From assembly GCF_001485215.1 (NCBI RefSeq), contig NZ_BBWW01000001.1, positions 3,782,001 through 3,846,000 of the forward strand: 64,000 nucleotides of DNA, read 5' to 3'. The position numbers were made by a program, and so were the translations under genes. Shown here piece by piece: positions 1-64,000 of this stretch. Below the pieces are notes generated by a model that saw only the letters and a program-made list of their open reading frames with translations, had not been told where the DNA came from and did no database searches. This stretch comes from Leptolyngbya sp. NIES-2104 (lineage in GTDB: Bacteria; Cyanobacteriota; Cyanobacteriia; Leptolyngbyales; Leptolyngbyaceae). Within the stretch, counting starts at the first letter, position 1; every line of letters begins with the position of its first letter.

Positions 1-309
1 AATCCGCTCCATTTCACCGCTGTTATAAATGTTATCGCCTGCTAGCGTGACTAACGAATACGGATTCTTGCGGTGATACTGTACCATTGCATTCGCGGAT
101 GCCAACTGATTGCGATCGCCCGCTCCCGAATCCGCGACCGCTGCAAATCGCAGCATCAATTCTTTCCTTGCTGGTTTGGGCAGTTCAGAAACCGTTTGCG
201 GCATCCCAGAAATTTGCTCAGACGGGCGACTCAGGGTTTTTCCAGCAACGGCAAGCCCCAGAGAACCTAATCCTCCTAACACCAGAAGTTGACGACGCTT
301 TAAGCTCAT
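1..309 (-). CDS. Tat-exported metallophosphoesterase, N-terminal part only
   Basis: The reading frame starts at an ATG on the minus strand and runs open through the left window edge, so only about 103 N-terminal residues are visible. The N-terminus MSLKRRQLLVLGGLGSLGLA has a twin-arginine and a hydrophobic stretch, which suggests Tat export. It is followed by FAAVADSGAGD and LAGDNIYNSGEM, which match the metal-binding blocks I and II (GDxG-like and GDNxY) of calcineurin-like and purple-acid-phosphatase enzymes. The probable role is a periplasmic or extracellular phosphatase or phosphodiesterase. The substrate cannot be told from this fragment. Confidence 0.75.
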   Translation of the reverse strand, partial: MSLKRRQLLVLGGLGSLGLAVAGKTLSRPSEQISGMPQTVSELPKPARKELMLRFAAVADSGAGDRNQLASANAMVQYHRKNPYSLVTLAGDNIYNSGEMERI

Positions 310-420
310 ACAGATTTGTTCTTAAACAACAGTACGATCGACAAATGATAGATTGATGATGCGATCGCTTTTCACTTTACTAGACTCAACGGGCTTTCTT
401 TTGTCGAGGAGATAACATCA

Positions 421-1395
421 ATGTCACAACCAGACGCTAATTCACCCACAGAATCCCAGTCCAGTGTGACACGATCGCAAGCGACTGCAACAAAATTTCT
501 CGAAACCCTGAGAACGGGGACGATCGGGACGCTTCGGTCAACCAGTCGCTTTCTCGAACAAGCCGCCACTCGTCTCGAATCCGCTCAAGAACCAAATCCG
601 CTCTTATTGAAAATCACAACCGGAGCCACGATGCTTGCAGCGCGCTTCGCGTTCGCGCTCGAACGAGTCGCCCCGCTTTGGAAAAAGCTACTGACGCTGA
701 TTCGAGATCGACTTCCTGCCGATCTAAACGGCAAATTCGGCGATCGTACGCTCAGCGGCATTTTGATCGGCTCGATCGTCGTTCTCTTCTGGTTCACATC
801 TTCGCTCTTTTCTTCAAAACCTGCTCAACCTGTTCAAGTTGCGACTCGTCCCCCCGTCACGATTCCCGCTGAACCGACCCAATTTCCGACTGATCTTTCT
901 GCTCCCGAAACCGCGCTTGAAGTCGTCTCGGCTCCCGTAATTGAAGAACCTGTTGCAGAAATTCCCGTCGAAGAACCAATCATAGAAGCACCTGTAGAAG
1001 AACCGATCGCAGAAGTTCCTCCTGTGGTCGAACCGAGTCCTGAACCGATTGTAGAGCTATCTCCTGAACCGTCTCCGGAGCCAGAACTCACTCCAGAACA
1101 AAAACAGATCGCCGCGATTCAGACGCAAGTGATGGAAATTAGCGATCGCTTTATTGGCGGGTTAGTCACCTCAGTTGAACCGCAGATCGATCGCGATCGA
1201 CTCAAAGTTCGTGTGTCCGAAGATTGGTATCGATTTAGTTCAGATCAGCAAGACCGATTTGCGAATGAACTCTGGGAGAAATCACAATCGATCGAGCTAC
1301 CCAAACTTGAAATCACCGATGCTCAAGGAGCTTTGATCGCCCGTCCGCCGATCGTGGGTGACTCGATGATCATTCTCCAGCGCAAAGCCGTTTAG
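421..1395 (+). CDS. Conserved cyanobacterial single-pass membrane protein with Pro/Glu-rich linker
   Basis: I do not recognise a named family. The protein has 324 aa. Residues 1-115 are a polar N-terminal part. One transmembrane segment lies near residues 118-140 (LSGILIGSIVVLFWF). Residues 145-225 form a low-complexity linker with repeated EEP(I/V) and PSPEP units. A folded C-terminal domain of about 95 residues follows (IAAIQTQVMEISDRF to the end). The linker probably spans the periplasm or peptidoglycan, or acts as a flexible arm. A purine-rich GAGGAG site about 10 bases upstream supports the start. The last 4 bases overlap the convergent NanE-GNAT gene. Confidence 0.75.
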   Translation: MSQPDANSPTESQSSVTRSQATATKFLETLRTGTIGTLRSTSRFLEQAATRLESAQEPNPLLLKITTGATMLAARFAFALERVAPLWKKLLTLIRDRLPADLNGKFGDRTLSGILIGSIVVLFWFTSSLFSSKPAQPVQVATRPPVTIPAEPTQFPTDLSAPETALEVVSAPVIEEPVAEIPVEEPIIEAPVEEPIAEVPPVVEPSPEPIVELSPEPSPEPELTPEQKQIAAIQTQVMEISDRFIGGLVTSVEPQIDRDRLKVRVSEDWYRFSSDQQDRFANELWEKSQSIELPKLEITDAQGALIARPPIVGDSMIILQRKAV

Positions 1396-2549
1396 AACTC
1401 TTTTTTTAACTGAAAGAAACTATAGCCTGACGGATAATCATCGACCTGGGCAAACATTTCATAGCCCAACTTCTCGTAAAATCCCTTCGCCTGAAAACTA
1501 AACGTATCCAAAATCGCCTCGGTGCATCCCCGCTGTTTGGCTTCCTGTTCTGCTAAATGCATCAATCGTTTACCAAATCCTTGATGGCGCAGCGATTCTT
1601 CAACCCAAAGTGTTTCAATCAACAGCCAATTCCAGCGAGTCAACCCCACCAATCCCGCTCTGATCTTTTGTCGATCGTCCAACAGAAAAATCTCTAACGG
1701 TATGCCCCGTAGCGCTCCCTGTTCAAACAATCCATCCCTAAAAGCGCTTTCGGTGTTGTACTGCCGTAATTTCGATCGTACATACCCTCGATAAGACGGA
1801 TGCTCCTGAGAGAACATCGCAAAGTGATAAGTCTCATTGTGATCGACGAGTAGTGCGGGCAGCTTATGACGCAGAGCGCGATCGAACGCTTGCACCTGAG
1901 CTTCAATTCCCGTAATCGCCGTTCCAACGACAACCGCAAATGCTCCTAAATCGAGCGCCTGTCTTGCCATCTCAGGAGTTGCAATTCCACCTTCACAAAG
2001 GACTGGAACACTCAGCTTTTCAGCAACTTGGCTCAAAAGATCAAATCCGGGCGGCGAGTGTTCCTCGGTTTCTTTGGTATAGCCGTAGAGTGTTGTTGCA
2101 ATCAAATCAGCTCCCGCTTCAGCCGCAGCGATCGCAGCTTCTAAACTATCAACATCTGCCACCACGGGCTTCTGAAGTTCCGTATGAATGCGATCGATTA
2201 AACTTGCTACGGATTCAGGGCGATCGCGTAAAGTCGCATCGATCGCGATCAAGTCGGCTCCCGCTTCGGCGATCGCGATCGCGTGTTCAAATTTTGGAGT
2301 GATGTACACTTCAGAGTGCAGAATCGCTTGTTTCCACAGTCCAAGGATTGGGGCGGTTGTGCATTGGCGAACGGCGGCGATGTGTTCTGGTGTATCAATT
2401 CGGACGGCGGCTGCGTTTTGCATCAGCGCAGCTTCCGCGATCGCGGCAATGATTTGAGGATGACGAAGCGGAGATTCGGATGGGGCTTGACAAGAGACAA
2501 TCAACCCATATTCAAGTATCTTTAGAAGCTGGGCGAAATCTTTTGTCAT
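1392..2549 (-). CDS. Fusion of N-acylglucosamine-6-phosphate 2-epimerase (NanE-like) and GNAT acetyltransferase
   Basis: Residues 1-230 match NanE, which interconverts ManNAc-6-P and GlcNAc-6-P. Visible motifs are VSCQAPSESPL, the presumed catalytic Lys73 in ILGLWKQ, YITPKFEHA, VADVDSLEAAIAAAEAGADL and the catalytic Glu in VLCEGGIATPEMA. Residues 240-385 form a GNAT domain with the acetyl-CoA loop RHQGFGKRL and the closing DTFSFQAKGFYEKLGYE. A stand-alone NanE is about 230 aa, so the extra 150 residues are a genuine second domain in the same frame. No sialic-acid genes are nearby. The GNAT half could act on an amino sugar, but that is inference. Confidence 0.8.
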   Translation of the reverse strand: MTKDFAQLLKILEYGLIVSCQAPSESPLRHPQIIAAIAEAALMQNAAAVRIDTPEHIAAVRQCTTAPILGLWKQAILHSEVYITPKFEHAIAIAEAGADLIAIDATLRDRPESVASLIDRIHTELQKPVVADVDSLEAAIAAAEAGADLIATTLYGYTKETEEHSPPGFDLLSQVAEKLSVPVLCEGGIATPEMARQALDLGAFAVVVGTAITGIEAQVQAFDRALRHKLPALLVDHNETYHFAMFSQEHPSYRGYVRSKLRQYNTESAFRDGLFEQGALRGIPLEIFLLDDRQKIRAGLVGLTRWNWLLIETLWVEESLRHQGFGKRLMHLAEQEAKQRGCTEAILDTFSFQAKGFYEKLGYEMFAQVDDYPSGYSFFQLKKEF

Positions 2550-2990
2550 AAATTAAATTGCTACCTTTGATATCACAGTATTTAATCAGATTAACCAGAA
2601 GAAGTTTTGTGCAGTTCTTTACCAGCGTATTGATATTAAACTGACCTCGGTGTTTAATCAAATTTCTGATTCCTTGTTTTTGGTAAAAGCTGTTTAATAA
2701 CACATTCTTATTTCAGGCTTAAAAACTTAAAGCATCAAGATAGGAATTGATTTAAACAAAATTTAATCCAATCAATTCTTCTCAAGAACTCAAGTTTTAT
2801 ACTCTATTTTTTGCCAGTAATTAATCACAAGCAAAGGATGTAAATCCTCTTTTATCACTAAATTATCTGTGAATCCGGAGAGTTTAGAAGGCTTCTTGCT
2901 ATACAAACTTCACCAAAAAAATCCTGGTGTGTAAAAGCGGGTAGCTTCTGGTACATCCAGGATTTGCTTTAGCGGATTTGCAACTGATAG
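2550..2990. other. AT-rich intergenic region with an inverted repeat
   Basis: No convincing gene lies here. The stretch is clearly richer in A and T than its neighbours. Near 2918-2964 the half-site AATCCTGG is repeated in inverse as CCAGGATT, with a loop of about 29 bases, and the stem extends imperfectly to both sides. This could be a transcription terminator or a structured RNA. A smaller stem, AGGATGTAAATCCT, lies near 2836. Confidence 0.4.
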
Positions 2991-3205
2991 CTAAGAGGAT
3001 GTTTGAAAAGTTGTCGTTCGTTGCAGCGTCCCGCCCTGAAATGAATTTCGGGCTAATCGGCGCAAGTCCATTGAAATGGACTAAGAACTTGAAAATAGCT
3101 CCTAGTCTATTTCAGTAGACTTTCCACCATTAGCCCGAAATTTATTTCAGGGCGGGAGGCAATCGAAGCGAAGAAACTTTTTATACTTTTCAAACACCCT
3201 CTAAG
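2991..3205. repeat. 215-bp nested-palindrome element, copy A (MITE-like)
   Basis: The ends are imperfect inverted repeats: CTAAGAGGATGTTTGAAAAG on the left and, read in reverse complement, CTTAGAGGGTGTTTGAAAAG on the right (2 mismatches in 20). Inside lies a long palindrome whose arms are CCCGCCCTGAAATGAATTTC (from 3030) and its inverse (ending 3156). Each arm can itself fold, and two further small hairpins in the centre carry AGTCCATT-AATGGACT-type stems. No protein is encoded. The right terminus supplies the TAG stop of dnaN. The same architecture recurs at 29491-29705, 56004-56219 and, diverged, near 42226-42400. Confidence 0.85.
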
Positions 3206-4334
3206 ACCGAACCTGAACAGGCATTACGAGATAAGTCATCTTCAAGTTACCCAACGGCGACAAGACAACTGGACTCGTTGCCGTATTCAACTGCATCTGA
3301 ACTTCTGTGCTGTTGATTGCTTTCAGTCCATCGAGCAAGTACCGAACGTTAAACGCAATATCCATCCCTTCTCCAGAAATCTGAGCTGGAATTGCTTCTC
3401 GTCCACTGCCGACATCTTGAGCATCCACCGACAAAGTAAGCTGCTCAGTGATGGGATCAAGCTGCACTTTTACAATGTTATTTTTCTGGTCAGCTAACAC
3501 TGAAATCCGCTCCAACGCACTAAGAAACGCTCGTCGATCGATAGTCATCTGATGCGTAAATTGACGCGGAACAAGCTGACGATAGTTCGGATATTGTCCT
3601 TCTAACAGGCGGCTCGTCAGACGCTGATCCGTCCACTCGAACACCACTTGACCTTGATCAAATTGCACATTGATCGCATTTCCATTTTGGCGATCGAGCA
3701 TTTTCATCAACTCCTGAAGCGCTTTCGCTGGAACCGTCACATCCAGATGCGTCTCTGCTTCTGGAGCATCTTCTTCAACGGTTGTGACGACTGCCAATCG
3801 ATGTCCATCAGTGGCTGCAAACTCCAAACCATCCTGCTGCATACTGACATGTACACCCGTCAAGACCTGCTTCGTTTCGTCCGCACTTGCCGCGAACAAT
3901 GATCCGCGTAGACCATCGACTAAGCGATCGGCTGCCAACTGAGTCTGCTCCCCTTCGTCGATCTTCGGTAGTTCAGGAAACTCTTCAGCTCCCATTCCGC
4001 GAACCTGATAGCGTCCTGATGCTGAAGTAATGGTCGTGATGTGATTGGCATCGATATCGCTTTCGATCGTAATATCACCATCAGCTAATCGCGATACAAT
4101 GTCGTTCAGCAGTTTTGCGGGAAGCGTGAGAACGCCACCAGTTTCGACTTGGGCTGGAAAGCTTGTTTGAATGCCCAAGCTGAGATCGAAAGCGCTGAGA
4201 ATCACGCGCTGGCTTGCACTGTCCGCTTTTAGTAGAACGTTGGCAAGAATCGGATGGCTGGGGCGCGAAGCAACCGCACGACTAACCAGCGATAAGTGGG
4301 AGTTGAGGTGAGTTTGGGCGCAGACCAGTTTCAT
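3201..4334 (-). CDS. dnaN: DNA polymerase III beta subunit (sliding clamp)
   Basis: This is the ring-shaped clamp that tethers the replicative polymerase to DNA. The 377-aa product from ATG 4334 begins MKLVCAQTHLNSHLSLVSRA, the usual cyanobacterial start; an in-frame ATG at 4358 would add eight residues (MSHTPATS). Clamp signatures include NVRYLLDGLKAI and the C-terminal LVMPVQVR, close to the canonical M-P-x-R/L ending. Length and three-domain organisation are normal. The stop codon TAG lies inside the terminal inverted repeat of copy A of the palindromic element. The gene sits beside the DnaA-box cluster, as in other cyanobacteria where dnaN flanks oriC. Confidence 0.97.
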   Translation of the reverse strand: MKLVCAQTHLNSHLSLVSRAVASRPSHPILANVLLKADSASQRVILSAFDLSLGIQTSFPAQVETGGVLTLPAKLLNDIVSRLADGDITIESDIDANHITTITSASGRYQVRGMGAEEFPELPKIDEGEQTQLAADRLVDGLRGSLFAASADETKQVLTGVHVSMQQDGLEFAATDGHRLAVVTTVEEDAPEAETHLDVTVPAKALQELMKMLDRQNGNAINVQFDQGQVVFEWTDQRLTSRLLEGQYPNYRQLVPRQFTHQMTIDRRAFLSALERISVLADQKNNIVKVQLDPITEQLTLSVDAQDVGSGREAIPAQISGEGMDIAFNVRYLLDGLKAINSTEVQMQLNTATSPVVLSPLGNLKMTYLVMPVQVRS

Positions 4335-4479
4335 AGAAGTTGCCGGAGTATGGGACAAGAAAGCTGTGGAAAAGCGAGACGTACTCTATATAAGGCGAAT
4401 CTTTGAAGTTTTAACCCTACATCTAGCGTTTTTGATGGCGTTTGAGCATATTAACACTCTTTGCAGAATAGATCGATTC

Positions 4480-4700
4480 TGATGAAAAAATCATTGTCTT
4501 CAGTACTATTGTACGACTTGTGGAAAATGTGGAAAACTTAGCAAAAGGCGATTTTTGCGGACGAAGCGCGATCGTGCCCTGTGGAAAACTTTGACTCAGG
4601 CTGTGGAAAGATTCGGAATTTCCGCAGATCGATCGAGGTTTTCGACAGGTTTTTCACAGTTTTTCCACAGGAACGATGCGGTTTTCCACAGTCCGAACTG
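4480..4700. other. oriC: Probable chromosomal replication origin (oriC) with clustered DnaA boxes
   Basis: Five exact copies of the cyanobacterial-type DnaA box TTTTCCACA or its complement TGTGGAAAA occur: 4519-4527, 4528-4536 and 4580-4588 in one orientation, and 4661-4669 and 4682-4690 in the other. One-mismatch copies lie at 4602-4610, 4639-4647 and 4650-4658. The boxes therefore form two opposed arrays around about 4620-4635. Location directly upstream of dnaN agrees with the known position of oriC in Synechococcus elongatus. AT-rich stretches at about 4430-4515 or 4705-4765 are candidates for the unwinding element. The function is inferred. Confidence 0.8.
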
Positions 4701-4848
4701 AATCGATAAGCAGAAATAATCAGTTTCTCGGAATCATATTAGCCCAGCCTTTATTGCATCCTTTTTAGGAGAAAGTGAGGTTGCACTCGCAAAAAGGGAA
4801 CGTCAAACCCACCGATTGGTCATAACATTTACTGTAATTGCTTGTGAT

Positions 4849-6156
4849 ATGACCGCCAGTCTCAATCGCTCCGCCTCGCGCACTTCCTCCACCCTCCGTC
4901 CTATGGCATCGATCGCCCGTAAAAACCTCTTTGAAGATATCCCCCGGTTTATCGTCGCCCAAGCTGGAATCGTTTTCGCCGTTAGCCTCGTCACCATCCA
5001 AATCGGCATTCTTCGAGGCTTCAGCCGATCAACCGCTCGCCTGGTCGATCAGTCCAGTGCCGATCTCTGGGTCGCCTCACAAGATATCGTGCATCTCGAA
5101 TTGTCTTCACCGATGCCCGCTCAACGCGTAGAAGAAGCTCAAAAAGTGGCGGGAGTCGATCGAGCCGAAGCTCTAATGATTCGATCGAGCATTTGGCGCG
5201 ATAGTAACGGCAAAATTAGCCCGATTCGGATCTACGGCTTTGATCCAAATAGTCGCATGTTCGCAGGTTGGCAAGTCACACAAGGCAAGCTTTCAGATTT
5301 GAATCAGCCGTATTCAGTGATTGTTGATGCAAATAGTTTGAAAGGGTTGGGATTAAAGCAATTAAACGATCGCGCAACGATCGGAGCTTTTAACGCGCTC
5401 CCCGCCCGATTTGTTGGAAAGACACAAGACACTCAATCGATCGCATCGAGCGCATTTATCTACACTTCTCTAGAAAATGCCAACGCTTACGGTCTTGGCG
5501 GCTCAGACACTGGCATCACCTGCAAAACCGACTCTAGCGGCAGAATCGACTGCCTGAATCAAACACCCAAATTTGGCGACCCCGAACCGAATCCCCCTCC
5601 ACCGCGTCGCGTCAACGTGCAAGATCCCATTTCATTCGTCCTGATCCGCGCCAAACCGGGCGAAGATCTTGACCAACTCAGACAGCGGCTCAAATCTGCC
5701 TTACCCAATACCCGCGTGTTTACCCAAGCCGAAATTGCCGACCTCACCCGCTCCTACTGGACCACTCGAACCGGAGTCGGCTTTGTGCTTGGACTCGGTG
5801 CCACCGTCGGCTTTATCGTCGGAATGGTCATCGTCGGTCAAATCCTTTACTCATCGGTTTCTGACCATATTCGCGAGTTTGGAACTCTCAAAGCGATGGG
5901 TGCGTCAAACTGGGTAATCTACAGCGTGATTCTAGAACAAGCGCTTTGGATGGCGGTCTTGGGATATCTTCCCAGCATTGCTCTGTGTCTTGGTTTGGGT
6001 GCGTGGACGCAAGCCTCGAATGGCATCATGATTCTAATCACACCTGCGACTGGAGTCGGAATCTTCGTCTTAACCGTCGTGATGTGCGTTGGATCTGCCC
6101 TATTTGCGGTGCAAAAAGTGACCAGAGTTGATCCCGCGATCGTGTTTAAAGCATGA
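4849..6156 (+). CDS. ABC transporter permease, DevC/MacB-FtsX type
   Basis: The protein has a first transmembrane segment (IVAQAGIVFAVSLVTIQIGI), then a large extracytoplasmic MacB_PCD-type domain (roughly residues 60-300), and then three transmembrane segments of the FtsX core (GFVLGLGATVGFIVGMVIVG, with LKAMGASNWVIYSV between helices). Proteins of this type work as mechanotransmission or export permeases with a LolD/DevA-type ATPase. The candidate ATPase gene lies 335 bp downstream. The start is uncertain: ATG 4849 and ATG 4903 are both possible, and neither has a clear ribosome site. No DevB-like adaptor gene is adjacent. The substrate is unknown; heterocyst glycolipid export is only one known role of the family. 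Confidence 0.85.
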   Translation: MTASLNRSASRTSSTLRPMASIARKNLFEDIPRFIVAQAGIVFAVSLVTIQIGILRGFSRSTARLVDQSSADLWVASQDIVHLELSSPMPAQRVEEAQKVAGVDRAEALMIRSSIWRDSNGKISPIRIYGFDPNSRMFAGWQVTQGKLSDLNQPYSVIVDANSLKGLGLKQLNDRATIGAFNALPARFVGKTQDTQSIASSAFIYTSLENANAYGLGGSDTGITCKTDSSGRIDCLNQTPKFGDPEPNPPPPRRVNVQDPISFVLIRAKPGEDLDQLRQRLKSALPNTRVFTQAEIADLTRSYWTTRTGVGFVLGLGATVGFIVGMVIVGQILYSSVSDHIREFGTLKAMGASNWVIYSVILEQALWMAVLGYLPSIALCLGLGAWTQASNGIMILITPATGVGIFVLTVVMCVGSALFAVQKVTRVDPAIVFKA

Positions 6157-6491
6157 GCTTGCTGGAAACTGCGAAGATCAGCGTAAAATTTTGAATTATC
6201 TTTACGCATCTGCACATGGATAGAAATCTTTCTCAATCCAAATGCACGACAATCGTTCACACATCTGTCACATGAATTCATCCCATAGCAGAATTTGAAC
6301 TTCTAAAATAAACGTAAGGTCTAATCCCACAGGGGATGAAACGCCTGTCTTGACTCACTAAAGTTAGGGTCTGGTGCAATTCGTCTGGAGTTTAGTCACC
6401 TACGCTTGAAGTCATGAATGATTGGAACGTTTTGATACTGCTCCCCACACACCCTTTCTCATAAACTGTTTTCCTACCGTCTGTTAAACGA
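6157..6491. other. Intergenic region with a small hairpin
   Basis: I see no gene. The only structure is a short stem near 6325-6342, AATCCC-aca-GGGGAT, followed by GAAAC. It is single and not part of an array. A second weak pairing, ACTAAA with TTTAGT, lies further downstream. A promoter for the ABC ATPase gene is likely here but no clear -35/-10 pair stands out. Confidence 0.3.
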
Positions 6492-7289
6492 ATGACTGCA
6501 ACCTCGATAGATTTGATGTTTCGCGCTGAGAGTCGGGAGATCGAACCCGGCTCAAACAGCTTGGATTGGACAGATAAAGCGATCGCTGCTGGTGGGGTGG
6601 AGATGGTGTACCAGACCGGGGGCGAGCGCTATCAAGCATTGCGCCAGGTGGAGTTGACGGTGCGCTATGGCGACATTCAGCTTCTCATGGGTCCGTCTGG
6701 GTCGGGTAAAACGACGCTCCTGTCAATCCTGGCGGGAATTCTGACTCCGACAGGGGGTTCAGTTCGCCTGATGGGTCAAGACATTGCCAAGCTCTCTAGT
6801 GCAAAACTAGCTCAGTTCCGACTCAATAACATTGGCTTCATTTTTCAAGGCTTTAATTTATTTCCCGCCCTGAGCGCGATCGAGAACATTGAAGTTGCGC
6901 TCAATCTCAAAGGCATTCGAGGAACCGCAGCCCGCAAGGAAGCGTTAGAGCTATTGAATCAAGTGGGACTTGCCGATCGAGCGAAGCAACTTCCGAGAGA
7001 TCTTTCCGGTGGACAAAAGCAGCGAGTCGCGATTGCTCGTGCGCTGGCAGGCAATCCGTCGCTCATTATGGCGGATGAACCGACAGCGGCGCTCGATTCT
7101 CATAACGGTCATGCAGTGATCGAACTTCTACGATCGCTAGCGAAAGAGAAAGGGCGGACGGTGCTGATTGTGACACACGATCCACGAATTGCCGATGTTG
7201 CAGATCATATTGCTTATTTGGAAGATGGAATTTTACAGAGGGATGGACGATCGGAAATCGATCGATTTCGAGAAACCCTAACTCGATGA
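6492..7289 (+). CDS. ABC transporter ATP-binding protein, LolD/DevA type
   Basis: This 265-aa ATPase carries the complete set of nucleotide-binding motifs: Walker A GPSGSGKTT, Q-loop FIFQGFNLFPALSAIEN, signature LSGGQKQRVAIARAL, Walker B LIMADEPTAALD and the switch histidine in VLIVTHDPRIA. The FQxFNL/LSAxEN block and the length place it in the LolD/MacB/DevA group. It therefore probably powers the permease gene just upstream. A roughly 40-residue N-terminal extension precedes the core fold. It is separately spaced (335 bp) rather than overlapping, so it may have its own promoter. A strong terminator follows. Confidence 0.9.
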   Translation: MTATSIDLMFRAESREIEPGSNSLDWTDKAIAAGGVEMVYQTGGERYQALRQVELTVRYGDIQLLMGPSGSGKTTLLSILAGILTPTGGSVRLMGQDIAKLSSAKLAQFRLNNIGFIFQGFNLFPALSAIENIEVALNLKGIRGTAARKEALELLNQVGLADRAKQLPRDLSGGQKQRVAIARALAGNPSLIMADEPTAALDSHNGHAVIELLRSLAKEKGRTVLIVTHDPRIADVADHIAYLEDGILQRDGRSEIDRFRETLTR

Positions 7290-7295
7290 TTCAGG

Positions 7296-7321
7296 AAGCG
7301 GGAAATTAAGCCCGCTTTTTT
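7296..7321 (+). terminator. Rho-independent terminator of the ABC ATPase gene
   Basis: The stem AAGCGGG / CCCGCTT has an 8-base loop and is followed directly by a run of six T. It lies 7 bases past the ATPase stop codon. Confidence 0.85.
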
Positions 7322-7516
7322 GATGAAAAACCAACAACCTATCTTCAGGTAGATCGACTTTGCTGGTAGAACTTGATAGTTTATTCATGTGAGCGAAACG
7401 CAGCAAAGACTTCTTGAAAAGCGAACCGCTCACCCGCTGTTTCTATGATTGCCTCCTATAACGAAACCGAATTATCGGGAAAAGCCACTGCTTTTTCATA
7501 ACCCTATCTAAACCAG

Positions 7517-7547
7517 TAAGAGCGCTACCAAGTCGGCAGCGCTCTTA
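7517..7547 (-). terminator. Hairpin at the 3' end of the methyltransferase gene
   Basis: A perfect 10-bp stem TAAGAGCGCT / AGCGCTCTTA with an 11-base loop directly abuts the methyltransferase stop codon. The following T-run on the minus strand is weak, so termination efficiency is uncertain. Confidence 0.6.
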
Positions 7548-8171
7548 TTATTTTCGTGCCTGAATTACTTGTAAACTTCCGCCTGCATAAAGCCGCGATC
7601 GCTGCACTTGAAATCCAATTTCTTGCAACAATTCTTCAAGGTTTATTTTGATTAATTGCCATGCCGTTTCTGTCTCAAACAACCAGAAAAAGATCGCCAA
7701 TCCAGGAATAAAAATTGGATTTGTTGGCTGATGAAAATCAACCATTGCAAACACGCCACCCGGTTTCAAAACCCGATACACTTCTTGCAAAATTTGCCGC
7801 AGTTGATCCACTCCCATTTCGTGCATCGCTGCACTGGTGTGAACTAAATCAAATGAGCAATCCTCGATCGGCATTTTTTCCGCAAACGCTTCAACGTATT
7901 CAGCTTCTGGAACATTCTGTTTTGCTCGACGAATCGAGAGCGGCGACGCATCTAATCCGGTGACATGGTGCGATCGCTTGACTAAAAATTGCGCTGTCTG
8001 TCCGCTTCCACAACAAAGATCGAGCACGTTAGTCTCAGGCTCGATCGATAATTCCTCCAGTGCCAACTGTCGAAATCGAGCTTCTCCGCCCACACTCAAC
8101 GCCGCCACCCTCGAAATCCCGTCATACAACCACTGATACTGATAACTCCAATCTCTTAAAATCGTTGCCAT
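7548..8171 (-). CDS. Class I SAM-dependent methyltransferase
   Basis: The 207-aa protein shows motif I VLDLCCGSGQTAQFL (SAM binding), the acidic residue of motif II in VTGLDASPLS, motif post-I around FDLVHTSAAMHEM, and YRVLKPGGVFAMVDFH (motif III). This is the Methyltransf_11/UbiE-like fold acting on small molecules or lipids. The substrate cannot be inferred. Its start codon lies one base downstream of the recombinase stop codon, so the two are very probably cotranscribed and translationally linked. Confidence 0.85.
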   Translation of the reverse strand: MATILRDWSYQYQWLYDGISRVAALSVGGEARFRQLALEELSIEPETNVLDLCCGSGQTAQFLVKRSHHVTGLDASPLSIRRAKQNVPEAEYVEAFAEKMPIEDCSFDLVHTSAAMHEMGVDQLRQILQEVYRVLKPGGVFAMVDFHQPTNPIFIPGLAIFFWLFETETAWQLIKINLEELLQEIGFQVQRSRLYAGGSLQVIQARK

Positions 8172-8172
8172 T

Positions 8173-9330
8173 TCAATCCCCTTTCAGCCTTCTCAGTGCA
8201 TTATCGACTGCAAGCTGTTGATCTCGCTGCGTAATCCACTGATGATACGTTCGCGTGTGCACCAGTACCGAATGCCCCATCATCTTCGCAGCAACCGTGT
8301 CAGATAGCCCGATGTGAATCGTTCTGACTGCCCAAGCATGACGCAAGTCATAAGGAGAAAAGGGCAACTCATAGCGGTGAAATTGCGTCGTGACTCGTTT
8401 TCCAACTTGCTGCAATGTGGTTTTACTTAAATCGGTTTCAACAGACGGCAATTGAACATCACGCAAGTTAAACGCCTCGATCCATTCAGGGTGAAATGCC
8501 CACACTTGGTGACTTCCGGTTTTCGTCGTGGGCAAAACTTCGATCGAGGTTTCCCCCTTGTTCAAGCCGCTTAAATTACAGTAAAACACCTCATGATTTC
8601 TCAGCCCAAAGGTTGCCATCATGCCATAAACAAACTGCCAAGCCGAATTCGGAATCGTTGCCCAAATCGCTAAAATCTCATCATCCGAAGGCAATTGACG
8701 CATCTGAGTCTGACTTGCCCCGTAGCGACCCGAAAGCGTTTTCAAATCTTTCGGCAGCGCTAAGTTGAGAAATTCGGCAAACGCGCTCAGAGTTGTACAA
8801 CAGAGTTGGCGGCTGCGGGAATGATTTTTCGTCGCATCGATCGTTTTATAAATCACTTCAGTCAGCGTTAAAGATGGAGAATCGGCAGCGATCGCGCTTA
8901 ACTTTCTCAAGTAGGGCGCATACGCACTCGTCCAAGTGGTTTTCGTGGATGCGGGATTGATCGATCGTTCTGGTTGCTCGAAAAAATATTGCTCGAATGC
9001 AGCAATTTGCTGATTCAAGGTTTGCTGACTTAATCGTTTTCCATCGGTAAATGTGAGATATTCTCGCCAATCAAACTTGTTCTGAATTAACTGCGCCGCG
9101 ACGATTTTTGCTTCTTGTTCAATCTGTTTCAGCCCTGCGGGAGTTGCCGGAATTCCTAGACTTAGTCTCTGCTGATAAGGACGCAATCGAGAACTGTCTG
9201 GACGCGGTGGCAATGTTCCTCTAAGTGCCAATTTCACGCCTCGACGTTCCACTTGTAGACCCAATTGAGCCATCTTGAGACGCTGATTGAGTTGAACAAT
9301 TCGGGCATCTAATGCCGCTAAATCTGCCAT
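8173..9330 (-). CDS. Tyrosine-type site-specific recombinase/integrase
   Basis: The C-terminal half is a phage-integrase catalytic domain. The first catalytic Arg is in MATFGLRNHEVF, the H-x-x-R-like box is YDLRHAWAVRT, the conserved GH is in MMGHSVLVH, and the tyrosine nucleophile is in TRTYHQWIT. The N-terminal part (LNQRLKMAQLGLQVERRGVK, LRGTLPP) resembles an arm-type binding domain found in chromosomal cyanobacterial integrases. I chose ATG 9330 (MADLAALDARIVQ) over ATG 9408 because the recognisable domain begins there; the longer form remains possible. No attachment site or prophage genes are evident, so this seems to be a resident gene rather than an integrated element. Confidence 0.85.
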   Translation of the reverse strand: MADLAALDARIVQLNQRLKMAQLGLQVERRGVKLALRGTLPPRPDSSRLRPYQQRLSLGIPATPAGLKQIEQEAKIVAAQLIQNKFDWREYLTFTDGKRLSQQTLNQQIAAFEQYFFEQPERSINPASTKTTWTSAYAPYLRKLSAIAADSPSLTLTEVIYKTIDATKNHSRSRQLCCTTLSAFAEFLNLALPKDLKTLSGRYGASQTQMRQLPSDDEILAIWATIPNSAWQFVYGMMATFGLRNHEVFYCNLSGLNKGETSIEVLPTTKTGSHQVWAFHPEWIEAFNLRDVQLPSVETDLSKTTLQQVGKRVTTQFHRYELPFSPYDLRHAWAVRTIHIGLSDTVAAKMMGHSVLVHTRTYHQWITQRDQQLAVDNALRRLKGD

Positions 9331-9471
9331 CGGTAAGCGGTACAAAAAAGTCAACTTGATACATTGATTAAACTCAGCGAGATTGTCACCAACCCCGCTG
9401 GTCTTCAAAACCGTGCTTGAAGGTCTTTCAGTTCACACGGCTCCTCAATATCTTGATACTTGTCACATATA

Positions 9472-9564
9472 CCTTAACCTGAGTTCGGGATAAGGTTAGG
9501 TGCTTGGCAAATAGAACTCGCCCAGGCGTATGCGCCTCATTTCTTAACCCGAACTCAGGTTAGG
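9472..9564. repeat. Inverted repeat in the upstream region of the recombinase
   Basis: TAACCTGAGTTCGGGATAAG (about 9475-9494) is repeated in reverse complement as CTTAACCCGAACTCAGGTTA (about 9543-9562) with one mismatch and about 48 bases between. It lies between the divergent recombinase and a small membrane-protein gene. It may be a small mobile-element relic, a recombination site or a terminator-like structure. Confidence 0.7.
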
Positions 9565-9634
9565 ATAAGAATAGGGAGCTTTACAACGTTTGGTGAAGTT
9601 CTGAGTCTATCCGCGATCGCCCCTGCACAAAATT

Positions 9635-9874
9635 ATGGCTTTTTTCCGTCAATACATCGCCCCGCTGATCGTCGTTTTAGTGTTTGTGTTCTCGCTTGTG
9701 GTCGTGAGTGCACGAATTTTTCTACCGAATGATATGGCAGCGCCCGCCCCGATCGAAGAGGCGAATCCGACAAGCGATAAGGCTCAAACTCCGGATGATG
9801 CTGCGGTTGCAGGATTGCCTCCGAGCCTTGCTCCGTTTATTCAAGGTTTGCCCAACGACCCAGCACAGCTATAA
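9635..9874 (+). CDS. Small single-pass membrane protein
   Basis: The 79-aa protein has one N-terminal transmembrane segment (IAPLIVVLVFVFSLVVVSA) and a Pro/Ala-rich polar tail exposed on one side of the membrane. Its TAA stop is directly followed by the ATG of the GNAT gene (TAAATG), which indicates translational coupling. I do not recognise the family. The tight linkage makes it likely a real gene and possibly a partner of the downstream acetyltransferase. Confidence 0.65.
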   Translation: MAFFRQYIAPLIVVLVFVFSLVVVSARIFLPNDMAAPAPIEEANPTSDKAQTPDDAAVAGLPPSLAPFIQGLPNDPAQL

Positions 9875-10357
9875 ATGACAGAGTGGGTGGAAGGATATCG
9901 GCTCGATCGTGGTTCTGGTGGAACCAAGGAACGCGATCGACTTTTGAATTTTATGCACCGGACTTACGCTGAACTGTTTCCGGGGGGCGAGTTTCCCTAT
10001 CTTGAGCATGCCGTTCATCGATTTTTGTCTCCAGAAACGCCGCTGTGGTGGGTGCAGAAATCCAACGAAGCGCAATGGAATCCGGTAGCTGGATTGTGGC
10101 TAGGAAGCGCGATCGATCAAGGAACGGGGGATAGACAGGCGCATATTTTATTACTGTATGTGATGCCAGATCATCGACGAAAGGGCGTTGGAGCGGCGCT
10201 AGTGCGCTACGCTGAAACATGGGCAAAATCACGCGGCGATCGACAAATCGGGCTGCAAGTGTTTGAAACGAATTTGCCTGCCTTGGGACTTTATCGCGCT
10301 TTGGGTTATGAAACTCAGTCGCGGTGGATGACCAAATCGATCGAGAATGCTGAATAA
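9875..10357 (+). CDS. GNAT-family N-acetyltransferase
   Basis: The 160-aa protein contains the GNAT core: the beta-4/acetyl-CoA block ILLLYVMPDHRRKGVGAALV (Q/RxxGxG/A loop) and a C-terminal LYRALGYETQSRWMTK as in RimI-like enzymes. It would transfer an acetyl group from acetyl-CoA to an unknown amine. It is the middle gene of a three-gene run: it abuts the small membrane protein upstream and overlaps or nearly overlaps the HEAT-repeat gene downstream. Confidence 0.85.
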   Translation: MTEWVEGYRLDRGSGGTKERDRLLNFMHRTYAELFPGGEFPYLEHAVHRFLSPETPLWWVQKSNEAQWNPVAGLWLGSAIDQGTGDRQAHILLLYVMPDHRRKGVGAALVRYAETWAKSRGDRQIGLQVFETNLPALGLYRALGYETQSRWMTKSIENAE

Positions 10358-11123
10358 GATAAGACCTATGTATAGCGACGACGAATTAAAAGTTTTAGAT
10401 ATTGAAGCTGATTTAGCCGATCCGTTAGACGAAATTCCTGCGATCGAAGATGAGGTTGCGCCGAAACCTGATCCCGATGAGATGCTTCCGCTACTGATGG
10501 CATCGGATATTCAACAGCGAATGTTGGCGGCGCGGGTGTTTTGTGATATTCAAGACGATCGAGCGATTCCGCAGTTGATCAATTTGTTGAGCGATCCTTG
10601 TCCGTTGGTGCGGGTGAGTGCGGCGTATGCGTTGGGACGAAATCCAAGTCCGGATGCGGTAGAACCGCTGATCGATCGCTATAACCAGGATTGGAATGGG
10701 TACGTGCGGAAGGGGATTGTTTGGGCATTGGGGAATTGTCGCGATCGTCGATCGCTCAATACGCTCACGGATGCGGTGAAGAACGATATTTCTGCGGTGC
10801 GTCTGTGGGCAGCGAGTTCTCTAGCGCAGATGGCGAGTTTGGGATATGACACGATCGTGGCTGCGGTTCCGCCTTTAATTGAAGGGCTGCGGCGTGATCC
10901 GGTGGCGGCGATTCGGAGTAATTGCGCTTGGTCGCTGGGTGAATTGTGTCGGGAAATGCCCTCGAATGTGGTGTATGCAACTGCGATCGATGCTTTGATC
11001 GAAGCGTTTGCGGAGGATGAGGATACCGGAGTGCGCGAGGATGCGAAATCTTCGATGTTGAAGGTTGGCGATGCACGCGGGTTGCAAGTGATTGAGACGC
11101 TGGAGCAGGAAGATTGGTTTTGA
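10347..11123 (+). CDS. HEAT-repeat protein (PBS lyase HEAT-like)
   Basis: After an acidic N-terminal stretch, residues about 50-250 consist of tandem HEAT-like helical repeats: IPQLINLLSDPCPLVRVSAA, AVEPLIDRYNQDWNGYVRKG, LNTLTDAVKNDISAVRLWAA, VPPLIEGLRRDPVAAIRSNC and AIDALIEAFAEDEDTGVRED. Such proteins are scaffolds; cyanobacterial relatives include phycobilin lyase subunits and NblB, but no phycobilisome genes are nearby. Two starts are possible: ATG 10347, which overlaps the GNAT gene by 11 bases, and ATG 10368 (MYSDDELKVL). Either way the gene belongs to the same transcript as the GNAT gene. Confidence 0.85.
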   Translation: MLNKIRPMYSDDELKVLDIEADLADPLDEIPAIEDEVAPKPDPDEMLPLLMASDIQQRMLAARVFCDIQDDRAIPQLINLLSDPCPLVRVSAAYALGRNPSPDAVEPLIDRYNQDWNGYVRKGIVWALGNCRDRRSLNTLTDAVKNDISAVRLWAASSLAQMASLGYDTIVAAVPPLIEGLRRDPVAAIRSNCAWSLGELCREMPSNVVYATAIDALIEAFAEDEDTGVREDAKSSMLKVGDARGLQVIETLEQEDWF

Positions 11124-11124
11124 T

Positions 11125-11511
11125 TTAAATCGGGCTACATATTTCAACCAGAATGCCGTCTAGGTCTCGTACATAAGCTACAATTTGTCCCCAAGGTTTT
11201 ATTTTGGGTTCGACAACTGCGATCGCTCCCGCTTGTATGGCTTGGTCAAAAGCGGCGGGCACATCCTCTGAAACTAATCCGATTTCGATTCCTGCTGGAG
11301 GAGTCGATCGACTGTTGGGTAAGAATCCTTTGGGTAAGTTCGATTGGGCAAGGTCGATCGCAGCAAACGCGAGTGCTGTTCCACCCGTTTCCATTTCAGC
11401 ATATTGATTGCTCTCATGAATGAAGCGCGGTTTTAAGCTGAATGCTTTCTCGTAGAAGGTGACGGATTCAGGAACATTCTGCACATAGAGAATCGTATAG
11501 GCGAATTTCAT
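11125..11511 (-). CDS. VOC superfamily (glyoxalase-like) protein
   Basis: The 128-aa protein has the paired beta-alpha-beta-beta-beta layout of vicinal-oxygen-chelate proteins. It begins KFAYTILYVQNVPESVTFYE, with a mid segment PAGIEIGLVSEDVPAAFDQA and an end segment KPWGQIVAYVRDLDGILVEI that carries a metal-ligand-type Glu. Members include glyoxalase I, dioxygenases and antibiotic-binding proteins, and length alone does not distinguish them. It is convergent with the HEAT gene, with one base between them. Confidence 0.8.
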   Translation of the reverse strand: MKFAYTILYVQNVPESVTFYEKAFSLKPRFIHESNQYAEMETGGTALAFAAIDLAQSNLPKGFLPNSRSTPPAGIEIGLVSEDVPAAFDQAIQAGAIAVVEPKIKPWGQIVAYVRDLDGILVEICSPI

Positions 11512-11582
11512 CTTGTTCCTCCTGGATGAAAATCAATTGAAGCAAGATTAGTACATGCGCTCGAATTAAGCAAGGGTTAGCT

Positions 11583-12260
11583 TTATTTCGCGCTCTGGAT
11601 TGCGCTGTAGCATTGTTCGATCGATTGTTTCTCCCGTAACGCCTCAACTAATGCTTCATACGCTGATTGATGATTTTGCAACAGTTCTTTGGCTCTCAGA
11701 ATCGAGAGTCTTTCTCGCTGCGGGAGTTCGGAAGCGGGAATGCCTAATTTAGTCAGAGTCTCGCGGAATTTTTGGCGATCGTCGTTTCCGCCTTGAGAAG
11801 TGCCGTACGCAATCTGTTCTGCTGCAATTCCCGACATCCAAACCGTACAATAGCGCTCGACTAATTGAGCCGATAGCTTGCCTTGCTTTAATTCGGCTTC
11901 GAGTTCTTGGGTGTCGAATTGTACGCCGCCTTGCCCGGATTGTCCTTGTCGAAAGGTTTCCCACGCGCTGAGGGTGTAGCCGACGACGGGAATTTCGAGC
12001 TGTTGGGCGGTAAGAAAATGTCCGGCTTCGTGGCGTAGAACGCGATCGCGATATTCAGGAGAGAATCGAGCAAACCAATCGAGCGCGATCGAGCCGAATT
12101 TGCCTTGCCATTGAAATGAATCGAGGGTGGCGAGTCCGAGAATGCTGAAGGTTGCGAGTGCGGGAATCGCAGGGGAAATGTGTAGTAGGGGACTGAGGAG
12201 CGTTGAGAGGGTCATCGTGAAGATGGCGATCGCAACGAGATTCAAAGCGGTTTCGTTCAT
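11583..12260 (-). CDS. Membrane metallopeptidase related to the FtsH (M41) protease domain, lacking the AAA ATPase
   Basis: Two hydrophobic segments (residues about 5-45) anchor the 225-aa protein. The zinc motif HEAGH occurs in YRDRVLRHEAGHFLTAQQL. Downstream, SGIAAEQIAYGTSQGGNDD aligns with the FtsH block that supplies the third metal ligand (GAsnD-like). The AAA ATPase module normally fused to this domain is absent. A cyanobacterial or plastid FtsH-like peptidase acting on membrane proteins is likely, but activity is not shown. Its start overlaps the stop of the VanY-type gene by 4 bases (ATGA), so the two are cotranslated. Confidence 0.75.
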   Translation of the reverse strand: MNETALNLVAIAIFTMTLSTLLSPLLHISPAIPALATFSILGLATLDSFQWQGKFGSIALDWFARFSPEYRDRVLRHEAGHFLTAQQLEIPVVGYTLSAWETFRQGQSGQGGVQFDTQELEAELKQGKLSAQLVERYCTVWMSGIAAEQIAYGTSQGGNDDRQKFRETLTKLGIPASELPQRERLSILRAKELLQNHQSAYEALVEALREKQSIEQCYSAIQSAK

Positions 12261-13045
12261 GGTGAGGCGGGTTTGAATTCTTTGGCGCGGTAGAAGGTTT
12301 CTAGACTGTTTTTATCTCCGACAAATCGCCAGTGCCACGGTTCATACGTTACGCCTTGCTTGTTACCTTTGGGAAATGACATCTCAAAGTTATAGCGGGC
12401 GGCGTTGTTTTGGAGCCATTTGAAAGCAGCGGTTTGGTCGAAATCGGGACTGAGATTAGTGGCGGGGACGTTGCCGTCTCCGATGTCGATCGCGTATCCG
12501 GTGTGGTGTTCGCTGTGTCCTGGAGGAGCACTCACGAGTGCCCGTTCTTGCGGGGTTTGTTCACGTTCTGCTTTGACATCGAAGTAAACTTGCTCTTGTT
12601 CTTTTACCGAACGGAATCCAGACAAGGGATTGAGTGCGATACCTGCTGCGCTTGCCGCTTCTGACATTTCCTTAAATGCTCTTGCGGCGGGAATTCGCAT
12701 TCTGATACCGCCATCGGCTGTGATCGCTTCTAGCTCGGATTGGGGGGCTTCTTCGTAGGGGAAGTGATTGAGCAATCGCCCATCGCTAGACGGTGAAGGA
12801 GAGGTAGACGCGATCGGGCTTGGAGAGGAGCTGACTTCGGGCGGGCGAGTTTGAGCGGCTTGATACGCAAACCAACCGCCAATAGAAAGAAGTGCGATCG
12901 CGCTGAGTCCACCGAGCCACCAAAGCCAGGTCAGTGAGCGCGGTTTTTGCACCGTTTCGACGACGGTTTCACGTTCTGCGATCGGGATGTCTTCAAAGGT
13001 GGGGGGATCTTGCGGAGGTTTTCCGGGTGGGCTTGTGTTACTCAA
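12257..13045 (-). CDS. VanY-type D-alanyl-D-alanine carboxypeptidase (M15B)
   Basis: The 262-aa protein has a cytoplasmic N-terminus, one transmembrane segment near residues 40-62 (WLWWLGGLSAIALLSIGGWF), a Ser/Pro-rich linker and a VanY fold. Key blocks are LSGFRSVKEQEQVYF, the zinc-binding PPGHSEHHTGYAIDIGD (H and D ligands) and YEPWHWRFVG (final His and the catalytic region). It trims the terminal D-Ala of peptidoglycan stem peptides in the periplasm. It is coupled by a 4-base overlap to the M41-like peptidase gene downstream. Confidence 0.9.
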   Translation of the reverse strand: MSNTSPPGKPPQDPPTFEDIPIAERETVVETVQKPRSLTWLWWLGGLSAIALLSIGGWFAYQAAQTRPPEVSSSPSPIASTSPSPSSDGRLLNHFPYEEAPQSELEAITADGGIRMRIPAARAFKEMSEAASAAGIALNPLSGFRSVKEQEQVYFDVKAEREQTPQERALVSAPPGHSEHHTGYAIDIGDGNVPATNLSPDFDQTAAFKWLQNNAARYNFEMSFPKGNKQGVTYEPWHWRFVGDKNSLETFYRAKEFKPASP

Positions 13046-13103
13046 ACGGTCATCTCCTCAACTTCACTTTATTTAGTATCTCAGGCGAATGAGCGATCGA
13101 ATG

Positions 13104-14414
13104 TTATTTGCCAGTATATTGAACGCGGTAAATTCGATTATTGGCTTCATCGGTGAAGATGAGACTGCCATCGTTGAGAACCAATAAACCAACGGGTCTA
13201 CCCCAAGTGGTGGGAGCTTTCGGATCGAGCAAAAATCCGGTGAGAAAATCTTCATATTGTCCGGTGGGGCGACCGTCGCTGAAGGGGACGAATACAAGTT
13301 TATACCCGGTTCCTGAAGAGCGATTCCACGATCCCCGGAACGCAACGAAGGCTCCATTTCGATATTTTTCTGGGAAGGTGTTTCCGGTGTAAAAACGTAG
13401 TCCTAATGCGGCAGAATGCGCCTCAAATAAAACATCTGGGGTGCGCGTTTTGGCGGCGAGATCGGGACGGGTGCTTTTTCCATTTTCTTTTACATGTCGG
13501 GGATCGAGTCGATCGGGGGTGAGATAGGCATAGGGCCAACCGTAGAAGGCGTTTTCATCGACTTGAGTGAGATAATCAGGAACGAGTCCATCTCCAAGCT
13601 GATCCCGTTCGTTGACTGTGGCGAAAAGTGCTCCGGTAGCTGGATTAAAGTCGAGTCCAACGGGATTACGTAAACCAGAAGCGAAGGTGCGTCGATCGCT
13701 GCCGTCTAAGTTCATCACCTGAACTGAAGCTCTGGGTAATGGTTCTTCATCGGCATTCGATCGAGATCCGATTGAAACGAATAATCTTTGTCCATCGGGA
13801 GAAGTGACCACGTTTCTCGTCCAGTGCTGGTTGTAGCCTTGTCCGGGAAGTTCCGCGATTTTTTCACCGCGTCCTGAAATGCGATCGTTCGCATAGGGGA
13901 ATCGCAACACGGCATCGGTATTCGCGACATAAAACGAGTCGCCCGCAAAGGTCATTCCAAAGGGTAAATTTAAGCCGTTTTCAGCGGTGGCGAAGGGTCT
14001 ACGGCTAAAAACCGCGCCGTCTCGATGCTGCAAGCGGGTGATCTGATTTCTGCGAGTTTCGGTCACGAGAACATCACCATTGGGAGCCAGCGTCAGCCAA
14101 CGGGGTCGATCGAGTCCTTCTGCAAACACATTGACAGTAAAGCCAACTGGAACTCTAAGAATGGGATTATCAGGAACCGGAACGACTGTAGGCGGTTTGG
14201 AGGCGGTATTCGACTCATTCGGTTGAGGGAGTTGGGCGAGGTCAATGCGAATCGGTTCGGGGTTGAGAACTTCTGTGCGGATGTTGCGGTTTGGTGTGGA
14301 GGCTTGTGCCGAATGCGGTTCGGACGTGCTTTGAGAAGCCGGAGCCGTACAGGAACTCAACGTCGCGATCGCGAACAGTGCAGCGATCGCACCTTTAGAA
14401 AAACGAGTCAGCAT
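13104..14414 (-). CDS. PQQ-type sorbosone/glucose dehydrogenase-like beta-propeller lipoprotein
   Basis: The 436-aa protein begins with a lipoprotein signal (ALFAIATLSSC; Cys is the lipidation site). A six-bladed propeller of the GSDH/sorbosone dehydrogenase family follows, with blocks GLDRPRWLTLAPNGDVLVTE, RNPVGLDFNPATGALFATVN, LPFGMTFAGDSFYVANTD and the terminal LNDGSLIFTDEANNRIYRV. Known relatives oxidise sugars with PQQ, but many cyanobacterial members lack proven cofactor use. It is probably anchored to the outer or cytoplasmic membrane facing the periplasm. It is transcribed away from the sulfate transporter genes. Confidence 0.85.
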   Translation of the reverse strand: MLTRFSKGAIAALFAIATLSSCTAPASQSTSEPHSAQASTPNRNIRTEVLNPEPIRIDLAQLPQPNESNTASKPPTVVPVPDNPILRVPVGFTVNVFAEGLDRPRWLTLAPNGDVLVTETRRNQITRLQHRDGAVFSRRPFATAENGLNLPFGMTFAGDSFYVANTDAVLRFPYANDRISGRGEKIAELPGQGYNQHWTRNVVTSPDGQRLFVSIGSRSNADEEPLPRASVQVMNLDGSDRRTFASGLRNPVGLDFNPATGALFATVNERDQLGDGLVPDYLTQVDENAFYGWPYAYLTPDRLDPRHVKENGKSTRPDLAAKTRTPDVLFEAHSAALGLRFYTGNTFPEKYRNGAFVAFRGSWNRSSGTGYKLVFVPFSDGRPTGQYEDFLTGFLLDPKAPTTWGRPVGLLVLNDGSLIFTDEANNRIYRVQYTGK

Positions 14415-14632
14415 GGGGCAAGAGAGGCAGGTAACTTGCTACTAGAGTACAGACTGAAATCAAATCTGACATCCTTGGGAGAGTAGATCTTTCTAACTAT
14501 TTCATTACAAAACCGCGTAAATCGCTCAAGAAATCGGAGATACTTATTGCGATCTTTGACATTCCTCGATAGGATGAAGGTCGTGAAAAATACGGCAACA
14601 CCAGTGAGAAACCGTAGAACGAAGGAGAGCAT

Positions 14633-15775
14633 ATGAGAGGTTGGCGGTTTGAGATCGATTGGGCGAGATTTGCTCAGGCATTTCAGAGGATATGGGCGAA
14701 GCAGTCGTTGAGAAAGTCGGTTTCGCTGTTTGTGGTCGGAGCGACGCTGAGTTTTGCGATCGCAGCGTGCAGCAGTGGTAATAATGCTTCAAATCCAACG
14801 GCTGGAGGAAACGCGAGTCCGGTTGCAAATCAGAGCCGAGATGTCGAATTAACGCTCGTGGGATACGCGATTCCGAAGGCGGCTCATGATGCAATTATTC
14901 CAAAGTTTGTCGAGCAGTGGAAACGCGATAAAGGTCAGAACGTGACCTTCAAGCAGAGCTACGGCGGTTCCGGTTCTCAAACTCGTGCGATCATTGACGG
15001 TTTGGAAGCAGACATTACTCACTTGGCATTAGCAGCGGATACTGGAAAGCTGGTGAAAGCAGGACTAGTAAATGCTGATTGGGAAACTAAAGCACCGAAC
15101 AATGGAACGGTTGCGAAGACAGTTGCCGCGATCGTGACTCGTCCTGGCAATCCCAAAGGAATTAAGACCTTCCAAGATCTAACTCGCAGCGACGTGAAGT
15201 GGGTGACTCCTGATCCGAAAACTTCGGGCGGTGCACGTTGGAACTTCTTGGTGCTGTGGAACGATGCACTGAAGCGGAACAACAACGATGAAGCTAAAGC
15301 AAAAGAATTTGTGGCGCAGGCTTACAAAAACGTAGCAGTGTTGGCGAAAGATGCGCGTGAAGCGACCGATGCGTTCTCGAAGCAAGGTCAAGGTGATGCG
15401 CTGATTCAATATGAGAATGAAGTGATTCTCGCCAAGCAGAAAGGTGAACAGCTTGATTATGTGGCTCCGGACACGAATATTTCGATCGATACTCCGATCG
15501 CGATCGTGGATAAGAACGTGGATAAACACGGCACTCGCGAAGTCGCAGAAGCATTTGTGAAATACTTGTTTACTCCAGAAGCTCAGGCTGAATTTCTCAA
15601 GCTCGGCTTCCGTCCGCTCGATGCCGCTTCCGCAGCGAAAGCGGATACAGCTAAGTTACCTGAAGTGGAGACCTTGGCATCGATCAAGGACTTTGGCGGT
15701 TGGGATGCCGCGCAGAAGAAATTCTTTGAAGATGGTGGCGTGTTTGATCAAACGTTAGCCTCCGCGAAACAGTAA
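14633..15775 (+). CDS. sbpA: Sulfate/thiosulfate ABC transporter substrate-binding protein
   Basis: The 380-aa product has an unusually long N-terminal extension before a lipobox (LSFAIAACSSG, Cys about residue 46). It then matches sulfate-binding proteins: ELTLVGYAIPKAAHDAIIP, QSYGGSGSQTRAIIDGLEAD, VTPDPKTSGGARWNFL and YENEVILAKQKGE. It captures sulfate or thiosulfate in the periplasm for the CysT/CysW permease encoded directly downstream. AAGGAGAG about 7 bases before ATG is a good ribosome site. A hairpin separates it from cysT. Confidence 0.95.
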   Translation: MRGWRFEIDWARFAQAFQRIWAKQSLRKSVSLFVVGATLSFAIAACSSGNNASNPTAGGNASPVANQSRDVELTLVGYAIPKAAHDAIIPKFVEQWKRDKGQNVTFKQSYGGSGSQTRAIIDGLEADITHLALAADTGKLVKAGLVNADWETKAPNNGTVAKTVAAIVTRPGNPKGIKTFQDLTRSDVKWVTPDPKTSGGARWNFLVLWNDALKRNNNDEAKAKEFVAQAYKNVAVLAKDAREATDAFSKQGQGDALIQYENEVILAKQKGEQLDYVAPDTNISIDTPIAIVDKNVDKHGTREVAEAFVKYLFTPEAQAEFLKLGFRPLDAASAAKADTAKLPEVETLASIKDFGGWDAAQKKFFEDGGVFDQTLASAKQ

Positions 15776-15785
15776 ACTAGTTCAA

Positions 15786-15816
15786 CCGCGATCGTGATTT
15801 AACGATCGCGGTATTT
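15786..15816 (+). terminator. Hairpin between sbpA and cysT (possible attenuator)
   Basis: A 10-bp stem CCGCGATCGT / ACGATCGCGG with a 6-base loop is followed by TATTTT. Its place between a binding-protein gene and its permease genes suggests partial termination or mRNA protection, giving more binding protein than permease. That role is inferred. Confidence 0.65.
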
Positions 15817-15837
15817 TCATATCGGAGTAAGGTCGCG

Positions 15838-16728
15838 ATGGTTGCTTCCAGTCCTACGGGGTCTGAGAAAATCCCAGCTTGGAAAGTATTTTTGAGGTCG
15901 ATCGTGCAAACGCCTTGGACGTGGCGGATTATGATCGGCTATCTCACGATTATGCTGTTTGTTCCAGTGATCGCGATGTTGTTGAAAGCATCGACCACGG
16001 GATTTGAGCGATTTTGGAGTATTGCCACAAGTCCGATCGCGTTGGCGACGTATGACATTACGTTTACGACTTCACTGATTGCAGCTTTGATCAATGGCGT
16101 GTTTGGCACGCTGATTGCTTGGGTGCTGGTGCGGTACGACTTTCCGCTGAAGCGATTTGTCGATGCGTCGGTGGATTTGCCGTTTGCACTTCCGACAGCA
16201 GTTGCGGGTTTAACGCTGGCAACGGTGTATAGCGAAAATGGATGGATTGGTTCGCTGTTTGCGCCGTTTGGCATTAAGATTGCCTTCACTCGGTTGGGGG
16301 TTGGGATCGCGATGGTCTTTATCTCTTTGCCGTTTGTGATTCGGACGGTGCAACCTGTCTTAGCGGAAATGGAGAAAGAAACTGAAGAAGCGGCTTGGAG
16401 CTTGGGCGCGTCGGAGTGGGAGACGTTTCGCCATGTGATTTTGCCGCCGTTGCTGCCTGCGATTTTGACCGGAGTTGCATTAGGGTTCTCTCGTGCGGTC
16501 GGTGAGTATGGCTCGACTGTGATTATTTCTTCTAATACACCGTTTCGAGATCTGATCGCGCCTGTGTTGATTTTTCAGCGGTTAGAACAATACGATTATG
16601 CGGGTGCAACTGTGATCGGCGTTGTTCTATTATTCATTTCGCTGTTGATGCTGTTGGGCTTGAACTTTTTGCAAGCTTGGGGCAGACGATATGACAATAA
16701 TTCTTCGAGTAGACGGGTAGGACATTAG
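15838..16728 (+). CDS. cysT: Sulfate ABC transporter permease CysT
   Basis: This 296-aa inner-membrane protein has six predicted transmembrane segments and a BPD_transp_1 core. The EAA loop [20 protein letters not shown] contacts the ATPase. [15 protein letters not shown] is typical of CysT/CysU. It forms a heterodimeric channel with CysW, whose ATG lies two bases after the cysT stop. The order sbpA-cysT-cysW is usual in cyanobacteria. Confidence 0.95.
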
Positions 16729-16730
16729 GC

Positions 16731-17588
16731 ATGAGTACGATCGTAGAATCACCCCGGACAAGAGAGAAAGCAGCGGGGAAGAAAATCGAATGGGTTCCGG
16801 TCGTGCTGATTACGATCGCGATCGCGTTTCTCGCACTGATTATTTATATTCCGGCGATCAATGTCTTTTATCAAGCGTTTAGAAAGGGCGTTGGTCCGTT
16901 TCTGGCAAATATTCGGCAGCCGAACTTTCTTGTCGCCGTGAGATTGACGGTCTTGCTGGCTTTGATCTCAGTGCCGATCAATACGATTTTTGGACTGTGT
17001 GCAGCTTGGGCACTGGCACGAAAACAGTTTCGAGGTCGAACTTTACTGCTCAGTATCATCGATCTACCGTTTGCGATTTCTCCGGTAGTTGCGGGTTTGA
17101 TGCTGGTTTTGCTGTATGGGCGCAATGGGTGGTTTGGCCCACTGTTGGATGCTGCGGATATCAGGATTATTTTTGCGTTTCCAGGGATGGCACTCGCAAC
17201 GATGTTTGTGAGCTTGCCGTTTGTGGCGCGTGAAGTGATTCCGGTGCTTGAAGAGATTGGACCGGAACAGGAAGAAGCAGCGAGTACTTTGGGGGCGAAT
17301 AACTGGCAGACATTCTGGAGGGTGACGCTTCCGAGTATTCGTTGGGGATTGCTGTATGGTTTGATTTTGACGAATGCGAGAGCGATGGGCGAATTTGGTG
17401 CGGTGTCGGTTGTTTCCGGTAACATCGCGGGTAAAACTCAGAGTTTGCCACTGTTTGTGGAAGAAGAATACAAGCAGTATGCAACTGAATCAGCTTATTC
17501 GGCTGCGGTTTTGCTGGCGTTGTTGGCTGTGGTGACGCTGGTTGTGAAAGAGATCATGCAGCGTAAGACTAAAGGACAAGAAGAATGA
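16731..17588 (+). CDS. cysW: Sulfate ABC transporter permease CysW
   Basis: The 285-aa protein is homologous to CysT. It shows the EAA loop EEAASTLGANNWQTFWRVTL and the CysW-type GEFGAVSVVSGNIAGKTQSL, with six transmembrane segments. It pairs with CysT. The gene normally following, cysA (the ATPase), is not here: the next gene is a convergent NUDIX hydrolase one base past the stop. The ATPase must be encoded elsewhere or borrowed from another transporter. Confidence 0.95.
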   Translation: MSTIVESPRTREKAAGKKIEWVPVVLITIAIAFLALIIYIPAINVFYQAFRKGVGPFLANIRQPNFLVAVRLTVLLALISVPINTIFGLCAAWALARKQFRGRTLLLSIIDLPFAISPVVAGLMLVLLYGRNGWFGPLLDAADIRIIFAFPGMALATMFVSLPFVAREVIPVLEEIGPEQEEAASTLGANNWQTFWRVTLPSIRWGLLYGLILTNARAMGEFGAVSVVSGNIAGKTQSLPLFVEEEYKQYATESAYSAAVLLALLAVVTLVVKEIMQRKTKGQEE

Positions 17589-17589
17589 T

Positions 17590-18060
17590 TTATTGGCGCG
17601 ATTGTAGTCCGAGATAGTGAACGGTGGGAAAGTCTGCTTTCAAATCTTGCCAAAAGCGATCGCGCAATTCTTCGGGATAGACAATGATTTGATTGAGTTC
17701 GTGCTGCTTGAACCATCGAAGCTCGGTGATCCAATCGGAATCGGGTGAAGTGGGAGGAAGATGTTCGATCGTAGGCGTTCCTGAAAAGCGATCGACGACA
17801 CAAAAGAATTCACAGCTTCGGGTGTCTGATGGAGCGTGGTAAAACTCTCGGACATAAGCAATTCTCGATAAGCTTGCGGTGAGTCCCGTTTCTTCAAAGA
17901 TTTCACGAGCGGCACAGGCAAAAATGGATTCGTCTTCCCGCTCGATGCCGCCACCGGGAGGAACCCAGGTTGTTTCTCCGGTGATGGGAGATTTGTGCGC
18001 GACTAATAGGATTTCATCGGCTCGGACGACTAAACCTGCCGATCGAATTCGGTGTTTCAT
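17590..18060 (-). CDS. NUDIX hydrolase
   Basis: The 156-aa protein contains a Nudix box from GGGIEREDES through REIFEETGLT (pattern Gx5Ex7REUxEExGU), which binds Mg2+ and cleaves nucleoside-diphosphate-linked substrates. The substrate is not predictable. Its ATG overlaps the ParE toxin stop codon (ATGA), so it is the last gene of a tightly coupled parD-parE-nudix run. Confidence 0.9.
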   Translation of the reverse strand: MKHRIRSAGLVVRADEILLVAHKSPITGETTWVPPGGGIEREDESIFACAAREIFEETGLTASLSRIAYVREFYHAPSDTRSCEFFCVVDRFSGTPTIEHLPPTSPDSDWITELRWFKQHELNQIIVYPEELRDRFWQDLKADFPTVHYLGLQSRQ

Positions 18061-18386
18061 TGTTCTTCTGAAAATTCAGCAAATAGTGTAGGCAGATCGC
18101 GTGACCCTTGCACGATTTTCAAAATTTCGATTCCGCCTTGAATAGGTCGATAGAAAATCAGGTAATCATCGAAGCCTTTTGGTTTCCATGATCGCATTTC
18201 AGCAAGAGCAGTGACACCAAAATCTCGACGGACTCCAAGCTTTGGTTGCGATGCTAATAGGGAGAAAGCTTGATCACAGGCATCATAAAATCGCAGTCCC
18301 GCATCGACTCCTGCATAGGTCGCGATATTCACTGCTTCTCGATCGAGGTCTGCACTCGCAGTTGGTCGAATTCTAATTCGTCTCAC
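18057..18386 (-). CDS. Type II toxin of the RelE/ParE superfamily
   Basis: The 109-aa protein has the ParE-like layout: an N-terminal strand RRIRIRPTASADLD, helices through AGLRFYDACDQAFSLLASQP, then KLGVRRDF, and the C-terminal strands SWKPKGFDDYLIFYRPIQGG and IEILKIVQGSRD with the conserved Arg. Family members poison gyrase or cleave mRNA; which applies is not clear. The start overlaps the antitoxin stop by 4 bases. The toxin stop overlaps the NUDIX start in the same manner. Confidence 0.88.
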   Translation of the reverse strand: MRRIRIRPTASADLDREAVNIATYAGVDAGLRFYDACDQAFSLLASQPKLGVRRDFGVTALAEMRSWKPKGFDDYLIFYRPIQGGIEILKIVQGSRDLPTLFAEFSEEQ

Positions 18387-18643
18387 GATGCACCATTGCT
18401 AAATCGCTGTAACAAGTTTTGGCGTTTATTTTCCCAGTATTCGGGTGTAACCTCGATCGAATCTCCAGATGCCAAACTCTCTTGCACCATTGCTTCTAGC
18501 TTTTGAGTTTCACGCCGTTTTTGGTCTTCTTGGATCAGCGTGCGAACATACTCGCTAGGTGTGCTGTAATTATCTTCCTGCACTCGTGCTTCGATAAATT
18601 CTCTGAGTGATTCGGGTAGAGAAATATTTAGTGGGATCTCCAT
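18383..18643 (-). CDS. ParD-like ribbon-helix-helix antitoxin
   Basis: The 86-aa protein begins with an RHH/CopG-type DNA-binding strand and helices (MEIPLNISLPESLREFIEAR, then TPSEYVRTLIQEDQ). A longer C-terminal arm would wrap the ParE toxin. It is expected to neutralise the toxin and repress its own promoter in the short gap upstream. Gene order antitoxin-toxin with a 4-base overlap is typical of parDE loci. Confidence 0.88.
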   Translation of the reverse strand: MEIPLNISLPESLREFIEARVQEDNYSTPSEYVRTLIQEDQKRRETQKLEAMVQESLASGDSIEVTPEYWENKRQNLLQRFSNGAS

Positions 18644-18673
18644 ACGTACCTCAAGCTTAAAAGAGATAAAACC

Positions 18674-19243
18674 TTATTTTTTCACGATAACCGGAGTTCC
18701 GACCTGGATCTCTTTATATAGTGCCATCACATCAGCATTTTTCATTCTGAGACAGCCATGTGAAACGGCTTGCCCGATCAGTGAATAATCTGTTGTGCCG
18801 TGAAATCCGATGAGTAGCTTGTCTTGTGAAGTGAAGCCGATCCAGCGTTTACCCAATGGATTATCTTTACTGCCGGGTGGAATTTTTTCGCCTGTAATCG
18901 GATGGAGCCAAGCGGGATTCTCGTACATTTGCTGCACTTTAAATGTGCCTATGGGTGTTTCCCAGCCTTCTTGCCCGATCGCAATTGGATAAGTCGCTTT
19001 CAGTTTTCTGTTCTCGTACAGCCGGACTCTACGATCGCTCAAATCGACAATCAACTTCGTGTCAATGACCGGAGTGGGTTTGGGACTAGGGGCGATGATC
19101 GTTTGGAAATTTGGCAATTCGATTTTCGGAAGCGCGATTGCAGGTAATCGGCGCAATTGTAAAACTGCGATCGTACATCCCGCTAATACACAGAAGGTCA
19201 TTAGCGCTCTCGGAAGCGATGGATTTTGAATCCTTGCTGGCAT
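18674..19243 (-). CDS. L,D-transpeptidase (YkuD family)
   Basis: The 189-aa protein has an N-terminal membrane anchor or signal (MTFCVLAGCTIAVLQL) and a YkuD domain. The catalytic signature is HGTTDYSLIGQAVSHGCLRM, with His, the SHGC cysteine nucleophile and Arg. It makes 3-3 peptidoglycan cross-links or attaches proteins to the wall in the periplasm. It is transcribed in the same direction as the parDE genes but separated by about 30 bases. Confidence 0.92.
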   Translation of the reverse strand: MPARIQNPSLPRALMTFCVLAGCTIAVLQLRRLPAIALPKIELPNFQTIIAPSPKPTPVIDTKLIVDLSDRRVRLYENRKLKATYPIAIGQEGWETPIGTFKVQQMYENPAWLHPITGEKIPPGSKDNPLGKRWIGFTSQDKLLIGFHGTTDYSLIGQAVSHGCLRMKNADVMALYKEIQVGTPVIVKK

Positions 19244-19424
19244 ATCCGACTCGAAAATTTCTGCAACTTTTTTATTTTGCCTGGAACTCCTTGAGTCGTC
19301 TGTGAATCTTAGGACGCAAGTCGGTTCACTCTATAGGTATACCATTGTCAAAATCGTAACTACTACGGAGATTGCTTCTAATAACCGGAAGATCTAGGAA
19401 TTTTAAGATTCTTACCAAGGTTAG

Positions 19425-19691
19425 ATGAAGTGTCAATTGAAAATGGTTCAAGCCGAAGAACGGAATCTACAATGCTGGCAAACGTGGTGTTTCGGTGTGA
19501 GTAGAGCAATGCAAGAAAAATTATTTTTAGCGATCGTCATCACGATCGCTCTAAGTTGGCTCCATAACTGGTCAAACCCGACTCCAAACAGCTTGAGAAC
19601 TTCAAGCGAGACGGAGCCGCATCATTTGGCAAGCTTTTTTGATGAAAATCTATCGGAAAGCGTATTTCTGTTGCAGGATTCTGTCAGGTAG
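19425..19691 (+). CDS. Possible small membrane protein, doubtful
   Basis: An 88-codon frame with one hydrophobic segment (LFLAIVITIALSWLHNW) starts at an ATG preceded by AAGGTTAG. I do not recognise it. Just after its stop, another frame reads QVERARDILDQISQQDGTYS without its own start. The pair could be one frameshifted gene, or the whole region 19244-19796 could be a promoter and leader for the sigma factor. Confidence 0.3.
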   Translation: MKCQLKMVQAEERNLQCWQTWCFGVSRAMQEKLFLAIVITIALSWLHNWSNPTPNSLRTSSETEPHHLASFFDENLSESVFLLQDSVR

Positions 19692-19796
19692 AACGGGCGC
19701 GAGATATCCTGGATCAGATCAGTCAACAAGATGGAACTTATTCTTGGCGGTTAGAGTCATTCACAACGGAACGTCAAACAACACCGTCATCCGCCC

Positions 19797-20456
19797 ATGA
19801 GTCAGTCCCTTCCTGTATCCTGGTCATCGATCGAGCCAAAGGTTCTTCAGAGTCCAGTGCAAGCAGAAAAACTCTCCAATTACGATCTAGTGTTGCAGTG
19901 TCAGACCGGACATCGCCCGGAGAAAGCCGTCTTTTCGGAACTCATGCGGCGGTACCAGTCTCATGTCGATAAAGTTTTGTATCATCTTGCTCCGGATTGG
20001 CAAGACCGCGCTGATTTGGCTCAAGAAGTCTGGATTCGCGTGTACCGCAACATTACCCGCCTGAATGAACCGGTCAAATTCCGTGGGTGGCTCAGCCGGA
20101 TCGCCACGAATTTGTTTTACGATGAACTTCGCAAGCGCAAGCGGACAGCTACGCCGCTTTCACTCGATGCCCCGTTGTCGCTGGACGATGGTGAAATGGA
20201 TTGGGAAATTGCCGCCGCAACCCCTGGACCCGATGAAGATTTGACAACGCGGGAATTCTACGATCAGTTGAATGAAGCGATCGCGGATTTGCCTGAAGTT
20301 TTCCGCACGACGATCGTGCTCCGGGAAATCGAAGGCATGGCGTATGAAGAAATTGCAGAACTGACTGGCGTGTCGCTTGGAACCGTGAAATCGCGGATTG
20401 CTCGTGCACGTCATCGGTTACAGTCTCAACTGCAACAGTATCTTGACGGAGCGTAG
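19797..20456 (+). CDS. sigG: ECF-type RNA polymerase sigma factor (SigG-like)
   Basis: The 219-aa protein has region 2 (DRADLAQEVWIRVYRNITRL, with the core-binding DLxQE) and region 4 with a helix-turn-helix (YEEIAELTGVSLGTVKSRIA). The missing regions 1 and 3 mark it as an extracytoplasmic-function sigma factor. Sequence style and the following anti-sigma gene fit cyanobacterial SigG, which responds to envelope or oxidative stress. The anti-sigma gene follows after 162 bases. Confidence 0.9.
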   Translation: MSQSLPVSWSSIEPKVLQSPVQAEKLSNYDLVLQCQTGHRPEKAVFSELMRRYQSHVDKVLYHLAPDWQDRADLAQEVWIRVYRNITRLNEPVKFRGWLSRIATNLFYDELRKRKRTATPLSLDAPLSLDDGEMDWEIAAATPGPDEDLTTREFYDQLNEAIADLPEVFRTTIVLREIEGMAYEEIAELTGVSLGTVKSRIARARHRLQSQLQQYLDGA

Positions 20457-20618
20457 AATTTAAACTCTCCGTAAGATTACAAAAACTTCAGATTGGCTTT
20501 GTTAATATACTTCCAGACGTAGCTCCAAATGAGAATTGTGCTTTGAGGAGTAGTTGATTACACTGAAAATCGTTCGACACCTTGCAGGCATTCTCAACTA
20601 CAAGATAGTGAACTCTCG

Positions 20619-21137
20619 ATGAACTCCAATTTTGACTCGCTCAATAACGCTATGCCTCCTTCGCCCGATTCCCAGTTAAACGCCCGCGATCGCTTTGAGT
20701 TGCTTAGTGCCTATTTGGATGGGGAAGTGACTGCAAGTGAGCGCAAACAAGTTGAAGAATGGTTATCTACCGATCCGTCTGTCCAACAGCTTCATGCTCG
20801 CTTGTTGAAGCTTCGTTCTGCGTTTCGATCCCTTCCTGCTCCGGCTCCGGTTCAATCGGTTGAGAAGACTGTGGATCAGGTGTTGGCAAAGGTCGATCGT
20901 CGTCCAAGATTTCGATTGGTTTGGGGTGGAGCTGCGATCGCGGCTGCTTTTATGGGTGCGGTGTCGCTGTTTAGTGTTCGCCAGCCTCAGATTGCTGAAG
21001 TGAATCCGCCTCAACAGCCTGCGGTGCAAGCGCAAAAACAGCCGACGAATCCAGATGATTTGATGGTAGCGCTCGATCGTCCAGTAGTGTCGATCAAGGT
21101 TGCCAATACTCAACCGGGTTCGCGTAGTCGGAATTAA
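20619..21137 (+). CDS. Membrane anti-sigma factor for the adjacent ECF sigma
   Basis: The 172-aa protein has an N-terminal anti-sigma domain (RFELLSAYLDGEVTASERKQ, the RseA/zinc-finger-like start) but no H-x3-C-x2-C zinc motif. One transmembrane segment lies near residues 103-120 (WGGAAIAAAFMGAVSLF), and a periplasmic Gln/Pro-rich tail follows. It would hold the sigma factor at the membrane until an envelope signal triggers release. Its place after the sigma gene supports this. Confidence 0.8.
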   Translation: MNSNFDSLNNAMPPSPDSQLNARDRFELLSAYLDGEVTASERKQVEEWLSTDPSVQQLHARLLKLRSAFRSLPAPAPVQSVEKTVDQVLAKVDRRPRFRLVWGGAAIAAAFMGAVSLFSVRQPQIAEVNPPQQPAVQAQKQPTNPDDLMVALDRPVVSIKVANTQPGSRSRN

Positions 21138-21203
21138 AAAGGTATGGATTGGAATTCTTAGGAATCGAGGTTACAGTATCAAAAACTCTTACCTCGCTGA
21201 CCT

Positions 21204-22160
21204 ATGAATTCTGCTGTTAGTCTACTTCGCGCAACCTCCTACGATTTAAGTGAACTCCGGGCGGCGCTCGAAACCTTGCTTGAACCGCTAGGAGGGATGA
21301 GCGCAGTTGTGAAACTGGGCGATCACGTTTTACTCAAGCCGAATTTGCTCACGGGTGCACGTCCGGGAAAAGAATGCGTCACTCGCCCTGAAATCGTCTA
21401 CTGTGTGGCGAAAATGGTGCAGGAAGCAGGCGGAAAGCCATTTCTCGGAGATAGTCCTGCATTTGGAAGCGCTCAGGGAGTGGCGAAAGCTAGCGGGTAT
21501 CTGCCGTTAATTGAATCGATCGAGCTACCGATCGTGGAATTTAAAGGAAACCGCTACGAAACGGTTGGCGAAGAATTTAATCATTTATTGCTTTGTAAAG
21601 AAGCGATCGAAGCGGATGTCGTGATCAATTTGCCGAAGGTGAAATCTCACATGCAATTGACGGTCACGATGGGCGTGAAGAATCTATTTGGTTGTGTTCC
21701 AGGCAAGATGAAAGCTTGGTGGCATATGGAAGCTGGAAAAGATCAATCGCGCTTTGGCACGATGTTAGTCGAAACGGCGCGAACGATCGACCCGGATTTG
21801 ACGATCGTCGATGGCATCATTGGGCATGAGGGGAATGGTCCGAGTGGGGGTGAACCGAGAGAATTAGGAGTGTTGGGAGCATCGCGGGATGTATTTGCGC
21901 TCGATCGCTCGATTGTGGACATTCTCAAGGTTGCTCCGGCGACTGTTCCCACGATCGTGGCAAGTCAGCGATTGGGATTGTGTTCAACGATCGACGAAAT
22001 TGAGTTCCCGCATCTTCATCCGAATGATTTGCAAATCGCGGATTGGCGGTTGCCCGATAAGATGATGCCGATCGATTTTGGTGCGCCTCGTGTGCTGAAA
22101 TCGACCTTCAAACATCTTTACATTCGATTTATCAAAGAACCAATGACCGCTTATCGCTAA
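21204..22160 (+). CDS. DUF362 domain protein
   Basis: The 318-aa protein matches DUF362: GDHVLLKPNLLTGARPG, GDSPAFGSAQGVAKASGY, INLPKVKSHMQLTVTMGVKN and the later IVDGIIGHEGNGPSGGEPRE. Many family members carry ferredoxin-like iron-sulfur clusters, but no CxxCxxC motif is visible here. The biochemical role is unknown. It is convergent with malQ. Confidence 0.85.
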   Translation: MNSAVSLLRATSYDLSELRAALETLLEPLGGMSAVVKLGDHVLLKPNLLTGARPGKECVTRPEIVYCVAKMVQEAGGKPFLGDSPAFGSAQGVAKASGYLPLIESIELPIVEFKGNRYETVGEEFNHLLLCKEAIEADVVINLPKVKSHMQLTVTMGVKNLFGCVPGKMKAWWHMEAGKDQSRFGTMLVETARTIDPDLTIVDGIIGHEGNGPSGGEPRELGVLGASRDVFALDRSIVDILKVAPATVPTIVASQRLGLCSTIDEIEFPHLHPNDLQIADWRLPDKMMPIDFGAPRVLKSTFKHLYIRFIKEPMTAYR

Positions 22161-22169
22161 CTTAAGAAG

Positions 22170-23660
22170 CTAACGGATGAGCCGACCGTAGCAAGCGGTC
22201 ATTGATCGTAGTTTCTCTGCCAGTTCATCTGCTAGCAACTCAGAGCTAGAATACCGCCATCGCCAATTCCCAGCATATTGACTCGGATCATTCATGCGCG
22301 ATCGACCATCGAGTCCAAGAATGTCTTGCAATGCTGGAATCGCCCACACCGCTACAGAAGCAAATGACATTCTGACCAGCAGCCAATGAATTGTGGATTC
22401 ATCAGGATGAGAGCCGATGTATTGAGCAAAAAACTCTTTTTCCTGGGTGGGTGCAGTGTTCCACCAGCCGATCGCAGTATCGTTATCGTGTGTTCCAGGA
22501 TAAACGACGCAGTTTTGCACATAGTGATGCGGCAGATGAGTGTTGGTAGCATCATCACTGAAAGCAAACTGTAGAATTTTCATGCCGGGGAAATCGAAGC
22601 GATCGCGCAATTCTTCCACTTCAGGGGTAATGATTCCAAGGTCTTCAGCCAGAATCGGCAATCGACCTAAACGCTCTCCCAACGTTTCAAAGAATTCGGC
22701 TCCCGGTGCTTCGATCCATTCTCCATTGATAGCGGTTTCTTCGCCTGCGGGAACTTGCCAATAAGCTTGGAAGCCGCGAAAGTGATCGACTCGAACAATG
22801 TCTACATACTGCAAGGTGGTTTGAAAGCGTTGAATCCACCATTCATAGTTGCTTTTTTGCAGTTGATTCCAGTCGTACACTGGATTGCCCCAAAGCTGTC
22901 CGGTCGCACTGAAATAGTCCGGAGGAACGCCCGCGATGAAGGTCGGCTCAAACGTTTCCGGGTCGAGCTTGAAAATCTCTGGATGCGCCCAAACATCGGA
23001 ACTGTTATGACAAACATAGATTGAGATATCACCAATAATTTGAATGTTCTTCGCATTCGCATATCGACGGAGTTTCATCCATTGTTCAAAAAACTTGAAC
23101 TGTAGAAACTGATGAAATTGGATGGGGGTTTTTAAGGTTTGGGAAATCGTCTCGATCGCAGTTGGATCACGTCTTGCAATTTCTGAATCCCATTGATTCC
23201 AATTCTTACCCGGATTCGCTTCGAGCAATGCCATGAACAACGTAAAATCATCGAGCCATGCCGCTTGTTCTTCGCAGAACTGATCAAAATCTGCGTCAGG
23301 TTGAAAGCGATCGAATGCAAGCTTTAACAGCTTTGTTTTGTAGGGAATAACGCGATCGAATTCTACTTTTTCTAAGCTACCTTCAAGCGGAATCAGTTCC
23401 TCTGGTTTGAGTAATCCGTTTTCAGCAAGCTGTTCTAAGCTAATCATCAAAGGATTGCCAGCGAACACACTAAAGTTCATGGTGTAGGGCGAATGTTCGT
23501 AGCCTGTCGGTGCTAGAGGTAAAATTTGCCAAAGAGACTGACCACTTTTGGCTAAAAAATCAACAAATTCATACGCCGATCGTCCCAAGTCTCCGATGCC
23601 AAATTGACTCGGTAAACTGGTCGGATGTAGAAGGATTCCGCTCGATCGCTGAAACATCAC
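22170..23660 (-). CDS. malQ: 4-alpha-glucanotransferase (amylomaltase)
   Basis: The 496-aa protein is a GH77 disproportionating enzyme that moves maltodextrin segments between chains. It begins RSSGILLHPTSLPSQFGIGD. The catalytic nucleophile Asp lies in VDIVRVDHFRGFQAYW and the acid Glu in LPILAEDLGIITPEVEELRD; PGTHDNDTAIGWW closes the active site. It recycles short glucans, working with the glycogen phosphorylase encoded further along. It is divergent from the trehalose synthase-maltokinase gene, so both may share a regulatory region (23661-23831). Confidence 0.97.
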   Translation of the reverse strand: MMFQRSSGILLHPTSLPSQFGIGDLGRSAYEFVDFLAKSGQSLWQILPLAPTGYEHSPYTMNFSVFAGNPLMISLEQLAENGLLKPEELIPLEGSLEKVEFDRVIPYKTKLLKLAFDRFQPDADFDQFCEEQAAWLDDFTLFMALLEANPGKNWNQWDSEIARRDPTAIETISQTLKTPIQFHQFLQFKFFEQWMKLRRYANAKNIQIIGDISIYVCHNSSDVWAHPEIFKLDPETFEPTFIAGVPPDYFSATGQLWGNPVYDWNQLQKSNYEWWIQRFQTTLQYVDIVRVDHFRGFQAYWQVPAGEETAINGEWIEAPGAEFFETLGERLGRLPILAEDLGIITPEVEELRDRFDFPGMKILQFAFSDDATNTHLPHHYVQNCVVYPGTHDNDTAIGWWNTAPTQEKEFFAQYIGSHPDESTIHWLLVRMSFASVAVWAIPALQDILGLDGRSRMNDPSQYAGNWRWRYSSSELLADELAEKLRSMTACYGRLIR

Positions 23661-23831
23661 CCAAACTTCTCCACGCTAATCACGGTCGCAGTTTAAGAAA
23701 GTTCGATCGTAAAGTCATGATTCTAAAGATGGAACTTTGATTACAGAAATTTATCGTAAAGAATCAGTCTTAGGATCATGATGAAAATAGCTGGGATCAA
23801 CTAGCGTAATACCGTAATTCCAGGGAAATCA

Positions 23832-26800
23832 ATGCTGACGATGATGCAGTCCTCAATGCTGAACTACGATCCCCAATGGTACAAAGATGCCATTATCTAC
23901 GAAGTTCCAGTTCGCGCATTTGCCGATAGTAATGGAGATGGAATCGGGGATTTCCGGGGCTTAACTGAAAAGCTAGACTATCTGCAAAATCTCGGTGTGA
24001 CTGCACTTTGGTTGCTGCCATTTTTCCCGTCCCCGTTGCGCGATGATGGATATGACATTGCAGATTACAACAATGTAAATCCAATCTACGGCACATTAGA
24101 AGACTTTCAAGCGTTTCTCGATGCTGCCCATGCTCGTGGAATTCGGGTCATTATTGAACTGATTATTAATCACACCTCTGATCAGCATCCTTGGTTTCAA
24201 CGTGCTCGACGTGCTCCGGAAGGGTCAATCGATCGAGATTTTTATGTCTGGACCAACACTCCTGAGAAGTACCAGGAAGCCCGAATTATCTTTCAGGATT
24301 TCGAGATTTCCAACTGGACATGGGATGCAGTTGCTAAATCTTATTTCTGGCATCGCTTCTACTCGCATCAACCCGATCTGAACTATGACAATCCAGCCGT
24401 TCAAGAAGCGGTGTTTGAAGTGCTCGATTTTTGGTTGAAGATGGGTGTCGATGGCTTAAGAATGGATGCTGTGCCTTATCTTTATGAGCGGGAAGGAACG
24501 AACTGTGAGAACTTACCGGAAACTCATGCGTTCTTAAAAAAGCTGCGTCAGCGAGTCGAAGAGAATTATCCTGAATGTATGTTGCTGGCAGAAGCGAACC
24601 AATGGCCCGAAGATGCCGCAGCTTATTACGGGGATGGTGATGAGTGTCATATGAACTTTCACTTTCCATTGATGCCGCGATTGTTTATGTCGGTGCGAAT
24701 GGAAGATAGCTTTCCGATTAGCGATATTTTGCAGCAAACACCCGCGATTCCAGAAAACTGTCAGTGGGGAATTTTTCTACGAAATCACGATGAATTGACT
24801 CTAGAAATGGTCACGGATGAAGACCGGGACTATATGTATCGGGTGTATGCTCAAGATCGAGAAATGCGGGTCAATCTGGGCATTCGGCGGCGATTAGCTC
24901 CCTTGCTCGGAAACGATCGACGACAAATCGAATTGCTCAACAGTCTCTTACTCTCACTGCCGGGAACTCCTGTGCTGTACTACGGTGATGAGATTGGCAT
25001 GGGGGACAATGTGTATGTGGGCGATCGTAATGGCGTTCGGACACCGATGCAGTGGAGTGACGATCGCAATGCTGGATTTAGTCGAGCAAATCCACACAAG
25101 CTTTATCTACCACTGATTGTGGATTCTGAGTACAACTATACGACGGTGAATGTAGAAGCTCAACGATCGAATCCTAATTCTCTTTTGAACGCAATGCGGC
25201 GGTTGCTTGCAACTCGTAAACGATTTCAAGCCTTCGGGCGTGGAGAGTTTCAGCTATTACACCCCGAAAATCGTAAAGTTCTAGCTTTTACTCGTACGTT
25301 TAAAGATGAATGTATTTTAGTCATCGCGAACCTTTCTCGATTTGTCCAAACTGTGGAACTGAATTTGTCTGAGTTTTCAGGCTCGATTCCAGTTGAAATC
25401 TTTGGTCGAACTGAGTTTCCACCCGTTCAGGATTCGCCTTACTTTCTGAGCTTGGGAGCTTATGCGTTCTATTGGTTTAGCCTAAAGCCGCAGGAAGTTG
25501 AGCCAACCGTCGAGGGACAGTTACCGACGATTAAACTAACAGGGGATTGGCAGACGGCATTTACTCGATCGACGAGCAAAGCCACTTTAGAAAATGTGCT
25601 CACCCGTCACTTAATGCAGCAGCAGTGGTTTCGTGCCAGAACGCGATCGATTCAATCGACACAAATCACTGAATCGATCACGATTCCTTACCAATCGAAT
25701 GAAGCTCAGATGATTTGGCTGCAAGTCAACTATCTGCAAGGACAACCAGAAACCTACATTGTGATGGTTGGTCATGCTGATAGCAATCACACGCTTCCCA
25801 GTGAATCGATTATTGCTCAAATCGAAGGTGACGGCGCGTTATTTGCTGCGATCGCGGATTCGTCTTTTCTCCTTGGACTTTTGGAACTATTCTCTAAAGG
25901 CGATCGCTATTCTGGACAGCTCGGACAATTGAGCGCGACAGCGATTGAGCCATTTTCAGCTTTAGAAGCCAGTATTTTTAAGGGTGAACATGACAATACT
26001 TCGATCCTCTATGGTGAATCGGTTAAAACCAACGCAGAAGCAAACTTAATTCTGAAACTGTTCCGCATTGTTGAAGAAGGGATTAATCCAGAGCTTGAAA
26101 TGCGGCAGTTTCTACAATCGCGATTCACTCAGGTTCCAAGAATTGTAGGGACGCTAAACTATCGAATTCCTGGAAAGCCCGCTTCAACGATCGCGATTCT
26201 ACAAGAATTTATCTCAGATGCTCGTAACACTTGGGACTATACGCTGGATAGTCTCCGTACCTATTTTGATTCTGTAATTACTTCTGAAGCTGAAGTTCCC
26301 ACCACACTCGATGAGATTCCTGAAAGTGCTCAAACTGCGATCGCGACTTATCTGGTGAATATTGAACTACTCGCACAGCGAACCGCAGAATTACACATTG
26401 CATTAGCATCCGATCACGAAACTCCTGAGTTCAAACCAGAACCCTTTACCTCGCTGTATCAGCGATCGATTTATCAATATGCTCGAAATCTTACGGGTCA
26501 GGTCTTCCTCGCTTTACGAAATGCGCTGCATCGGATTGATGATCCACTGCTTGCTCGCGAAGTTTTAGAACGCTATCAGCCTTGCCTCGATCAATTTCGC
26601 ACTATCTTAGATGTGAAAATTACGGCACTGCGGACTCGGTACCACGGAGACTATCATCTGGGACAAGCACTTTACACCGGAAAAGACTTTTTATTGATTG
26701 ACTTTGAGGGTAATACTTTGCGGAGTTTAAGCGATCGACGAATGAAACGATCACCGCTGCGAGATGTTGCTGGAATGCTTCAATCGATTTCTGATGCAAG

Positions 26801-27113
26801 TGTGATCGCGCTAAACAATGAAGTTAGCACTGCGGAATTTGCACCTGAACAACTGGAAAAAATGAAGCAATGGGCTGAGCTTTGGAAACATTGGGTTAGT
26901 ACAACGTTTTTGAATGCTTATTTAGAAGTGGCGCGTCAGGATAGCTTTTTACCACAGAATGATCAAGAGCTACAACCCTTGTTAGATCATTACTTGTTAG
27001 AGAAAGCAATTTTTGATTTAGGAAAAGCGTTGAATGACCGATCGCCGCATCTCGAAATCGCCATGCAGCGGATTCTTGAGCTTTGTTCTGAACCATCAGC
27101 ACAAACAATTTAG
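23832..27113 (+). CDS. treS: Trehalose synthase-maltokinase fusion (TreS-Mak/Pep2)
   Basis: The product has 1093 aa. Residues about 10-560 are GH13 TreS, which interconverts maltose and trehalose: YKDAIIYEVPVRAFADSNGD, nucleophile Asp in DGLRMDAVPYLYER, acid Glu in MLLAEANQWPED and NHDELTLEM. Residues about 590-1090 are maltokinase, which makes maltose-1-phosphate: YHGDYHLGQALYTGKDF and LIDFEGNTLRSL keep the catalytic Asp and metal-binding residues, so the kinase half looks active. Fusion of the two is known in bacteria using the GlgE glucan pathway. No glgE is in this window. Confidence 0.95.
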   Translation: MLTMMQSSMLNYDPQWYKDAIIYEVPVRAFADSNGDGIGDFRGLTEKLDYLQNLGVTALWLLPFFPSPLRDDGYDIADYNNVNPIYGTLEDFQAFLDAAHARGIRVIIELIINHTSDQHPWFQRARRAPEGSIDRDFYVWTNTPEKYQEARIIFQDFEISNWTWDAVAKSYFWHRFYSHQPDLNYDNPAVQEAVFEVLDFWLKMGVDGLRMDAVPYLYEREGTNCENLPETHAFLKKLRQRVEENYPECMLLAEANQWPEDAAAYYGDGDECHMNFHFPLMPRLFMSVRMEDSFPISDILQQTPAIPENCQWGIFLRNHDELTLEMVTDEDRDYMYRVYAQDREMRVNLGIRRRLAPLLGNDRRQIELLNSLLLSLPGTPVLYYGDEIGMGDNVYVGDRNGVRTPMQWSDDRNAGFSRANPHKLYLPLIVDSEYNYTTVNVEAQRSNPNSLLNAMRRLLATRKRFQAFGRGEFQLLHPENRKVLAFTRTFKDECILVIANLSRFVQTVELNLSEFSGSIPVEIFGRTEFPPVQDSPYFLSLGAYAFYWFSLKPQEVEPTVEGQLPTIKLTGDWQTAFTRSTSKATLENVLTRHLMQQQWFRARTRSIQSTQITESITIPYQSNEAQMIWLQVNYLQGQPETYIVMVGHADSNHTLPSESIIAQIEGDGALFAAIADSSFLLGLLELFSKGDRYSGQLGQLSATAIEPFSALEASIFKGEHDNTSILYGESVKTNAEANLILKLFRIVEEGINPELEMRQFLQSRFTQVPRIVGTLNYRIPGKPASTIAILQEFISDARNTWDYTLDSLRTYFDSVITSEAEVPTTLDEIPESAQTAIATYLVNIELLAQRTAELHIALASDHETPEFKPEPFTSLYQRSIYQYARNLTGQVFLALRNALHRIDDPLLAREVLERYQPCLDQFRTILDVKITALRTRYHGDYHLGQALYTGKDFLLIDFEGNTLRSLSDRRMKRSPLRDVAGMLQSISDASVIALNNEVSTAEFAPEQLEKMKQWAELWKHWVSTTFLNAYLEVARQDSFLPQNDQELQPLLDHYLLEKAIFDLGKALNDRSPHLEIAMQRILELCSEPSAQTI

Positions 27114-27232
27114 ATCGAACTACAATATCTGTCTCAAGAAGGAAACTTTGCATTGACCTGAATTAAGTCGATCGAAGTTCTATACGATAAGCACAGCTAG
27201 AATATCTCTTCTATTGTTGCTTTTTAATTGCA

Positions 27233-29461
27233 GTGGTTTCTATTCCAGACTCTAAATCTAATACTAGCCCAGTGTTCTCGAACAGCATTGCGGGCGCAAT
27301 CATGGGCTTGCTGACTGTCACGAGTGCCGTGTCTTTCGGTACTCTAATTTTTTCAGGAGAACTTGCGCCCTTTATGCCATTTGGAATCGGGCTACTATTA
27401 TTTAGCTCGGTGATTATTAGCGGTGTGATCACGGCTTTAAGTTCCTATCCTCCGATCGTTGCCACGATCGCAGAAGTGACAGTTCCAATCTTTAGCCTAA
27501 TTTCGCGACAGGTTGTGGCAGCAATGCCTGATGCTCCTGTCGAACAGAAACTCATGACCGTGATTGCAACGTTGATTTTCAATAGTTTCATGACGGGTGT
27601 GATCTTTCTGGGGTTGGGTCGGTTCAAGCTTGGAAGCTTTGTTCGATTTATTCCTTATCCGGTTGTGGGTGGCTTCCTTGCAGGAATTGGAGCATTGCTC
27701 TTTGTGGCAGCGTTTCAGGCGGTTTCAGGACTGAATTTGCAACCCTTTTCGCTGGCTGCATTCTTTGAGTCGAATGTTTTCTGGCAATGGTTTCCGGCTG
27801 TCTTGTTTGCGGCGGCAATGTTTGTTGTGCCTCAACGAATTAAGAGTGTGCTAGTTTATCCCAGCATTCTGTTTGGGTCGATCGCACTTTTCTACGTTGC
27901 ACTCATGCTGTTTGGCATCCCGATCGAGCAAGCCAACGATCGAGGCTGGTTATTAAACAGCGTTCCCGCAGGCGGACTTTATCGCTTTGTCACGCTTCAA
28001 GCGCTGCAACAAGCAGACTGGAGCGTGATTATTCAGCAGATTCCGACTCTGGCGGCACTATGGTTAATTAGCGCGATCGCACTTTTACTTCACGGAAACG
28101 GGGTTGAACTGGTTGCCTCTCGCGATCTCGATTTGAATCGAGAACTCAAAGCGGCGGGAGTTGCGTCTTTAATCGCTGGAGTCGGGGGCGGAGTTGGCGG
28201 ATTTCTGAGTGCTGGAGAAAACTCCCTGGCTTATCAATTAGGGGCGCGAGGGCGATTAGTCGGATGGATGATTTCAGCGATCTGTCTTGCAATGTTGTTG
28301 GGTGGTGCATCGTTACTGTCGCTGTTTCCAAAGTTCATTTTGATTGGAATGCCATTGTTAATTACGGCTGAGTTTTTTAACGAATGGCTCTATGAAGCTT
28401 GGTTTCGCTTCGATCGTGCAGAGTATGCAATCATCGTATTGATTGTGCTGACGACGATTACGGTGGGATTTTTACAAGCGACTGGCGTGGGTTTAGTGAG
28501 CGCGATCGTGCTTTTCGTGATTAACTACAGTCGTCTCACTGTGACTCGTCGAACTAGCGCAGGCGCATATCATCACAGTAATGTGTTACGCACCTCTGAA
28601 GAACTTGAGATTTTAGAAGCTCAAGGAGAACAGCTTTATATTGTTGAGTTGCAAGGACTAATCTTTTTTGGAACAGCAAATAAACTGTTGAATCAAATTC
28701 GCGATCGCATTAACGATGATCAATTACCGCCTGTTCGCTATGTGCTTCTCGATTTTCGCCTAGTCAGTGGACTCGATGCTTCAGCGGTTCTCAGCTTTGC
28801 CAAGCTCAAACAAGTCGCACATCAAAAACAGGTACATTTCATTTACACCCATATTTCTGCTCAAGCGAAAGAACGTTTGAAACAGGGAGAATGTCTCGAT
28901 GAAGCTGATCCACTCTGTCACCTTTTCCCCGACTTAGATCGAGGGTTGGAATGGTACGAGCAGCAAATTTTGCAACAGTATCGATCGCATGATGAAAACC
29001 CGTCTCAATCTCCCGAATCGGCTCTAACAGCGTATCTCAAAGCAGATTTTGCAGATCCGAATCAAGTCGATCGCTTAATGCACTGTCTAGAAATGTGTCA
29101 GGTAGCTGAAGGTGAATTTCTATTTCATCAAGGCGATCTGTACAATGGCTTGTACTTTGTGGCATCGGGTCAAGTGAGTGTGGTGCTCAAACTCAAGAAT
29201 GGAGACAATAAGCGAATTCGGACGTACACGACGGGAAACACGATCGGAGAAATGGGACTTTACCGCCGCACAGTGCGAATGGCTTCTGTCGTCGCAGATC
29301 AGCCAAGTACGCTGTATTTTCTATCGTCTGCTACTTTTGAACAACTTGAAACCACTGATCCAATGCTGGCAGCAAGCATTCATCGCTTTATTGTGACGCT
29401 CCTAGCAGAACGGCTGCAACATCGGGAAAAGGAATTGAGCTATTTATTAGAGTCGGTCTGA
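27233..29461 (+). CDS. SulP-family anion transporter fused to STAS and cyclic-nucleotide-binding domains
   Basis: The 742-aa product starts at GTG. Residues 20-440 form a membrane domain with about 10-12 helices and SulP-like blocks (FIPYPVVGGFLAGIGALLFV, GENSLAYQLGARGRLVGWM). A STAS domain follows (YVLLDFRLVSGLDASAVLSF), then a C-terminal cNMP-binding domain, residues about 610-730 (FHQGDLYNGLYFVASGQVSV, GNTIGEMGLYRRTVRMASVV). Transport may be gated by cAMP or by STAS phosphorylation. The anion is not predictable: sulfate, bicarbonate and others occur in the family. It is followed by copy B of the palindromic element. Confidence 0.88.
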   Translation: MVSIPDSKSNTSPVFSNSIAGAIMGLLTVTSAVSFGTLIFSGELAPFMPFGIGLLLFSSVIISGVITALSSYPPIVATIAEVTVPIFSLISRQVVAAMPDAPVEQKLMTVIATLIFNSFMTGVIFLGLGRFKLGSFVRFIPYPVVGGFLAGIGALLFVAAFQAVSGLNLQPFSLAAFFESNVFWQWFPAVLFAAAMFVVPQRIKSVLVYPSILFGSIALFYVALMLFGIPIEQANDRGWLLNSVPAGGLYRFVTLQALQQADWSVIIQQIPTLAALWLISAIALLLHGNGVELVASRDLDLNRELKAAGVASLIAGVGGGVGGFLSAGENSLAYQLGARGRLVGWMISAICLAMLLGGASLLSLFPKFILIGMPLLITAEFFNEWLYEAWFRFDRAEYAIIVLIVLTTITVGFLQATGVGLVSAIVLFVINYSRLTVTRRTSAGAYHHSNVLRTSEELEILEAQGEQLYIVELQGLIFFGTANKLLNQIRDRINDDQLPPVRYVLLDFRLVSGLDASAVLSFAKLKQVAHQKQVHFIYTHISAQAKERLKQGECLDEADPLCHLFPDLDRGLEWYEQQILQQYRSHDENPSQSPESALTAYLKADFADPNQVDRLMHCLEMCQVAEGEFLFHQGDLYNGLYFVASGQVSVVLKLKNGDNKRIRTYTTGNTIGEMGLYRRTVRMASVVADQPSTLYFLSSATFEQLETTDPMLAASIHRFIVTLLAERLQHREKELSYLLESV

Positions 29462-29490
29462 GTTTATGGAAAATCGATCGCACTCCCTGG

Positions 29491-29705
29491 CTAAGAGGAT
29501 GTTTGAGAAGTACAAAAAGTCTTTTCGCTTCGATTGCGTCCCGCCCTGAAATGAATTTCGGGCTAACCGTGGGAAGTCTACTGAAGTAGACTGGGAACCA
29601 GTTTGAAGTTCTTAGTCCATTGAAATGGACTTGCGCCGATTAGCCCGAAATTCATTTCAGGGCGGGACGTTGCAACGAACGACAACTCTTCAAACATCCT
29701 CTAAG
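29491..29705. repeat. 215-bp nested-palindrome element, copy B (inverted relative to copy A)
   Basis: The length is exactly that of copy A. The left end is CTAAGAGGATGTTTGAGAAG. The right end, reversed, reads CTTAGAGGATGTTTGAAGAG. The core arms CCCGCCCTGAAATGAATTTC and inverse, and the central AGTCTACTTCAGTAGACT and AGTCCATTTCAATGGACT hairpins, match copy A read on the other strand. It starts 29 bases past the SulP-fusion stop, and its right terminus supplies the TAG stop of uvrC. Confidence 0.88.
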
Positions 29706-31662
29706 AAACCACCCCAGAATCGATCGATTCAGGAATGTCATCGATCGCTTCATCGCCCGGATGAAAGTATCGATAAATCTGCTTTGCGATCGCGATTCCA
29801 ATCCCCGGAACTTTCGCTAATTGTTCTGGACTCGCTTCACGGATGTAATCGATCGACCGAAATTCCGCCAGTAACAACTTCTGCCGATGATGTCCCAAAC
29901 CGGGAATCTCATCTAAGCTCGATCGCCGCATTCGAGTCGTGCGCTGCTGACGATGGAAACTCACTGCAAATCGGTGTGCCTCATCTCGTAATCGCCGCAG
30001 GAGTTGAACTCCAGGCTGTTCCGCATCCGTTTCGAGCGGGAGCGATTCACCCGGTAAGAAAATCTCTTCTCGCTGTTTTGCCAAACTCACGACTTTGATA
30101 TCTTCAAGCAAGTTCATCTCCCGCAGCACATTCACCACGGCTGAAAGCTGACCTTTTCCACCGTCGATCATCACCACATCAGGAAAATCTGAGAGCGCAT
30201 TCGATTTCAGACTCGAACTTTGAGAAGCAGGAACTAACGTTTCGCCTTTCGCTTTCGCCGCTGCGTACTTACGGAATCGACGAGAAATCACCTCTGCCAT
30301 ACTGGCAAAGTCATCCGATCGACCCGATCGCACTTCTGGATTTTTGATCTTATAGTGGCGATAATGCTGTTTCGCAGGCAGTCCATCGACAAATACGACT
30401 TGAGACGCGACCGCATCCGAGCCTTGAATATGCGAAATGTCGTAGCCTTCGACGCGACGCGGCAACTCTGGTAAGTCGAGAATTTCTGCCAGATCTTGCA
30501 TCGCTTGAGTATTACGATCGGCAAATTTCTGAGTCCGAGCAAGCTCGATCGACGCATTGCGCTCAACCATTTCGACCAATTCCGCCTTAGTCTGACGCTG
30601 CGGAGCCACGATCGAGACTTTCCGCCCTTTCGATTGGCTGAGAAATTCCGACAGCATTTCGCTTTCCGGTAACTCATGCTGCACGAGAATTTCCGCTGGA
30701 ATCTCGACCGGATCAACGGTTTGATAATGCTCTTCTAAAACGCGCTGAAGAATCGCTCCCGGTTCCGCGTGGGCATCCGCGAAGAATCCTAACCGCCCGA
30801 CTAAGCGACCTGCCCGAATTTGGAAAAGCTGAATGCAGGCATGTTCTTCATCGGCGGCAAGCGCGATCGCGTCTTGCGAAACAGTATCATCCGGCAAAGC
30901 AACTTTTTGCTCTGCGCTCAGACTCTTCAATCCCGCAATCTGATCTCTCAATCGCGCCGCATACTCAAAATTCAGATCTTCCGCCGCTTTCTCCATCTGA
31001 GCCGCCAACGATTCTTCCAATTCGCGGGTTCGCCCTTGGAAAATCATCGCCACTTTCTGAACCGTCTTGCGGTAGTCCTCCGAAGAAATCATCGACTGAC
31101 ACACACCCGGACAGCGACCAATATCGTAATTCAGACAAGGACGATCTTTGAATAACGGCTGTGGACGTTGGCGCAGCGGAAAAATTCGCTTGACTAAATG
31201 AAGCGTCGTGCGGAGTGTACGGCTATCCACATACGGACCATAATAGCGATCGCGCTCTTTCGCCATTCGCCGCTTGCGAGTGATAAAAATCCGAGGATAC
31301 GGCTCAGACCAAGTAATACAAAGATAGGGATACTTCTTATCGTCTTTGAGCAGCACATTAAAGTGCGGCTGATGCTGACGAATTAAGTTCGCTTCGAGCG
31401 CTAACGCTTCCGCTTCGGTATCCGTCACGATCACTTCGATCTCGACCACCTGACGCATCATCAGCGCGATTCGAGGACGAGTATCGTGACCATTGAAATA
31501 CGATCGCAGTCGAGAGCGTAACCGTTTTGACTTACCAATGTAGAGAATTTGATCGGTACGATCGCGCATATAGTAAACCCCTGGCTCTTGAGGAATTTCT
31601 TTGAGCCGAGCTTCTAATCGTTCCGAATCGTCGATCAGCAGAGTCTGGGGGGAAACAGTCAC
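29701..31662 (-). CDS. uvrC: Excinuclease ABC subunit C
   Basis: UvrC makes both incisions in nucleotide excision repair. The 653-aa protein has the GIY-YIG nuclease at residues 25-50 ([20 protein letters not shown]), a UvrB-binding UVR motif ([20 protein letters not shown]), an RNase H-like C-terminal nuclease ([32 protein letters not shown]) and terminal helix-hairpin-helix motifs ([23 protein letters not shown]). Length and order are normal. The last codon and stop (TCT TAG) coincide with the terminal repeat of copy B of the palindromic element. Confidence 0.97.
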
Positions 31663-31781
31663 TTAAAACTTTATGTAAAAGGTTGATATTTAAATTTTAA
31701 ATCAATCCTCGCGCTCGAGGGTGACGATCACCGAACTCGCGTGATTATAGTCAGATTACCAGTACAGACTTGTCAAACCGT

Positions 31782-31970
31782 ATGAATCTACAAGAGTTTG
31801 AGAGCCAAACTCGAAACAATATCGAAAGAGCGCTCACCCAATTACAAACAGCAACTCTATTACTTTCTGCGCTCGAAATTCAGATTCTCGAATCGGGCGA
31901 CACCGTGAAAAATTTAAGTTTAACGATCGAACAATTTATCAATACCAATCAAGACAACACCTCGGTCTAA
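31782..31970 (+). CDS. Small conserved hypothetical protein, helical
   Basis: The 62-residue protein from ATG 31782 (MNLQEFESQTRNNIERALTQ) is rich in Leu, Gln and Thr and probably folds as a helical hairpin. A TTG start at 31770 would add four residues. I do not recognise a family. A strong terminator follows directly, which supports a real transcription unit. It is divergent from uvrC. Confidence 0.6.
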   Translation: MNLQEFESQTRNNIERALTQLQTATLLLSALEIQILESGDTVKNLSLTIEQFINTNQDNTSV

Positions 31971-31994
31971 CTTTTGGCGAAACTCAAGCGACTG

Positions 31995-32028
31995 ATTCGG
32001 GAGCGCAACCGCTCTCGAATTTTTTTTA
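31995..32028 (+). terminator. Rho-independent terminator of the 62-aa gene
   Basis: The stem ATTCGGGAGCG / CGCTCTCGAAT with a 4-base loop is followed by eight T. It slightly overlaps the 3' end of the opposing response-regulator gene and may serve both. Confidence 0.85.
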
Positions 32029-32433
32029 TTCGATCGATCCCCTCACTTCCTCCTGAATCACCTGGAGCAATTCTTGAAGCCGAATCGGTTTGACCAAATA
32101 CCGTCTGGCACCGAGATTTAGCGCCCGTCGCTGGTCTGCGATAAAAGCACGAGCCGAAACAACAATGACAGGAATCTGCCTCCACTCTGGATTCTGCTGC
32201 ATCTGTTCTAAAATGTCACAACCATCAATATCGGGTAATTTTAAATCGAGTAGCACTACTTGAGGCTGAAAATCGATGAGTGCTTGGTCGAAGCCAATTC
32301 CAGTTGCCAACGCTAACACGGTGTAACCCTGGTAAATTAAATAGTCTTCGAGCAGTCTTCGATTCGGCTCATTGTCCTCAATTAGCAAAATTCGGATCGA
32401 TAAATTCGATCTTGTTTCTCCTTCAGTTGTCAT
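32026..32433 (-). CDS. Single-domain response regulator (CheY-like)
   Basis: The protein is essentially one receiver domain: the acidic pocket in IRILLIEDNEPNRRLLEDYL, the phospho-acceptor Asp in VVLLDLKLPDIDGCDIL, the Thr/Ser switch in IPVIVVSARAF and Lys in RRYLVKPIRLQEL. No output domain follows, so it signals by protein contact within a phosphorelay. I prefer ATG 32433 (MTTEGETRSN), which has an AAGGG upstream, over ATG 32460. No histidine kinase is adjacent. Confidence 0.88.
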   Translation of the reverse strand: MTTEGETRSNLSIRILLIEDNEPNRRLLEDYLIYQGYTVLALATGIGFDQALIDFQPQVVLLDLKLPDIDGCDILEQMQQNPEWRQIPVIVVSARAFIADQRRALNLGARRYLVKPIRLQELLQVIQEEVRGSIE

Positions 32434-32617
32434 CGCGTATGCACCCTTGTTGACTATCATTTTCGGTCAACGTGGAGAAACAGCGGGAGCAATTCACGAA
32501 TTCATCCTACTTAAAAAGCGGGTGAATTGTGCAGGACGCTCTATGTATCAAATTTCACACGGTTCTTTCAGCAAATCAAGTCTTTGCTAGAAATTTTGCA
32601 ATTCTGATGCCACAGAT

Positions 32618-34705
32618 TTAACTCGGTAGAAAGATTGTACGATCGACGACTTCCGGTTCACCCAGTAGCACGATCGATGCCTGAATCTGAGGCGCAATTT
32701 GAGCGGTTAAACTATTCAGGGGCAAGCCTCCAGCACTCATCAACCGTTGACTAGAGGGCAAAACCACTAAGTCCACAGATTGAGCCGCGACTGCGATCGC
32801 TCGAACTCGATCGTCGTCGGGCACGATTTGAACTTCAGCCGTGAGCGGAAGTTTTGCCACCAATAGCGCAATTTGAGATTTAATCCAGGCAATTTTACTA
32901 GAAGATGTTGCGCGATCGCACACATGCAGGACGGTAATACGTCCACCCGTTGCGATCGAAATATTGTGAGCGAATTCCAGCGGAAACAGCGAGCGCGGTG
33001 TGAGATTCTCGATCGGGATGAGAATGCTCTGAAATTTGCTTGGTGATTGAACCAATCGCGCCACCGCAACCGGACAAGGAGCAGTACTCAGAACGCTGCT
33101 GACGATCGTTCTAAACAGGCGCTCTCCTAATCGACTTTTGCGCCCCCATCCCATCACAATCAAATTCGCGTGGGCTTCTCGACTTGCACGAGTGATTCCC
33201 TGAGCCACGTTGTCATCGATTCGGAGCAAGGGCGAAACCGTCACGCCGTAATCCTGAGTTAGTTCAGCCGCAAGCTTTAGAAGCGATTCACTGCGATCGA
33301 GGCGATTCTGCATTTCCGGTGAATTGAGCGATGCTTGAGAAAGCGCGATCGCCAATGGAATTAATTGTCCAGAATGCGATCGAGTAATCAATGCGGCAAG
33401 TTCCAGTAAGTAGGCTTCTGTATTTGGGTTATAGACCGGAACTAAAACCGTTGTTTGACGTGTCCAAGTTGGAGCAGAAAGGGTAGGTTCGATTTCGCTT
33501 AAAGTTTCTAGCCGCAATTCATTCGCAAATCGCGCCGTTAGAATCGGTCCCAATATCGAAGTCACCAGCATTAAAACGATGACACTATTCAAAACACCTT
33601 CAGTCAGCAAGCCTGCCCGGTATCCAACGAGTGTAGCTGCCAACGTTGCCGCAACTTGAGGCAAAGAAAGCGACCCCATCACCATCATTTCTCGCCAACT
33701 GTAGCGATACGTAAGTTTTGCTAAGACAGCCGCTCCGAATTTACTAGCAATCAGACCAAACACGATCGCGATCGTCAATCCCAACAGTTTCGGATCAGTC
33801 AAACTCTGAATAAATGCCGGAACGCGAATTAGCAATCCCATATCGATGAAAAAGATCGGGATAAACAAAACGCTGCCCACGAACAAAACTTTTTCTTTAA
33901 CTGGGCTATCTCCGACCACTCGATTTACTGCCAGCCCAGACAAGAACGCCCCGACAATTTTTTCAACTCCGATTAGCTGCGCTCCCACTGAAGCGAGAAA
34001 CACAGCCAACAGCACAAATAGAAATTGATTGCCTTCATCGGTACCAGAGCGTCGAAAGAATTCGCGCCCCGCTTTGTCGAATCCGAAGAGAATCACGATC
34101 GTATAAATCACCAGCGATCCTAAAAGCGTGATCAGTTTCGCGATCGTAAAATCTCCCGCATGAATTCCCACACAAATCGCCAACACCAATAGCGCACCGA
34201 TATCTGTAAAAATCGTTGCCCCGATCGTGACTGTGACCGCTTCATTTGTCACGATTCCTAATCGACTAACGATCGGATAAGCCAACAGCGTGTGAGACGC
34301 AAACAGTGAACCGATTAAAATCGCTGGATTCCAATCAAATCCAAAGACTCGCCCAACGATCGTTCCAGTAATCAGCGGAACTAAAAAGGTGTAAGTTCCG
34401 AATCCAATCGATCGATTCCGAGTGCGCGTAAATTGCTCAATATCAATTTCTAAACCTGCCACAAACATCAGATACACCAATCCGATGTCTGAAAGCAGAT
34501 TCATCGTTTCCGAGTCACCGTTAATGATTCCTAATCCATTCGAGCCGAGCGCGACTCCAGAAGCTAACAATCCGACCAATCCTGGCACTCGAAACCGCTC
34601 AAACACGATCGGCACAATCAAGATCACCGCCAGCAGAATCACAAACGCAACGATCGGTTCTTGCAACACGCCAGCAGTTAATAGAAACATTGGAAACGCC
34701 ACCAA
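32618..34705 (-). CDS. CPA2-type cation:proton antiporter with C-terminal universal-stress domains
   Basis: Residues 1-400 of this 695-aa protein form a KefB/NhaS3-like membrane domain: IVFERFRVPGLVGLLASGVA, SDIGLVYLMFVAGLEIDIEQ and IGVEKIVGAFLSGLAVNRVV, with about 12 helices. Residues about 425-690 contain two universal-stress-protein-like domains; the first ends with ANLIVMGWGRKSRLGERLFR. The protein probably exchanges Na+ or K+ for H+ at the cytoplasmic or thylakoid membrane, with the USP part sensing nucleotides. The ion is not predictable. Confidence 0.9.
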   Translation of the reverse strand: MVAFPMFLLTAGVLQEPIVAFVILLAVILIVPIVFERFRVPGLVGLLASGVALGSNGLGIINGDSETMNLLSDIGLVYLMFVAGLEIDIEQFTRTRNRSIGFGTYTFLVPLITGTIVGRVFGFDWNPAILIGSLFASHTLLAYPIVSRLGIVTNEAVTVTIGATIFTDIGALLVLAICVGIHAGDFTIAKLITLLGSLVIYTIVILFGFDKAGREFFRRSGTDEGNQFLFVLLAVFLASVGAQLIGVEKIVGAFLSGLAVNRVVGDSPVKEKVLFVGSVLFIPIFFIDMGLLIRVPAFIQSLTDPKLLGLTIAIVFGLIASKFGAAVLAKLTYRYSWREMMVMGSLSLPQVAATLAATLVGYRAGLLTEGVLNSVIVLMLVTSILGPILTARFANELRLETLSEIEPTLSAPTWTRQTTVLVPVYNPNTEAYLLELAALITRSHSGQLIPLAIALSQASLNSPEMQNRLDRSESLLKLAAELTQDYGVTVSPLLRIDDNVAQGITRASREAHANLIVMGWGRKSRLGERLFRTIVSSVLSTAPCPVAVARLVQSPSKFQSILIPIENLTPRSLFPLEFAHNISIATGGRITVLHVCDRATSSSKIAWIKSQIALLVAKLPLTAEVQIVPDDDRVRAIAVAAQSVDLVVLPSSQRLMSAGGLPLNSLTAQIAPQIQASIVLLGEPEVVDRTIFLPS

Positions 34706-34743
34706 AGCCAGATCTTAACAACTATACTGAGCGCAAAATTCAC

Positions 34744-35406
34744 CTAGAGGTGAATCTGGCTCAGGATCACTCGTAAGCGATCGTAATCATCTTTGAGCAA
34801 TAAACTCAACATTCGCCCCGCTTGCACAAGCCAAGTGCGATCAGCTTTTCTCAGTTGATAAATTTCTCGAATAGCGGCGGCAGTCAACGCATCCACCGGA
34901 GCGCTCCCAACCTGAAGCAACGTTCTCAAGAAATCAAGCCCTTCGCTAAAATCAATAATTTCTTTAGTATCGCAGGCATAAACCGCTTGGTGAATTTGAG
35001 GCGGGCGAGGCGGCAAATGCTGATAAATCGTTCCACCTGTCGCACCGTTCTTTTTATTTCCACCTGCTCGATATCCCACGATCGCGGATCGAAATTCTGT
35101 TCTCAGCATCGCGAAAATTTGCGGCTGTTGTTCACGCAGTTCAGAGAGCGACATTCCAAGTGCTCTTGCTCGATGAACCGTATCGATCGGGCTTGTAGTC
35201 GCATGATACACGACCGCATAAATTAGATTGTCGGATTCTTCATCGATCGCTTTGACCCAACTTCCAAACGGCGGCATCACTGGAAACGACAGATCATCTG
35301 GTTCCAGACATTGAGAGAGAAATTCAGTCGTTGCCGTTTCGATCACTTCAGCGATGTGATTCGCTGGGCGATTTTGGGCGGAAAATTGGGGAAGTGGAAG
35401 GCGCAT
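34744..35406 (-). CDS. Conserved cyanobacterial protein, HAS-barrel-like N-terminus
   Basis: I start it at ATG 35406 (MRLPLPQFSAQNRPANHIAE), giving 220 aa; a longer frame from 35433 is possible. The N-terminal approximately 100 residues (ANHIAEVIETATTEFLSQCL, PFGSWVKAIDEESDNLIYAV, TSPIDTVHRARALGMSLSEL) resemble the HAS-barrel found at the start of HerA-like ATPases, but no ATPase domain follows. The C-terminal half is helical. The function is unknown. Confidence 0.65.
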   Translation of the reverse strand: MRLPLPQFSAQNRPANHIAEVIETATTEFLSQCLEPDDLSFPVMPPFGSWVKAIDEESDNLIYAVVYHATTSPIDTVHRARALGMSLSELREQQPQIFAMLRTEFRSAIVGYRAGGNKKNGATGGTIYQHLPPRPPQIHQAVYACDTKEIIDFSEGLDFLRTLLQVGSAPVDALTAAAIREIYQLRKADRTWLVQAGRMLSLLLKDDYDRLRVILSQIHL

Positions 35407-35451
35407 AAAAATAGTACAAATCCACCTCCACAATCTACCGCATTCAAAGGT

Positions 35452-35643
35452 TTATTTTGCAGCTTTCTTCTTAGTTTCGACGATTTCCAGTTCTGACATT
35501 CTAAAAGTCACGAGCTTATCCCAGTTGCCGCCCTCGAACAGCACCGCAACTTTTCCATCGGTAATTCGCTGTACGAGTCCTTGAAATCCGTAATACGTAT
35601 CGTTAACGTTCGTCACGCGAACGGCTGAACCTGGTAAAAACAT
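35452..35643 (-). CDS. ndhS: NAD(P)H-quinone oxidoreductase subunit S (probable)
   Basis: The 63-aa protein reads [20 protein letters not shown] and [20 protein letters not shown], which is the SH3-like fold of cyanobacterial and chloroplast NdhS (formerly DUF3252, CRR31-type). NdhS forms the ferredoxin-docking site of the thylakoid NDH-1 complex used in cyclic electron flow. The Lys-rich C-terminus (ETKKKAAK) is usual. The call rests on my recollection of the family; length fits. Confidence 0.8.
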
Positions 35644-35741
35644 AACTCTTCGTGAAGTAGCTTCACTTATCAGTGTACAGGTGGGATCGAACGCTTTGAC
35701 ATTGATTGTGATCGATAAAGCGATCGCGCTTCACCAATGGT

Positions 35742-37019
35742 TCAGAATTTCGGCTTCTGTCGGAAGTTCGCTACCGATTCGACTAAGCCGATCGCCATAA
35801 AATTCATCAATAGCGCCGCGTTTCCGTGACTCAACCAAGGTAAAGGAATTCCCGTCACAGGTGACAGATTAATCGTCATGCCGATATTGATCGACACCTG
35901 AAAAATAATCATCGAGAACACACCCACTGTGATCAATGCGCCGAATTCATCTTTCGCGTTTTGAGCAATAATCAGCAATCGATAGCAAATCAGTAAATAA
36001 GCACCGAGCACAAAGATCGAACCGAGAAAGCCGAGTTCTTCACCGATCGCGGTAAAGATAAAGTCGGTATGCTGTTCAGGAATAAAATCAAGCTGCGTCT
36101 GAGTGCCCCGAAATAGTCCGCGTCCGGTTAACTCTCCAGCCCCGATCGCAATTCTCGACTGAATCAAGTGATAGCCTGCTCCTAACGGATCTTGGTCAGG
36201 ATCAATAAACATCAGAATCCGCGCCTTCTGATAGTCATGCAGCACAAATTGCCATAGAACTTGTCCCAAACCACCCGCAATCAGATTAACCACCACCGGA
36301 ACTAACGTTCCGTAAGTCTTCCACGGCAGCGTTTTCCAGGCAACCAATCCAACAACGACAACCCAAAGCCCGATCGCACCAATTCCAAACGCCCCTTTTG
36401 TGATCAGCGTTGTAAACAAAACCGCTGAAATCACCGGAGACAACAGCAATAAAAGCCATCCCGGATTCGCATTTCCCCAGTACAACATCCCGATCGTAAT
36501 CGCCCCAAACACAAGCGATGTTCCTAAATTCGGCTGCAAAAAGATCAGTACCCAAGGTAAAGCCGCAATACCCAACACCTTAACCATCATCGGAATCGTC
36601 GAAGCCGATCGCTGATGTAACACTGCCGCCAGCGTAATAATCGCGCCCAACTTGGCAAATTCCGAAGGCTGAATCCCAAACCCGAACAATCCGAGCCATC
36701 GCTGCGCCCCTTTCGCCTCTAATCCCATGATCATCACCAGGAGAAGCGAAACATTCGTGATGCCATAAATCCACCACTTCCAGGGAAGCAGGGCATCATA
36801 ACGCAACCGCGCCAGCACGAAGACGAGAACCATTCCGACACTGCCAATCAAGAGATGAAAAATCCAATCTTGACGCTCGGTATGTGCCAGTTGAACGCTG
36901 TGAACCATCACTCCGCCTAAAGCAGTCAGCGCCAGGACTGCCCCAAGGAGGTACCAATCCATTCCTTGCCAGGGTTGGAGCCAGGGACGAAGCGGAGAAG
37001 ATTTCTTTTTCCGAAACAT
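35742..37019 (-). CDS. rodA: Rod-shape-determining glycosyltransferase (SEDS family)
   Basis: This is a peptidoglycan glycosyltransferase of the elongation machinery with about ten transmembrane helices. Family blocks include GLFGFGIQPSEFAKLGAIIT, QPNLGTSLVFGAITIGML, GRGLFRGTQTQLDFIPEQHT, DFIFTAIGEELGFLGSIFVL and VTGIPLPWLSHGNAALLMNF. I start it at ATG 37019 (MFRKKKSSPLRPW), which leaves a 10-base gap to the mrp stop; an upstream ATG at 37064 would lie inside mrp. It is probably cotranscribed with mrp. Confidence 0.95.
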   Translation of the reverse strand: MFRKKKSSPLRPWLQPWQGMDWYLLGAVLALTALGGVMVHSVQLAHTERQDWIFHLLIGSVGMVLVFVLARLRYDALLPWKWWIYGITNVSLLLVMIMGLEAKGAQRWLGLFGFGIQPSEFAKLGAIITLAAVLHQRSASTIPMMVKVLGIAALPWVLIFLQPNLGTSLVFGAITIGMLYWGNANPGWLLLLLSPVISAVLFTTLITKGAFGIGAIGLWVVVVGLVAWKTLPWKTYGTLVPVVVNLIAGGLGQVLWQFVLHDYQKARILMFIDPDQDPLGAGYHLIQSRIAIGAGELTGRGLFRGTQTQLDFIPEQHTDFIFTAIGEELGFLGSIFVLGAYLLICYRLLIIAQNAKDEFGALITVGVFSMIIFQVSINIGMTINLSPVTGIPLPWLSHGNAALLMNFMAIGLVESVANFRQKPKF

Positions 37020-37029
37020 AGAAAATGAC

Positions 37030-38100
37030 TTATGCGAGGGCTGCAACCGATACTTTAGCAGCAATTTGCTGAGCGATTTGGGTTAACGCCTTCGCCGAAG
37101 CAGAATCCGGATCACCGACCACGATCGGCACTCCTTGATCGCCGCCCTCACGCAAGGGAATCTCTAACGGCACACAGCCCAACAGCGGGATATTTAACTC
37201 ATTTGCAGTCTTTTCGCCGCCTGCGGAACCGAAAATATCATATTGTCGATCGGGCATATCCGGCGGAATAAAGTAGCTCATATTCTCAACAATTCCCAGC
37301 ACCGGAACATTGAGCTGCTGGAACATCTTTAAGCCGCGTCGAGAATCAAGTAAAGCGACCGTCTGCGGAGTCGTCACGATCACCGCGCCCGCCATCGGAA
37401 CCGCTTGCGCTAACGTCAATTGAGCATCTCCTGTTCCTGGTGGCATATCCACGATCAGATAGTCCAAATCACCCCAGGTCACTTGATAGAGAAATTGACG
37501 AATCACACCATTCAACATCGGACCGCGCCAGATCACAGGCTGATCTTTGTCGATCAAAAATCCCATCGAAACGAGCTTCACCCCGTGATTAAAGGCAGGC
37601 TCTAACACTTCACCTTGAGCCGTTTGCCGGACTGCAACACCCGAACCTTCTAGACCCAACATCATGGGCGCATTGGGTCCGTAAATGTCCGCATCAATTA
37701 ATCCAACTTTCGCGCCTGCTTGAGCGAGTGCAACCGCGACATTAACCGCGATCGAGCTTTTTCCAACTCCCCCTTTCCCACTCGAAATCGCGATGATATT
37801 CTTCACGCCATCGATTCCAGTCCGATCGGGCAATCCTTTCTGATGCGGCGTTTCTGCGGTCACTTCCACTTCGATTGATTCCACACCGGGAAGCGTTTTC
37901 ACGGCTCTTTCGCAGTCTTCCACAATGAATTGGCGCAATGGGCAAGCGGGAGTGGTGAGAACCAACGTGAAGCGGACTTTACCTTGGTCGATCGACACAT
38001 TCCGAATCATGTTCAACGCCACCAAACTCTTCTGAAGTTCGGGGTCTTGAACAGGTTTAAGGACTTCTAAAACGGATTCTGCGCTAAGGGTATCTAACAT
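37030..38100 (-). CDS. mrp: Mrp/NBP35-family iron-sulfur carrier ATPase
   Basis: The 356-aa protein has an N-terminal MIP18/DUF59 domain (residues 5-85: VLKPVQDPELQKSLVALNMI, TTPACPLRQF) and a deviant Walker A P-loop (IAISSGKGGVGKSSIAVNVA), with IDADIYGPNAPMMLGLEG and LIVDMPPGTGDAQLTL. It binds and delivers Fe-S clusters. The C-terminal CxxC found in many relatives is replaced by ENMSYFIPPDMPDRQYDIFG, which I recall as common in cyanobacteria. It is upstream of rodA. Confidence 0.93.
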   Translation of the reverse strand: MLDTLSAESVLEVLKPVQDPELQKSLVALNMIRNVSIDQGKVRFTLVLTTPACPLRQFIVEDCERAVKTLPGVESIEVEVTAETPHQKGLPDRTGIDGVKNIIAISSGKGGVGKSSIAVNVAVALAQAGAKVGLIDADIYGPNAPMMLGLEGSGVAVRQTAQGEVLEPAFNHGVKLVSMGFLIDKDQPVIWRGPMLNGVIRQFLYQVTWGDLDYLIVDMPPGTGDAQLTLAQAVPMAGAVIVTTPQTVALLDSRRGLKMFQQLNVPVLGIVENMSYFIPPDMPDRQYDIFGSAGGEKTANELNIPLLGCVPLEIPLREGGDQGVPIVVGDPDSASAKALTQIAQQIAAKVSVAALA

Positions 38101-38152
38101 GAGCGTGTAAAAGTCGATCAGGGTTGTATGTCGATCTTACCGCTCTTGATCG

Positions 38153-38662
38153 TTAGAAATCGAAACAGCTTTGTTGAGTCGATTTTGAATTGTCGATCGG
38201 TTGCTCTGCCGCGTGTGCCAAATCTTCCGCCACTCGTGACGCATACGGCTTAATAATCGACCAGATCAGCGGTGAAAGCCACCCTTGCAGCGTCACCGAA
38301 TAAGCAATACTTGTCCCCGAAACCGTCGATTTCACCTCGTAGCGAATCCGCTCTTCAATCCCTGGAATCGCAATAATCCGCACACTTAATAATTCTCTCG
38401 GATCAACTCGCTCCACAAAGATCCGAATCGGAAGCGGACCCAATCGCGTCACCGCTTCATAAATCAATCCCGGTTTCGCCACCTGACCGCGTGGGACATT
38501 CGTTCTCGAAATCAGCGGATGCCAAGAGACATCGGCTAAATCGATCACCTTTCTCCACAAGTCATCCACTGATGCCGAACTCACCGCTTGATACGATCGC
38601 GCTAAGGTAGACCGAACGCGCCGCTGTTTGCGGTAGAAAAATTTCCAAGGGAAGTTCAGCAT
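38153..38662 (-). CDS. SRPBCC-fold (polyketide cyclase/dehydrase-like) protein
   Basis: The 169-aa protein has a basic N-terminus (WKFFYRKQRRVRS), then a START-like fold with LARSYQAVSSASVDDLWRKV, HPLISRTNVPRGQ and EERIRYEVKSTVSGTSIAYS. Such folds bind hydrophobic ligands or act as coenzyme Q-type chaperones. No specific ligand is suggested. The function is unknown. Confidence 0.7.
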   Translation of the reverse strand: MLNFPWKFFYRKQRRVRSTLARSYQAVSSASVDDLWRKVIDLADVSWHPLISRTNVPRGQVAKPGLIYEAVTRLGPLPIRIFVERVDPRELLSVRIIAIPGIEERIRYEVKSTVSGTSIAYSVTLQGWLSPLIWSIIKPYASRVAEDLAHAAEQPIDNSKSTQQSCFDF

Positions 38663-39002
38663 AATCCATCTCCTATAAGGGAATCGGGTTCATCCGTACC
38701 CTGTAGCCGGGGTGTCTGATCTTAGCGAGATTTGAGTCGCGATCGCCATCCTTCTTGAGGCGGTTTGACCCGTGATCCCCAATGAAAGTTACACAATGTT
38801 ATAAACATTTACGATCGCGCTTTGCCGCATCAGATGAGACGTTTTGAGCTTCGAGAATCGAGAGAAGCGTATGTGAGTAACCGTTTCGCGATAGTCTAAA
38901 TGAACCGTCTCGTTTCGCGCAATCCGAACTGCCAGAGACTGACGGAAACTTTAAACTCCTTTCACTGCATAGTAAGACGACTCGTTCCAGGAACCGACGT
39001 TT
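38663..39002. other. Intergenic region upstream of hemF
   Basis: No gene, tRNA or strong hairpin is visible. The region should carry the divergent promoters of the SRPBCC gene and hemF. TTATAAACATTTACGATC near 38799 is AT-rich and may be part of a promoter, but I cannot assign boxes. Confidence 0.3.
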
Positions 39003-40058
39003 ATGACTGCCTTCTTTACCTCCAACGCGACCGAGACGACCCAAGCACACCCGCCCAGCGATTCCCGCGAACGGGTGCGCCAGTGGCTACAATCTTTTCA
39101 GGATAAAGTCTGTGAAGGCTTAGAAGCCGCAGACGGAGAAGCTCAATTTAAACAAGATAGTTGGACACGAGAAGAAGGCGGCGGCGGTCGATCGCGAGTC
39201 ATGCGCGAAGGTCGAGTCTTCGAGCAAGGTGGAGTCAATTTCTCGGAAGTTTGGGGCAAGGATTTACCGCCTTCGATTTTGGTTCAGCGCCCGGAAGCAC
39301 AGGGTCACAGCTTCTACGCGACGGGGACTTCGATGGTGCTGCATCCGCGCAATCCTTACATTCCAACGGTGCATCTAAACTATCGCTATTTTGAAGCGGG
39401 TCCGGTTTGGTGGTTCGGTGGCGGAATCGATTTAACGCCGTACTATCCGTTTGAAGAAGATGTGATCCACTTCCATCAAACGCTGAAAGACGCTTGCGAT
39501 CGTCATCATTCTGAGTACTATCCGACCTTTAAACTCTGGTGCGACGAGTACTTCTATCTGAAGCACCGTAAGGAAACTCGTGGAGTAGGCGGAATCTTCT
39601 TCGATTATCAAGATACGAGAGGCGATCTTTACCCAATTTCGTATCCAGGTTCGCAAAGTGATACTCCTGCGGCACTCAGAAGCAAGGAAGTCGGAACGGT
39701 TCAAAATCGCACCTGGGAAGACCTATTCGCGTTTGTGCAGTCTTGTGGCGATGCGTTCTTACCTGCTTACACCCCGATCGTAGAACGTCGTCACAATACA
39801 GAATATAGCGATCAACAAAGACAGTTCCAACTCTACCGCCGTGGGCGATATGTGGAATTTAACCTGGTGTACGATCGCGGAACGATTTTCGGACTGCAAA
39901 CAAACGGGCGCACCGAATCGATTCTGATGTCGTTGCCGCCGATGGTGCGCTGGGAATATGGCTACGAACCCGAACCCGGCAGCCCAGAAGCGCGGTTGTA
40001 TGAAATTTTCTTGAAGCCGCAAGACTGGATCAATTGGTCAAAAAACGGGGCACACTAA
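39003..40058 (+). CDS. hemF: Oxygen-dependent coproporphyrinogen III oxidase
   Basis: HemF uses O2 to decarboxylate coproporphyrinogen III to protoporphyrinogen IX on the way to heme and chlorophyll. The 351-aa protein shows [60 protein letters not shown] and [11 protein letters not shown], with the ending [20 protein letters not shown]. All are hallmarks of the family and length is normal. A terminator follows. Confidence 0.97.
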
Positions 40059-40107
40059 GCGCGATGGTGAAGAGCCATTGATATCCATTTGTTAAGCCTT
40101 GCAATTT

Positions 40108-40145
40108 GAGGGAAGCGTTTATTGAGCGCGACCCTCTTTTTATTT
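40108..40145 (+). terminator. Terminator after hemF
   Basis: The stem GAGGG / CCCTC closes a 19-base loop with internal CG pairs and is followed by a run of T (TTTTTATTT). It is 50 bases past hemF. Confidence 0.7.
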
Positions 40146-40221
40146 AGAGCATCGTTATCCAATCTATCTCTTTGGGCATAACTGATCGAGTAGTCTCCGA
40201 AAAGATTGCACGAGGCAGGTC

Positions 40222-40629
40222 ATGGTTCACATGGAGCGAAAGACGATTCTCATGGAGCAAAAAATTGTTAATACCCCGGATGGAAGCCCGATCGTGGTAT
40301 TTAGTCCAACTGGGCGGTTAGATATTACGACTGCATGGCAGTTCCGCACTCGGTTACAGGACTGCATCGCGAAACAAAGTCATCATGTCGTGGTGAATCT
40401 GAGTCAGGTGAATTTTATCGATAGTTCGGGTCTGACCTCACTGGTGGCAGGAATGCGGGATGCGGACAAGGCGCGTGGAAGCTTTAAGCTCTGCAATGTC
40501 CACCCGGAGGCGAAATTGGTCTTTGAAGTGACGATGATGGATTCGGTGTTTGAAATTTTTGAGAGTGAAGAAGAAGCGTTAGCAGGCGGACAGTCGAAAG
40601 CACCGATACCTCACAGTTTAGCGAGTTAG
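40222..40629 (+). CDS. STAS-domain anti-sigma factor antagonist
   Basis: The 135-aa protein is a SpoIIAA-like STAS domain: VVFSPTGRLDITTAWQFRTR and VVNLSQVNFIDSSGLTSLVA, where the first Ser of DSSGL is the likely phospho-switch. It would bind an anti-sigma or kinase partner in its unphosphorylated form. ATGs at 40222, 40231 and 40252 are all possible; GAGG upstream favours the first. No partner kinase is adjacent. Confidence 0.88.
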   Translation: MVHMERKTILMEQKIVNTPDGSPIVVFSPTGRLDITTAWQFRTRLQDCIAKQSHHVVVNLSQVNFIDSSGLTSLVAGMRDADKARGSFKLCNVHPEAKLVFEVTMMDSVFEIFESEEEALAGGQSKAPIPHSLAS

Positions 40630-40651
40630 GATCTAACAAGAAAATTGAAAC

Positions 40652-40685
40652 AGCGATCGAAGTCTAACCCTCGATCGCTATTTGT
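40652..40685 (+). terminator. Terminator after the STAS gene
   Basis: A perfect 9-bp stem AGCGATCGA / TCGATCGCT with a 10-base loop is followed by TATTTGTTT. It contains a HIP1-like GCGATCG core. Confidence 0.7.
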
Positions 40686-40706
40686 TTGGAATCATCGATC
40701 AGGCGA

Positions 40707-41459
40707 TCATTTCGGATCACCCTTCAAAATCGCGTTTCCGTCTTTGAAATCAATGTCTCTCACGGTTAAACCGCGCAATTTCAGTTCAAGATTGAGTTGG
40801 TCTTGCACTTTTTCGGGCGGTACCCCTAAACGGCTGGCAACTTCAGCGATTGTAAAACTCATATTGCCAACCTGAATTCGGGCATTTTCATCAAAGCGCA
40901 ATTTGCCATTTTGAATTTGTGGTTTGCCCTCGACTCCGATGTAAACTTTGCGATCGCTCATCGGAATTTTCTGAGTGATTTCTGATAGAAATTGCTGGTG
41001 TTGTTCGCCTAATCCGCTGTTTTGCAATTCCTTGATATCGACAACTGCACCCGTTTTTAGCTTGTCATTTTTCACCGCTGCATTGAATCCTTTGACCGAA
41101 CTTGGAAGCGGTTGACCGTCTCTTTTTTCAGTGATTTTTGTCACTAGTAAATCATTCAATTCTTGAGAACTTAGTGCCACTTGGACATCATCTGAAGCGC
41201 TAGAAACTTCGTCAGATGGGCGATTCACAGCAGCATTTACTTTCGCAGCTTGAGGACTTGCCTGAATTTGCGCTTCAATCTTTTCCTCTACGGTTGCACC
41301 CGATTTCTGAATTTGAGCATACGTTTTCGGATTATTCTGTCCAGTGCTATACCACTCTGGTAATTGAGTCAACTGTCTCCAGAAGTAATAAACACCGGAT
41401 GCCGTTCCAATGACGATTCCTGTTGACAACAACAGAAATAAAACACTCGATTTTTTCAC
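40707..41459 (-). CDS. Conserved cyanobacterial membrane-anchored protein
   Basis: The 250-aa protein has an N-terminal anchor (VLFLLLSTGIVIGTASGVYY), a polar Gln/Ala-rich linker and a C-terminal beta-rich domain (QVALSSQELNDLLVTKITEK, QNGKLRFDENARIQVGNMSF, LKLRGLTVRDIDFKDGNAIL). It probably faces the periplasm. I do not recognise a named function. Confidence 0.7.
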   Translation of the reverse strand: MKKSSVLFLLLSTGIVIGTASGVYYFWRQLTQLPEWYSTGQNNPKTYAQIQKSGATVEEKIEAQIQASPQAAKVNAAVNRPSDEVSSASDDVQVALSSQELNDLLVTKITEKRDGQPLPSSVKGFNAAVKNDKLKTGAVVDIKELQNSGLGEQHQQFLSEITQKIPMSDRKVYIGVEGKPQIQNGKLRFDENARIQVGNMSFTIAEVASRLGVPPEKVQDQLNLELKLRGLTVRDIDFKDGNAILKGDPK

Positions 41460-41599
41460 AGCTACCTCAAGTCAATCTTTAGGATCTCTCAGCCAATCTA
41501 TTACGATCAATTTGTATAAGCAACCTGTTATGAACCGCAAACATCCCAACGAGCTGTTCGATCGTTCGCTAAAATGAAAAAAATTACTGGGCTGGATTC

Positions 41600-42205
41600 A
41601 TGATTCCTACCGTTATTGAAACTTCCGGACGGGGCGAACGCGCCTTTGATATCTACTCCCGACTGTTGCGGGAACGAATCGTGTTCCTCGGTAGCGCGAT
41701 CGATTCCGATGTCGCAAACCTCGTCGTGGCGCAATTGCTTTTCCTTGAAGCGGAAGACCCCGACAAAGATATCTATCTCTACATCAATTCGCCAGGTGGC
41801 TCGGTGTCGGCTGGCATGGGCATCTTTGACACAATCAAGCAGATTCGCCCAGAGGTGTCTACGATTTGTGTCGGATTCGCTGCGAGTATGGGCGCTTTCT
41901 TACTGAGTGCTGGAACAAAAGGCAAACGGATGAGCTTGCCCCATTCGCGGATTATGATTCACCAGCCGCTAGGTGGCGCACAAGGACAGGCAACCGATAT
42001 CGAAATTCAAGCAAGAGAAATTCTCTACTTGAAACAGCGATTAAATTCGTTCTTGGCAGACCACACCGGACAGCCGTTAGAGCGGATCGAACGAGATACC
42101 GAGCGGGATTTCTTCATGTCGGCAGAAGAAGCGAAGGAGTATGGATTGGTTGATCAAGTGATCGATCGTCGTCCCTCTGCGGTGCGTCCTGCGGTGGTGA
42201 AATAA
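41600..42205 (+). CDS. clpP: ATP-dependent Clp protease proteolytic subunit
   Basis: This 201-aa serine peptidase assembles into the double-heptamer chamber of Clp. The catalytic triad is visible: Ser96 in [15 protein letters not shown], His121 in [15 protein letters not shown] and Asp170 in [14 protein letters not shown]. Cyanobacteria have several ClpP paralogues, and I cannot assign the number. The gene stands alone, without clpX or clpR beside it. It is followed by a palindromic element. Confidence 0.97.
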
Positions 42206-42225
42206 AGTAGCCGTAGTTTGTACGG

Positions 42226-42400
42226 ATCTTTTCGCTGCGTTGTTTGTTCGCCCCGAATTCTATTCCGGGGCTAACGATGAGAAGTCCGTTAAAACGGACT
42301 AAAGATACTGATTTTGGCTTTTAGTCCCCTTTAGTGGACTTCGTTCGATTAGCCCCGAATTTCATTCCGGGGCGGGACTGAATCGAAGCGAAGAACTCAT
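42226..42400. repeat. Nested-palindrome element, diverged copy C
   Basis: It has the same layout as copies A, B and D but different sequence: outer arms GCCCCGAATTCTATTCCGGG and TTAGCCCCGAATTTCATTCC, and inner hairpins AGTCCGTTAAAACGGACT and AGTCCCCTTTAGTGGACT. The CTAAGAGGATG-type termini are not found. It fills the gap between convergent clpP and aroK and ends about 15 bases from the aroK stop. Boundaries are approximate. Confidence 0.75.
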
Positions 42401-42414
42401 CAAATTCGTGTTAA

Positions 42415-43002
42415 TCAAGAATTCGCCTGAAATGGCATTTCTTCATTCAAGCGCCGAATCGAATTGTCGATCTGGCGCTTTTTCTCGCACTCAAGCGCGA
42501 TCGCATTCATAATTCTTGCGGTGATCTGCTCCGGGGTTTCGTCCGGCAGCACTTGAATATGGATATCTGCTTGGGCATAACGCGATCGACGTTCTTCTGA
42601 AAGTTGCGTCAATCGAGCCGTCAAATCCTGACTCTGCAACAAGGGTCGGGTCGTATCTTGGCTTAATCGCGCTTTTAACTGCTCTACGGGTACATCTAGC
42701 CATATGATCACACCGTGCCTGAGATAGCTCCAATTCTCTTGAGCCAGCACAATACCGCCACCTGTCGCCACAACGCGCCGTAATCGAGCAGACACCTGAG
42801 AAAGGGTTGCGGTCTCTAATTGCCGGAAGATCGCTTCTCCTGACTCTGCAAAAATTGTCGAAACCGTTTGTCCAGTTGCTTGCTCGATAAATTGATCGAC
42901 ATCGAGAAACTCATAATCGAGTTGTTTTGCTAACAATTGCCCGATCGTGGTTTTTCCGACACCCATCATGCCGATCAAGAACACACTCACTCCGTTTAGC
43001 AT
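42415..43002 (-). CDS. aroK: Shikimate kinase
   Basis: The 195-aa enzyme phosphorylates shikimate in aromatic amino-acid synthesis. Walker A is IGMMGVGKTTIGQLLAKQLD. Shikimate-binding residues lie in FLDVDQFIEQ, FRQLETATL and VATGGGIVLAQENW, and the lid Arg in DTTRPLLQ. A somewhat long C-terminus continues past the core. The start directly follows the stop of the LapA-like gene, which suggests one operon. Confidence 0.93.
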   Translation of the reverse strand: MLNGVSVFLIGMMGVGKTTIGQLLAKQLDYEFLDVDQFIEQATGQTVSTIFAESGEAIFRQLETATLSQVSARLRRVVATGGGIVLAQENWSYLRHGVIIWLDVPVEQLKARLSQDTTRPLLQSQDLTARLTQLSEERRSRYAQADIHIQVLPDETPEQITARIMNAIALECEKKRQIDNSIRRLNEEMPFQANS

Positions 43003-43533
43003 CTATTCATCCTCATCCAATTTCCGTACCGGAGGGCGAATCACGCGGTAGTCTGCATCGACGACATCGGGCTGTTTTGGCTCTGGTGCTTCGCGATACG
43101 TATAGGAATAAGTAGAACCCGATCGCGTTTCTGATGTCGGTGCTTGTCTCGCTTCAAAATCGCGTTTGGGCTTATCTTTTGGCTCACTTGTCCAATCGTC
43201 ATCATCACCGCCAAACCAGTCATCCTCATTGGCACTAGAGCGGGTTTCACGAGGCGTTTCTGCGTAAGCATAACTATTTGTCGGGGTCGCTTGGCGAACC
43301 GTTTTACGCTCCGATCGACGGGCAGTAAATCGTGCTAATCCAAACATAGCGGTAATCACGAAAGTTGTGGCAGCACCAAGGGCGATCGCGCCCAAAATCC
43401 ACACCGGCAGCGGAAGTGCAGGCGACGGAACACCGAGGAACACGAGCGGCATCGATACGCCCCAGTTTGAGAGCGCAAAAATGACGAGAAAACCAGCGAT
43501 CGCACTCAGCAAAACAAAACGCACAAGAGACAT
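43003..43533 (-). CDS. LapA-like small membrane protein with acidic tail
   Basis: From ATG 43533 (MSLVRFVLLSAIAGFLVIFA) the protein has 176 aa. Two transmembrane helices at residues 1-75 resemble the LapA/DUF1049 fold (WGVSMPLVFLGVPSPALPLP). A long, charged and probably disordered cytoplasmic tail follows (EDDWFGGDDDDWTSEPKDKP). I do not know its function. Its stop codon abuts the aroK start. Confidence 0.7.
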   Translation of the reverse strand: MSLVRFVLLSAIAGFLVIFALSNWGVSMPLVFLGVPSPALPLPVWILGAIALGAATTFVITAMFGLARFTARRSERKTVRQATPTNSYAYAETPRETRSSANEDDWFGGDDDDWTSEPKDKPKRDFEARQAPTSETRSGSTYSYTYREAPEPKQPDVVDADYRVIRPPVRKLDEDE

Positions 43534-43863
43534 GAGCAAACCCCACGTTGAAATCACCCAACAGGGTACACCGATCCAGCTTAGCGTATTGCTCGATCGC
43601 TCAGGCAATTTCCAAAGATTACGACACTTGAACGGAATAAGTGCGGCTTGTCAATGATCCCGTCTCTCATCCTTTAGATAGTCGAACCTACGGACGATCA
43701 TGACTACCTTGCTAGTAGTAAGCGATTAGCAATAACCAGCGCCCCGATCGCTAATATCGCTGCTTTTGACTTGAGCTTCATCTTTTTTAACAACTTTGGG
43801 ATACCTGACCTCGATCACTGTGCGGGGTCTGTTTTGATTGATATTTATGGTGAGGACTGATTC

Positions 43864-45660
43864 ATGAAACCTGGTTCATTGACCTGTTTTGCTGCATTGG
43901 TAGCAAGTTCGATCGTGCTTGCACCCGCAAGCCTCCGCGCTGCTGAATTATCTGCTTCCAAGCCCACTTCAGAAGTGACTCCTAAACTGGCTCAAGCCGT
44001 TTCCGATACATTCACGCTCCCTTCAGTAGAAGTAACCACAACACAAAAATCGACTGACACTGCAAAAGATTCGACACCGAAGCTTGCTCAAACTGCTCCA
44101 GTTACGATCGCGCAACAAGTCCCCGATGTTACTCCAGTCGTACCTGCAAATCCACAACTTACGGATAGCTCAGGACAAGTCACTTCGGTTTCGCAGCTTT
44201 CAGATGTTCGTCCCACGGATTGGGCATTTCAGGCGCTGCAATCGTTGGTAGAGCGGTATGGCTGTATTGCGGGATATCCCGATCGCACCTATCGCGGGAA
44301 TCGGGCACTGACGCGGTTTGAGTTTGCTGCGGGATTAAATGCGTGTCTCGATCGAGTGAGTGAACTGATCGCTGCTTCCACGGCTGATTTAGTGAAAAAA
44401 GAAGACTTAGCAACCTTGCAGCGACTTCAGCAAGAATTTGCAACGGAACTGGCAACGATTCGCGGTCGGGTGGATGCGTTGGAATCCAGAACAACCACGT
44501 TAGAGCGACAACAGTTCTCGACTACAACGAAATTGCAAGGTGAAGTCATTGTTGGGGCAATCAGTGTTCTTGGGGGCGATAACGCAGTCACGAGTACTGA
44601 GGCTGAACGCAATCCAACGCTCTCTTATCGGGTGCGATTGAACCTGAACACGAGCTTCACGGGTCGAGACTTATTAACCACACGACTTCAGGCAAACAAT
44701 GTTGTACCGCTCGGAGAAACGACGCAAGATGCGACGAGTCCGACGGGGATTCGCGGCTTGGGCGTGTTGGGCACGAACATGGGACGGGTCGAGTTTGACG
44801 GAGATAGCGGCAGCGCAGTTGGATTGGCACTGTTACGCTATCGATTCCCGCTCACGGATAGTACTGATGTGTACTTGGCAGGAACCGGAAACGGTTTTGT
44901 AGACTTGGATGCGTCGTCTCAGTTGAACCCTTACTTTGATGGGGGTGCGGTTTCACTGTTTGCTTTGCGGAACCCGATTTATAACTATTCGTTCGGGGCG
45001 GGGGTTGGCATTCGGCAACGAATCGGAACGGCAGCAGAAATCAACTTGGGTTACTTAACACCGACTGCAAACAATCCCGCAAATCGAAATGGATTGTTTA
45101 ATGGTCAGTATGGCGCGTTGGCGCAGTTGATTTTGAATCTGAGTCCGACTTCTCGGATTGGCTTTACTTACATCAATGCTTACGCGCCGTTTGGTGCAGA
45201 CCTGCAACCCGATGATCCGTTTAACTTGAGTGCAACGGGAAGTAACCTGGCAAATAGTAACTTCGGTAGTCCAGTTAGCATTAATGCGTATGGTATTTCT
45301 GGGACGTTCCAGATTTCTCCGAAGTTTGCGATCGGCGGTTGGGTAGGTTATGCGAATCATAACTATATCGGTCAAGGTCGCGGGGACGTGTGGAACTGGG
45401 CAGTGACGCTGGCATTCCCCGATTTGTTCAAGCGGGGTAACTTGGGTGGACTGTTTGTGGGACAAGAGCCGAAGCTGAGTCGGAGTGATTTGGGCTTTCG
45501 CGATCGCGATACTTCTTTACATCTGGAAGCATTTTATCGCTATCGCATCAATGACAACATCGCTATCACACCGGGCGTGATTTGGATTACGAATCCTGAT
45601 TACAATACAGCTAACCGTGATGCAGTCATCGGAGTGATTAGAACCGTATTTGCGTTCTAA
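43864..45660 (+). CDS. SLH-domain outer-membrane porin (iron-uptake porin type)
   Basis: The 598-aa protein has a signal peptide (CFAALVASSIVLAPASLRAA), a Thr-rich low-complexity stretch (residues 30-110), an SLH domain (VRPTDWAFQALQSLVERYGC, IAGYPDRTYRGNRALTRFEF), a coiled coil (residues about 180-215) and an OprB-like beta-barrel ending in a C-terminal Phe (IGVIRTVFAF). This is the major cyanobacterial porin class (SomA or iron-uptake porin). The SLH part binds the pyruvylated wall polymer, and the barrel allows diffusion of inorganic ions. Confidence 0.92.
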   Translation: MKPGSLTCFAALVASSIVLAPASLRAAELSASKPTSEVTPKLAQAVSDTFTLPSVEVTTTQKSTDTAKDSTPKLAQTAPVTIAQQVPDVTPVVPANPQLTDSSGQVTSVSQLSDVRPTDWAFQALQSLVERYGCIAGYPDRTYRGNRALTRFEFAAGLNACLDRVSELIAASTADLVKKEDLATLQRLQQEFATELATIRGRVDALESRTTTLERQQFSTTTKLQGEVIVGAISVLGGDNAVTSTEAERNPTLSYRVRLNLNTSFTGRDLLTTRLQANNVVPLGETTQDATSPTGIRGLGVLGTNMGRVEFDGDSGSAVGLALLRYRFPLTDSTDVYLAGTGNGFVDLDASSQLNPYFDGGAVSLFALRNPIYNYSFGAGVGIRQRIGTAAEINLGYLTPTANNPANRNGLFNGQYGALAQLILNLSPTSRIGFTYINAYAPFGADLQPDDPFNLSATGSNLANSNFGSPVSINAYGISGTFQISPKFAIGGWVGYANHNYIGQGRGDVWNWAVTLAFPDLFKRGNLGGLFVGQEPKLSRSDLGFRDRDTSLHLEAFYRYRINDNIAITPGVIWITNPDYNTANRDAVIGVIRTVFAF

Positions 45661-45666
45661 AACAAC

Positions 45667-45703
45667 GGATCTCCGGTCGTGCGCGGTCGGAGATCTTTAT
45701 TTA
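45667..45703 (+). terminator. Terminator after the porin gene
   Basis: The stem GATCTCCG / CGGAGATC (45668-45675 and 45688-45695) is followed by TTTATTTACTTT. It lies 7 bases past the porin stop and 9 bases before the next start. Confidence 0.85.
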
Positions 45704-45711
45704 CTTTAGCT

Positions 45712-47775
45712 ATGCCAAATCGCTTAATTGAAGCTCAAAGTCTTTACTTACGAAAGCACGCTGAGAATCCGATCGATTGGTGGGCGTGGAGTGATGCGGC
45801 GATCGAACAAGCCAGACGTGACAATAAGATTATTTTTCTATCGGTTGGCTATTCGTCTTGTCACTGGTGCACAGTGATGGAAGGAGAGGCATTTTCAGAT
45901 CCTGAGATTGCTCGATATCTGAATGAGAATTATTTGCCGATAAAAGTCGATCGAGAAGAACGTCCGGATCTCGATAGCATCTATATGCAGGCGCTTCAGA
46001 TGATGACCGGACAAGGGGGATGGCCCTTAAACATTTTTTTAACGCCGGCTGATTTAGCACCGTTTTATGGAGGAACTTACTTTCCGATCGAGCCAAAGTA
46101 CGGAAAGCCTGGATTTCTGCATGTCCTACAGACGTTGAGAGGATTGTACGATAGCGATCGCTATCGATTAGATGCGGTGAAAGCTGAAATTCTCACAAAC
46201 TTACAAAACTCAGTGTTACTCCCCAATCAAACATTGAGTCAGGAACGATTAAAAGACGGTTTGGAATATAGTACGGGAATCATTTCGGCAGAGATGCCGG
46301 GAACCCGATTTCCAATGATTCCTTATGCGGATGCGGCGCTTCATGCGATACGGTTTGAATTCGATCGATACAATGCTCGTGAAGTAACCAGAAATCGAGG
46401 ATTGAGTTTAGCACTAGGTGGCATCTTTGACCATGTTGCGGGTGGATTTCATCGCTACACGGTAGATTCAACTTGGACAGTGCCACACTTTGAAAAGATG
46501 CTGTATGACAATGGGCTGATTGTTGAGTATCTTGCAAATCTTTGGGCAGCGGGAGTGCAGGAACCCGCGTTTGAAAGAGCGATCGCGAAAACGGTTCAAT
46601 GGCTCAAACGCGAAATGACTGCACCAGAGAGCTACTTCTATGCGGCGCAAGATGCAGATAGTTTTGCAACACCGGAAGAAGCAGAACCCGAAGAGGGCAC
46701 ATTCTATGTGTGGAGCTATGAAGAACTACAGAATGCGCTAACTTCTGAAGAATTGACTGAACTATCAGAACAGTTCGCGATCGAGCCAGTCGGTAACTTT
46801 GAAGGTAAGACCGTACTTCAGCGCAAACAATCTGGTCAGCTTTCTGATACGGTTGAATCTGCCTTGAATAAACTATTTGAAATCCGATACGGTTCATCGA
46901 TCGATGAAACTTTCCCACCTGCTCGGAATGCTGATGAGGCGCGATCAATCGCGTGGACAGGTCGAATTCCAGCCGTGACTGATACAAAGATGATTGTCGC
47001 TTGGAATAGTTTGATGATTTCGGGACTCGCTCGATCGTATGCCGTTTTCCGAGATTTAGAAGCTTTGGAACTTGCAAGTCAAGCCGCAACATTCATTCTA
47101 CAAAATCAGTGGATTAATCAACGTTTTCATCGAATTAACTACAACGGTTCGGTTGAAGTACTTGCCCAATCCGAAGATTTTGCTTTCTTTGTCAAAGCCT
47201 TGTTAGATTTGCACCAAGTGACTCGAAGCATTCAATCAGATGCGCCAGAGAATCAGATTGATTGGTTAGCAGAAGCAATTCGGATTCAAGCTGAGTTTGA
47301 TCAGTATCTCTGGAGTGATACCTTAAGTGGGTACTACAATACTGCGAGTGATGCGAGTCGCGATCTACTAATTCGAGAGCGGAGCTATGTAGACAATGCA
47401 ACCCCTTCTGCAAACGGAATCGCGATCGCGAACTTAGTCCGTCTCTCATTACTCACTGAGAACTTAGATTACTTCGATCGAGCAGAACAAACCTTACAAG
47501 CCTTTGCATCAGTGATGGAACAATCCCCGTCTGCTTGTCCCTCATTGTTTGCTGCTTTAGATTGGTTCCGCAATCAAACTTTAATTCGCAGTACGGTTGA
47601 GCAGATTGCAGCTTTAGAAACACAGTATTTACCAACGACTGCGTTTATGGTGATGGAGACTTTGCCGGAGAATGCGATCGCGCTTGTGTGTCAAGGTTTA
47701 AGCTGTAAAGAGCCAGCGAAGACGCAAGAACAATTCACCCAGCAGATTCAACAAAGTCAAATTAGAAGCCGATAA
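45712..47775 (+). CDS. Thioredoxin-domain protein of the YyaL/SPATA20 family (DUF255)
   Basis: The 687-aa protein from ATG 45712 begins MPNRLIEAQSLYLRKHAENP, the standard family start; an ATG at 45679 would add 11 residues. An N-terminal thioredoxin fold carries FLSVGYSSCHWCTVMEGEAF with a CxxC pair and WPLNIFLTPADLAPFYGGTY. A six-hairpin (alpha/alpha)6 domain follows (VPHFEKMLYDNGLIVEYLAN, WTGRIPAVTDTKMIVAWNSL). The biochemical role is unknown, possibly thiol or carbohydrate related. Confidence 0.9.
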   Translation: MPNRLIEAQSLYLRKHAENPIDWWAWSDAAIEQARRDNKIIFLSVGYSSCHWCTVMEGEAFSDPEIARYLNENYLPIKVDREERPDLDSIYMQALQMMTGQGGWPLNIFLTPADLAPFYGGTYFPIEPKYGKPGFLHVLQTLRGLYDSDRYRLDAVKAEILTNLQNSVLLPNQTLSQERLKDGLEYSTGIISAEMPGTRFPMIPYADAALHAIRFEFDRYNAREVTRNRGLSLALGGIFDHVAGGFHRYTVDSTWTVPHFEKMLYDNGLIVEYLANLWAAGVQEPAFERAIAKTVQWLKREMTAPESYFYAAQDADSFATPEEAEPEEGTFYVWSYEELQNALTSEELTELSEQFAIEPVGNFEGKTVLQRKQSGQLSDTVESALNKLFEIRYGSSIDETFPPARNADEARSIAWTGRIPAVTDTKMIVAWNSLMISGLARSYAVFRDLEALELASQAATFILQNQWINQRFHRINYNGSVEVLAQSEDFAFFVKALLDLHQVTRSIQSDAPENQIDWLAEAIRIQAEFDQYLWSDTLSGYYNTASDASRDLLIRERSYVDNATPSANGIAIANLVRLSLLTENLDYFDRAEQTLQAFASVMEQSPSACPSLFAALDWFRNQTLIRSTVEQIAALETQYLPTTAFMVMETLPENAIALVCQGLSCKEPAKTQEQFTQQIQQSQIRSR

Positions 47776-47776
47776 G

Positions 47777-48076
47777 CTATCGAAGCGGGATAAATGGAAA
47801 CACAGTTTTGATGAATCTTCGCAGACGTAAAAGTCCGATCGTTCTTCTGAGTTGAGGTGAAACTTGGTCGCGTGGATTCTCTGGCTGACCTTGCTGAAGT
47901 TGTTTCTGAAGTGCTACATATTCGGCGGCATTCAAAGGCTTATTGTCAATCGGCGATCGCGCTTCGGTAATAATCTCGGTTCGCGCCACTTCTTCGGGCT
48001 GATCCTCTGGAGGTGGAAGCGCCATTGCAGGAGTCGCGATCGTCAAAACTAAGCAAGCTAAAAGCGTCGATTTCAT
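47777..48076 (-). CDS. Small secreted protein, conserved in cyanobacteria
   Basis: The 99-aa protein has a cleavable signal (LLACLVLTIATPAMA) and a short mature domain: RTEIITEARSPIDNKPLNAA, EYVALQKQLQ, RRTIGLLRLRRFIKTVFPFI. It resembles short cyanobacterial secreted proteins that I know only as hypothetical. Its start overlaps the rsmD stop by 4 bases, so it is the third gene of a hisH-rsmD-orf operon. Confidence 0.7.
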   Translation of the reverse strand: MKSTLLACLVLTIATPAMALPPPEDQPEEVARTEIITEARSPIDNKPLNAAEYVALQKQLQQGQPENPRDQVSPQLRRTIGLLRLRRFIKTVFPFIPLR

Positions 48077-48609
48077 AGTGCTTGGTAGAACGTCAGTGCA
48101 GTGTTACCGTAGCGTTTTTCGCGAACAATCGTTAAAGACAATTCAGGCAAGGTAAGACCGGGACGATGTTCGACTGCGAGTTCGCCACGGGGAGCGAGCA
48201 GGTTCAGAGATGCGATCGCACTCAACACCAAAACATACAAATCACTGTCATATGGCGGATCAAAATAAATGCGATCGAACTGTTGCCCAGCAAGTTTTTC
48301 CAACCGTTTCACGACATCGCCCCGCAAGACTTGATAAGACTGTTCAGGCTTTGCAACTTGTTTCCAGTTTTGTTCAATGATGCGACAGGCAGCGGTCGAT
48401 TGTTCGATTCCGATTACGATCGAAGCGCCTCGACAAAGTGCTTCGGCTCCCATCGAACCGCTTCCAGTACAAAGATCCAGCCAGCGACACTGTTCGATCG
48501 AGCCTTGCCAAATGTTGAATACGGCTTCGCGAACTCGCGCTAGAGTTGGGCGGGTTTCTTGTCCTGGAAGCGTTTTGATCGATCGATTGCCGTAGATTCG
48601 GAGGCTCAT
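48073..48609 (-). CDS. rsmD: 16S rRNA (guanine-N2-)-methyltransferase RsmD family
   Basis: The 178-aa protein has SAM motif I (WLDLCTGSGSMGAEALCRGA) and the N2-guanine catalytic motif DPPY (IYFDPPYDSDLYVLV). The N-terminus SLRIYGNRSIKTLPGQETRP is family-typical. RsmD methylates G966 of 16S rRNA. Four-base overlaps on both sides link it to hisH and the small secreted protein. Confidence 0.9.
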   Translation of the reverse strand: MSLRIYGNRSIKTLPGQETRPTLARVREAVFNIWQGSIEQCRWLDLCTGSGSMGAEALCRGASIVIGIEQSTAACRIIEQNWKQVAKPEQSYQVLRGDVVKRLEKLAGQQFDRIYFDPPYDSDLYVLVLSAIASLNLLAPRGELAVEHRPGLTLPELSLTIVREKRYGNTALTFYQAL

Positions 48610-49247
48610 ACGTTTGTTAACTGGCGCTGATTCACCAACTGAACAAAGTTCGATAAAAGCTGCAATCCAGCAGTTGAAGATTTTTCTGGGTGGAACTGAA
48701 CCGCCATGAGATTTCGACGAGCGATCGCGGCTGTCACGGTCTGAGTTCCATGTGTAATCGTTGCGGCTCGAATGTTCGGATCAGTTGGCTCGACGTAGTA
48801 GGAGTGCACAAAATACACCCAAGGATCAGTTCCTAAGTTTTGCCAGAGAGAACAATCGGGCTGAGTGAATTCAAGTTGATTCCAACCCATATGAGGAATC
48901 GTTAATCCAGACTCAGGCTGAAAGCGTTTGACGGTTCCGGGAACAATGCCTAAACCGGGTTCTTGACCTTCTTCGCTCGATTCAAACAGGATTTGTAAGC
49001 CTAAACAGATTCCTAAAAATGGTTTCCCACTGTCGATCGCATCTTTGATCGGTTGAACGAGGTCACGCGATCGCAGATGTTGAACGGCTGGATCGAACGC
49101 TCCCACACCCGGAAGCACCACAGCATCCGCTTGTTCAATTTCTTTTGCCGAATCCGTTACAAGAGTAATCGCGCCTGCATTGTCGAGTCCCTTACAAGCA
49201 GAGTGCAAATTCCCCATGTCATAATCGACAACAGCGATCGTTGGCAT
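48606..49247 (-). CDS. hisH: Imidazole glycerol phosphate synthase glutaminase subunit
   Basis: HisH supplies ammonia from glutamine to HisF in histidine synthesis. The 213-aa protein shows VVDYDMGNLHSACKGL, the oxyanion strand LPGVGAFDPAVQ, the catalytic Cys81 in FLGICLGLQILFESS and the His/Glu pair in AVQFHPEKSS. hisF is not adjacent. It overlaps rsmD by 4 bases. Confidence 0.97.
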   Translation of the reverse strand: MPTIAVVDYDMGNLHSACKGLDNAGAITLVTDSAKEIEQADAVVLPGVGAFDPAVQHLRSRDLVQPIKDAIDSGKPFLGICLGLQILFESSEEGQEPGLGIVPGTVKRFQPESGLTIPHMGWNQLEFTQPDCSLWQNLGTDPWVYFVHSYYVEPTDPNIRAATITHGTQTVTAAIARRNLMAVQFHPEKSSTAGLQLLSNFVQLVNQRQLTNV

Positions 49248-49281
49248 TTTTCAATCCTCTAGTCTAGCTCTTAAATTCTAG

Positions 49282-49779
49282 ATGAAAATCTTACTAACTT
49301 CATTTACAACTTGGCTGGAACATCATCGATCGAATGCGTCGGATGATTTGCTTGAAGCAATTGTCGATCATGTTTCCCCGGAGTGTCACTTTCTCAGATT
49401 GCTTCCAGTCGATTTTGAACTGGCTCCAAAAATTGCGATCAGGAAAATTAACGAACTTCAGCCAGAGATGACGATCTGTTGTGGTATGGCAGAATCGCGG
49501 CAAAAACTGTCGATCGAATCGAATGGGAAATTTCAGAGTGATATTCTGCGATCGCGTCTTGATTTAACCCAGCTAATCGAATCAACCAACATCACAGAAA
49601 TTAGTCACGATGCTGGAAATTTCGTGTGTAATTATGTTTACTACTGCGTTCTCAAACATTTGGAGAATTTGAATCAGCAATGTTTGTTCGTTCATGTTCC
49701 AGTGTTGACTTCAGCGAATCAAGAAATGATTGTTCAGGACTTTTTGACCATTCTCGATCAAGTAACAAAATACAAATAA
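49282..49779 (+). CDS. Pyroglutamyl-peptidase I (C15) family protein
   Basis: The 165-aa protein is shorter than the typical 200-aa family. It keeps the likely triad: Glu in CGMAESRQKLSIE, Cys in DAGNFVCNYVYY and His in CLFVHVPVL. The start MKILLTSFTTWLEHHRSNAS matches the family's N-terminal strand and active-site loop. It would remove N-terminal pyroglutamate from peptides. Residues between are shortened, so activity is uncertain. Confidence 0.8.
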   Translation: MKILLTSFTTWLEHHRSNASDDLLEAIVDHVSPECHFLRLLPVDFELAPKIAIRKINELQPEMTICCGMAESRQKLSIESNGKFQSDILRSRLDLTQLIESTNITEISHDAGNFVCNYVYYCVLKHLENLNQQCLFVHVPVLTSANQEMIVQDFLTILDQVTKYK

Positions 49780-49836
49780 ACTGCACGATCGTGCTCTCCA
49801 AATGCGATGGTATTTCACGAGCATTAGAGGTGAGAT

Positions 49837-51606
49837 ATGCGACGCGCTTGGATTTTCGGACTGCTAACTGTTCTGATTTTGACGATCGTTCCTCCAGCAT
49901 TTTCTCAGTCAAAATTCACAGATATCCAAAATCATTGGGCGCGATCGTGCATTGAATCTTTGACGCAGAAATCGATTATTCGCGGATTTCCAAACAATCA
50001 GTTTCGACCGGATGATCCAGTGACGCGATCGCAGTTCGCCGCAATGGTGGTCAATGCGTTTCCAGATCAAATCAATTCACCGACTCGTAATTTAGTTCAA
50101 TTCAAAGATATTGCAGCGAATTATTGGGCAAAAGACGCGATCGAGAAAGCTTACCGATCGAACTTCTTTTCTGGTTTTGATGATGGAACATTCCGCCCAG
50201 AGTTACAGATTCCAAGAGTACAAGCTTTAACTGCACTCGCAAACGGACTCAAGCTAAAACCGACAATTGAACTATCCAACAAGGTATTTGCTGATCTTCA
50301 GGATGTGCCGAACTATGCGAAAAGCGCGATCGCTGCCACAACCGAACGTCAAATTTCAGTCAGTTTTCCCAATGCTCAACGGCTGAATCCAAATCGGGTC
50401 GCCAGTCGTGGAGAGATCGCGGCATTTCTTTGTCAGGCGTTACCGGACACGAAAGGATTGATTAGCGATCGCTATCTTCCCAAACCCGAACTACAAGCAA
50501 GAGAAATTCGCGGCGTTTGGTTAACGAACATTGATAGTGATGTCCTATTCGATAAAGCTAGATTGAGCAATGCTGTGAGTGAACTTGCACGATTGAACTT
50601 TAATACGCTTTATCCAACTGTTCTAAATTGGGGCTACACCCTCTATCCCAGCCAAGTGATGAAGCAGGAAATTGGGTTTGCGGTTGATCCGCGACCTGTT
50701 GCCGCAGGACTTCAAAATCGAGACATGCTCAAAGAAATGATTGCAGAAGCGCATCAGAAAGACATGGCTGTGATTCCCTGGTTTGAGTTTGGGTTTATGG
50801 CTCCGAAAGAGTCAGAGATTGCACAGAAACATCGAGATTGGTGGACACAGAAACGAGATGGATCAGTCGATTATGAACCTTCTGCGTTAGATGGTAAGCA
50901 AATCCCTATTTGGTTTAACCCACTTAAGCCTGAAGTGCAGCAATACATTCTCAACCTCGTGTCTGAAGTGGTCGAAAACTATGATGTTGATGGCATTCAG
51001 TTCGATGATCACTTTGGTTTACCGGTGTCGTTTGGCTATGACGATTACACAGTAAATCTTTACAAGCAAGAACATAGCGGAAAAGCTCCACCTGATAATG
51101 CTCAGGATGCAGAATGGATGCGATGGCGATCGAATAAATTACAAGCCTTTCTCACACAGCTTTTTCAAACCGTGAAAGCGAAGAAAAACAATGTTCTCAT
51201 CTCACTTTCGCCGCTCGATTTGCCTTATGCGTATGAAACGTTTTTAGTCGATTGGCACAAGTGGGAACAAGCAGGACTAGTCGAAGAAGTGATTCCGCAG
51301 ATCTACTTTCAGGGGCAGAAATTTGTCGATCGTATTAACCCCAACACCTGGGAAACATTACGGGCAGCAAGAGATCATATTCCAACTGCGATCGGTGTTC
51401 TCAGCGGACTTTCTAGCACACCCCGCCCGATCGATGAACTGCAACGACAAGTCAAAGCCGTTCGCGATCAAGGCTATGATGGCATGTCATTCTTCTTTTA
51501 TGAAACCTTGTGGAACAAGTCACCTGAACCCACTGAGATTCGGAAAGCAGGATGGCAAAGCTTGTTCAAACAGAAAGTTCAAAGAACTAGCGTGATCAAT
51601 CGATAA
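49837..51606 (+). CDS. SLH-domain glycoside hydrolase-like protein (GHL10/DUF187)
   Basis: The 589-aa protein has a signal peptide (LTVLILTIVPPAFS), about three S-layer homology domains (residues 25-210: FTDIQNHWARSCIESLTQKS, FKDIAANYWAKDAIEKAYRS) and a TIM-barrel GHL10 domain (residues 215-580: REIRGVWLTNIDSDVLFDKA, NLVSEVVENYDVDGIQFDDH, YAYETFLVDWHKWEQAGLVE). It is likely bound to the wall polymer and acts on a glycan. The substrate is unknown. Confidence 0.9.
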   Translation: MRRAWIFGLLTVLILTIVPPAFSQSKFTDIQNHWARSCIESLTQKSIIRGFPNNQFRPDDPVTRSQFAAMVVNAFPDQINSPTRNLVQFKDIAANYWAKDAIEKAYRSNFFSGFDDGTFRPELQIPRVQALTALANGLKLKPTIELSNKVFADLQDVPNYAKSAIAATTERQISVSFPNAQRLNPNRVASRGEIAAFLCQALPDTKGLISDRYLPKPELQAREIRGVWLTNIDSDVLFDKARLSNAVSELARLNFNTLYPTVLNWGYTLYPSQVMKQEIGFAVDPRPVAAGLQNRDMLKEMIAEAHQKDMAVIPWFEFGFMAPKESEIAQKHRDWWTQKRDGSVDYEPSALDGKQIPIWFNPLKPEVQQYILNLVSEVVENYDVDGIQFDDHFGLPVSFGYDDYTVNLYKQEHSGKAPPDNAQDAEWMRWRSNKLQAFLTQLFQTVKAKKNNVLISLSPLDLPYAYETFLVDWHKWEQAGLVEEVIPQIYFQGQKFVDRINPNTWETLRAARDHIPTAIGVLSGLSSTPRPIDELQRQVKAVRDQGYDGMSFFFYETLWNKSPEPTEIRKAGWQSLFKQKVQRTSVINR

Positions 51607-51726
51607 CTGGCTACTTTTAGCGATCGACTTTGCAGCTTTCAGCAATCTAAGGGATATCTTTTCCTGACAGTATAGAGATGTCTTCAATCAAACCCCTTAA
51701 ACCGCTGCACAGAAAGGAGATCGACC

Positions 51727-52044
51727 ATGAAAGCACTCACTCAAAAAGCAACCATCTTAATGCTCGGTGTATTTCTAAATGTGGCTGGAATTGGTGCATT
51801 GATGCCGCATTCCGCTTCGGCTCAACGAGTCTGCCAAACCTACCGAGTGACACGCAATTTCGGATTGTATGTTTATGTCAATGGCGGTAAGCGCATCATT
51901 GCAACGCTTCCCTACAACCAAATTGTTGGGGTCATTGGACTGAGCGATGGCGGGGACTGGGCGAAGATTCGCTATTTGCGGGTCGATGGACGTTATGGAG
52001 AAGGATGGGTTTCTTCGCAATTCCTGACCTGTTTCCAAAATTAG
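51727..52044 (+). CDS. Secreted small SH3-type protein
   Basis: The 105-aa protein has a signal peptide (MLGVFLNVAGIGALMPHSAS) followed by an SH3-like beta domain (YVNGGKRIIATLPYNQIVGV, WAKIRYLRVDGRYGEGWVSS). Bacterial SH3 domains bind peptidoglycan. GAAAGGAGATC lies about 10 bases before the ATG and is a strong ribosome site. It stands between the SLH glycosidase and a minus-strand 49-aa gene. Confidence 0.8.
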   Translation: MKALTQKATILMLGVFLNVAGIGALMPHSASAQRVCQTYRVTRNFGLYVYVNGGKRIIATLPYNQIVGVIGLSDGGDWAKIRYLRVDGRYGEGWVSSQFLTCFQN

Positions 52045-52083
52045 TCGATGAGGGAGAGAGTAAGTTACTTTCTCCCAATCCTT

Positions 52084-52233
52084 TTATTTCTGCAAGGTGG
52101 GTGAGGGTGATGAAACTGGAGCGCTCTTCACATTCACCACGCCCAAATATCCGAGAAAAACAACGACTCCGATCAAAGCCGCAATTTGTATCGATCGTTC
52201 GATCGTAATAAACCCTTGCAGTAGTCGATTCAT
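52084..52233 (-). CDS. 49-aa single-pass membrane protein
   Basis: I found this small frame by reading the minus strand. It starts MNRLLQGFITIERSIQIAAL, has a transmembrane stretch IAALIGVVVFLGYLGVV and ends in a Ser/Pro-rich tail. A GAGAA sits about 9 bases before its ATG. Its amphipathic start and single helix resemble small photosynthetic-complex subunits, but I recognise no named one. Confidence 0.5.
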   Translation of the reverse strand: MNRLLQGFITIERSIQIAALIGVVVFLGYLGVVNVKSAPVSSPSPTLQK

Positions 52234-52349
52234 GTCAATTCTCACGCAACTTGATTAGCTTCAATCCTAGCAAGAAGAATTTCGCAAATCTGCATATTCC
52301 CTCTTTAGAAAGAAGGAAACCGCCTAAAATTGGTTAAATTAGTAATATA

Positions 52350-52434
52350 GGACACAGAAAAAGATTCGGACATACCCTTGTTGAAGGGATGGTGACAGGT
52401 TTGATGTGTCTCCTGATCATTCAAGGAGGCTCAT
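52350..52434 (+). promoter_or_regulatory. Structured 5' leader with possible Shine-Dalgarno switch
   Basis: An outer stem GACACA (52351-52356) pairs with TGTGTC (52405-52410) around an inner hairpin CCCTT-gttg-AAGGG. Right after, CTCCT (52410-52414) can pair with AGGAG (52424-52428) of the strong Shine-Dalgarno site AAGGAGG (52423-52429). The two stems share base 52410, so they may compete. A ligand- or temperature-responsive leader is a hypothesis. Confidence 0.45.
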
Positions 52435-52680
52435 ATGCAGCACATCGATCGCGAAACCCAAAATTGGTCACTTTACCAAGAACTTGAACTTTTACCCAAG
52501 ACAGCACCCAGCCCAGAAGTGATTCCTACTTTCGGCTTAAATCACTTGTGGCGTGGGTTAGTCAGACTTCTAACAGACGAACTCGTTGACGAACAGCGAT
52601 CGCAGTTTTTAGAACGCTGCTTGCAAAAAACGCCCTCTGAATCAAGCGGCGTTAAGGAATTTCTCAAGCTGATTGAGTAG
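52435..52680 (+). CDS. Small hypothetical soluble protein
   Basis: The 81-aa protein (MQHIDRETQNWSLYQELELL, LWRGLVRLLTDELVDEQRSQ) is acidic and helical, with no signal or membrane segment. I do not recognise it. A consensus Shine-Dalgarno site AAGGAGG lies 5 bases before ATG and a structured leader precedes it. The 3' end overlaps the convergent SpoIIM-like gene by 17 bases. Confidence 0.65.
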   Translation: MQHIDRETQNWSLYQELELLPKTAPSPEVIPTFGLNHLWRGLVRLLTDELVDEQRSQFLERCLQKTPSESSGVKEFLKLIE

Positions 52681-53638
52681 TCCGTTTTCGACTGCAATAT
52701 CGCACCAGTGCAACGAACAACCCGATCCCAGCAAAATACTTCAAGGGAGCGGGAACGATCGGACTCGGCGAGAAAAATCCTTCAATCACGCCTGCAATTA
52801 CAAGCATCGGAATCACACCAAACATTAATTGTGCAGCTTTCAAGCTATACACTTTAATCGCATCAATACGGCGATACTGTCCTGGAAACAGAATTCCGCG
52901 TGCAATTAACAATCCTGCACCACCCGAAAAGAAAATCGCTGGCAGCTCTAACGATCCATGCGGAAATACAAACGCCCAAAAGGGAAACGCGAGATTGTTC
53001 TGAGCAACTAAAGTTCCAACGCTTCCAATTAGCAAACCATTGAGAAACAGAATGACGATCGTATAAATTCCCAGCGTCATTCCTCCGGCTGCTGCTCGAA
53101 ACGTCACACTCAAATTATTGGTCATAATCTGACTCGCCGCAGTCGGTTCACTGCCCAAAATCGACCCCATCCAGAGTTTCCCTTCATCGCGCACCGTTCG
53201 GATCAGATGCTCCGGTACAACCATTTCAAGAAATTGCGGGTCACGCCACGAAAACCACCACGCAATCAAGCCACCGAGCAGAAATAATCCAGTTGCGATC
53301 GCGCTATAAGCAATGGTTTCCTGAACGACTTCCGGTAAGCCCCATTTGTAAAACTCGATCGCGTTTTTCCATTCTTGTTTGCGCGATCCTTGGTAAACCT
53401 GACTGTATCCGCGAGAAGTCAACCGCTGAAGATCTTGCACGATCGTATTTCCGACTAATTTCTGATTCGTTCGTGCTCTAGCAAGATCCGCAGACACGGA
53501 GCGGTACAGGCTGGCAAGATTTTTAATCTCTTCGGTGGAGAGCGATCGTAAGCCGCGCTTTTCGATTCGGGTGAGTAAATCGTCTAACTGTTTCCAATTT
53601 GGCTCTCGTCGAGCAATCCAGCGGTTTACGTTCATCAT
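52664..53638 (-). CDS. SpoIIM-family (stage II sporulation M, DUF95) membrane protein
   Basis: The 324-aa protein has a soluble N-terminal part (residues 1-95: IARREPNWKQLDDLLTRIEK, SLYRSVSADLARARTNQKLV) and about six transmembrane helices with the family core WAFVFPHGSLELPAIFFSGG and MTLGIYTIVILFLNGLLIGS. In cyanobacteria it is not linked to sporulation. Together with an RDD protein it forms a frequent membrane gene cluster of unknown task. It is divergent from the following pair. Confidence 0.9.
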   Translation of the reverse strand: MMNVNRWIARREPNWKQLDDLLTRIEKRGLRSLSTEEIKNLASLYRSVSADLARARTNQKLVGNTIVQDLQRLTSRGYSQVYQGSRKQEWKNAIEFYKWGLPEVVQETIAYSAIATGLFLLGGLIAWWFSWRDPQFLEMVVPEHLIRTVRDEGKLWMGSILGSEPTAASQIMTNNLSVTFRAAAGGMTLGIYTIVILFLNGLLIGSVGTLVAQNNLAFPFWAFVFPHGSLELPAIFFSGGAGLLIARGILFPGQYRRIDAIKVYSLKAAQLMFGVIPMLVIAGVIEGFFSPSPIVPAPLKYFAGIGLFVALVRYCSRKRTTQSA

Positions 53639-53722
53639 TTTGTGAAAAAGAGCGTCGTGATTGAGTGAACCTCGCCTAAGATAGCCTCAGCCCTTATGGT
53701 TCAGAATCATTCACGTTGAGCT

Positions 53723-54577
53723 ATGACTAATATTAGTCCGGAACATTCATTTCAGCCCCTCAGTGTCGGAAATGTGGTCAGTGCAGGAGTCCGCCTGTAT
53801 CGATCGAACATGAAACGCTATCTGATTCTCGTTTTGCGATCGTATCTCTGGTCATTTGTCCCGATCTACGGCTGGGGAAAAAGTATCGAGATCACAGGTC
53901 GAATGTCGCGACTGGCATATCAAGAATTGATCAATCAGCCTGAAACGATGACCGAAGCGTATCAAAAGACCGATCGCCAAATCTGGAATTTTCTGGTTTC
54001 TGGCTTGCTGATGGGCTTGATTAATTTCGGACTGTTCATGGCTTTTTTCATCGGCTATTTTATATTTACGTTACTAACTGTCTTGGTGCTATCGGCACTG
54101 GGATCTGCAAGCCCGTCTGATACCGTTGGGATCGTGGTTAGTGTCTTAATCGGACTAGGATTTCTCGCCTACATATTGGTGGCGTTCTTCATTTGGTTGC
54201 GGGTGTTCTCTCGATTGTTTATTCATGAAGTGCCGCTTGCGATCGAAGAAGGCATCGATGGGGTAACCACGATCGGGCGCAGTTGGACACTGACAAAAGG
54301 ATCAGTCGGACGGATTCAATTGATCATTCTGGTCGCTGGACTGATTACTCTAGTCATCATGCTGCCTGCAATGTTCTTTGTTCTGGGAATTATTGGAGCG
54401 GGAGCCGACCCAGAAAATAACCCAGTATCAGGACTCTTTGTGATTCTGTTCTATGCTGCGATTTTGCTTGGAAATGCGTTGATTATTCCTTTCTGGCAGG
54501 CGATCAAAGCGGTCGTTTACTATGATTTGCGATCGCGCCGAGAAGGTTTGGGTTTGGAATTGCGCGATCGCGGTTAA
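53723..54577 (+). CDS. Polytopic membrane protein, GPDPase-membrane-domain-like
   Basis: The 284-aa protein has about six hydrophobic helices (FLVSGLLMGLINFGLFMAFF, LIILVAGLITLVIMLPAMFF) and the segment AVVYYDLRSRREGLGLELRD that ends many glycerophosphodiesterase-type membrane domains (DUF975-like). There is no phosphodiesterase domain. It precedes the RDD gene by 30 bases, so both are probably one transcript. Confidence 0.75.
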   Translation: MTNISPEHSFQPLSVGNVVSAGVRLYRSNMKRYLILVLRSYLWSFVPIYGWGKSIEITGRMSRLAYQELINQPETMTEAYQKTDRQIWNFLVSGLLMGLINFGLFMAFFIGYFIFTLLTVLVLSALGSASPSDTVGIVVSVLIGLGFLAYILVAFFIWLRVFSRLFIHEVPLAIEEGIDGVTTIGRSWTLTKGSVGRIQLIILVAGLITLVIMLPAMFFVLGIIGAGADPENNPVSGLFVILFYAAILLGNALIIPFWQAIKAVVYYDLRSRREGLGLELRDRG

Positions 54578-54607
54578 AGTGAAATATCTTTCATTGATTC
54601 CCCGGTT

Positions 54608-55378
54608 ATGAGTTTGTTTAATCGCATCAAAATCCGCACCCCTGAAAGCGTTGAGCTTGAATTTACGCTGGCGGGCATTGGCAATCGAACGATTGCGCTC
54701 GTCGTGGATTATTTAATCTGGGGTGCGGTGCTGATTGGCTTGCTCATTTTCTGGGGACTACTATCTGTTCAGCTTGAACGCTACTTACCGAACAATCGAA
54801 GTATCGAGCTTTGGATTTCTGCAATCTCGCTCTTGATTTCATTCACGGTGTACACCGGGTACTTCGTGATTTTTGAAACGCTATGGAGAGGACAAACGCC
54901 CGGAAAGCGATACAGCAAAATTCGAGTGATCCGCGATGATGGACAGCCTGCGGGAGTCACTCAAGCCATTCTCCGCGCTCTCATTCGTCCGATCGATGAT
55001 ACGTTCTTTATCGGACTGTTATTGATTGTTCTCACCAAACGAGAGAAACGCTTAGGAGATTTGATTGCTGGAACGTTGGTCATTCAGGAAGAACGATCGA
55101 TCATTTCCTCGAACTTTGCAATTTCTCCCGAAGCTGAATCCTTAGCAGATGAGCTACTAGCAACTCAAAGATTGAATACACTATTACCCGATGACTTTGC
55201 AGTAATTCGAGAATACTTGCAGCGTCGATCGATGTTAGATACGAAAGCTAAAACAGATCTGAGTCTGAAACTTGCACGTCAAACCAAAGACCTGCTTGGA
55301 ATGCAGGAACTTCCGTATCAAATGACTCCTGATTTATTTCTGGAAGCAATTTATCTGGCATATCAAAAGCGCGATTGA
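54608..55378 (+). CDS. RDD family membrane protein
   Basis: The 256-aa protein contains the RDD signature: GNRTIALVVDYLIWGAVLIG with the Arg and Asp residues, TPGKRYSKIRVIRDDGQPAG, and RPIDDTFFIGLLLIVLTKRE followed by RLGDLIAGTLVIQEE. Its cytoplasmic C-terminal tail is helical. It is probably a membrane adaptor or transporter component. It neighbours SpoIIM-like and polytopic partners. Confidence 0.88.
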   Translation: MSLFNRIKIRTPESVELEFTLAGIGNRTIALVVDYLIWGAVLIGLLIFWGLLSVQLERYLPNNRSIELWISAISLLISFTVYTGYFVIFETLWRGQTPGKRYSKIRVIRDDGQPAGVTQAILRALIRPIDDTFFIGLLLIVLTKREKRLGDLIAGTLVIQEERSIISSNFAISPEAESLADELLATQRLNTLLPDDFAVIREYLQRRSMLDTKAKTDLSLKLARQTKDLLGMQELPYQMTPDLFLEAIYLAYQKRD

Positions 55379-55425
55379 TTGGCTGATGTGATAAAGTTTG
55401 CAATCAAGCTGTGAAGGGGTTCCTG

Positions 55426-56007
55426 ATGAAATCGATCTGTGTGTTTTGTGGCTCAAGTATGGGGCGAAATCCTGACTATGAAAAGGGTGCAATCCAGTTA
55501 GGGACTGCGATCGCAAACCGAGGAATTTCGCTCGTATACGGAGGTGGCAATGTCGGATTAATGGGTGTGATTGCGGATGCAGTCCTTTCTGCGGGCGGTG
55601 AAGTGTTCGGTGTGATTCCAGAGTTTCTCGTATCAAAAGAATTGGCACATCAAGGACTGACGCGACTGGAAACGGTGGAATCGATGCACGATCGTAAAGC
55701 AAGAATGGCAGAACTCTCTGATGCTTTTATTGCATTACCCGGTGGCTATGGAACGCTTGAAGAATTTTGCGAAGTTCTCACCTGGGCACAACTCGGTTTA
55801 CATCAGAAGCCTCACGGATTGTTGAACATTGCAGGTTACTACGATCCACTCCTGCAATTTTTTGATCAAGCGGTGAGCGAAAAGTTAGTGCGTCCGGTGC
55901 ATCGTGCTTTAGTGATTGAGGCGACAGAACCGGAAGTTTTGCTCGATCGATTGTCTGCATACGAGCCGCAAAACGTCGATAAATGGATTAAAAAAGAGGG
56001 AATCTAA
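55426..56007 (+). CDS. LOG-family (TIGR00730) nucleotide-binding protein
   Basis: The 193-aa protein from ATG 55426 starts MKSICVFCGSSMGRNPDYEK. It carries LVYGGGNVGLMGVIADAVLS, the conserved RKARMAELSDAFIALPGGYG and GTLEEFCEVLTWAQLGLHQK. The PGGxGTxxE motif binds nucleotide 5'-monophosphates; relatives are cytokinin-activating phosphoribohydrolases. AAGGGG lies 8 bases upstream of the ATG. Its TAA stop lies inside the left end of copy D of the palindromic element. Confidence 0.9.
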   Translation: MKSICVFCGSSMGRNPDYEKGAIQLGTAIANRGISLVYGGGNVGLMGVIADAVLSAGGEVFGVIPEFLVSKELAHQGLTRLETVESMHDRKARMAELSDAFIALPGGYGTLEEFCEVLTWAQLGLHQKPHGLLNIAGYYDPLLQFFDQAVSEKLVRPVHRALVIEATEPEVLLDRLSAYEPQNVDKWIKKEGI

Positions 56008-56219
56008 GAGAATATTTGAGAGATCTTCGTTCGTTGCCATAGCCCGCCCTGAAATGAATTTCGGGCTAATCGACGAAAGTCCATTTCAATGGACTAAGAA
56101 CTTCAAACTATCTCCCAGTCTACTTCAGTAGACTTTCCACGGTTAGCCCGAAATTCATTTCAGGGCGGGAGTGTAACGAGAGCGAAGAGACTTCCCATAC
56201 TTCTTAGTTATCTTCTAAA
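56004..56219. repeat. 216-bp nested-palindrome element, copy D
   Basis: The left end CTAAGAGAATATTTGAGAG resembles the termini of copies A and B and contains the TAA stop of the LOG gene. The arms CCCGCCCTGAAATGAATTTC and its inverse, and the inner AGTCCATTTCAATGGACT and AGTCTACTTCAGTAGACT hairpins, are nearly identical to copy B. The right end (TTCTTAGTTATCTTCTAAA) is degraded. Confidence 0.85.
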
Positions 56220-56369
56220 CAACGTCATTTCCTGGTTTTAACAAGCTAAATGTATCCTGATTTACCAAGTCCTTGAGCTATCTAGTTTTTAAGGATGATT
56301 TACGATTTTAATTCCGGGTTTTCTGTTAGCGTATCGGCAGTCAGACTTTGCTGTTCATCCTCCTCCGTT

Positions 56370-58895
56370 ATGCAAGCCGAAGATATTCAAGTTCAACCCC
56401 AAGACGATCGCACTGATTTAGATGTCGAATCGCTCAAACAATCGATCCTGAACAATCTATTTTATATTCAAGGCAAATTTCCAGAGATTGCGACGCTGAA
56501 TGATTACTACATGGCGTTGGCGTACACGGTTCGCGATCGCTTACTCCGAAACTGGCTGATCACCACGCAAACTTATACGAAAGTTCAGCCGCGTGAGATT
56601 TGCTATCTTTCGGCAGAGTTCCTCATGGGACCGCATCTCGGCAATAACTTGATCAATTTGGATATCTATGAGGAGATGCGCCAAGCCGTTCAGGAATTGG
56701 GCTTGAACTTTGATGAACTATTAGCACAAGAAGAAGAACCCGGACTGGGTAACGGTGGCTTAGGACGATTGGCAGCTTGCTATCTCGATTCGATGGCGAC
56801 TTTGGAAATTCCCTCGATCGGTTATGGAATCCGTTACGAATTCGGCATCTTTGACCAAGATATCCGCGACGGTTGGCAAGTCGAAATCACAGATAAATGG
56901 CTGAAAAACGGTAATCCCTGGGAATTGGCGCGACCAGAATGGGCAGTTGAAATTAAGCTGGGTGGACGGACTGAAAGCTATGTCGATGAACAAGGACGGA
57001 GCCGAGTTCGATGGATTCCCGATCGCATTCTCAACGGCATTCCTTATGACACTCCAATCTTAGGCTACAAGACCGACACCGCAAACACGCTGCGCCTTTG
57101 GTCTGCTCAAGCGGTTGATTCTTTCGATTTTGCCGCGTTCAATTCTGGAGATTACTATGGGGCAGTCGGAAGCAAAGTTATTTCTGAGAATCTCTCGAAA
57201 GTCCTGTACCCGAACGATGAGCAAATTCAAGGAAAACAACTCCGATTAGAGCAACAATACTTTTTCGTCTCTTGTTCGCTGCAAGATGTGATTCGGATTC
57301 ATCATGAGCGGCGCGGATTGCCTTTAGAAATATTGCACGAGAAGTTTACGTTGCAGTTAAATGACACTCATCCCGCGATCGCAGTTGCCGAATTGATGCG
57401 ATTGTTGCTCGATGATCACGGTTTGGATTGGAATACCGCTTGGAACATTACCCGGAATACTTTTGCTTATACGAATCACACCCTGTTACCGGAAGCTCTA
57501 GAACGCTGGACAATCAAGCTTTTCGGCTCATTGTTGCCACGACATTTAGAGATTATTTATGAAATCAATGCGCGATTCTTAGATGAAGTGCGATCGAAGT
57601 TTCCGAAAGATGTCGATCGAGTTCGTCGAATGTCATTGATCGATGAAGCAGGTGAACGATATGTAAGAATGGCGCATCTTGCAACTGTGGGTAGCTATTC
57701 GATCAATGGTGTCGCTGAACTCCACACCGAACTATTAAAGCAGGATGTATTGCACGATTTTGCCCAGATGTATCCGGAACGATTTAACAATAAAACGAAT
57801 GGCGTGACACCCAGACGCTTTATGGTCTTGAGCAATCCAAGACTGTCGAATTTGATCACCAGCAAGATCGGCGAAAACTGGATTAAAAACCTTAATGAAC
57901 TTCGCGAGCTAGAACAATTCATTGATGATCCACAGTTCCGAGAAGACTGGCGACAGATCAAGCAAGCAATTAAGCAAGACCTAGCAAACTACATTCAGAA
58001 AGAGAACGGCATTGAAGTGAATGTCGATTCTATCTTTGATATTCAATCCAAACGCTTCCATGAGTACAAACGTCAGCACTTGAATGTTCTGCACATTGTG
58101 ACTTTGTACAATCGCTTAAAAGCTGATCCTAGTTTAGAGATTACGCCTCGTACTTTCATCTTCGGCGGTAAAGCTGCACCAGGGTACTACATGGCGAAGT
58201 TAATTATTAAACTGATTAACTCGATCGCGGATGTGATCAACACCGATCCAGCGGTTCATGGACAGATCAAAGTCATCTTTCTCAAAGACTACAACGTGAA
58301 ATTCGCTCAGCGAGTCTATCCTGCTGCTGACTTGTCTGAGCAGATTTCGACCGCTGGCAAAGAAGCATCGGGAACCGGAAACATGAAATTCTCGATGAAC
58401 GGCGCATTAACGATCGGAACCCTCGACGGTGCAAATATCGAAATCCGCGAAGAAGTCGGGGAAGAAAACTTTTTCTTATTCGGGTTAACGGCTCCCCAAG
58501 TCGCTGATCTCAAAGCAAAAGGCTACAAACCCATCGAGTACTACAACGAAAACCCAGAACTCAAACAAGCGATCGATCTCATTTCCTCCGGCTACTTCTC
58601 CAAAGGTGATGCGGTTCTATTCAAACCTTTGGTGAATTCCCTCCTGTATCAAGATCCTTATCTACTTTTGGCAGATTACCGATCGTACATTGAGGCACAA
58701 GATCGAGTCAGTCAAGCCTACCGCGATCAAGATCAATGGGTGCGGATGTCGATTTTGAACTCGGTACGGATGGGTAAATTCTCTTCCGATCGCGCCATTC
58801 GCGAATATGCCAAATTAATCTGGGATGTTCCGCCGCTCAAAGTCTGTCCGCCGGGTGAAGCTTGCTCGATCCACTGTCCTGAATCTTTGATGTAA
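56370..58895 (+). CDS. glgP: Glycogen phosphorylase
   Basis: GlgP releases glucose-1-phosphate from glycogen. The product from ATG 56370 (MQAEDIQVQPQDDRTDLDVE) is about 841 aa; an in-frame ATG at 56295 would add 25 unusual residues. Family blocks are ICYLSAEFLMGPHLGNNLIN, EEPGLGNGGLGRLAACYLDS, DTHPAIAVAELMRLLLDDHG, QSKRFHEYKRQHLNVLHIVT and, near the C-terminus, the PLP region EASGTGNMKFSMNGALTIGT. It acts with MalQ encoded earlier. It is probably cotranscribed with the histidine phosphatase. Confidence 0.97.
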   Translation: MQAEDIQVQPQDDRTDLDVESLKQSILNNLFYIQGKFPEIATLNDYYMALAYTVRDRLLRNWLITTQTYTKVQPREICYLSAEFLMGPHLGNNLINLDIYEEMRQAVQELGLNFDELLAQEEEPGLGNGGLGRLAACYLDSMATLEIPSIGYGIRYEFGIFDQDIRDGWQVEITDKWLKNGNPWELARPEWAVEIKLGGRTESYVDEQGRSRVRWIPDRILNGIPYDTPILGYKTDTANTLRLWSAQAVDSFDFAAFNSGDYYGAVGSKVISENLSKVLYPNDEQIQGKQLRLEQQYFFVSCSLQDVIRIHHERRGLPLEILHEKFTLQLNDTHPAIAVAELMRLLLDDHGLDWNTAWNITRNTFAYTNHTLLPEALERWTIKLFGSLLPRHLEIIYEINARFLDEVRSKFPKDVDRVRRMSLIDEAGERYVRMAHLATVGSYSINGVAELHTELLKQDVLHDFAQMYPERFNNKTNGVTPRRFMVLSNPRLSNLITSKIGENWIKNLNELRELEQFIDDPQFREDWRQIKQAIKQDLANYIQKENGIEVNVDSIFDIQSKRFHEYKRQHLNVLHIVTLYNRLKADPSLEITPRTFIFGGKAAPGYYMAKLIIKLINSIADVINTDPAVHGQIKVIFLKDYNVKFAQRVYPAADLSEQISTAGKEASGTGNMKFSMNGALTIGTLDGANIEIREEVGEENFFLFGLTAPQVADLKAKGYKPIEYYNENPELKQAIDLISSGYFSKGDAVLFKPLVNSLLYQDPYLLLADYRSYIEAQDRVSQAYRDQDQWVRMSILNSVRMGKFSSDRAIREYAKLIWDVPPLKVCPPGEACSIHCPESLM

Positions 58896-58898
58896 GTT

Positions 58899-59537
58899 AT
58901 GGCTCTCACTGTTTATTTCATGCGTCACGGCGAAACCACATACAGTCAGTCTGGAGGCTTTTGTGGTTCGCTCAATCCCGATTTGACCGATGCAGGGTTA
59001 CAAATGGCGATCGCATTCGGCAAGGCGCACTCTCATCTCGATTGGACAGCCGCTTATGTCAGTCCCATGAAACGCACGATCGCGACTGCAAAACCGCTCT
59101 GTGATGCCGTTGGATTAGAAATGCAATTGCGAGACGGATTGCGAGAAATTAACTTCGGTGAATGGGAAGGAAAGACTCAAGATGATGTGAGAGAAAACGA
59201 TTCAGAGAATTATATTCATTGGATGACAGAACCTGCTTGGAATGCTCCACCGGGCGGAGAAACGGCGATTCAGATTGCGAGTCGAGCTGAATTAGTGATG
59301 ACTGAGATTACACAAAAGCACGAAGACGGAAATGTATTTGTGGTTTCACACAAATCAACAATTCGGATCATACTGTGTGGACTGCTTGGGATTGATCTAG
59401 GGCGATATCGCGATCGCATTGATGCGCCTGCTGCTTCAGTGAGTATCGTTGAATTTGGCAAGTATGGACCGAAACTGAAGATTTTGGGCGATCGATCATT
59501 TATGAGTGACGAACTGCGATCGCGCCCCGGAACGTAG
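58899..59537 (+). CDS. Histidine-phosphatase-superfamily protein (phosphoglycerate-mutase-like)
   Basis: The 212-aa protein has the RHG motif (VYFMRHGETTYSQSGGFCGS), the second His in NVFVVSHKSTIRIILCGLLG and the acidic REINFGEWEGKTQDD. These define the histidine-phosphatase fold. It sits 3 bases after glgP, so it may dephosphorylate a sugar phosphate, but the substrate is unknown. Confidence 0.88.
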   Translation: MALTVYFMRHGETTYSQSGGFCGSLNPDLTDAGLQMAIAFGKAHSHLDWTAAYVSPMKRTIATAKPLCDAVGLEMQLRDGLREINFGEWEGKTQDDVRENDSENYIHWMTEPAWNAPPGGETAIQIASRAELVMTEITQKHEDGNVFVVSHKSTIRIILCGLLGIDLGRYRDRIDAPAASVSIVEFGKYGPKLKILGDRSFMSDELRSRPGT

Positions 59538-59584
59538 CGCTAAGCTGCTTTAGAATAAAAGGTGTACTATTTAGAGCTTCCAAG

Positions 59585-59815
59585 ATGAGCTATCGCGACA
59601 TCATCACGATCGAACCTGATAAGCGAGGTGGCAAGCCTTGTATCCGACGAATGAGAATTACGGTTTATGATGTCTTGGGTTGGCTGGCAGCAGGGATGTC
59701 ACATGCAGAGATTTTAGAAGATTTTCCTGAGTTGACGGAGATGGATATTAAAGCATGTTTAGAGTTTGCGGCTGATCGAGAGCATCGTCTCGTTACATCG
59801 GTAGGTGCTGTTTGA
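59585..59815 (+). CDS. DUF433 antitoxin-like protein
   Basis: The 76-aa protein matches DUF433: YRDIITIEPDKRGGKPCIRR, MRITVYDVLGWLAAGMSHAE, ILEDFPELTEMDIKACLEFA. It is a helix-turn-helix protein usually paired with a DUF5615 toxin. Its TGA stop overlaps the TTG start of the next gene, which confirms the pairing. Confidence 0.88.
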   Translation: MSYRDIITIEPDKRGGKPCIRRMRITVYDVLGWLAAGMSHAEILEDFPELTEMDIKACLEFAADREHRLVTSVGAV

Positions 59816-60144
59816 AGCTACTGTTTGATCAAAATTTGAGTCGTAAGCTTGTATTTCGGTTAGCAGACATCTTTCCTGATTCTAGCCATGTTCAGTCTCA
59901 CAGTTTACAAGAGAGGACAGACACCGAAATTTGGGAGTTTGCAAAAGTAAACGGTTTTTGTATTGTCACTCAAGATGCCGATTTTGGGGAGCGGAGCCGT
60001 TTATATGGTTCACCCCCTAAAGTTGTGTGGTTACGTTGTGGAAATGCTCCAACTAATCAAGTAGAAGCTCTAATTCGTGCCGGAAGTCAAGCAATTCAGG
60101 AATTGTTAGACAATCCTAATCTTCACTGTTTAGAGCTTTACTAA
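59812..60144 (+). CDS. DUF5615 PIN-like toxin
   Basis: The 110-aa protein starts at TTG overlapping the antitoxin stop. It reads KLLFDQNLSRKLVFRLADIF and CIVTQDADFGERSRLYGSPP, with the acidic residues of a PIN-like nuclease (Asp in LFDQN, Asp in TQDADF). Known family members are presumed RNases. Activity is not shown. Confidence 0.88.
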   Translation: MKLLFDQNLSRKLVFRLADIFPDSSHVQSHSLQERTDTEIWEFAKVNGFCIVTQDADFGERSRLYGSPPKVVWLRCGNAPTNQVEALIRAGSQAIQELLDNPNLHCLELY

Positions 60145-60158
60145 GTACATCAGCTTTT

Positions 60159-60224
60159 TCATGCAGAACATTTTAGTGTGAGCTTTACGATCGATCTTTT
60201 ATGCGTTAAAATCAGAGACCTCAT
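60159..60224 (-). pseudogene. Truncated toxin remnant (21 codons)
   Basis: Directly after the antitoxin below, an ATGA overlap opens a frame beginning MRSLILTHKRSIVKL that ends after 21 codons. This beginning resembles mRNA-interferase toxins of the YafQ type, which normally run about 90-100 codons. The rest is absent; the stop lies close to the 3' end of the DUF5615 gene. It looks like a decayed toxin gene, though chance is possible. Confidence 0.4.
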
Positions 60225-60448
60225 GTTTCTGCGTCATCCAGAGATTGACGCAGTTCTGCAATTACACTCTGGGATGATTGAGGTCGAAATTTACCTGCAC
60301 GGAAATCAACCAAACTTTGCTGAGCATCCGCAGCAATTTCTGCTCGACGGCTTTGATGATGTCGATTTTGTAGAATTTTAATCAGCATCTCTTGTTGCTC
60401 GTAGGAGAGTTGCAAAGCGGTTTCCAGCACTTGGTCAAGTGTACTCAT
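60221..60448 (-). CDS. Orphan type II antitoxin-like protein
   Basis: From ATG 60448 the product is 75 aa (MSTLDQVLETALQLSYEQQE, AEIAADAQQSLVDFRAGKFR, VIAELRQSLDDAET). This matches a frequent cyanobacterial antitoxin family with a similar helical layout. The longer frame to 60670 reads as noncoding. No full toxin follows; only a short stub does. Confidence 0.7.
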   Translation of the reverse strand: MSTLDQVLETALQLSYEQQEMLIKILQNRHHQSRRAEIAADAQQSLVDFRAGKFRPQSSQSVIAELRQSLDDAET

Positions 60449-60669
60449 AGTCAAAGCTGCTTGTGAGACTGAGTAAATTGTAACGCTTACTCTTAAGGTG
60501 CTGAGAAAACCTAACTGAGACTCGGAAGCCTGCCGCGATCGAACTGTGTTACACACTACGCTAATCGTCTCAGAAGATCTTCCACGTTCAGCTTGCAACT
60601 GTTGTTGCCTGAATCTTCCCAAAATCCTAGATTGAGTAGTTATGCAGAATGTTCTCAGTTTAATCTTCA
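60449..60669. other. Intergenic region upstream of the orphan antitoxin
   Basis: I see no gene. The frame that runs in from the antitoxin reads without family-like content, so the region probably holds only the antitoxin promoter and degraded sequence. Confidence 0.35.
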
Positions 60670-60753
60670 AAATCAGGAATTAGACAGAAAATCATCGGTC
60701 TAATCTTCTTAATTGGAGTGTTAGACGGACTATTTCTGCCTAACTCCTGATTT
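60670..60753. repeat. 84-bp nested inverted repeat downstream of htrA
   Basis: The outer arms AAATCAGGAATTAGACAGAA and (in inverse) TTCTGCCTAACTCCTGATTT differ at two positions. Inside, GTCTAA pairs with TTAGAC. The arrangement of a stem inside a stem is like the longer palindromic elements, but the sequence is unrelated. It lies 11 bases beyond the htrA stop and could end transcription. Confidence 0.7.
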
Positions 60754-60764
60754 AGCAAAATACC

Positions 60765-61928
60765 TCAACTAGCATCCTGCAATTCCGCAGGTTTCACTGC
60801 TAATTGCTGCACCTGACCATTCCGGCGAACTTGAACTTTCAGCGTCTGACCCAGTTTAGTCGTTTCAACCAATTCTTGAAGCTGTTCGGCTTTCGTCATC
60901 GGTTTACCATCAATTTCTGTGATCACATCGCCGCGACGAATTCCCGCGATCGCAGCAGGCGAATTTGGCAAGACTCGGACTACAATCACGCCATTCACTT
61001 CTGGCACTTCAAACGCAGAGTTCGGATCAGTGTTGTTCTGACGTGCAATCTCAGGGGTAAGCGTCGTCATCTGAACGCCCAGATACGGATGCGGAATCTT
61101 TTCACCTCGCGCTAACGCATCTTTAATCGTTTTCGCTTTATTGATTGGAATTGCAAATCCGATTCCCATCGCATCAGCGCGAATTGCGGTGTTAATTCCG
61201 ATCACTTCACCACGATCGTTTAACAATGGACCTCCAGAATTACCCGGATTAATCGCGGCATCGGTTTGCAGAAAATCTAATCGCTTATCGGTTAAACCAA
61301 CTTGAGCACTCGATCGATGTAAGGTGCTGATAATTCCCAAAGTCACTGTGTTATCGAGTCCGAGCGGATTGCCAACCGCGATCGCCCAATCTCCCACATT
61401 CACTTGATCCGAATCTGCTAATGGCGCAACGGGTAAATCTTTGCCGTCGATTTTTACTACAGCTAAATCGGTGACTTCATCGAATCCGCGCACTTTCCCT
61501 TCAAAGACGCGCCCATCTTTTAGCGTCACCGTCACCTTATCCGTTCCGTTGACGACATGAGAATTGGTTAAAATCACGCCGCTTTTATCGATTACAAACC
61601 CTGACCCCTGACCGCGCAACGTTTCCGATCGCGGCGCAGTGGAGAAATCTTCACCAAAAAACTGCCGGAACATCGGATCATCGAGCATCGGATTTGCTCG
61701 ACGAGTCACCGTTTTCTCAGTGTCGATTCTCACGACTGCCGATCCCACTTTCTGAACCGCTTCGGCAACAAAACTACCGCGCTCGATCGCTTTTTGCGCT
61801 TGAGCCACTTCAGTCGTCGGTTCGGCTAAAGCTGGAACTGGGAAAGACATCAAACCGAACAGCATCGCAATCGTAACGATCGCGAATTGCAGTCGGCGGA
61901 AACGATTCAAAATCTTAGAGCGTTGCAT
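60765..61928 (-). CDS. HtrA/Deg-type periplasmic serine protease with PDZ domain
   Basis: The 387-aa protein has a signal peptide ([20 protein letters not shown]), a trypsin-like domain with the triad His ([15 protein letters not shown]), Asp ([13 protein letters not shown]) and Ser ([15 protein letters not shown]), and one C-terminal PDZ domain ([20 protein letters not shown]). It degrades damaged proteins in the periplasm or thylakoid lumen. One PDZ domain is typical of HhoA/HhoB/HtrA in cyanobacteria; I cannot tell which. It is divergent from the nickel sensor gene. Confidence 0.95.
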
Positions 61929-62075
61929 AAATCATCATCCGTGGAAATGCCGCATAGCCATTATTCCTATCCTACGAGTGGAAACAAAAACTTGCTGTGT
62001 AGAGATTTCCCGACATTTCCCCACCGAGCGTAAGAAAGCACTAAGATCAGTACACACTTCAGCACGATCGAGACG

Positions 62076-62411
62076 ATGGCAACTTCAGATTTACCTCGCG
62101 ACCTTGAGCCGATTCACGAACACGATCCAGCGCATCCCCACGTTCACAGCGAAGAATCGGTGCGCCGAGTGATTAATCGGTTGTCACGGATTGAAGGGCA
62201 CATTCGCGGTATTAAAACGATGGTACAAAGCGATCGACCTTGCCCCGATGTGCTGATTCAGGTTGCCGCTGTTCGAGGAGCACTCGATCGAGTGGCACGA
62301 ATGATTCTAGATGAGCATTTATCGCAATGTGTGTCGCGTGCCGCTAAAGAAGGCAACATCGATGCGGAGATCGAAGAATTGAAGGCGGCACTTGATCGAT
62401 TTTTACCCTAA
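62076..62411 (+). CDS. CsoR/RcnR-family metal sensor, InrS-like (nickel)
   Basis: The 111-aa helical repressor has the conserved core RRVINRLSRIEGHIRGIKTM, Cys56 (DRPCPDVL), His81 and Cys85 (LDEHLSQCVS). The spacing of these three (25 and 4) agrees with Ni-sensing InrS. The His-rich N-terminus (IHEHDPAHPHVHS) adds a ligand candidate at His24. It would release an exporter promoter when metal binds. No exporter gene is adjacent. Confidence 0.85.
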   Translation: MATSDLPRDLEPIHEHDPAHPHVHSEESVRRVINRLSRIEGHIRGIKTMVQSDRPCPDVLIQVAAVRGALDRVARMILDEHLSQCVSRAAKEGNIDAEIEELKAALDRFLP

Positions 62412-63067
62412 GCAACTTGTGCAAATAATTCAGAGAACGGTTTGGGAGCCGCTTCTGGATTTGCTACGATTTCAACGATTTTATTTCGCGCCGCAGGTTG
62501 AAAAATCGACTCGATACACACTTGAGCCACTTTCGTCCGGGGAATGCTGCCCTCAGAAAGCGTATCGGCGGACGACATGACGACCGCATTCTCATTTTCT
62601 TCGTTTTTCAATCCGCCCGGACGTATGATCGTATAAGTCAGCCCGCTTTTCTGTAGGTATTCTTCCGCCTGCTTTTTCCACACCAGAATCAACCAAAACA
62701 AATTCAAGGGGTGGAATAGCTTTGACGTACAAAGCGAACTTACAAAAACGAAATGCTCAATCCCTTTTGCTTTTGCGGCATCGACTAAATTTTTTGTGCC
62801 TTCGTAATCGACCTTGTAAGGCTGAGTGGGATCAAAACTCGGTTTCGCTCCGGTCGCACAAAACACCACTGTAGAATCTCCCATTGCAGCGATTAACTGC
62901 GATCCCTGCAACACATCCCCTTGAACTAGCTCGACCTCGATCGGCAAAATTGATCGAGCCGCGTCAGGATTCCGTACCAATGCCCGAACGGGAATTCCGC
63001 GATCGACGAGTTGTTTCACGATCCGCCGTCCTGTTTCGCCCGTTGCGCCTGCGACAAATGCTTTCAT
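62408..63067 (-). CDS. NAD(P)-binding atypical SDR-family protein
   Basis: The 219-aa protein has the N-terminal dinucleotide motif VAGATGETGRRIVKQLVDRG and continues with IEVELVQGDVLQGSQLIAAM and ENAVVMSSADTLSEGSIPRT. It resembles NmrA/SDR proteins such as those used as chaperones in photosystem assembly or as reductases. No catalytic YxxxK is clear. It is convergent with the nickel sensor, overlapping by 4 bases. Confidence 0.85.
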   Translation of the reverse strand: MKAFVAGATGETGRRIVKQLVDRGIPVRALVRNPDAARSILPIEVELVQGDVLQGSQLIAAMGDSTVVFCATGAKPSFDPTQPYKVDYEGTKNLVDAAKAKGIEHFVFVSSLCTSKLFHPLNLFWLILVWKKQAEEYLQKSGLTYTIIRPGGLKNEENENAVVMSSADTLSEGSIPRTKVAQVCIESIFQPAARNKIVEIVANPEAAPKPFSELFAQVA

Positions 63068-63375
63068 ACACGATCCCCAAAAATTCAGTGTCTACAGTTA
63101 TGATCGCTTTCTTTTCACTTTACATCTCGCGGCGGAAAGACTTGATCCCGCCCGATCGCTGAAATTTTTTGCTATAACTTTCCAGAACCCTTGTCCACAA
63201 AGTAAGATACAAAACAGTATTGTTTTAACTTTTGTAACGTAAAACACAACCTCCCACCTTCCGCAGAAAGATATTAATTCAATAAACTTTCAGTAGCCGC
63301 TCTGCTGAAATTGAATCCTATCTGTATCCTTTAGGGAACCTTGACCTAGACCCACGGCAAACGGTGTAGAGTGAA
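63068..63375. other. Intergenic region between the SDR and DUF1997 genes
   Basis: There is no gene or hairpin that I can support. The stretch is fairly AT-rich (for example near 63200-63300) and should hold the divergent promoters of both genes. Confidence 0.3.
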
Positions 63376-64000
63376 TGCAATCGCAACCGACCGATCCTTC
63401 AGATTTCGCTAATCCTAATTTTGTCCGCACGGATGCCGCTCATCCGAGTGAAACGTCCGCTCATCCGAGTGAAATGTTACTAAACGAGCCGACGATCTTT
63501 TCTAGTCAGTTTATCGACTGCATGGAGATGAATGCGGATGCTCAAACAGTGGCGCAGTATCTCGATGTGCATCAGGACTGGTTTCATCGTTGCGCTCACC
63601 CGATGCACGTTGAATCGATCGGGCAAAATAGCTATGCGCTGACCATTGGACATTTCGGGGCGTTTGGGTACGATGTCGAGCCGAAAGTTGGTTTAGACCT
63701 CCTGCCGCAGCAAGAAGGCATTTATCGGATTGAGACGGTTCCAGTTCCGGGTGAGGTGCCGCTGGGGTATGAAGTCGATTTCCAAGCGGCTTTAGAGCTA
63801 GTTGAACATCCGAGCCAGTTTGATCCGGCTGCAAAAATGACTCAGGTGCAGTGGCAGCTTGATTTGAAAGTGGCGATTCAGTTTCCCAGATTTATTCATG
63901 CACTGCCAGATTCATTGATTCAGAAAACGGGCGATCGCATTCTTCGTCAAGTGGTTCGCCAAGTCTCGCGCCGTCTAACTCACAAGGTTCAAGAAGATTT
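63376..64000 (+). CDS. DUF1997 family protein, C-terminus cut by the window
   Basis: About 208 residues are visible. A variable N-terminus contains a perfect short duplication (AHPSE twice). The DUF1997 core follows: FSSQFIDCMEMNADAQTVAQ, YLDVHQDWFHRCAHPMHVES, YALTIGHFGAFGYDVEPKVG and LKVAIQFPRFIHALPDSLIQ. Members are known from cyanobacteria and plastids and have an SRPBCC-like lipid-binding fold; function is unclear. The frame continues beyond the right edge. Confidence 0.85.

Follow-up and report, generated by a model that had tools for sequence, protein, structure and literature searches.

Genes and DnaA Boxes of the dnaN Locus

The window, i.e., the whole 64-kb stretch of DNA analyzed here, contains an intergenic region flanked by dnaN and by ABC transporter genes. 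The dnaN gene (3201..4334, minus strand), encoding the DNA polymerase III beta subunit, was identified by three Pfam domains and by the NCBIfam model TIGR00663 dnan, which confirmed the initial annotation in placing this gene beside arrays of DnaA boxes. On the other side of the region, an ABC transporter permease of the FtsX/MacB type (4861..6156, plus strand; approximate start codon, with the ORF searched from 4816) is followed by an ABC transporter ATP-binding protein (6492..7289, plus strand). A tyrosine-recombinase-like ORF was found at 8173-9408, a few kb from the putative origin, with a Phage_integrase score of 25.2 bits against a curated cut-off of 27.1 bits. No Rfam RNA genes were detected in the window at gathering thresholds.

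A motif search with the DnaA box TTTTCCACA located three exact boxes on the minus strand at the left of the region, two of them in strict tandem with a 9-bp period (4519-4527 and 4528-4536) and the third at 4580-4588. Two exact boxes on the plus strand were located at the right (4661-4669 and 4682-4690, the latter being outermost). Boxes with one mismatch lie at 4602-4610 on the minus strand and at 4639-4647 and 4650-4658 on the plus strand. The five exact and three near boxes within 172 bp (4519-4690), the opposed orientation of the two arrays and the strictly tandem left pair had all been described in the initial annotation, and its coordinates were right to the base. A sixth exact box, absent from its list, occupies 4365-4373 (minus strand) in the dnaN leader, between the arrays and the dnaN start codon (4334). 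Six exact boxes are therefore contained in 326 bp upstream of dnaN, at 4365, 4519, 4528, and 4580 on the minus strand and at 4661 and 4682 on the plus strand.

The window contains seven exact boxes in total, compared with 0.94 expected and a maximum of five among 100 shuffles. When one mismatch was allowed, the window total was unremarkable (29 boxes vs. a mean of 22.03, with at least 29 in 6 of 100 shuffles), and the signal thus lies in the clustering of the boxes rather than in their count. The whole genome has 94 exact boxes, compared with 48 for the reversed control motif, and a genome-wide search for exact boxes matched six in 326 bp nowhere else. The site is the biggest TTTTCCACA cluster of the chromosome by number of exact boxes. 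The absence of a denser cluster elsewhere had been proposed as a supporting test; this held for the number of exact boxes but not per base, as two smaller arrays, with four exact boxes in 85 bp at C1:1850963 and three in 50 bp at C1:47960, are tighter than the five in 172 bp at this site.

Several further elements accompany the boxes. The stretch at 4446..4515, between the left array and dnaN, is a candidate duplex-unwinding region with 67% AT, a level attained by 1.3% of 70-bp windows across the 64-kb stretch; the right flank (4691-4760) has 60% AT, attained by 12% of equal-size windows. Five consecutive NAN triplets resembling DnaA-trios were found at 4705..4719 (plus strand), 14 bp past the outer box; the arrays lie between this trio-like run and the most AT-rich stretch. 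A published search for DnaA-trios required a minimum of three within 16 bp of a DnaA box (PMC8287927). Four NAN triplets at the same 14-bp offset were present in the dnaN loci L121, L123, and L141, and runs at other offsets were present in L122 (four at 21 bp) and L125 (seven at 18 bp). The other 12 of the 18 dnaN loci checked had three or fewer, and at least four occur at 7% of random positions.

A conserved -10-like element of dnaN, predicted from the alignment of relatives, lies at 4383..4392 (minus strand) as part of a putative promoter, just upstream of the dnaN-leader box. Beside the left array, a LexA-like site, AGTACTATTGTACG, was found at 4502..4515 (plus strand). It is the sole match in the window, and the consensus gave 10 matches in the 2.42 Mb sampled. 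Among 80 regions upstream of dnaN, such a site was present in six (the window, L121, L122, L123, L141, and L137), at a different distance from dnaN in L137 than in the other five. The LexA consensus is quoted in PMC3091678, the main text of which is without dnaN or dnaA. Judging from the position of the site by the tandem DnaA boxes, shared with four close relatives, an SOS link to dnaN or to the origin is possible.

Conservation of the Boxes Upstream of dnaN

In all, 80 dnaN loci taken from public genomes were compared, 79 of which have at least 600 bp of upstream sequence (L144 has only 7 bp). At least two exact boxes were present within 1 kb upstream of dnaN in 46 of the 79 loci, and at least three in 42. 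The nearest named relatives of the genome are LEGE 13415, FACHB-63, and Phormidium tanganyikae, which points to a Leptolyngbya-like cyanobacterium. Among the first 23 listed relatives (L121-L143), the region upstream of dnaN carries exact boxes of both orientations, ordered alike, in 21; L137 and L140 have exact boxes on one strand only. The 34 of 80 dnaN loci that are without two exact boxes within 1 kb, including L144, are mostly Nostocales by name, and L157 and L192 have a box cluster 3.3-4.4 kb upstream of dnaN instead.

Seven upstream regions, from genomes selected by dnaN and not by boxes, were aligned. Invariant columns accounted for 49 of 54 positions in exact boxes vs. 80 of 509 elsewhere, and the dnaN-leader box (4365-4373) was present in all seven. 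Together with the 21 of 23 relatives, these results demonstrate that both the boxes and their layout are conserved. In the genomes G105, G114, G123, G131, G143, and G189 of family f32, as well as in G182 and G137, listed box pairs lie approximately 0.7-2.4 kb from dnaA, according to coordinates compared by eye, which places the cluster close to dnaA in those genomes, unlike the separation of about 1 Mb in the present one.

DnaA and Strand Composition of the Chromosome

The dnaA gene of this genome is intact, encoding complete DnaA_N, ATPase, and DNA-binding domains and scoring above the DnaA equivalog cut-off. It is located 1.13 Mb from the dnaN and box site. For strand composition, 119 stretches were sampled, which together make up 42.6% of the 5,695,116-bp chromosome. 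A skew minimum within a few kb of the boxes had been proposed as a supporting test; on this sample, the minimum of the cumulative GC skew was found at 3.43 Mb, approximately 0.36 Mb away, and the test failed. The cumulative profile is irregular. In permutations of 121 pieces of 20 kb, neither the arm skew difference at dnaN (0.0033, p 0.26) nor the best skew position anywhere (p 0.21) was significant, and the same was true of the gene-strand bias at dnaN (-0.025, p 0.63) and of the skew corrected for gene strand (p 0.20). A significant V-shaped skew was found nowhere on the sampled chromosome, neither at dnaN nor elsewhere.

A GC-skew shift at the origin, as seen in Synechococcus elongatus, is not general in the phylum, and none was found at this site on the 42.6% sample. 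Irregular skew is common in cyanobacteria, a clear V being typical of clades C-G and an irregular profile of the others (PMC7198777); Leptolyngbya does not appear in the text of that study. A skew shift is thus no defining feature of oriC, and its lack here weakens the claim that the site is used, not the claim of what it is. It has been reported that three cyanobacteria with dnaA can do without DnaA, that the DnaA of two of the three still binds oriC boxes, and that ChIP-qPCR detected binding of S. elongatus oriC by the DnaA of three cyanobacteria (PMC7198777). The function of DnaA in species not needing dnaA was called unclear in the same study.

DnaA-Box Arrays Elsewhere on the Chromosome

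Conserved DnaA-box arrays away from oriC are a more interesting outcome of this analysis than the ordinary origin itself. Clusters were searched with exact boxes genome-wide and, in a second search, within the 42.6% chromosome sample. Three further clusters stood out, at C1:47960-48009, C1:1850919-1851047, and C1:515591-515993, and all three were found again in relatives with the gene context preserved.

The first (L002:7960-8009) consists of three tandem TTTTCCACA boxes on the strand opposite to guaA, 54 bp 3′ of this GMP synthase gene. Within the same genus, L209, L210, L211, and L215 also have the array 3′ of guaA, and L217-L220, from other genera, have it there with one of the gaps widened. 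In L212 and L213, the array stands beside the other usual neighbors, guaA not being found in the stretch. The second cluster (L003:10919-11047) comprises four exact and two one-mismatch boxes between YkoY/TerC-family and PD-(D/E)XK genes. Seven genomes of the same genus share it, as does L208 from another genus; in L205, there are just two boxes. The PD-(D/E)XK side is shared by L201, L202, and L204-L208, and the other side by L203, which ends before the PD-(D/E)XK gene. The third cluster (L005) lies approximately 0.3-0.7 kb upstream of hemJ and occurs again in the genus members L214 and L216. A triple array was also seen 0.7 kb upstream of a hemJ-family (UPF0093) gene in L328, Tildeniella nuda. 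No Rfam RNA genes were detected at gathering thresholds in L002, L003, or L005.

Columns of exact boxes were invariant at 27 of 27 positions in the guaA cluster (vs. 50 of 163 others, seven genomes), at 35 of 36 in the 1.85-Mb cluster (vs. 258 of 563, six genomes), and at 18 of 18 in the hemJ cluster (vs. 309 of 602, three genomes). This invariance arises partly by construction, since the relatives were picked for carrying box pairs, and as proof for the outlying arrays it is weak alone. In addition, approximately 600 bp around the 1.85-Mb cluster are conserved, and conservation of the hemJ region likewise extends beyond the boxes. Independent support comes from the shared gene context and, for the guaA array, from its single orientation. 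A fixed distance from oriC was also considered and rejected: values of 0.69 and 0.68 of the half-chromosome were obtained here, but they were not repeated in two genus members compared by eye.

The guaA Array Among Cyanobacteria

To cover the class, 194 genomes were searched, blind to genes, for three same-strand boxes with a first step of 20-21 bp and a second of 20-31 bp. Triple arrays were found in 65 of the 194 genomes, and the backwards control motif gave none. After removal of three overlapping second matches, 73 arrays remained, and the position of guaA was known for 70 of them. Nearly half of these (34 of 70) lie 32-1090 bp 3′ of guaA, i.e., within 1.5 kb, and 36 lie elsewhere. All 34 guaA-side arrays, from 34 genomes and 10 families, are on the strand opposite guaA. 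The guaA array is thus located outside oriC and conserved in position. Triple arrays were also carried by 8 of 20 genomes reached via named loci, and guaA was in the fetched stretch for five of these eight (those of L121, L123, L126, L140, and L158).

For 35 distinct guaA-array loci, the direction of the longest ORF beginning no more than 900 bp past the array was noted. In 25 of them, this ORF is oriented toward guaA, which would place the array between gene 3′ ends. The opposite ORF direction was seen in 10 loci, among them that of the present genome, whose array and the start of a DUF3122 ORF overlap; a mechanically called ORF overlaps the array in 7 of the 35. The spacing of the boxes is also regular. 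Among the 150 box pairs listed, 132 are spaced by 9-12 or 20-22 bp, close to one or two helical turns, compared with 34 expected if steps were even.

The array is not universal, as many families are without one at guaA. Among 70 guaA-centered loci, at least two exact boxes in the expected orientation were present within 700 bp in 19, and the control motif in none. This figure is not a prevalence, the loci being the 30 best guaA matches plus 40 chosen mostly from genomes without a known array; among the 40, only G023 has the array. Searches with 10 proteins encoded beside the other arrays gave no Pfam family for five and no common family for the rest. In L322 of Picosynechococcus sp. PCC 7117, a triple array (C1:1817633-1817682) stands beside a YGGT-family gene, and the 13-kb dnaN locus of the same genome (L193) has no exact boxes. 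In PCC 7002, a relative of PCC 7117, dnaA is dispensable (PMC7198777). In six genomes of other families (G041, G057, G084, G104, G170, and G202), a GTATTTATAC or GTATAAATAC palindrome lies between two cluster boxes; neither palindrome is shown by the arrays of the window.

Identity and Probable Use of the Origin

The intergenic boxes beside dnaN, their clustering, the conservation of their place and layout, and the intact dnaA indicate a standard, ordinary cyanobacterial origin, and its identity as oriC by descent is firm. Its use in vivo is less firm and is inferred, as are DnaA binding in this species and the opening site. We consider it probable that this cyanobacterial lineage has inherited the cluster as its chromosomal oriC, with DnaA opening the DNA at the opposed arrays. 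The statement of the initial annotation that the layout fits a cyanobacterial origin accordingly holds for the locus, through the dnaN neighbor, the motif, and the conserved layout, and the skew test gave it no support as to use. In the proposed mechanism, DnaA would bind the two opposed TTTTCCACA arrays between dnaN and the ABC transporter operon, oligomerize, and open the DNA at an array edge, allowing helicase loading. The DNA may open either in the AT-rich stretch toward dnaN (4446-4515) or, on the far side of the arrays, in the trio-like run (4705-4719). The dnaN-leader box probably lets DnaA influence dnaN expression.

Against this reading stand the lack of a V in skew or gene strand, the distance of 1.13 Mb to dnaA, the three cyanobacteria that have dnaA without needing it, the 34 of 80 dnaN loci without two boxes, and the 28 of 180 dnaA-positive genomes without a tandem pair. 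The trio-like run also counts against it, since its offset differs in L122, most of the other genera checked do not have it, and the AT-rich stretch is on the other side of the arrays. The lacking skew V would suit a polyploid cyanobacterium with asynchronous or scattered initiation. The most serious alternative, although clearly the less probable one, is that the site is oriC by descent but is now dispensable, replication starting independently of DnaA or at scattered places while the boxes serve other functions of DnaA. Such species exist, examples of DnaA-independent or scattered initiation being Nostoc PCC 7120 and Synechocystis PCC 6803, and the unclear function of their DnaA (PMC7198777), like the missing V in skew and gene strand at the site, would agree with it. 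However, dnaA is intact, and the full opposed layout, conserved across relatives, is hard to explain without initiation. It is improbable that the chromosome has many origins and that the other clusters, above all C1:1850919-1851047, are among them, despite the irregular skew and the six near-exact boxes of that cluster within a region conserved over approximately 600 bp. At the 600-kb scale, the 1.85-Mb cluster is among the highest 5.1% of positions by skew and the highest 2.8% by gene strand; the guaA array is among the highest 4.4% by gene strand. These ranks (0.051, 0.028, and 0.044) are uncorrected and represent 3 of 45 site-scale-measure tests; shorter scales show nothing, no consistent local skew switch was seen at the arrays outside oriC, and opposed arrays like those of oriC are lacking at the guaA and hemJ clusters.

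It is even less likely that the region is regulatory only, with DnaA and perhaps LexA controlling dnaN. The conserved box just downstream of the -10-like element in the dnaN leader and the LexA-like site between the array and dnaN would fit such control, but the right-hand array is more than 300 bp from the dnaN start and conserved like the rest, and published origins have the same layout. In favor of a chance cluster, the motif is AT-rich and dnaA-negative genomes commonly contain single boxes too; nevertheless, this reading is excluded, because a Poisson model predicts only about 2e-12 clusters of six boxes in 326 bp and because the boxes are conserved in place among relatives. An inherited oriC thus remains the preferred reading, and it would offer a well-defined site on a skewless chromosome at which DnaA dependence is directly testable.

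Possible Relation of the Outlying Arrays to DnaA

The dnaA gene was present in 180 of 183 good-quality genomes and absent from G157, G163, and G169. These three dnaA-negative genomes contain 111, 112, and 93 single boxes, respectively, compared with 44, 19, and 49 occurrences of the control motif, which rules out single-box counts as a sign of DnaA function. Tandem box pairs were found in none of the three but in 152 of the 180 dnaA-positive genomes (Fisher p 0.0045), a comparison that involves few and perhaps not independent dnaA-negative genomes and in which 28 of the 180 dnaA-positive genomes are also without a tandem pair. Only tandem pairs, not single boxes, appear to follow dnaA in this set with its three dnaA-negative genomes.

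From their sequence and context, the arrays at guaA, hemJ, and PD-(D/E)XK are best read as further DnaA-binding loci that would tune the supply of DnaA, and by analogy they are candidate DnaA-titrating or -resetting loci of the datA/DARS kind. It is plausible, although we propose it tentatively, that a conserved set of arrays titrates or resets DnaA in a role apart from oriC. The set would comprise the guaA array, with three boxes spaced by about two turns, 3′ of the gene and opposite to it in strand in 10 or more families, and the hemJ and PD-(D/E)XK arrays. If this is true, DnaA would have a conserved non-oriC role also in skewless species in which its need for replication is doubtful. The outlying arrays thereby bear on the task of DnaA in cyanobacteria not needing it, a question raised in PMC7198777. 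A transcriptional role for DnaA bound outside oriC is already suggested in the introduction of that paper; if a conserved array sits between gene 3′ ends, a DnaA-control locus would be indicated instead. No description of such a locus in cyanobacteria was found in the available literature searched, and the outlying arrays are undescribed in the available text of PMC9640692, PMC7198777, and PMC10225481.

Comparison With Known Systems

In a comparison of 68 species, most cyanobacterial origins had intergenic TTTTCCACA boxes next to dnaN, and DnaA binding has been demonstrated for the origin of Cyanothece ATCC 51142 (PMC4674748). The present oriC shares the intergenic boxes and the dnaN neighbor with those of Synechococcus elongatus PCC 7942, Anabaena PCC 7120, and Cyanothece ATCC 51142. 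The Cyanothece 51142 oriC has three boxes, and that of S. elongatus has eleven repeats, seven of which are TTTTCCACA (PMC4674748). Particular to the present oriC are the two opposed arrays, the spacings of 9, 11, and 21 bp, and the LexA-like site. Furthermore, S. elongatus has a skew shift at oriC, whereas none was found on the sampled part of the present chromosome. The trio-like run 14 bp after a DnaA box is a candidate counterpart of the bacterial unwinding system of B. subtilis and S. elongatus, which consists of a DnaA box plus DnaA-trios, but unlike in that system, it is found at varying offsets among relatives.

The roles of E. coli datA and DARS are described in the abstract of PMC4585315. 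Like E. coli datA, DARS1, and DARS2, the outlying arrays are short, non-coding, and far from oriC, and the guaA array lies mostly where no promoter is expected. The neighbors and spacing of E. coli datA, DARS1, and DARS2 differ from those of the cyanobacterial arrays. In B. subtilis, eight intergenic DnaA-box regions apart from oriC have been reported (cited in PMC7198777). Those regions regulate genes, whereas the guaA array has a convergent neighbor in 25 of 35 loci.
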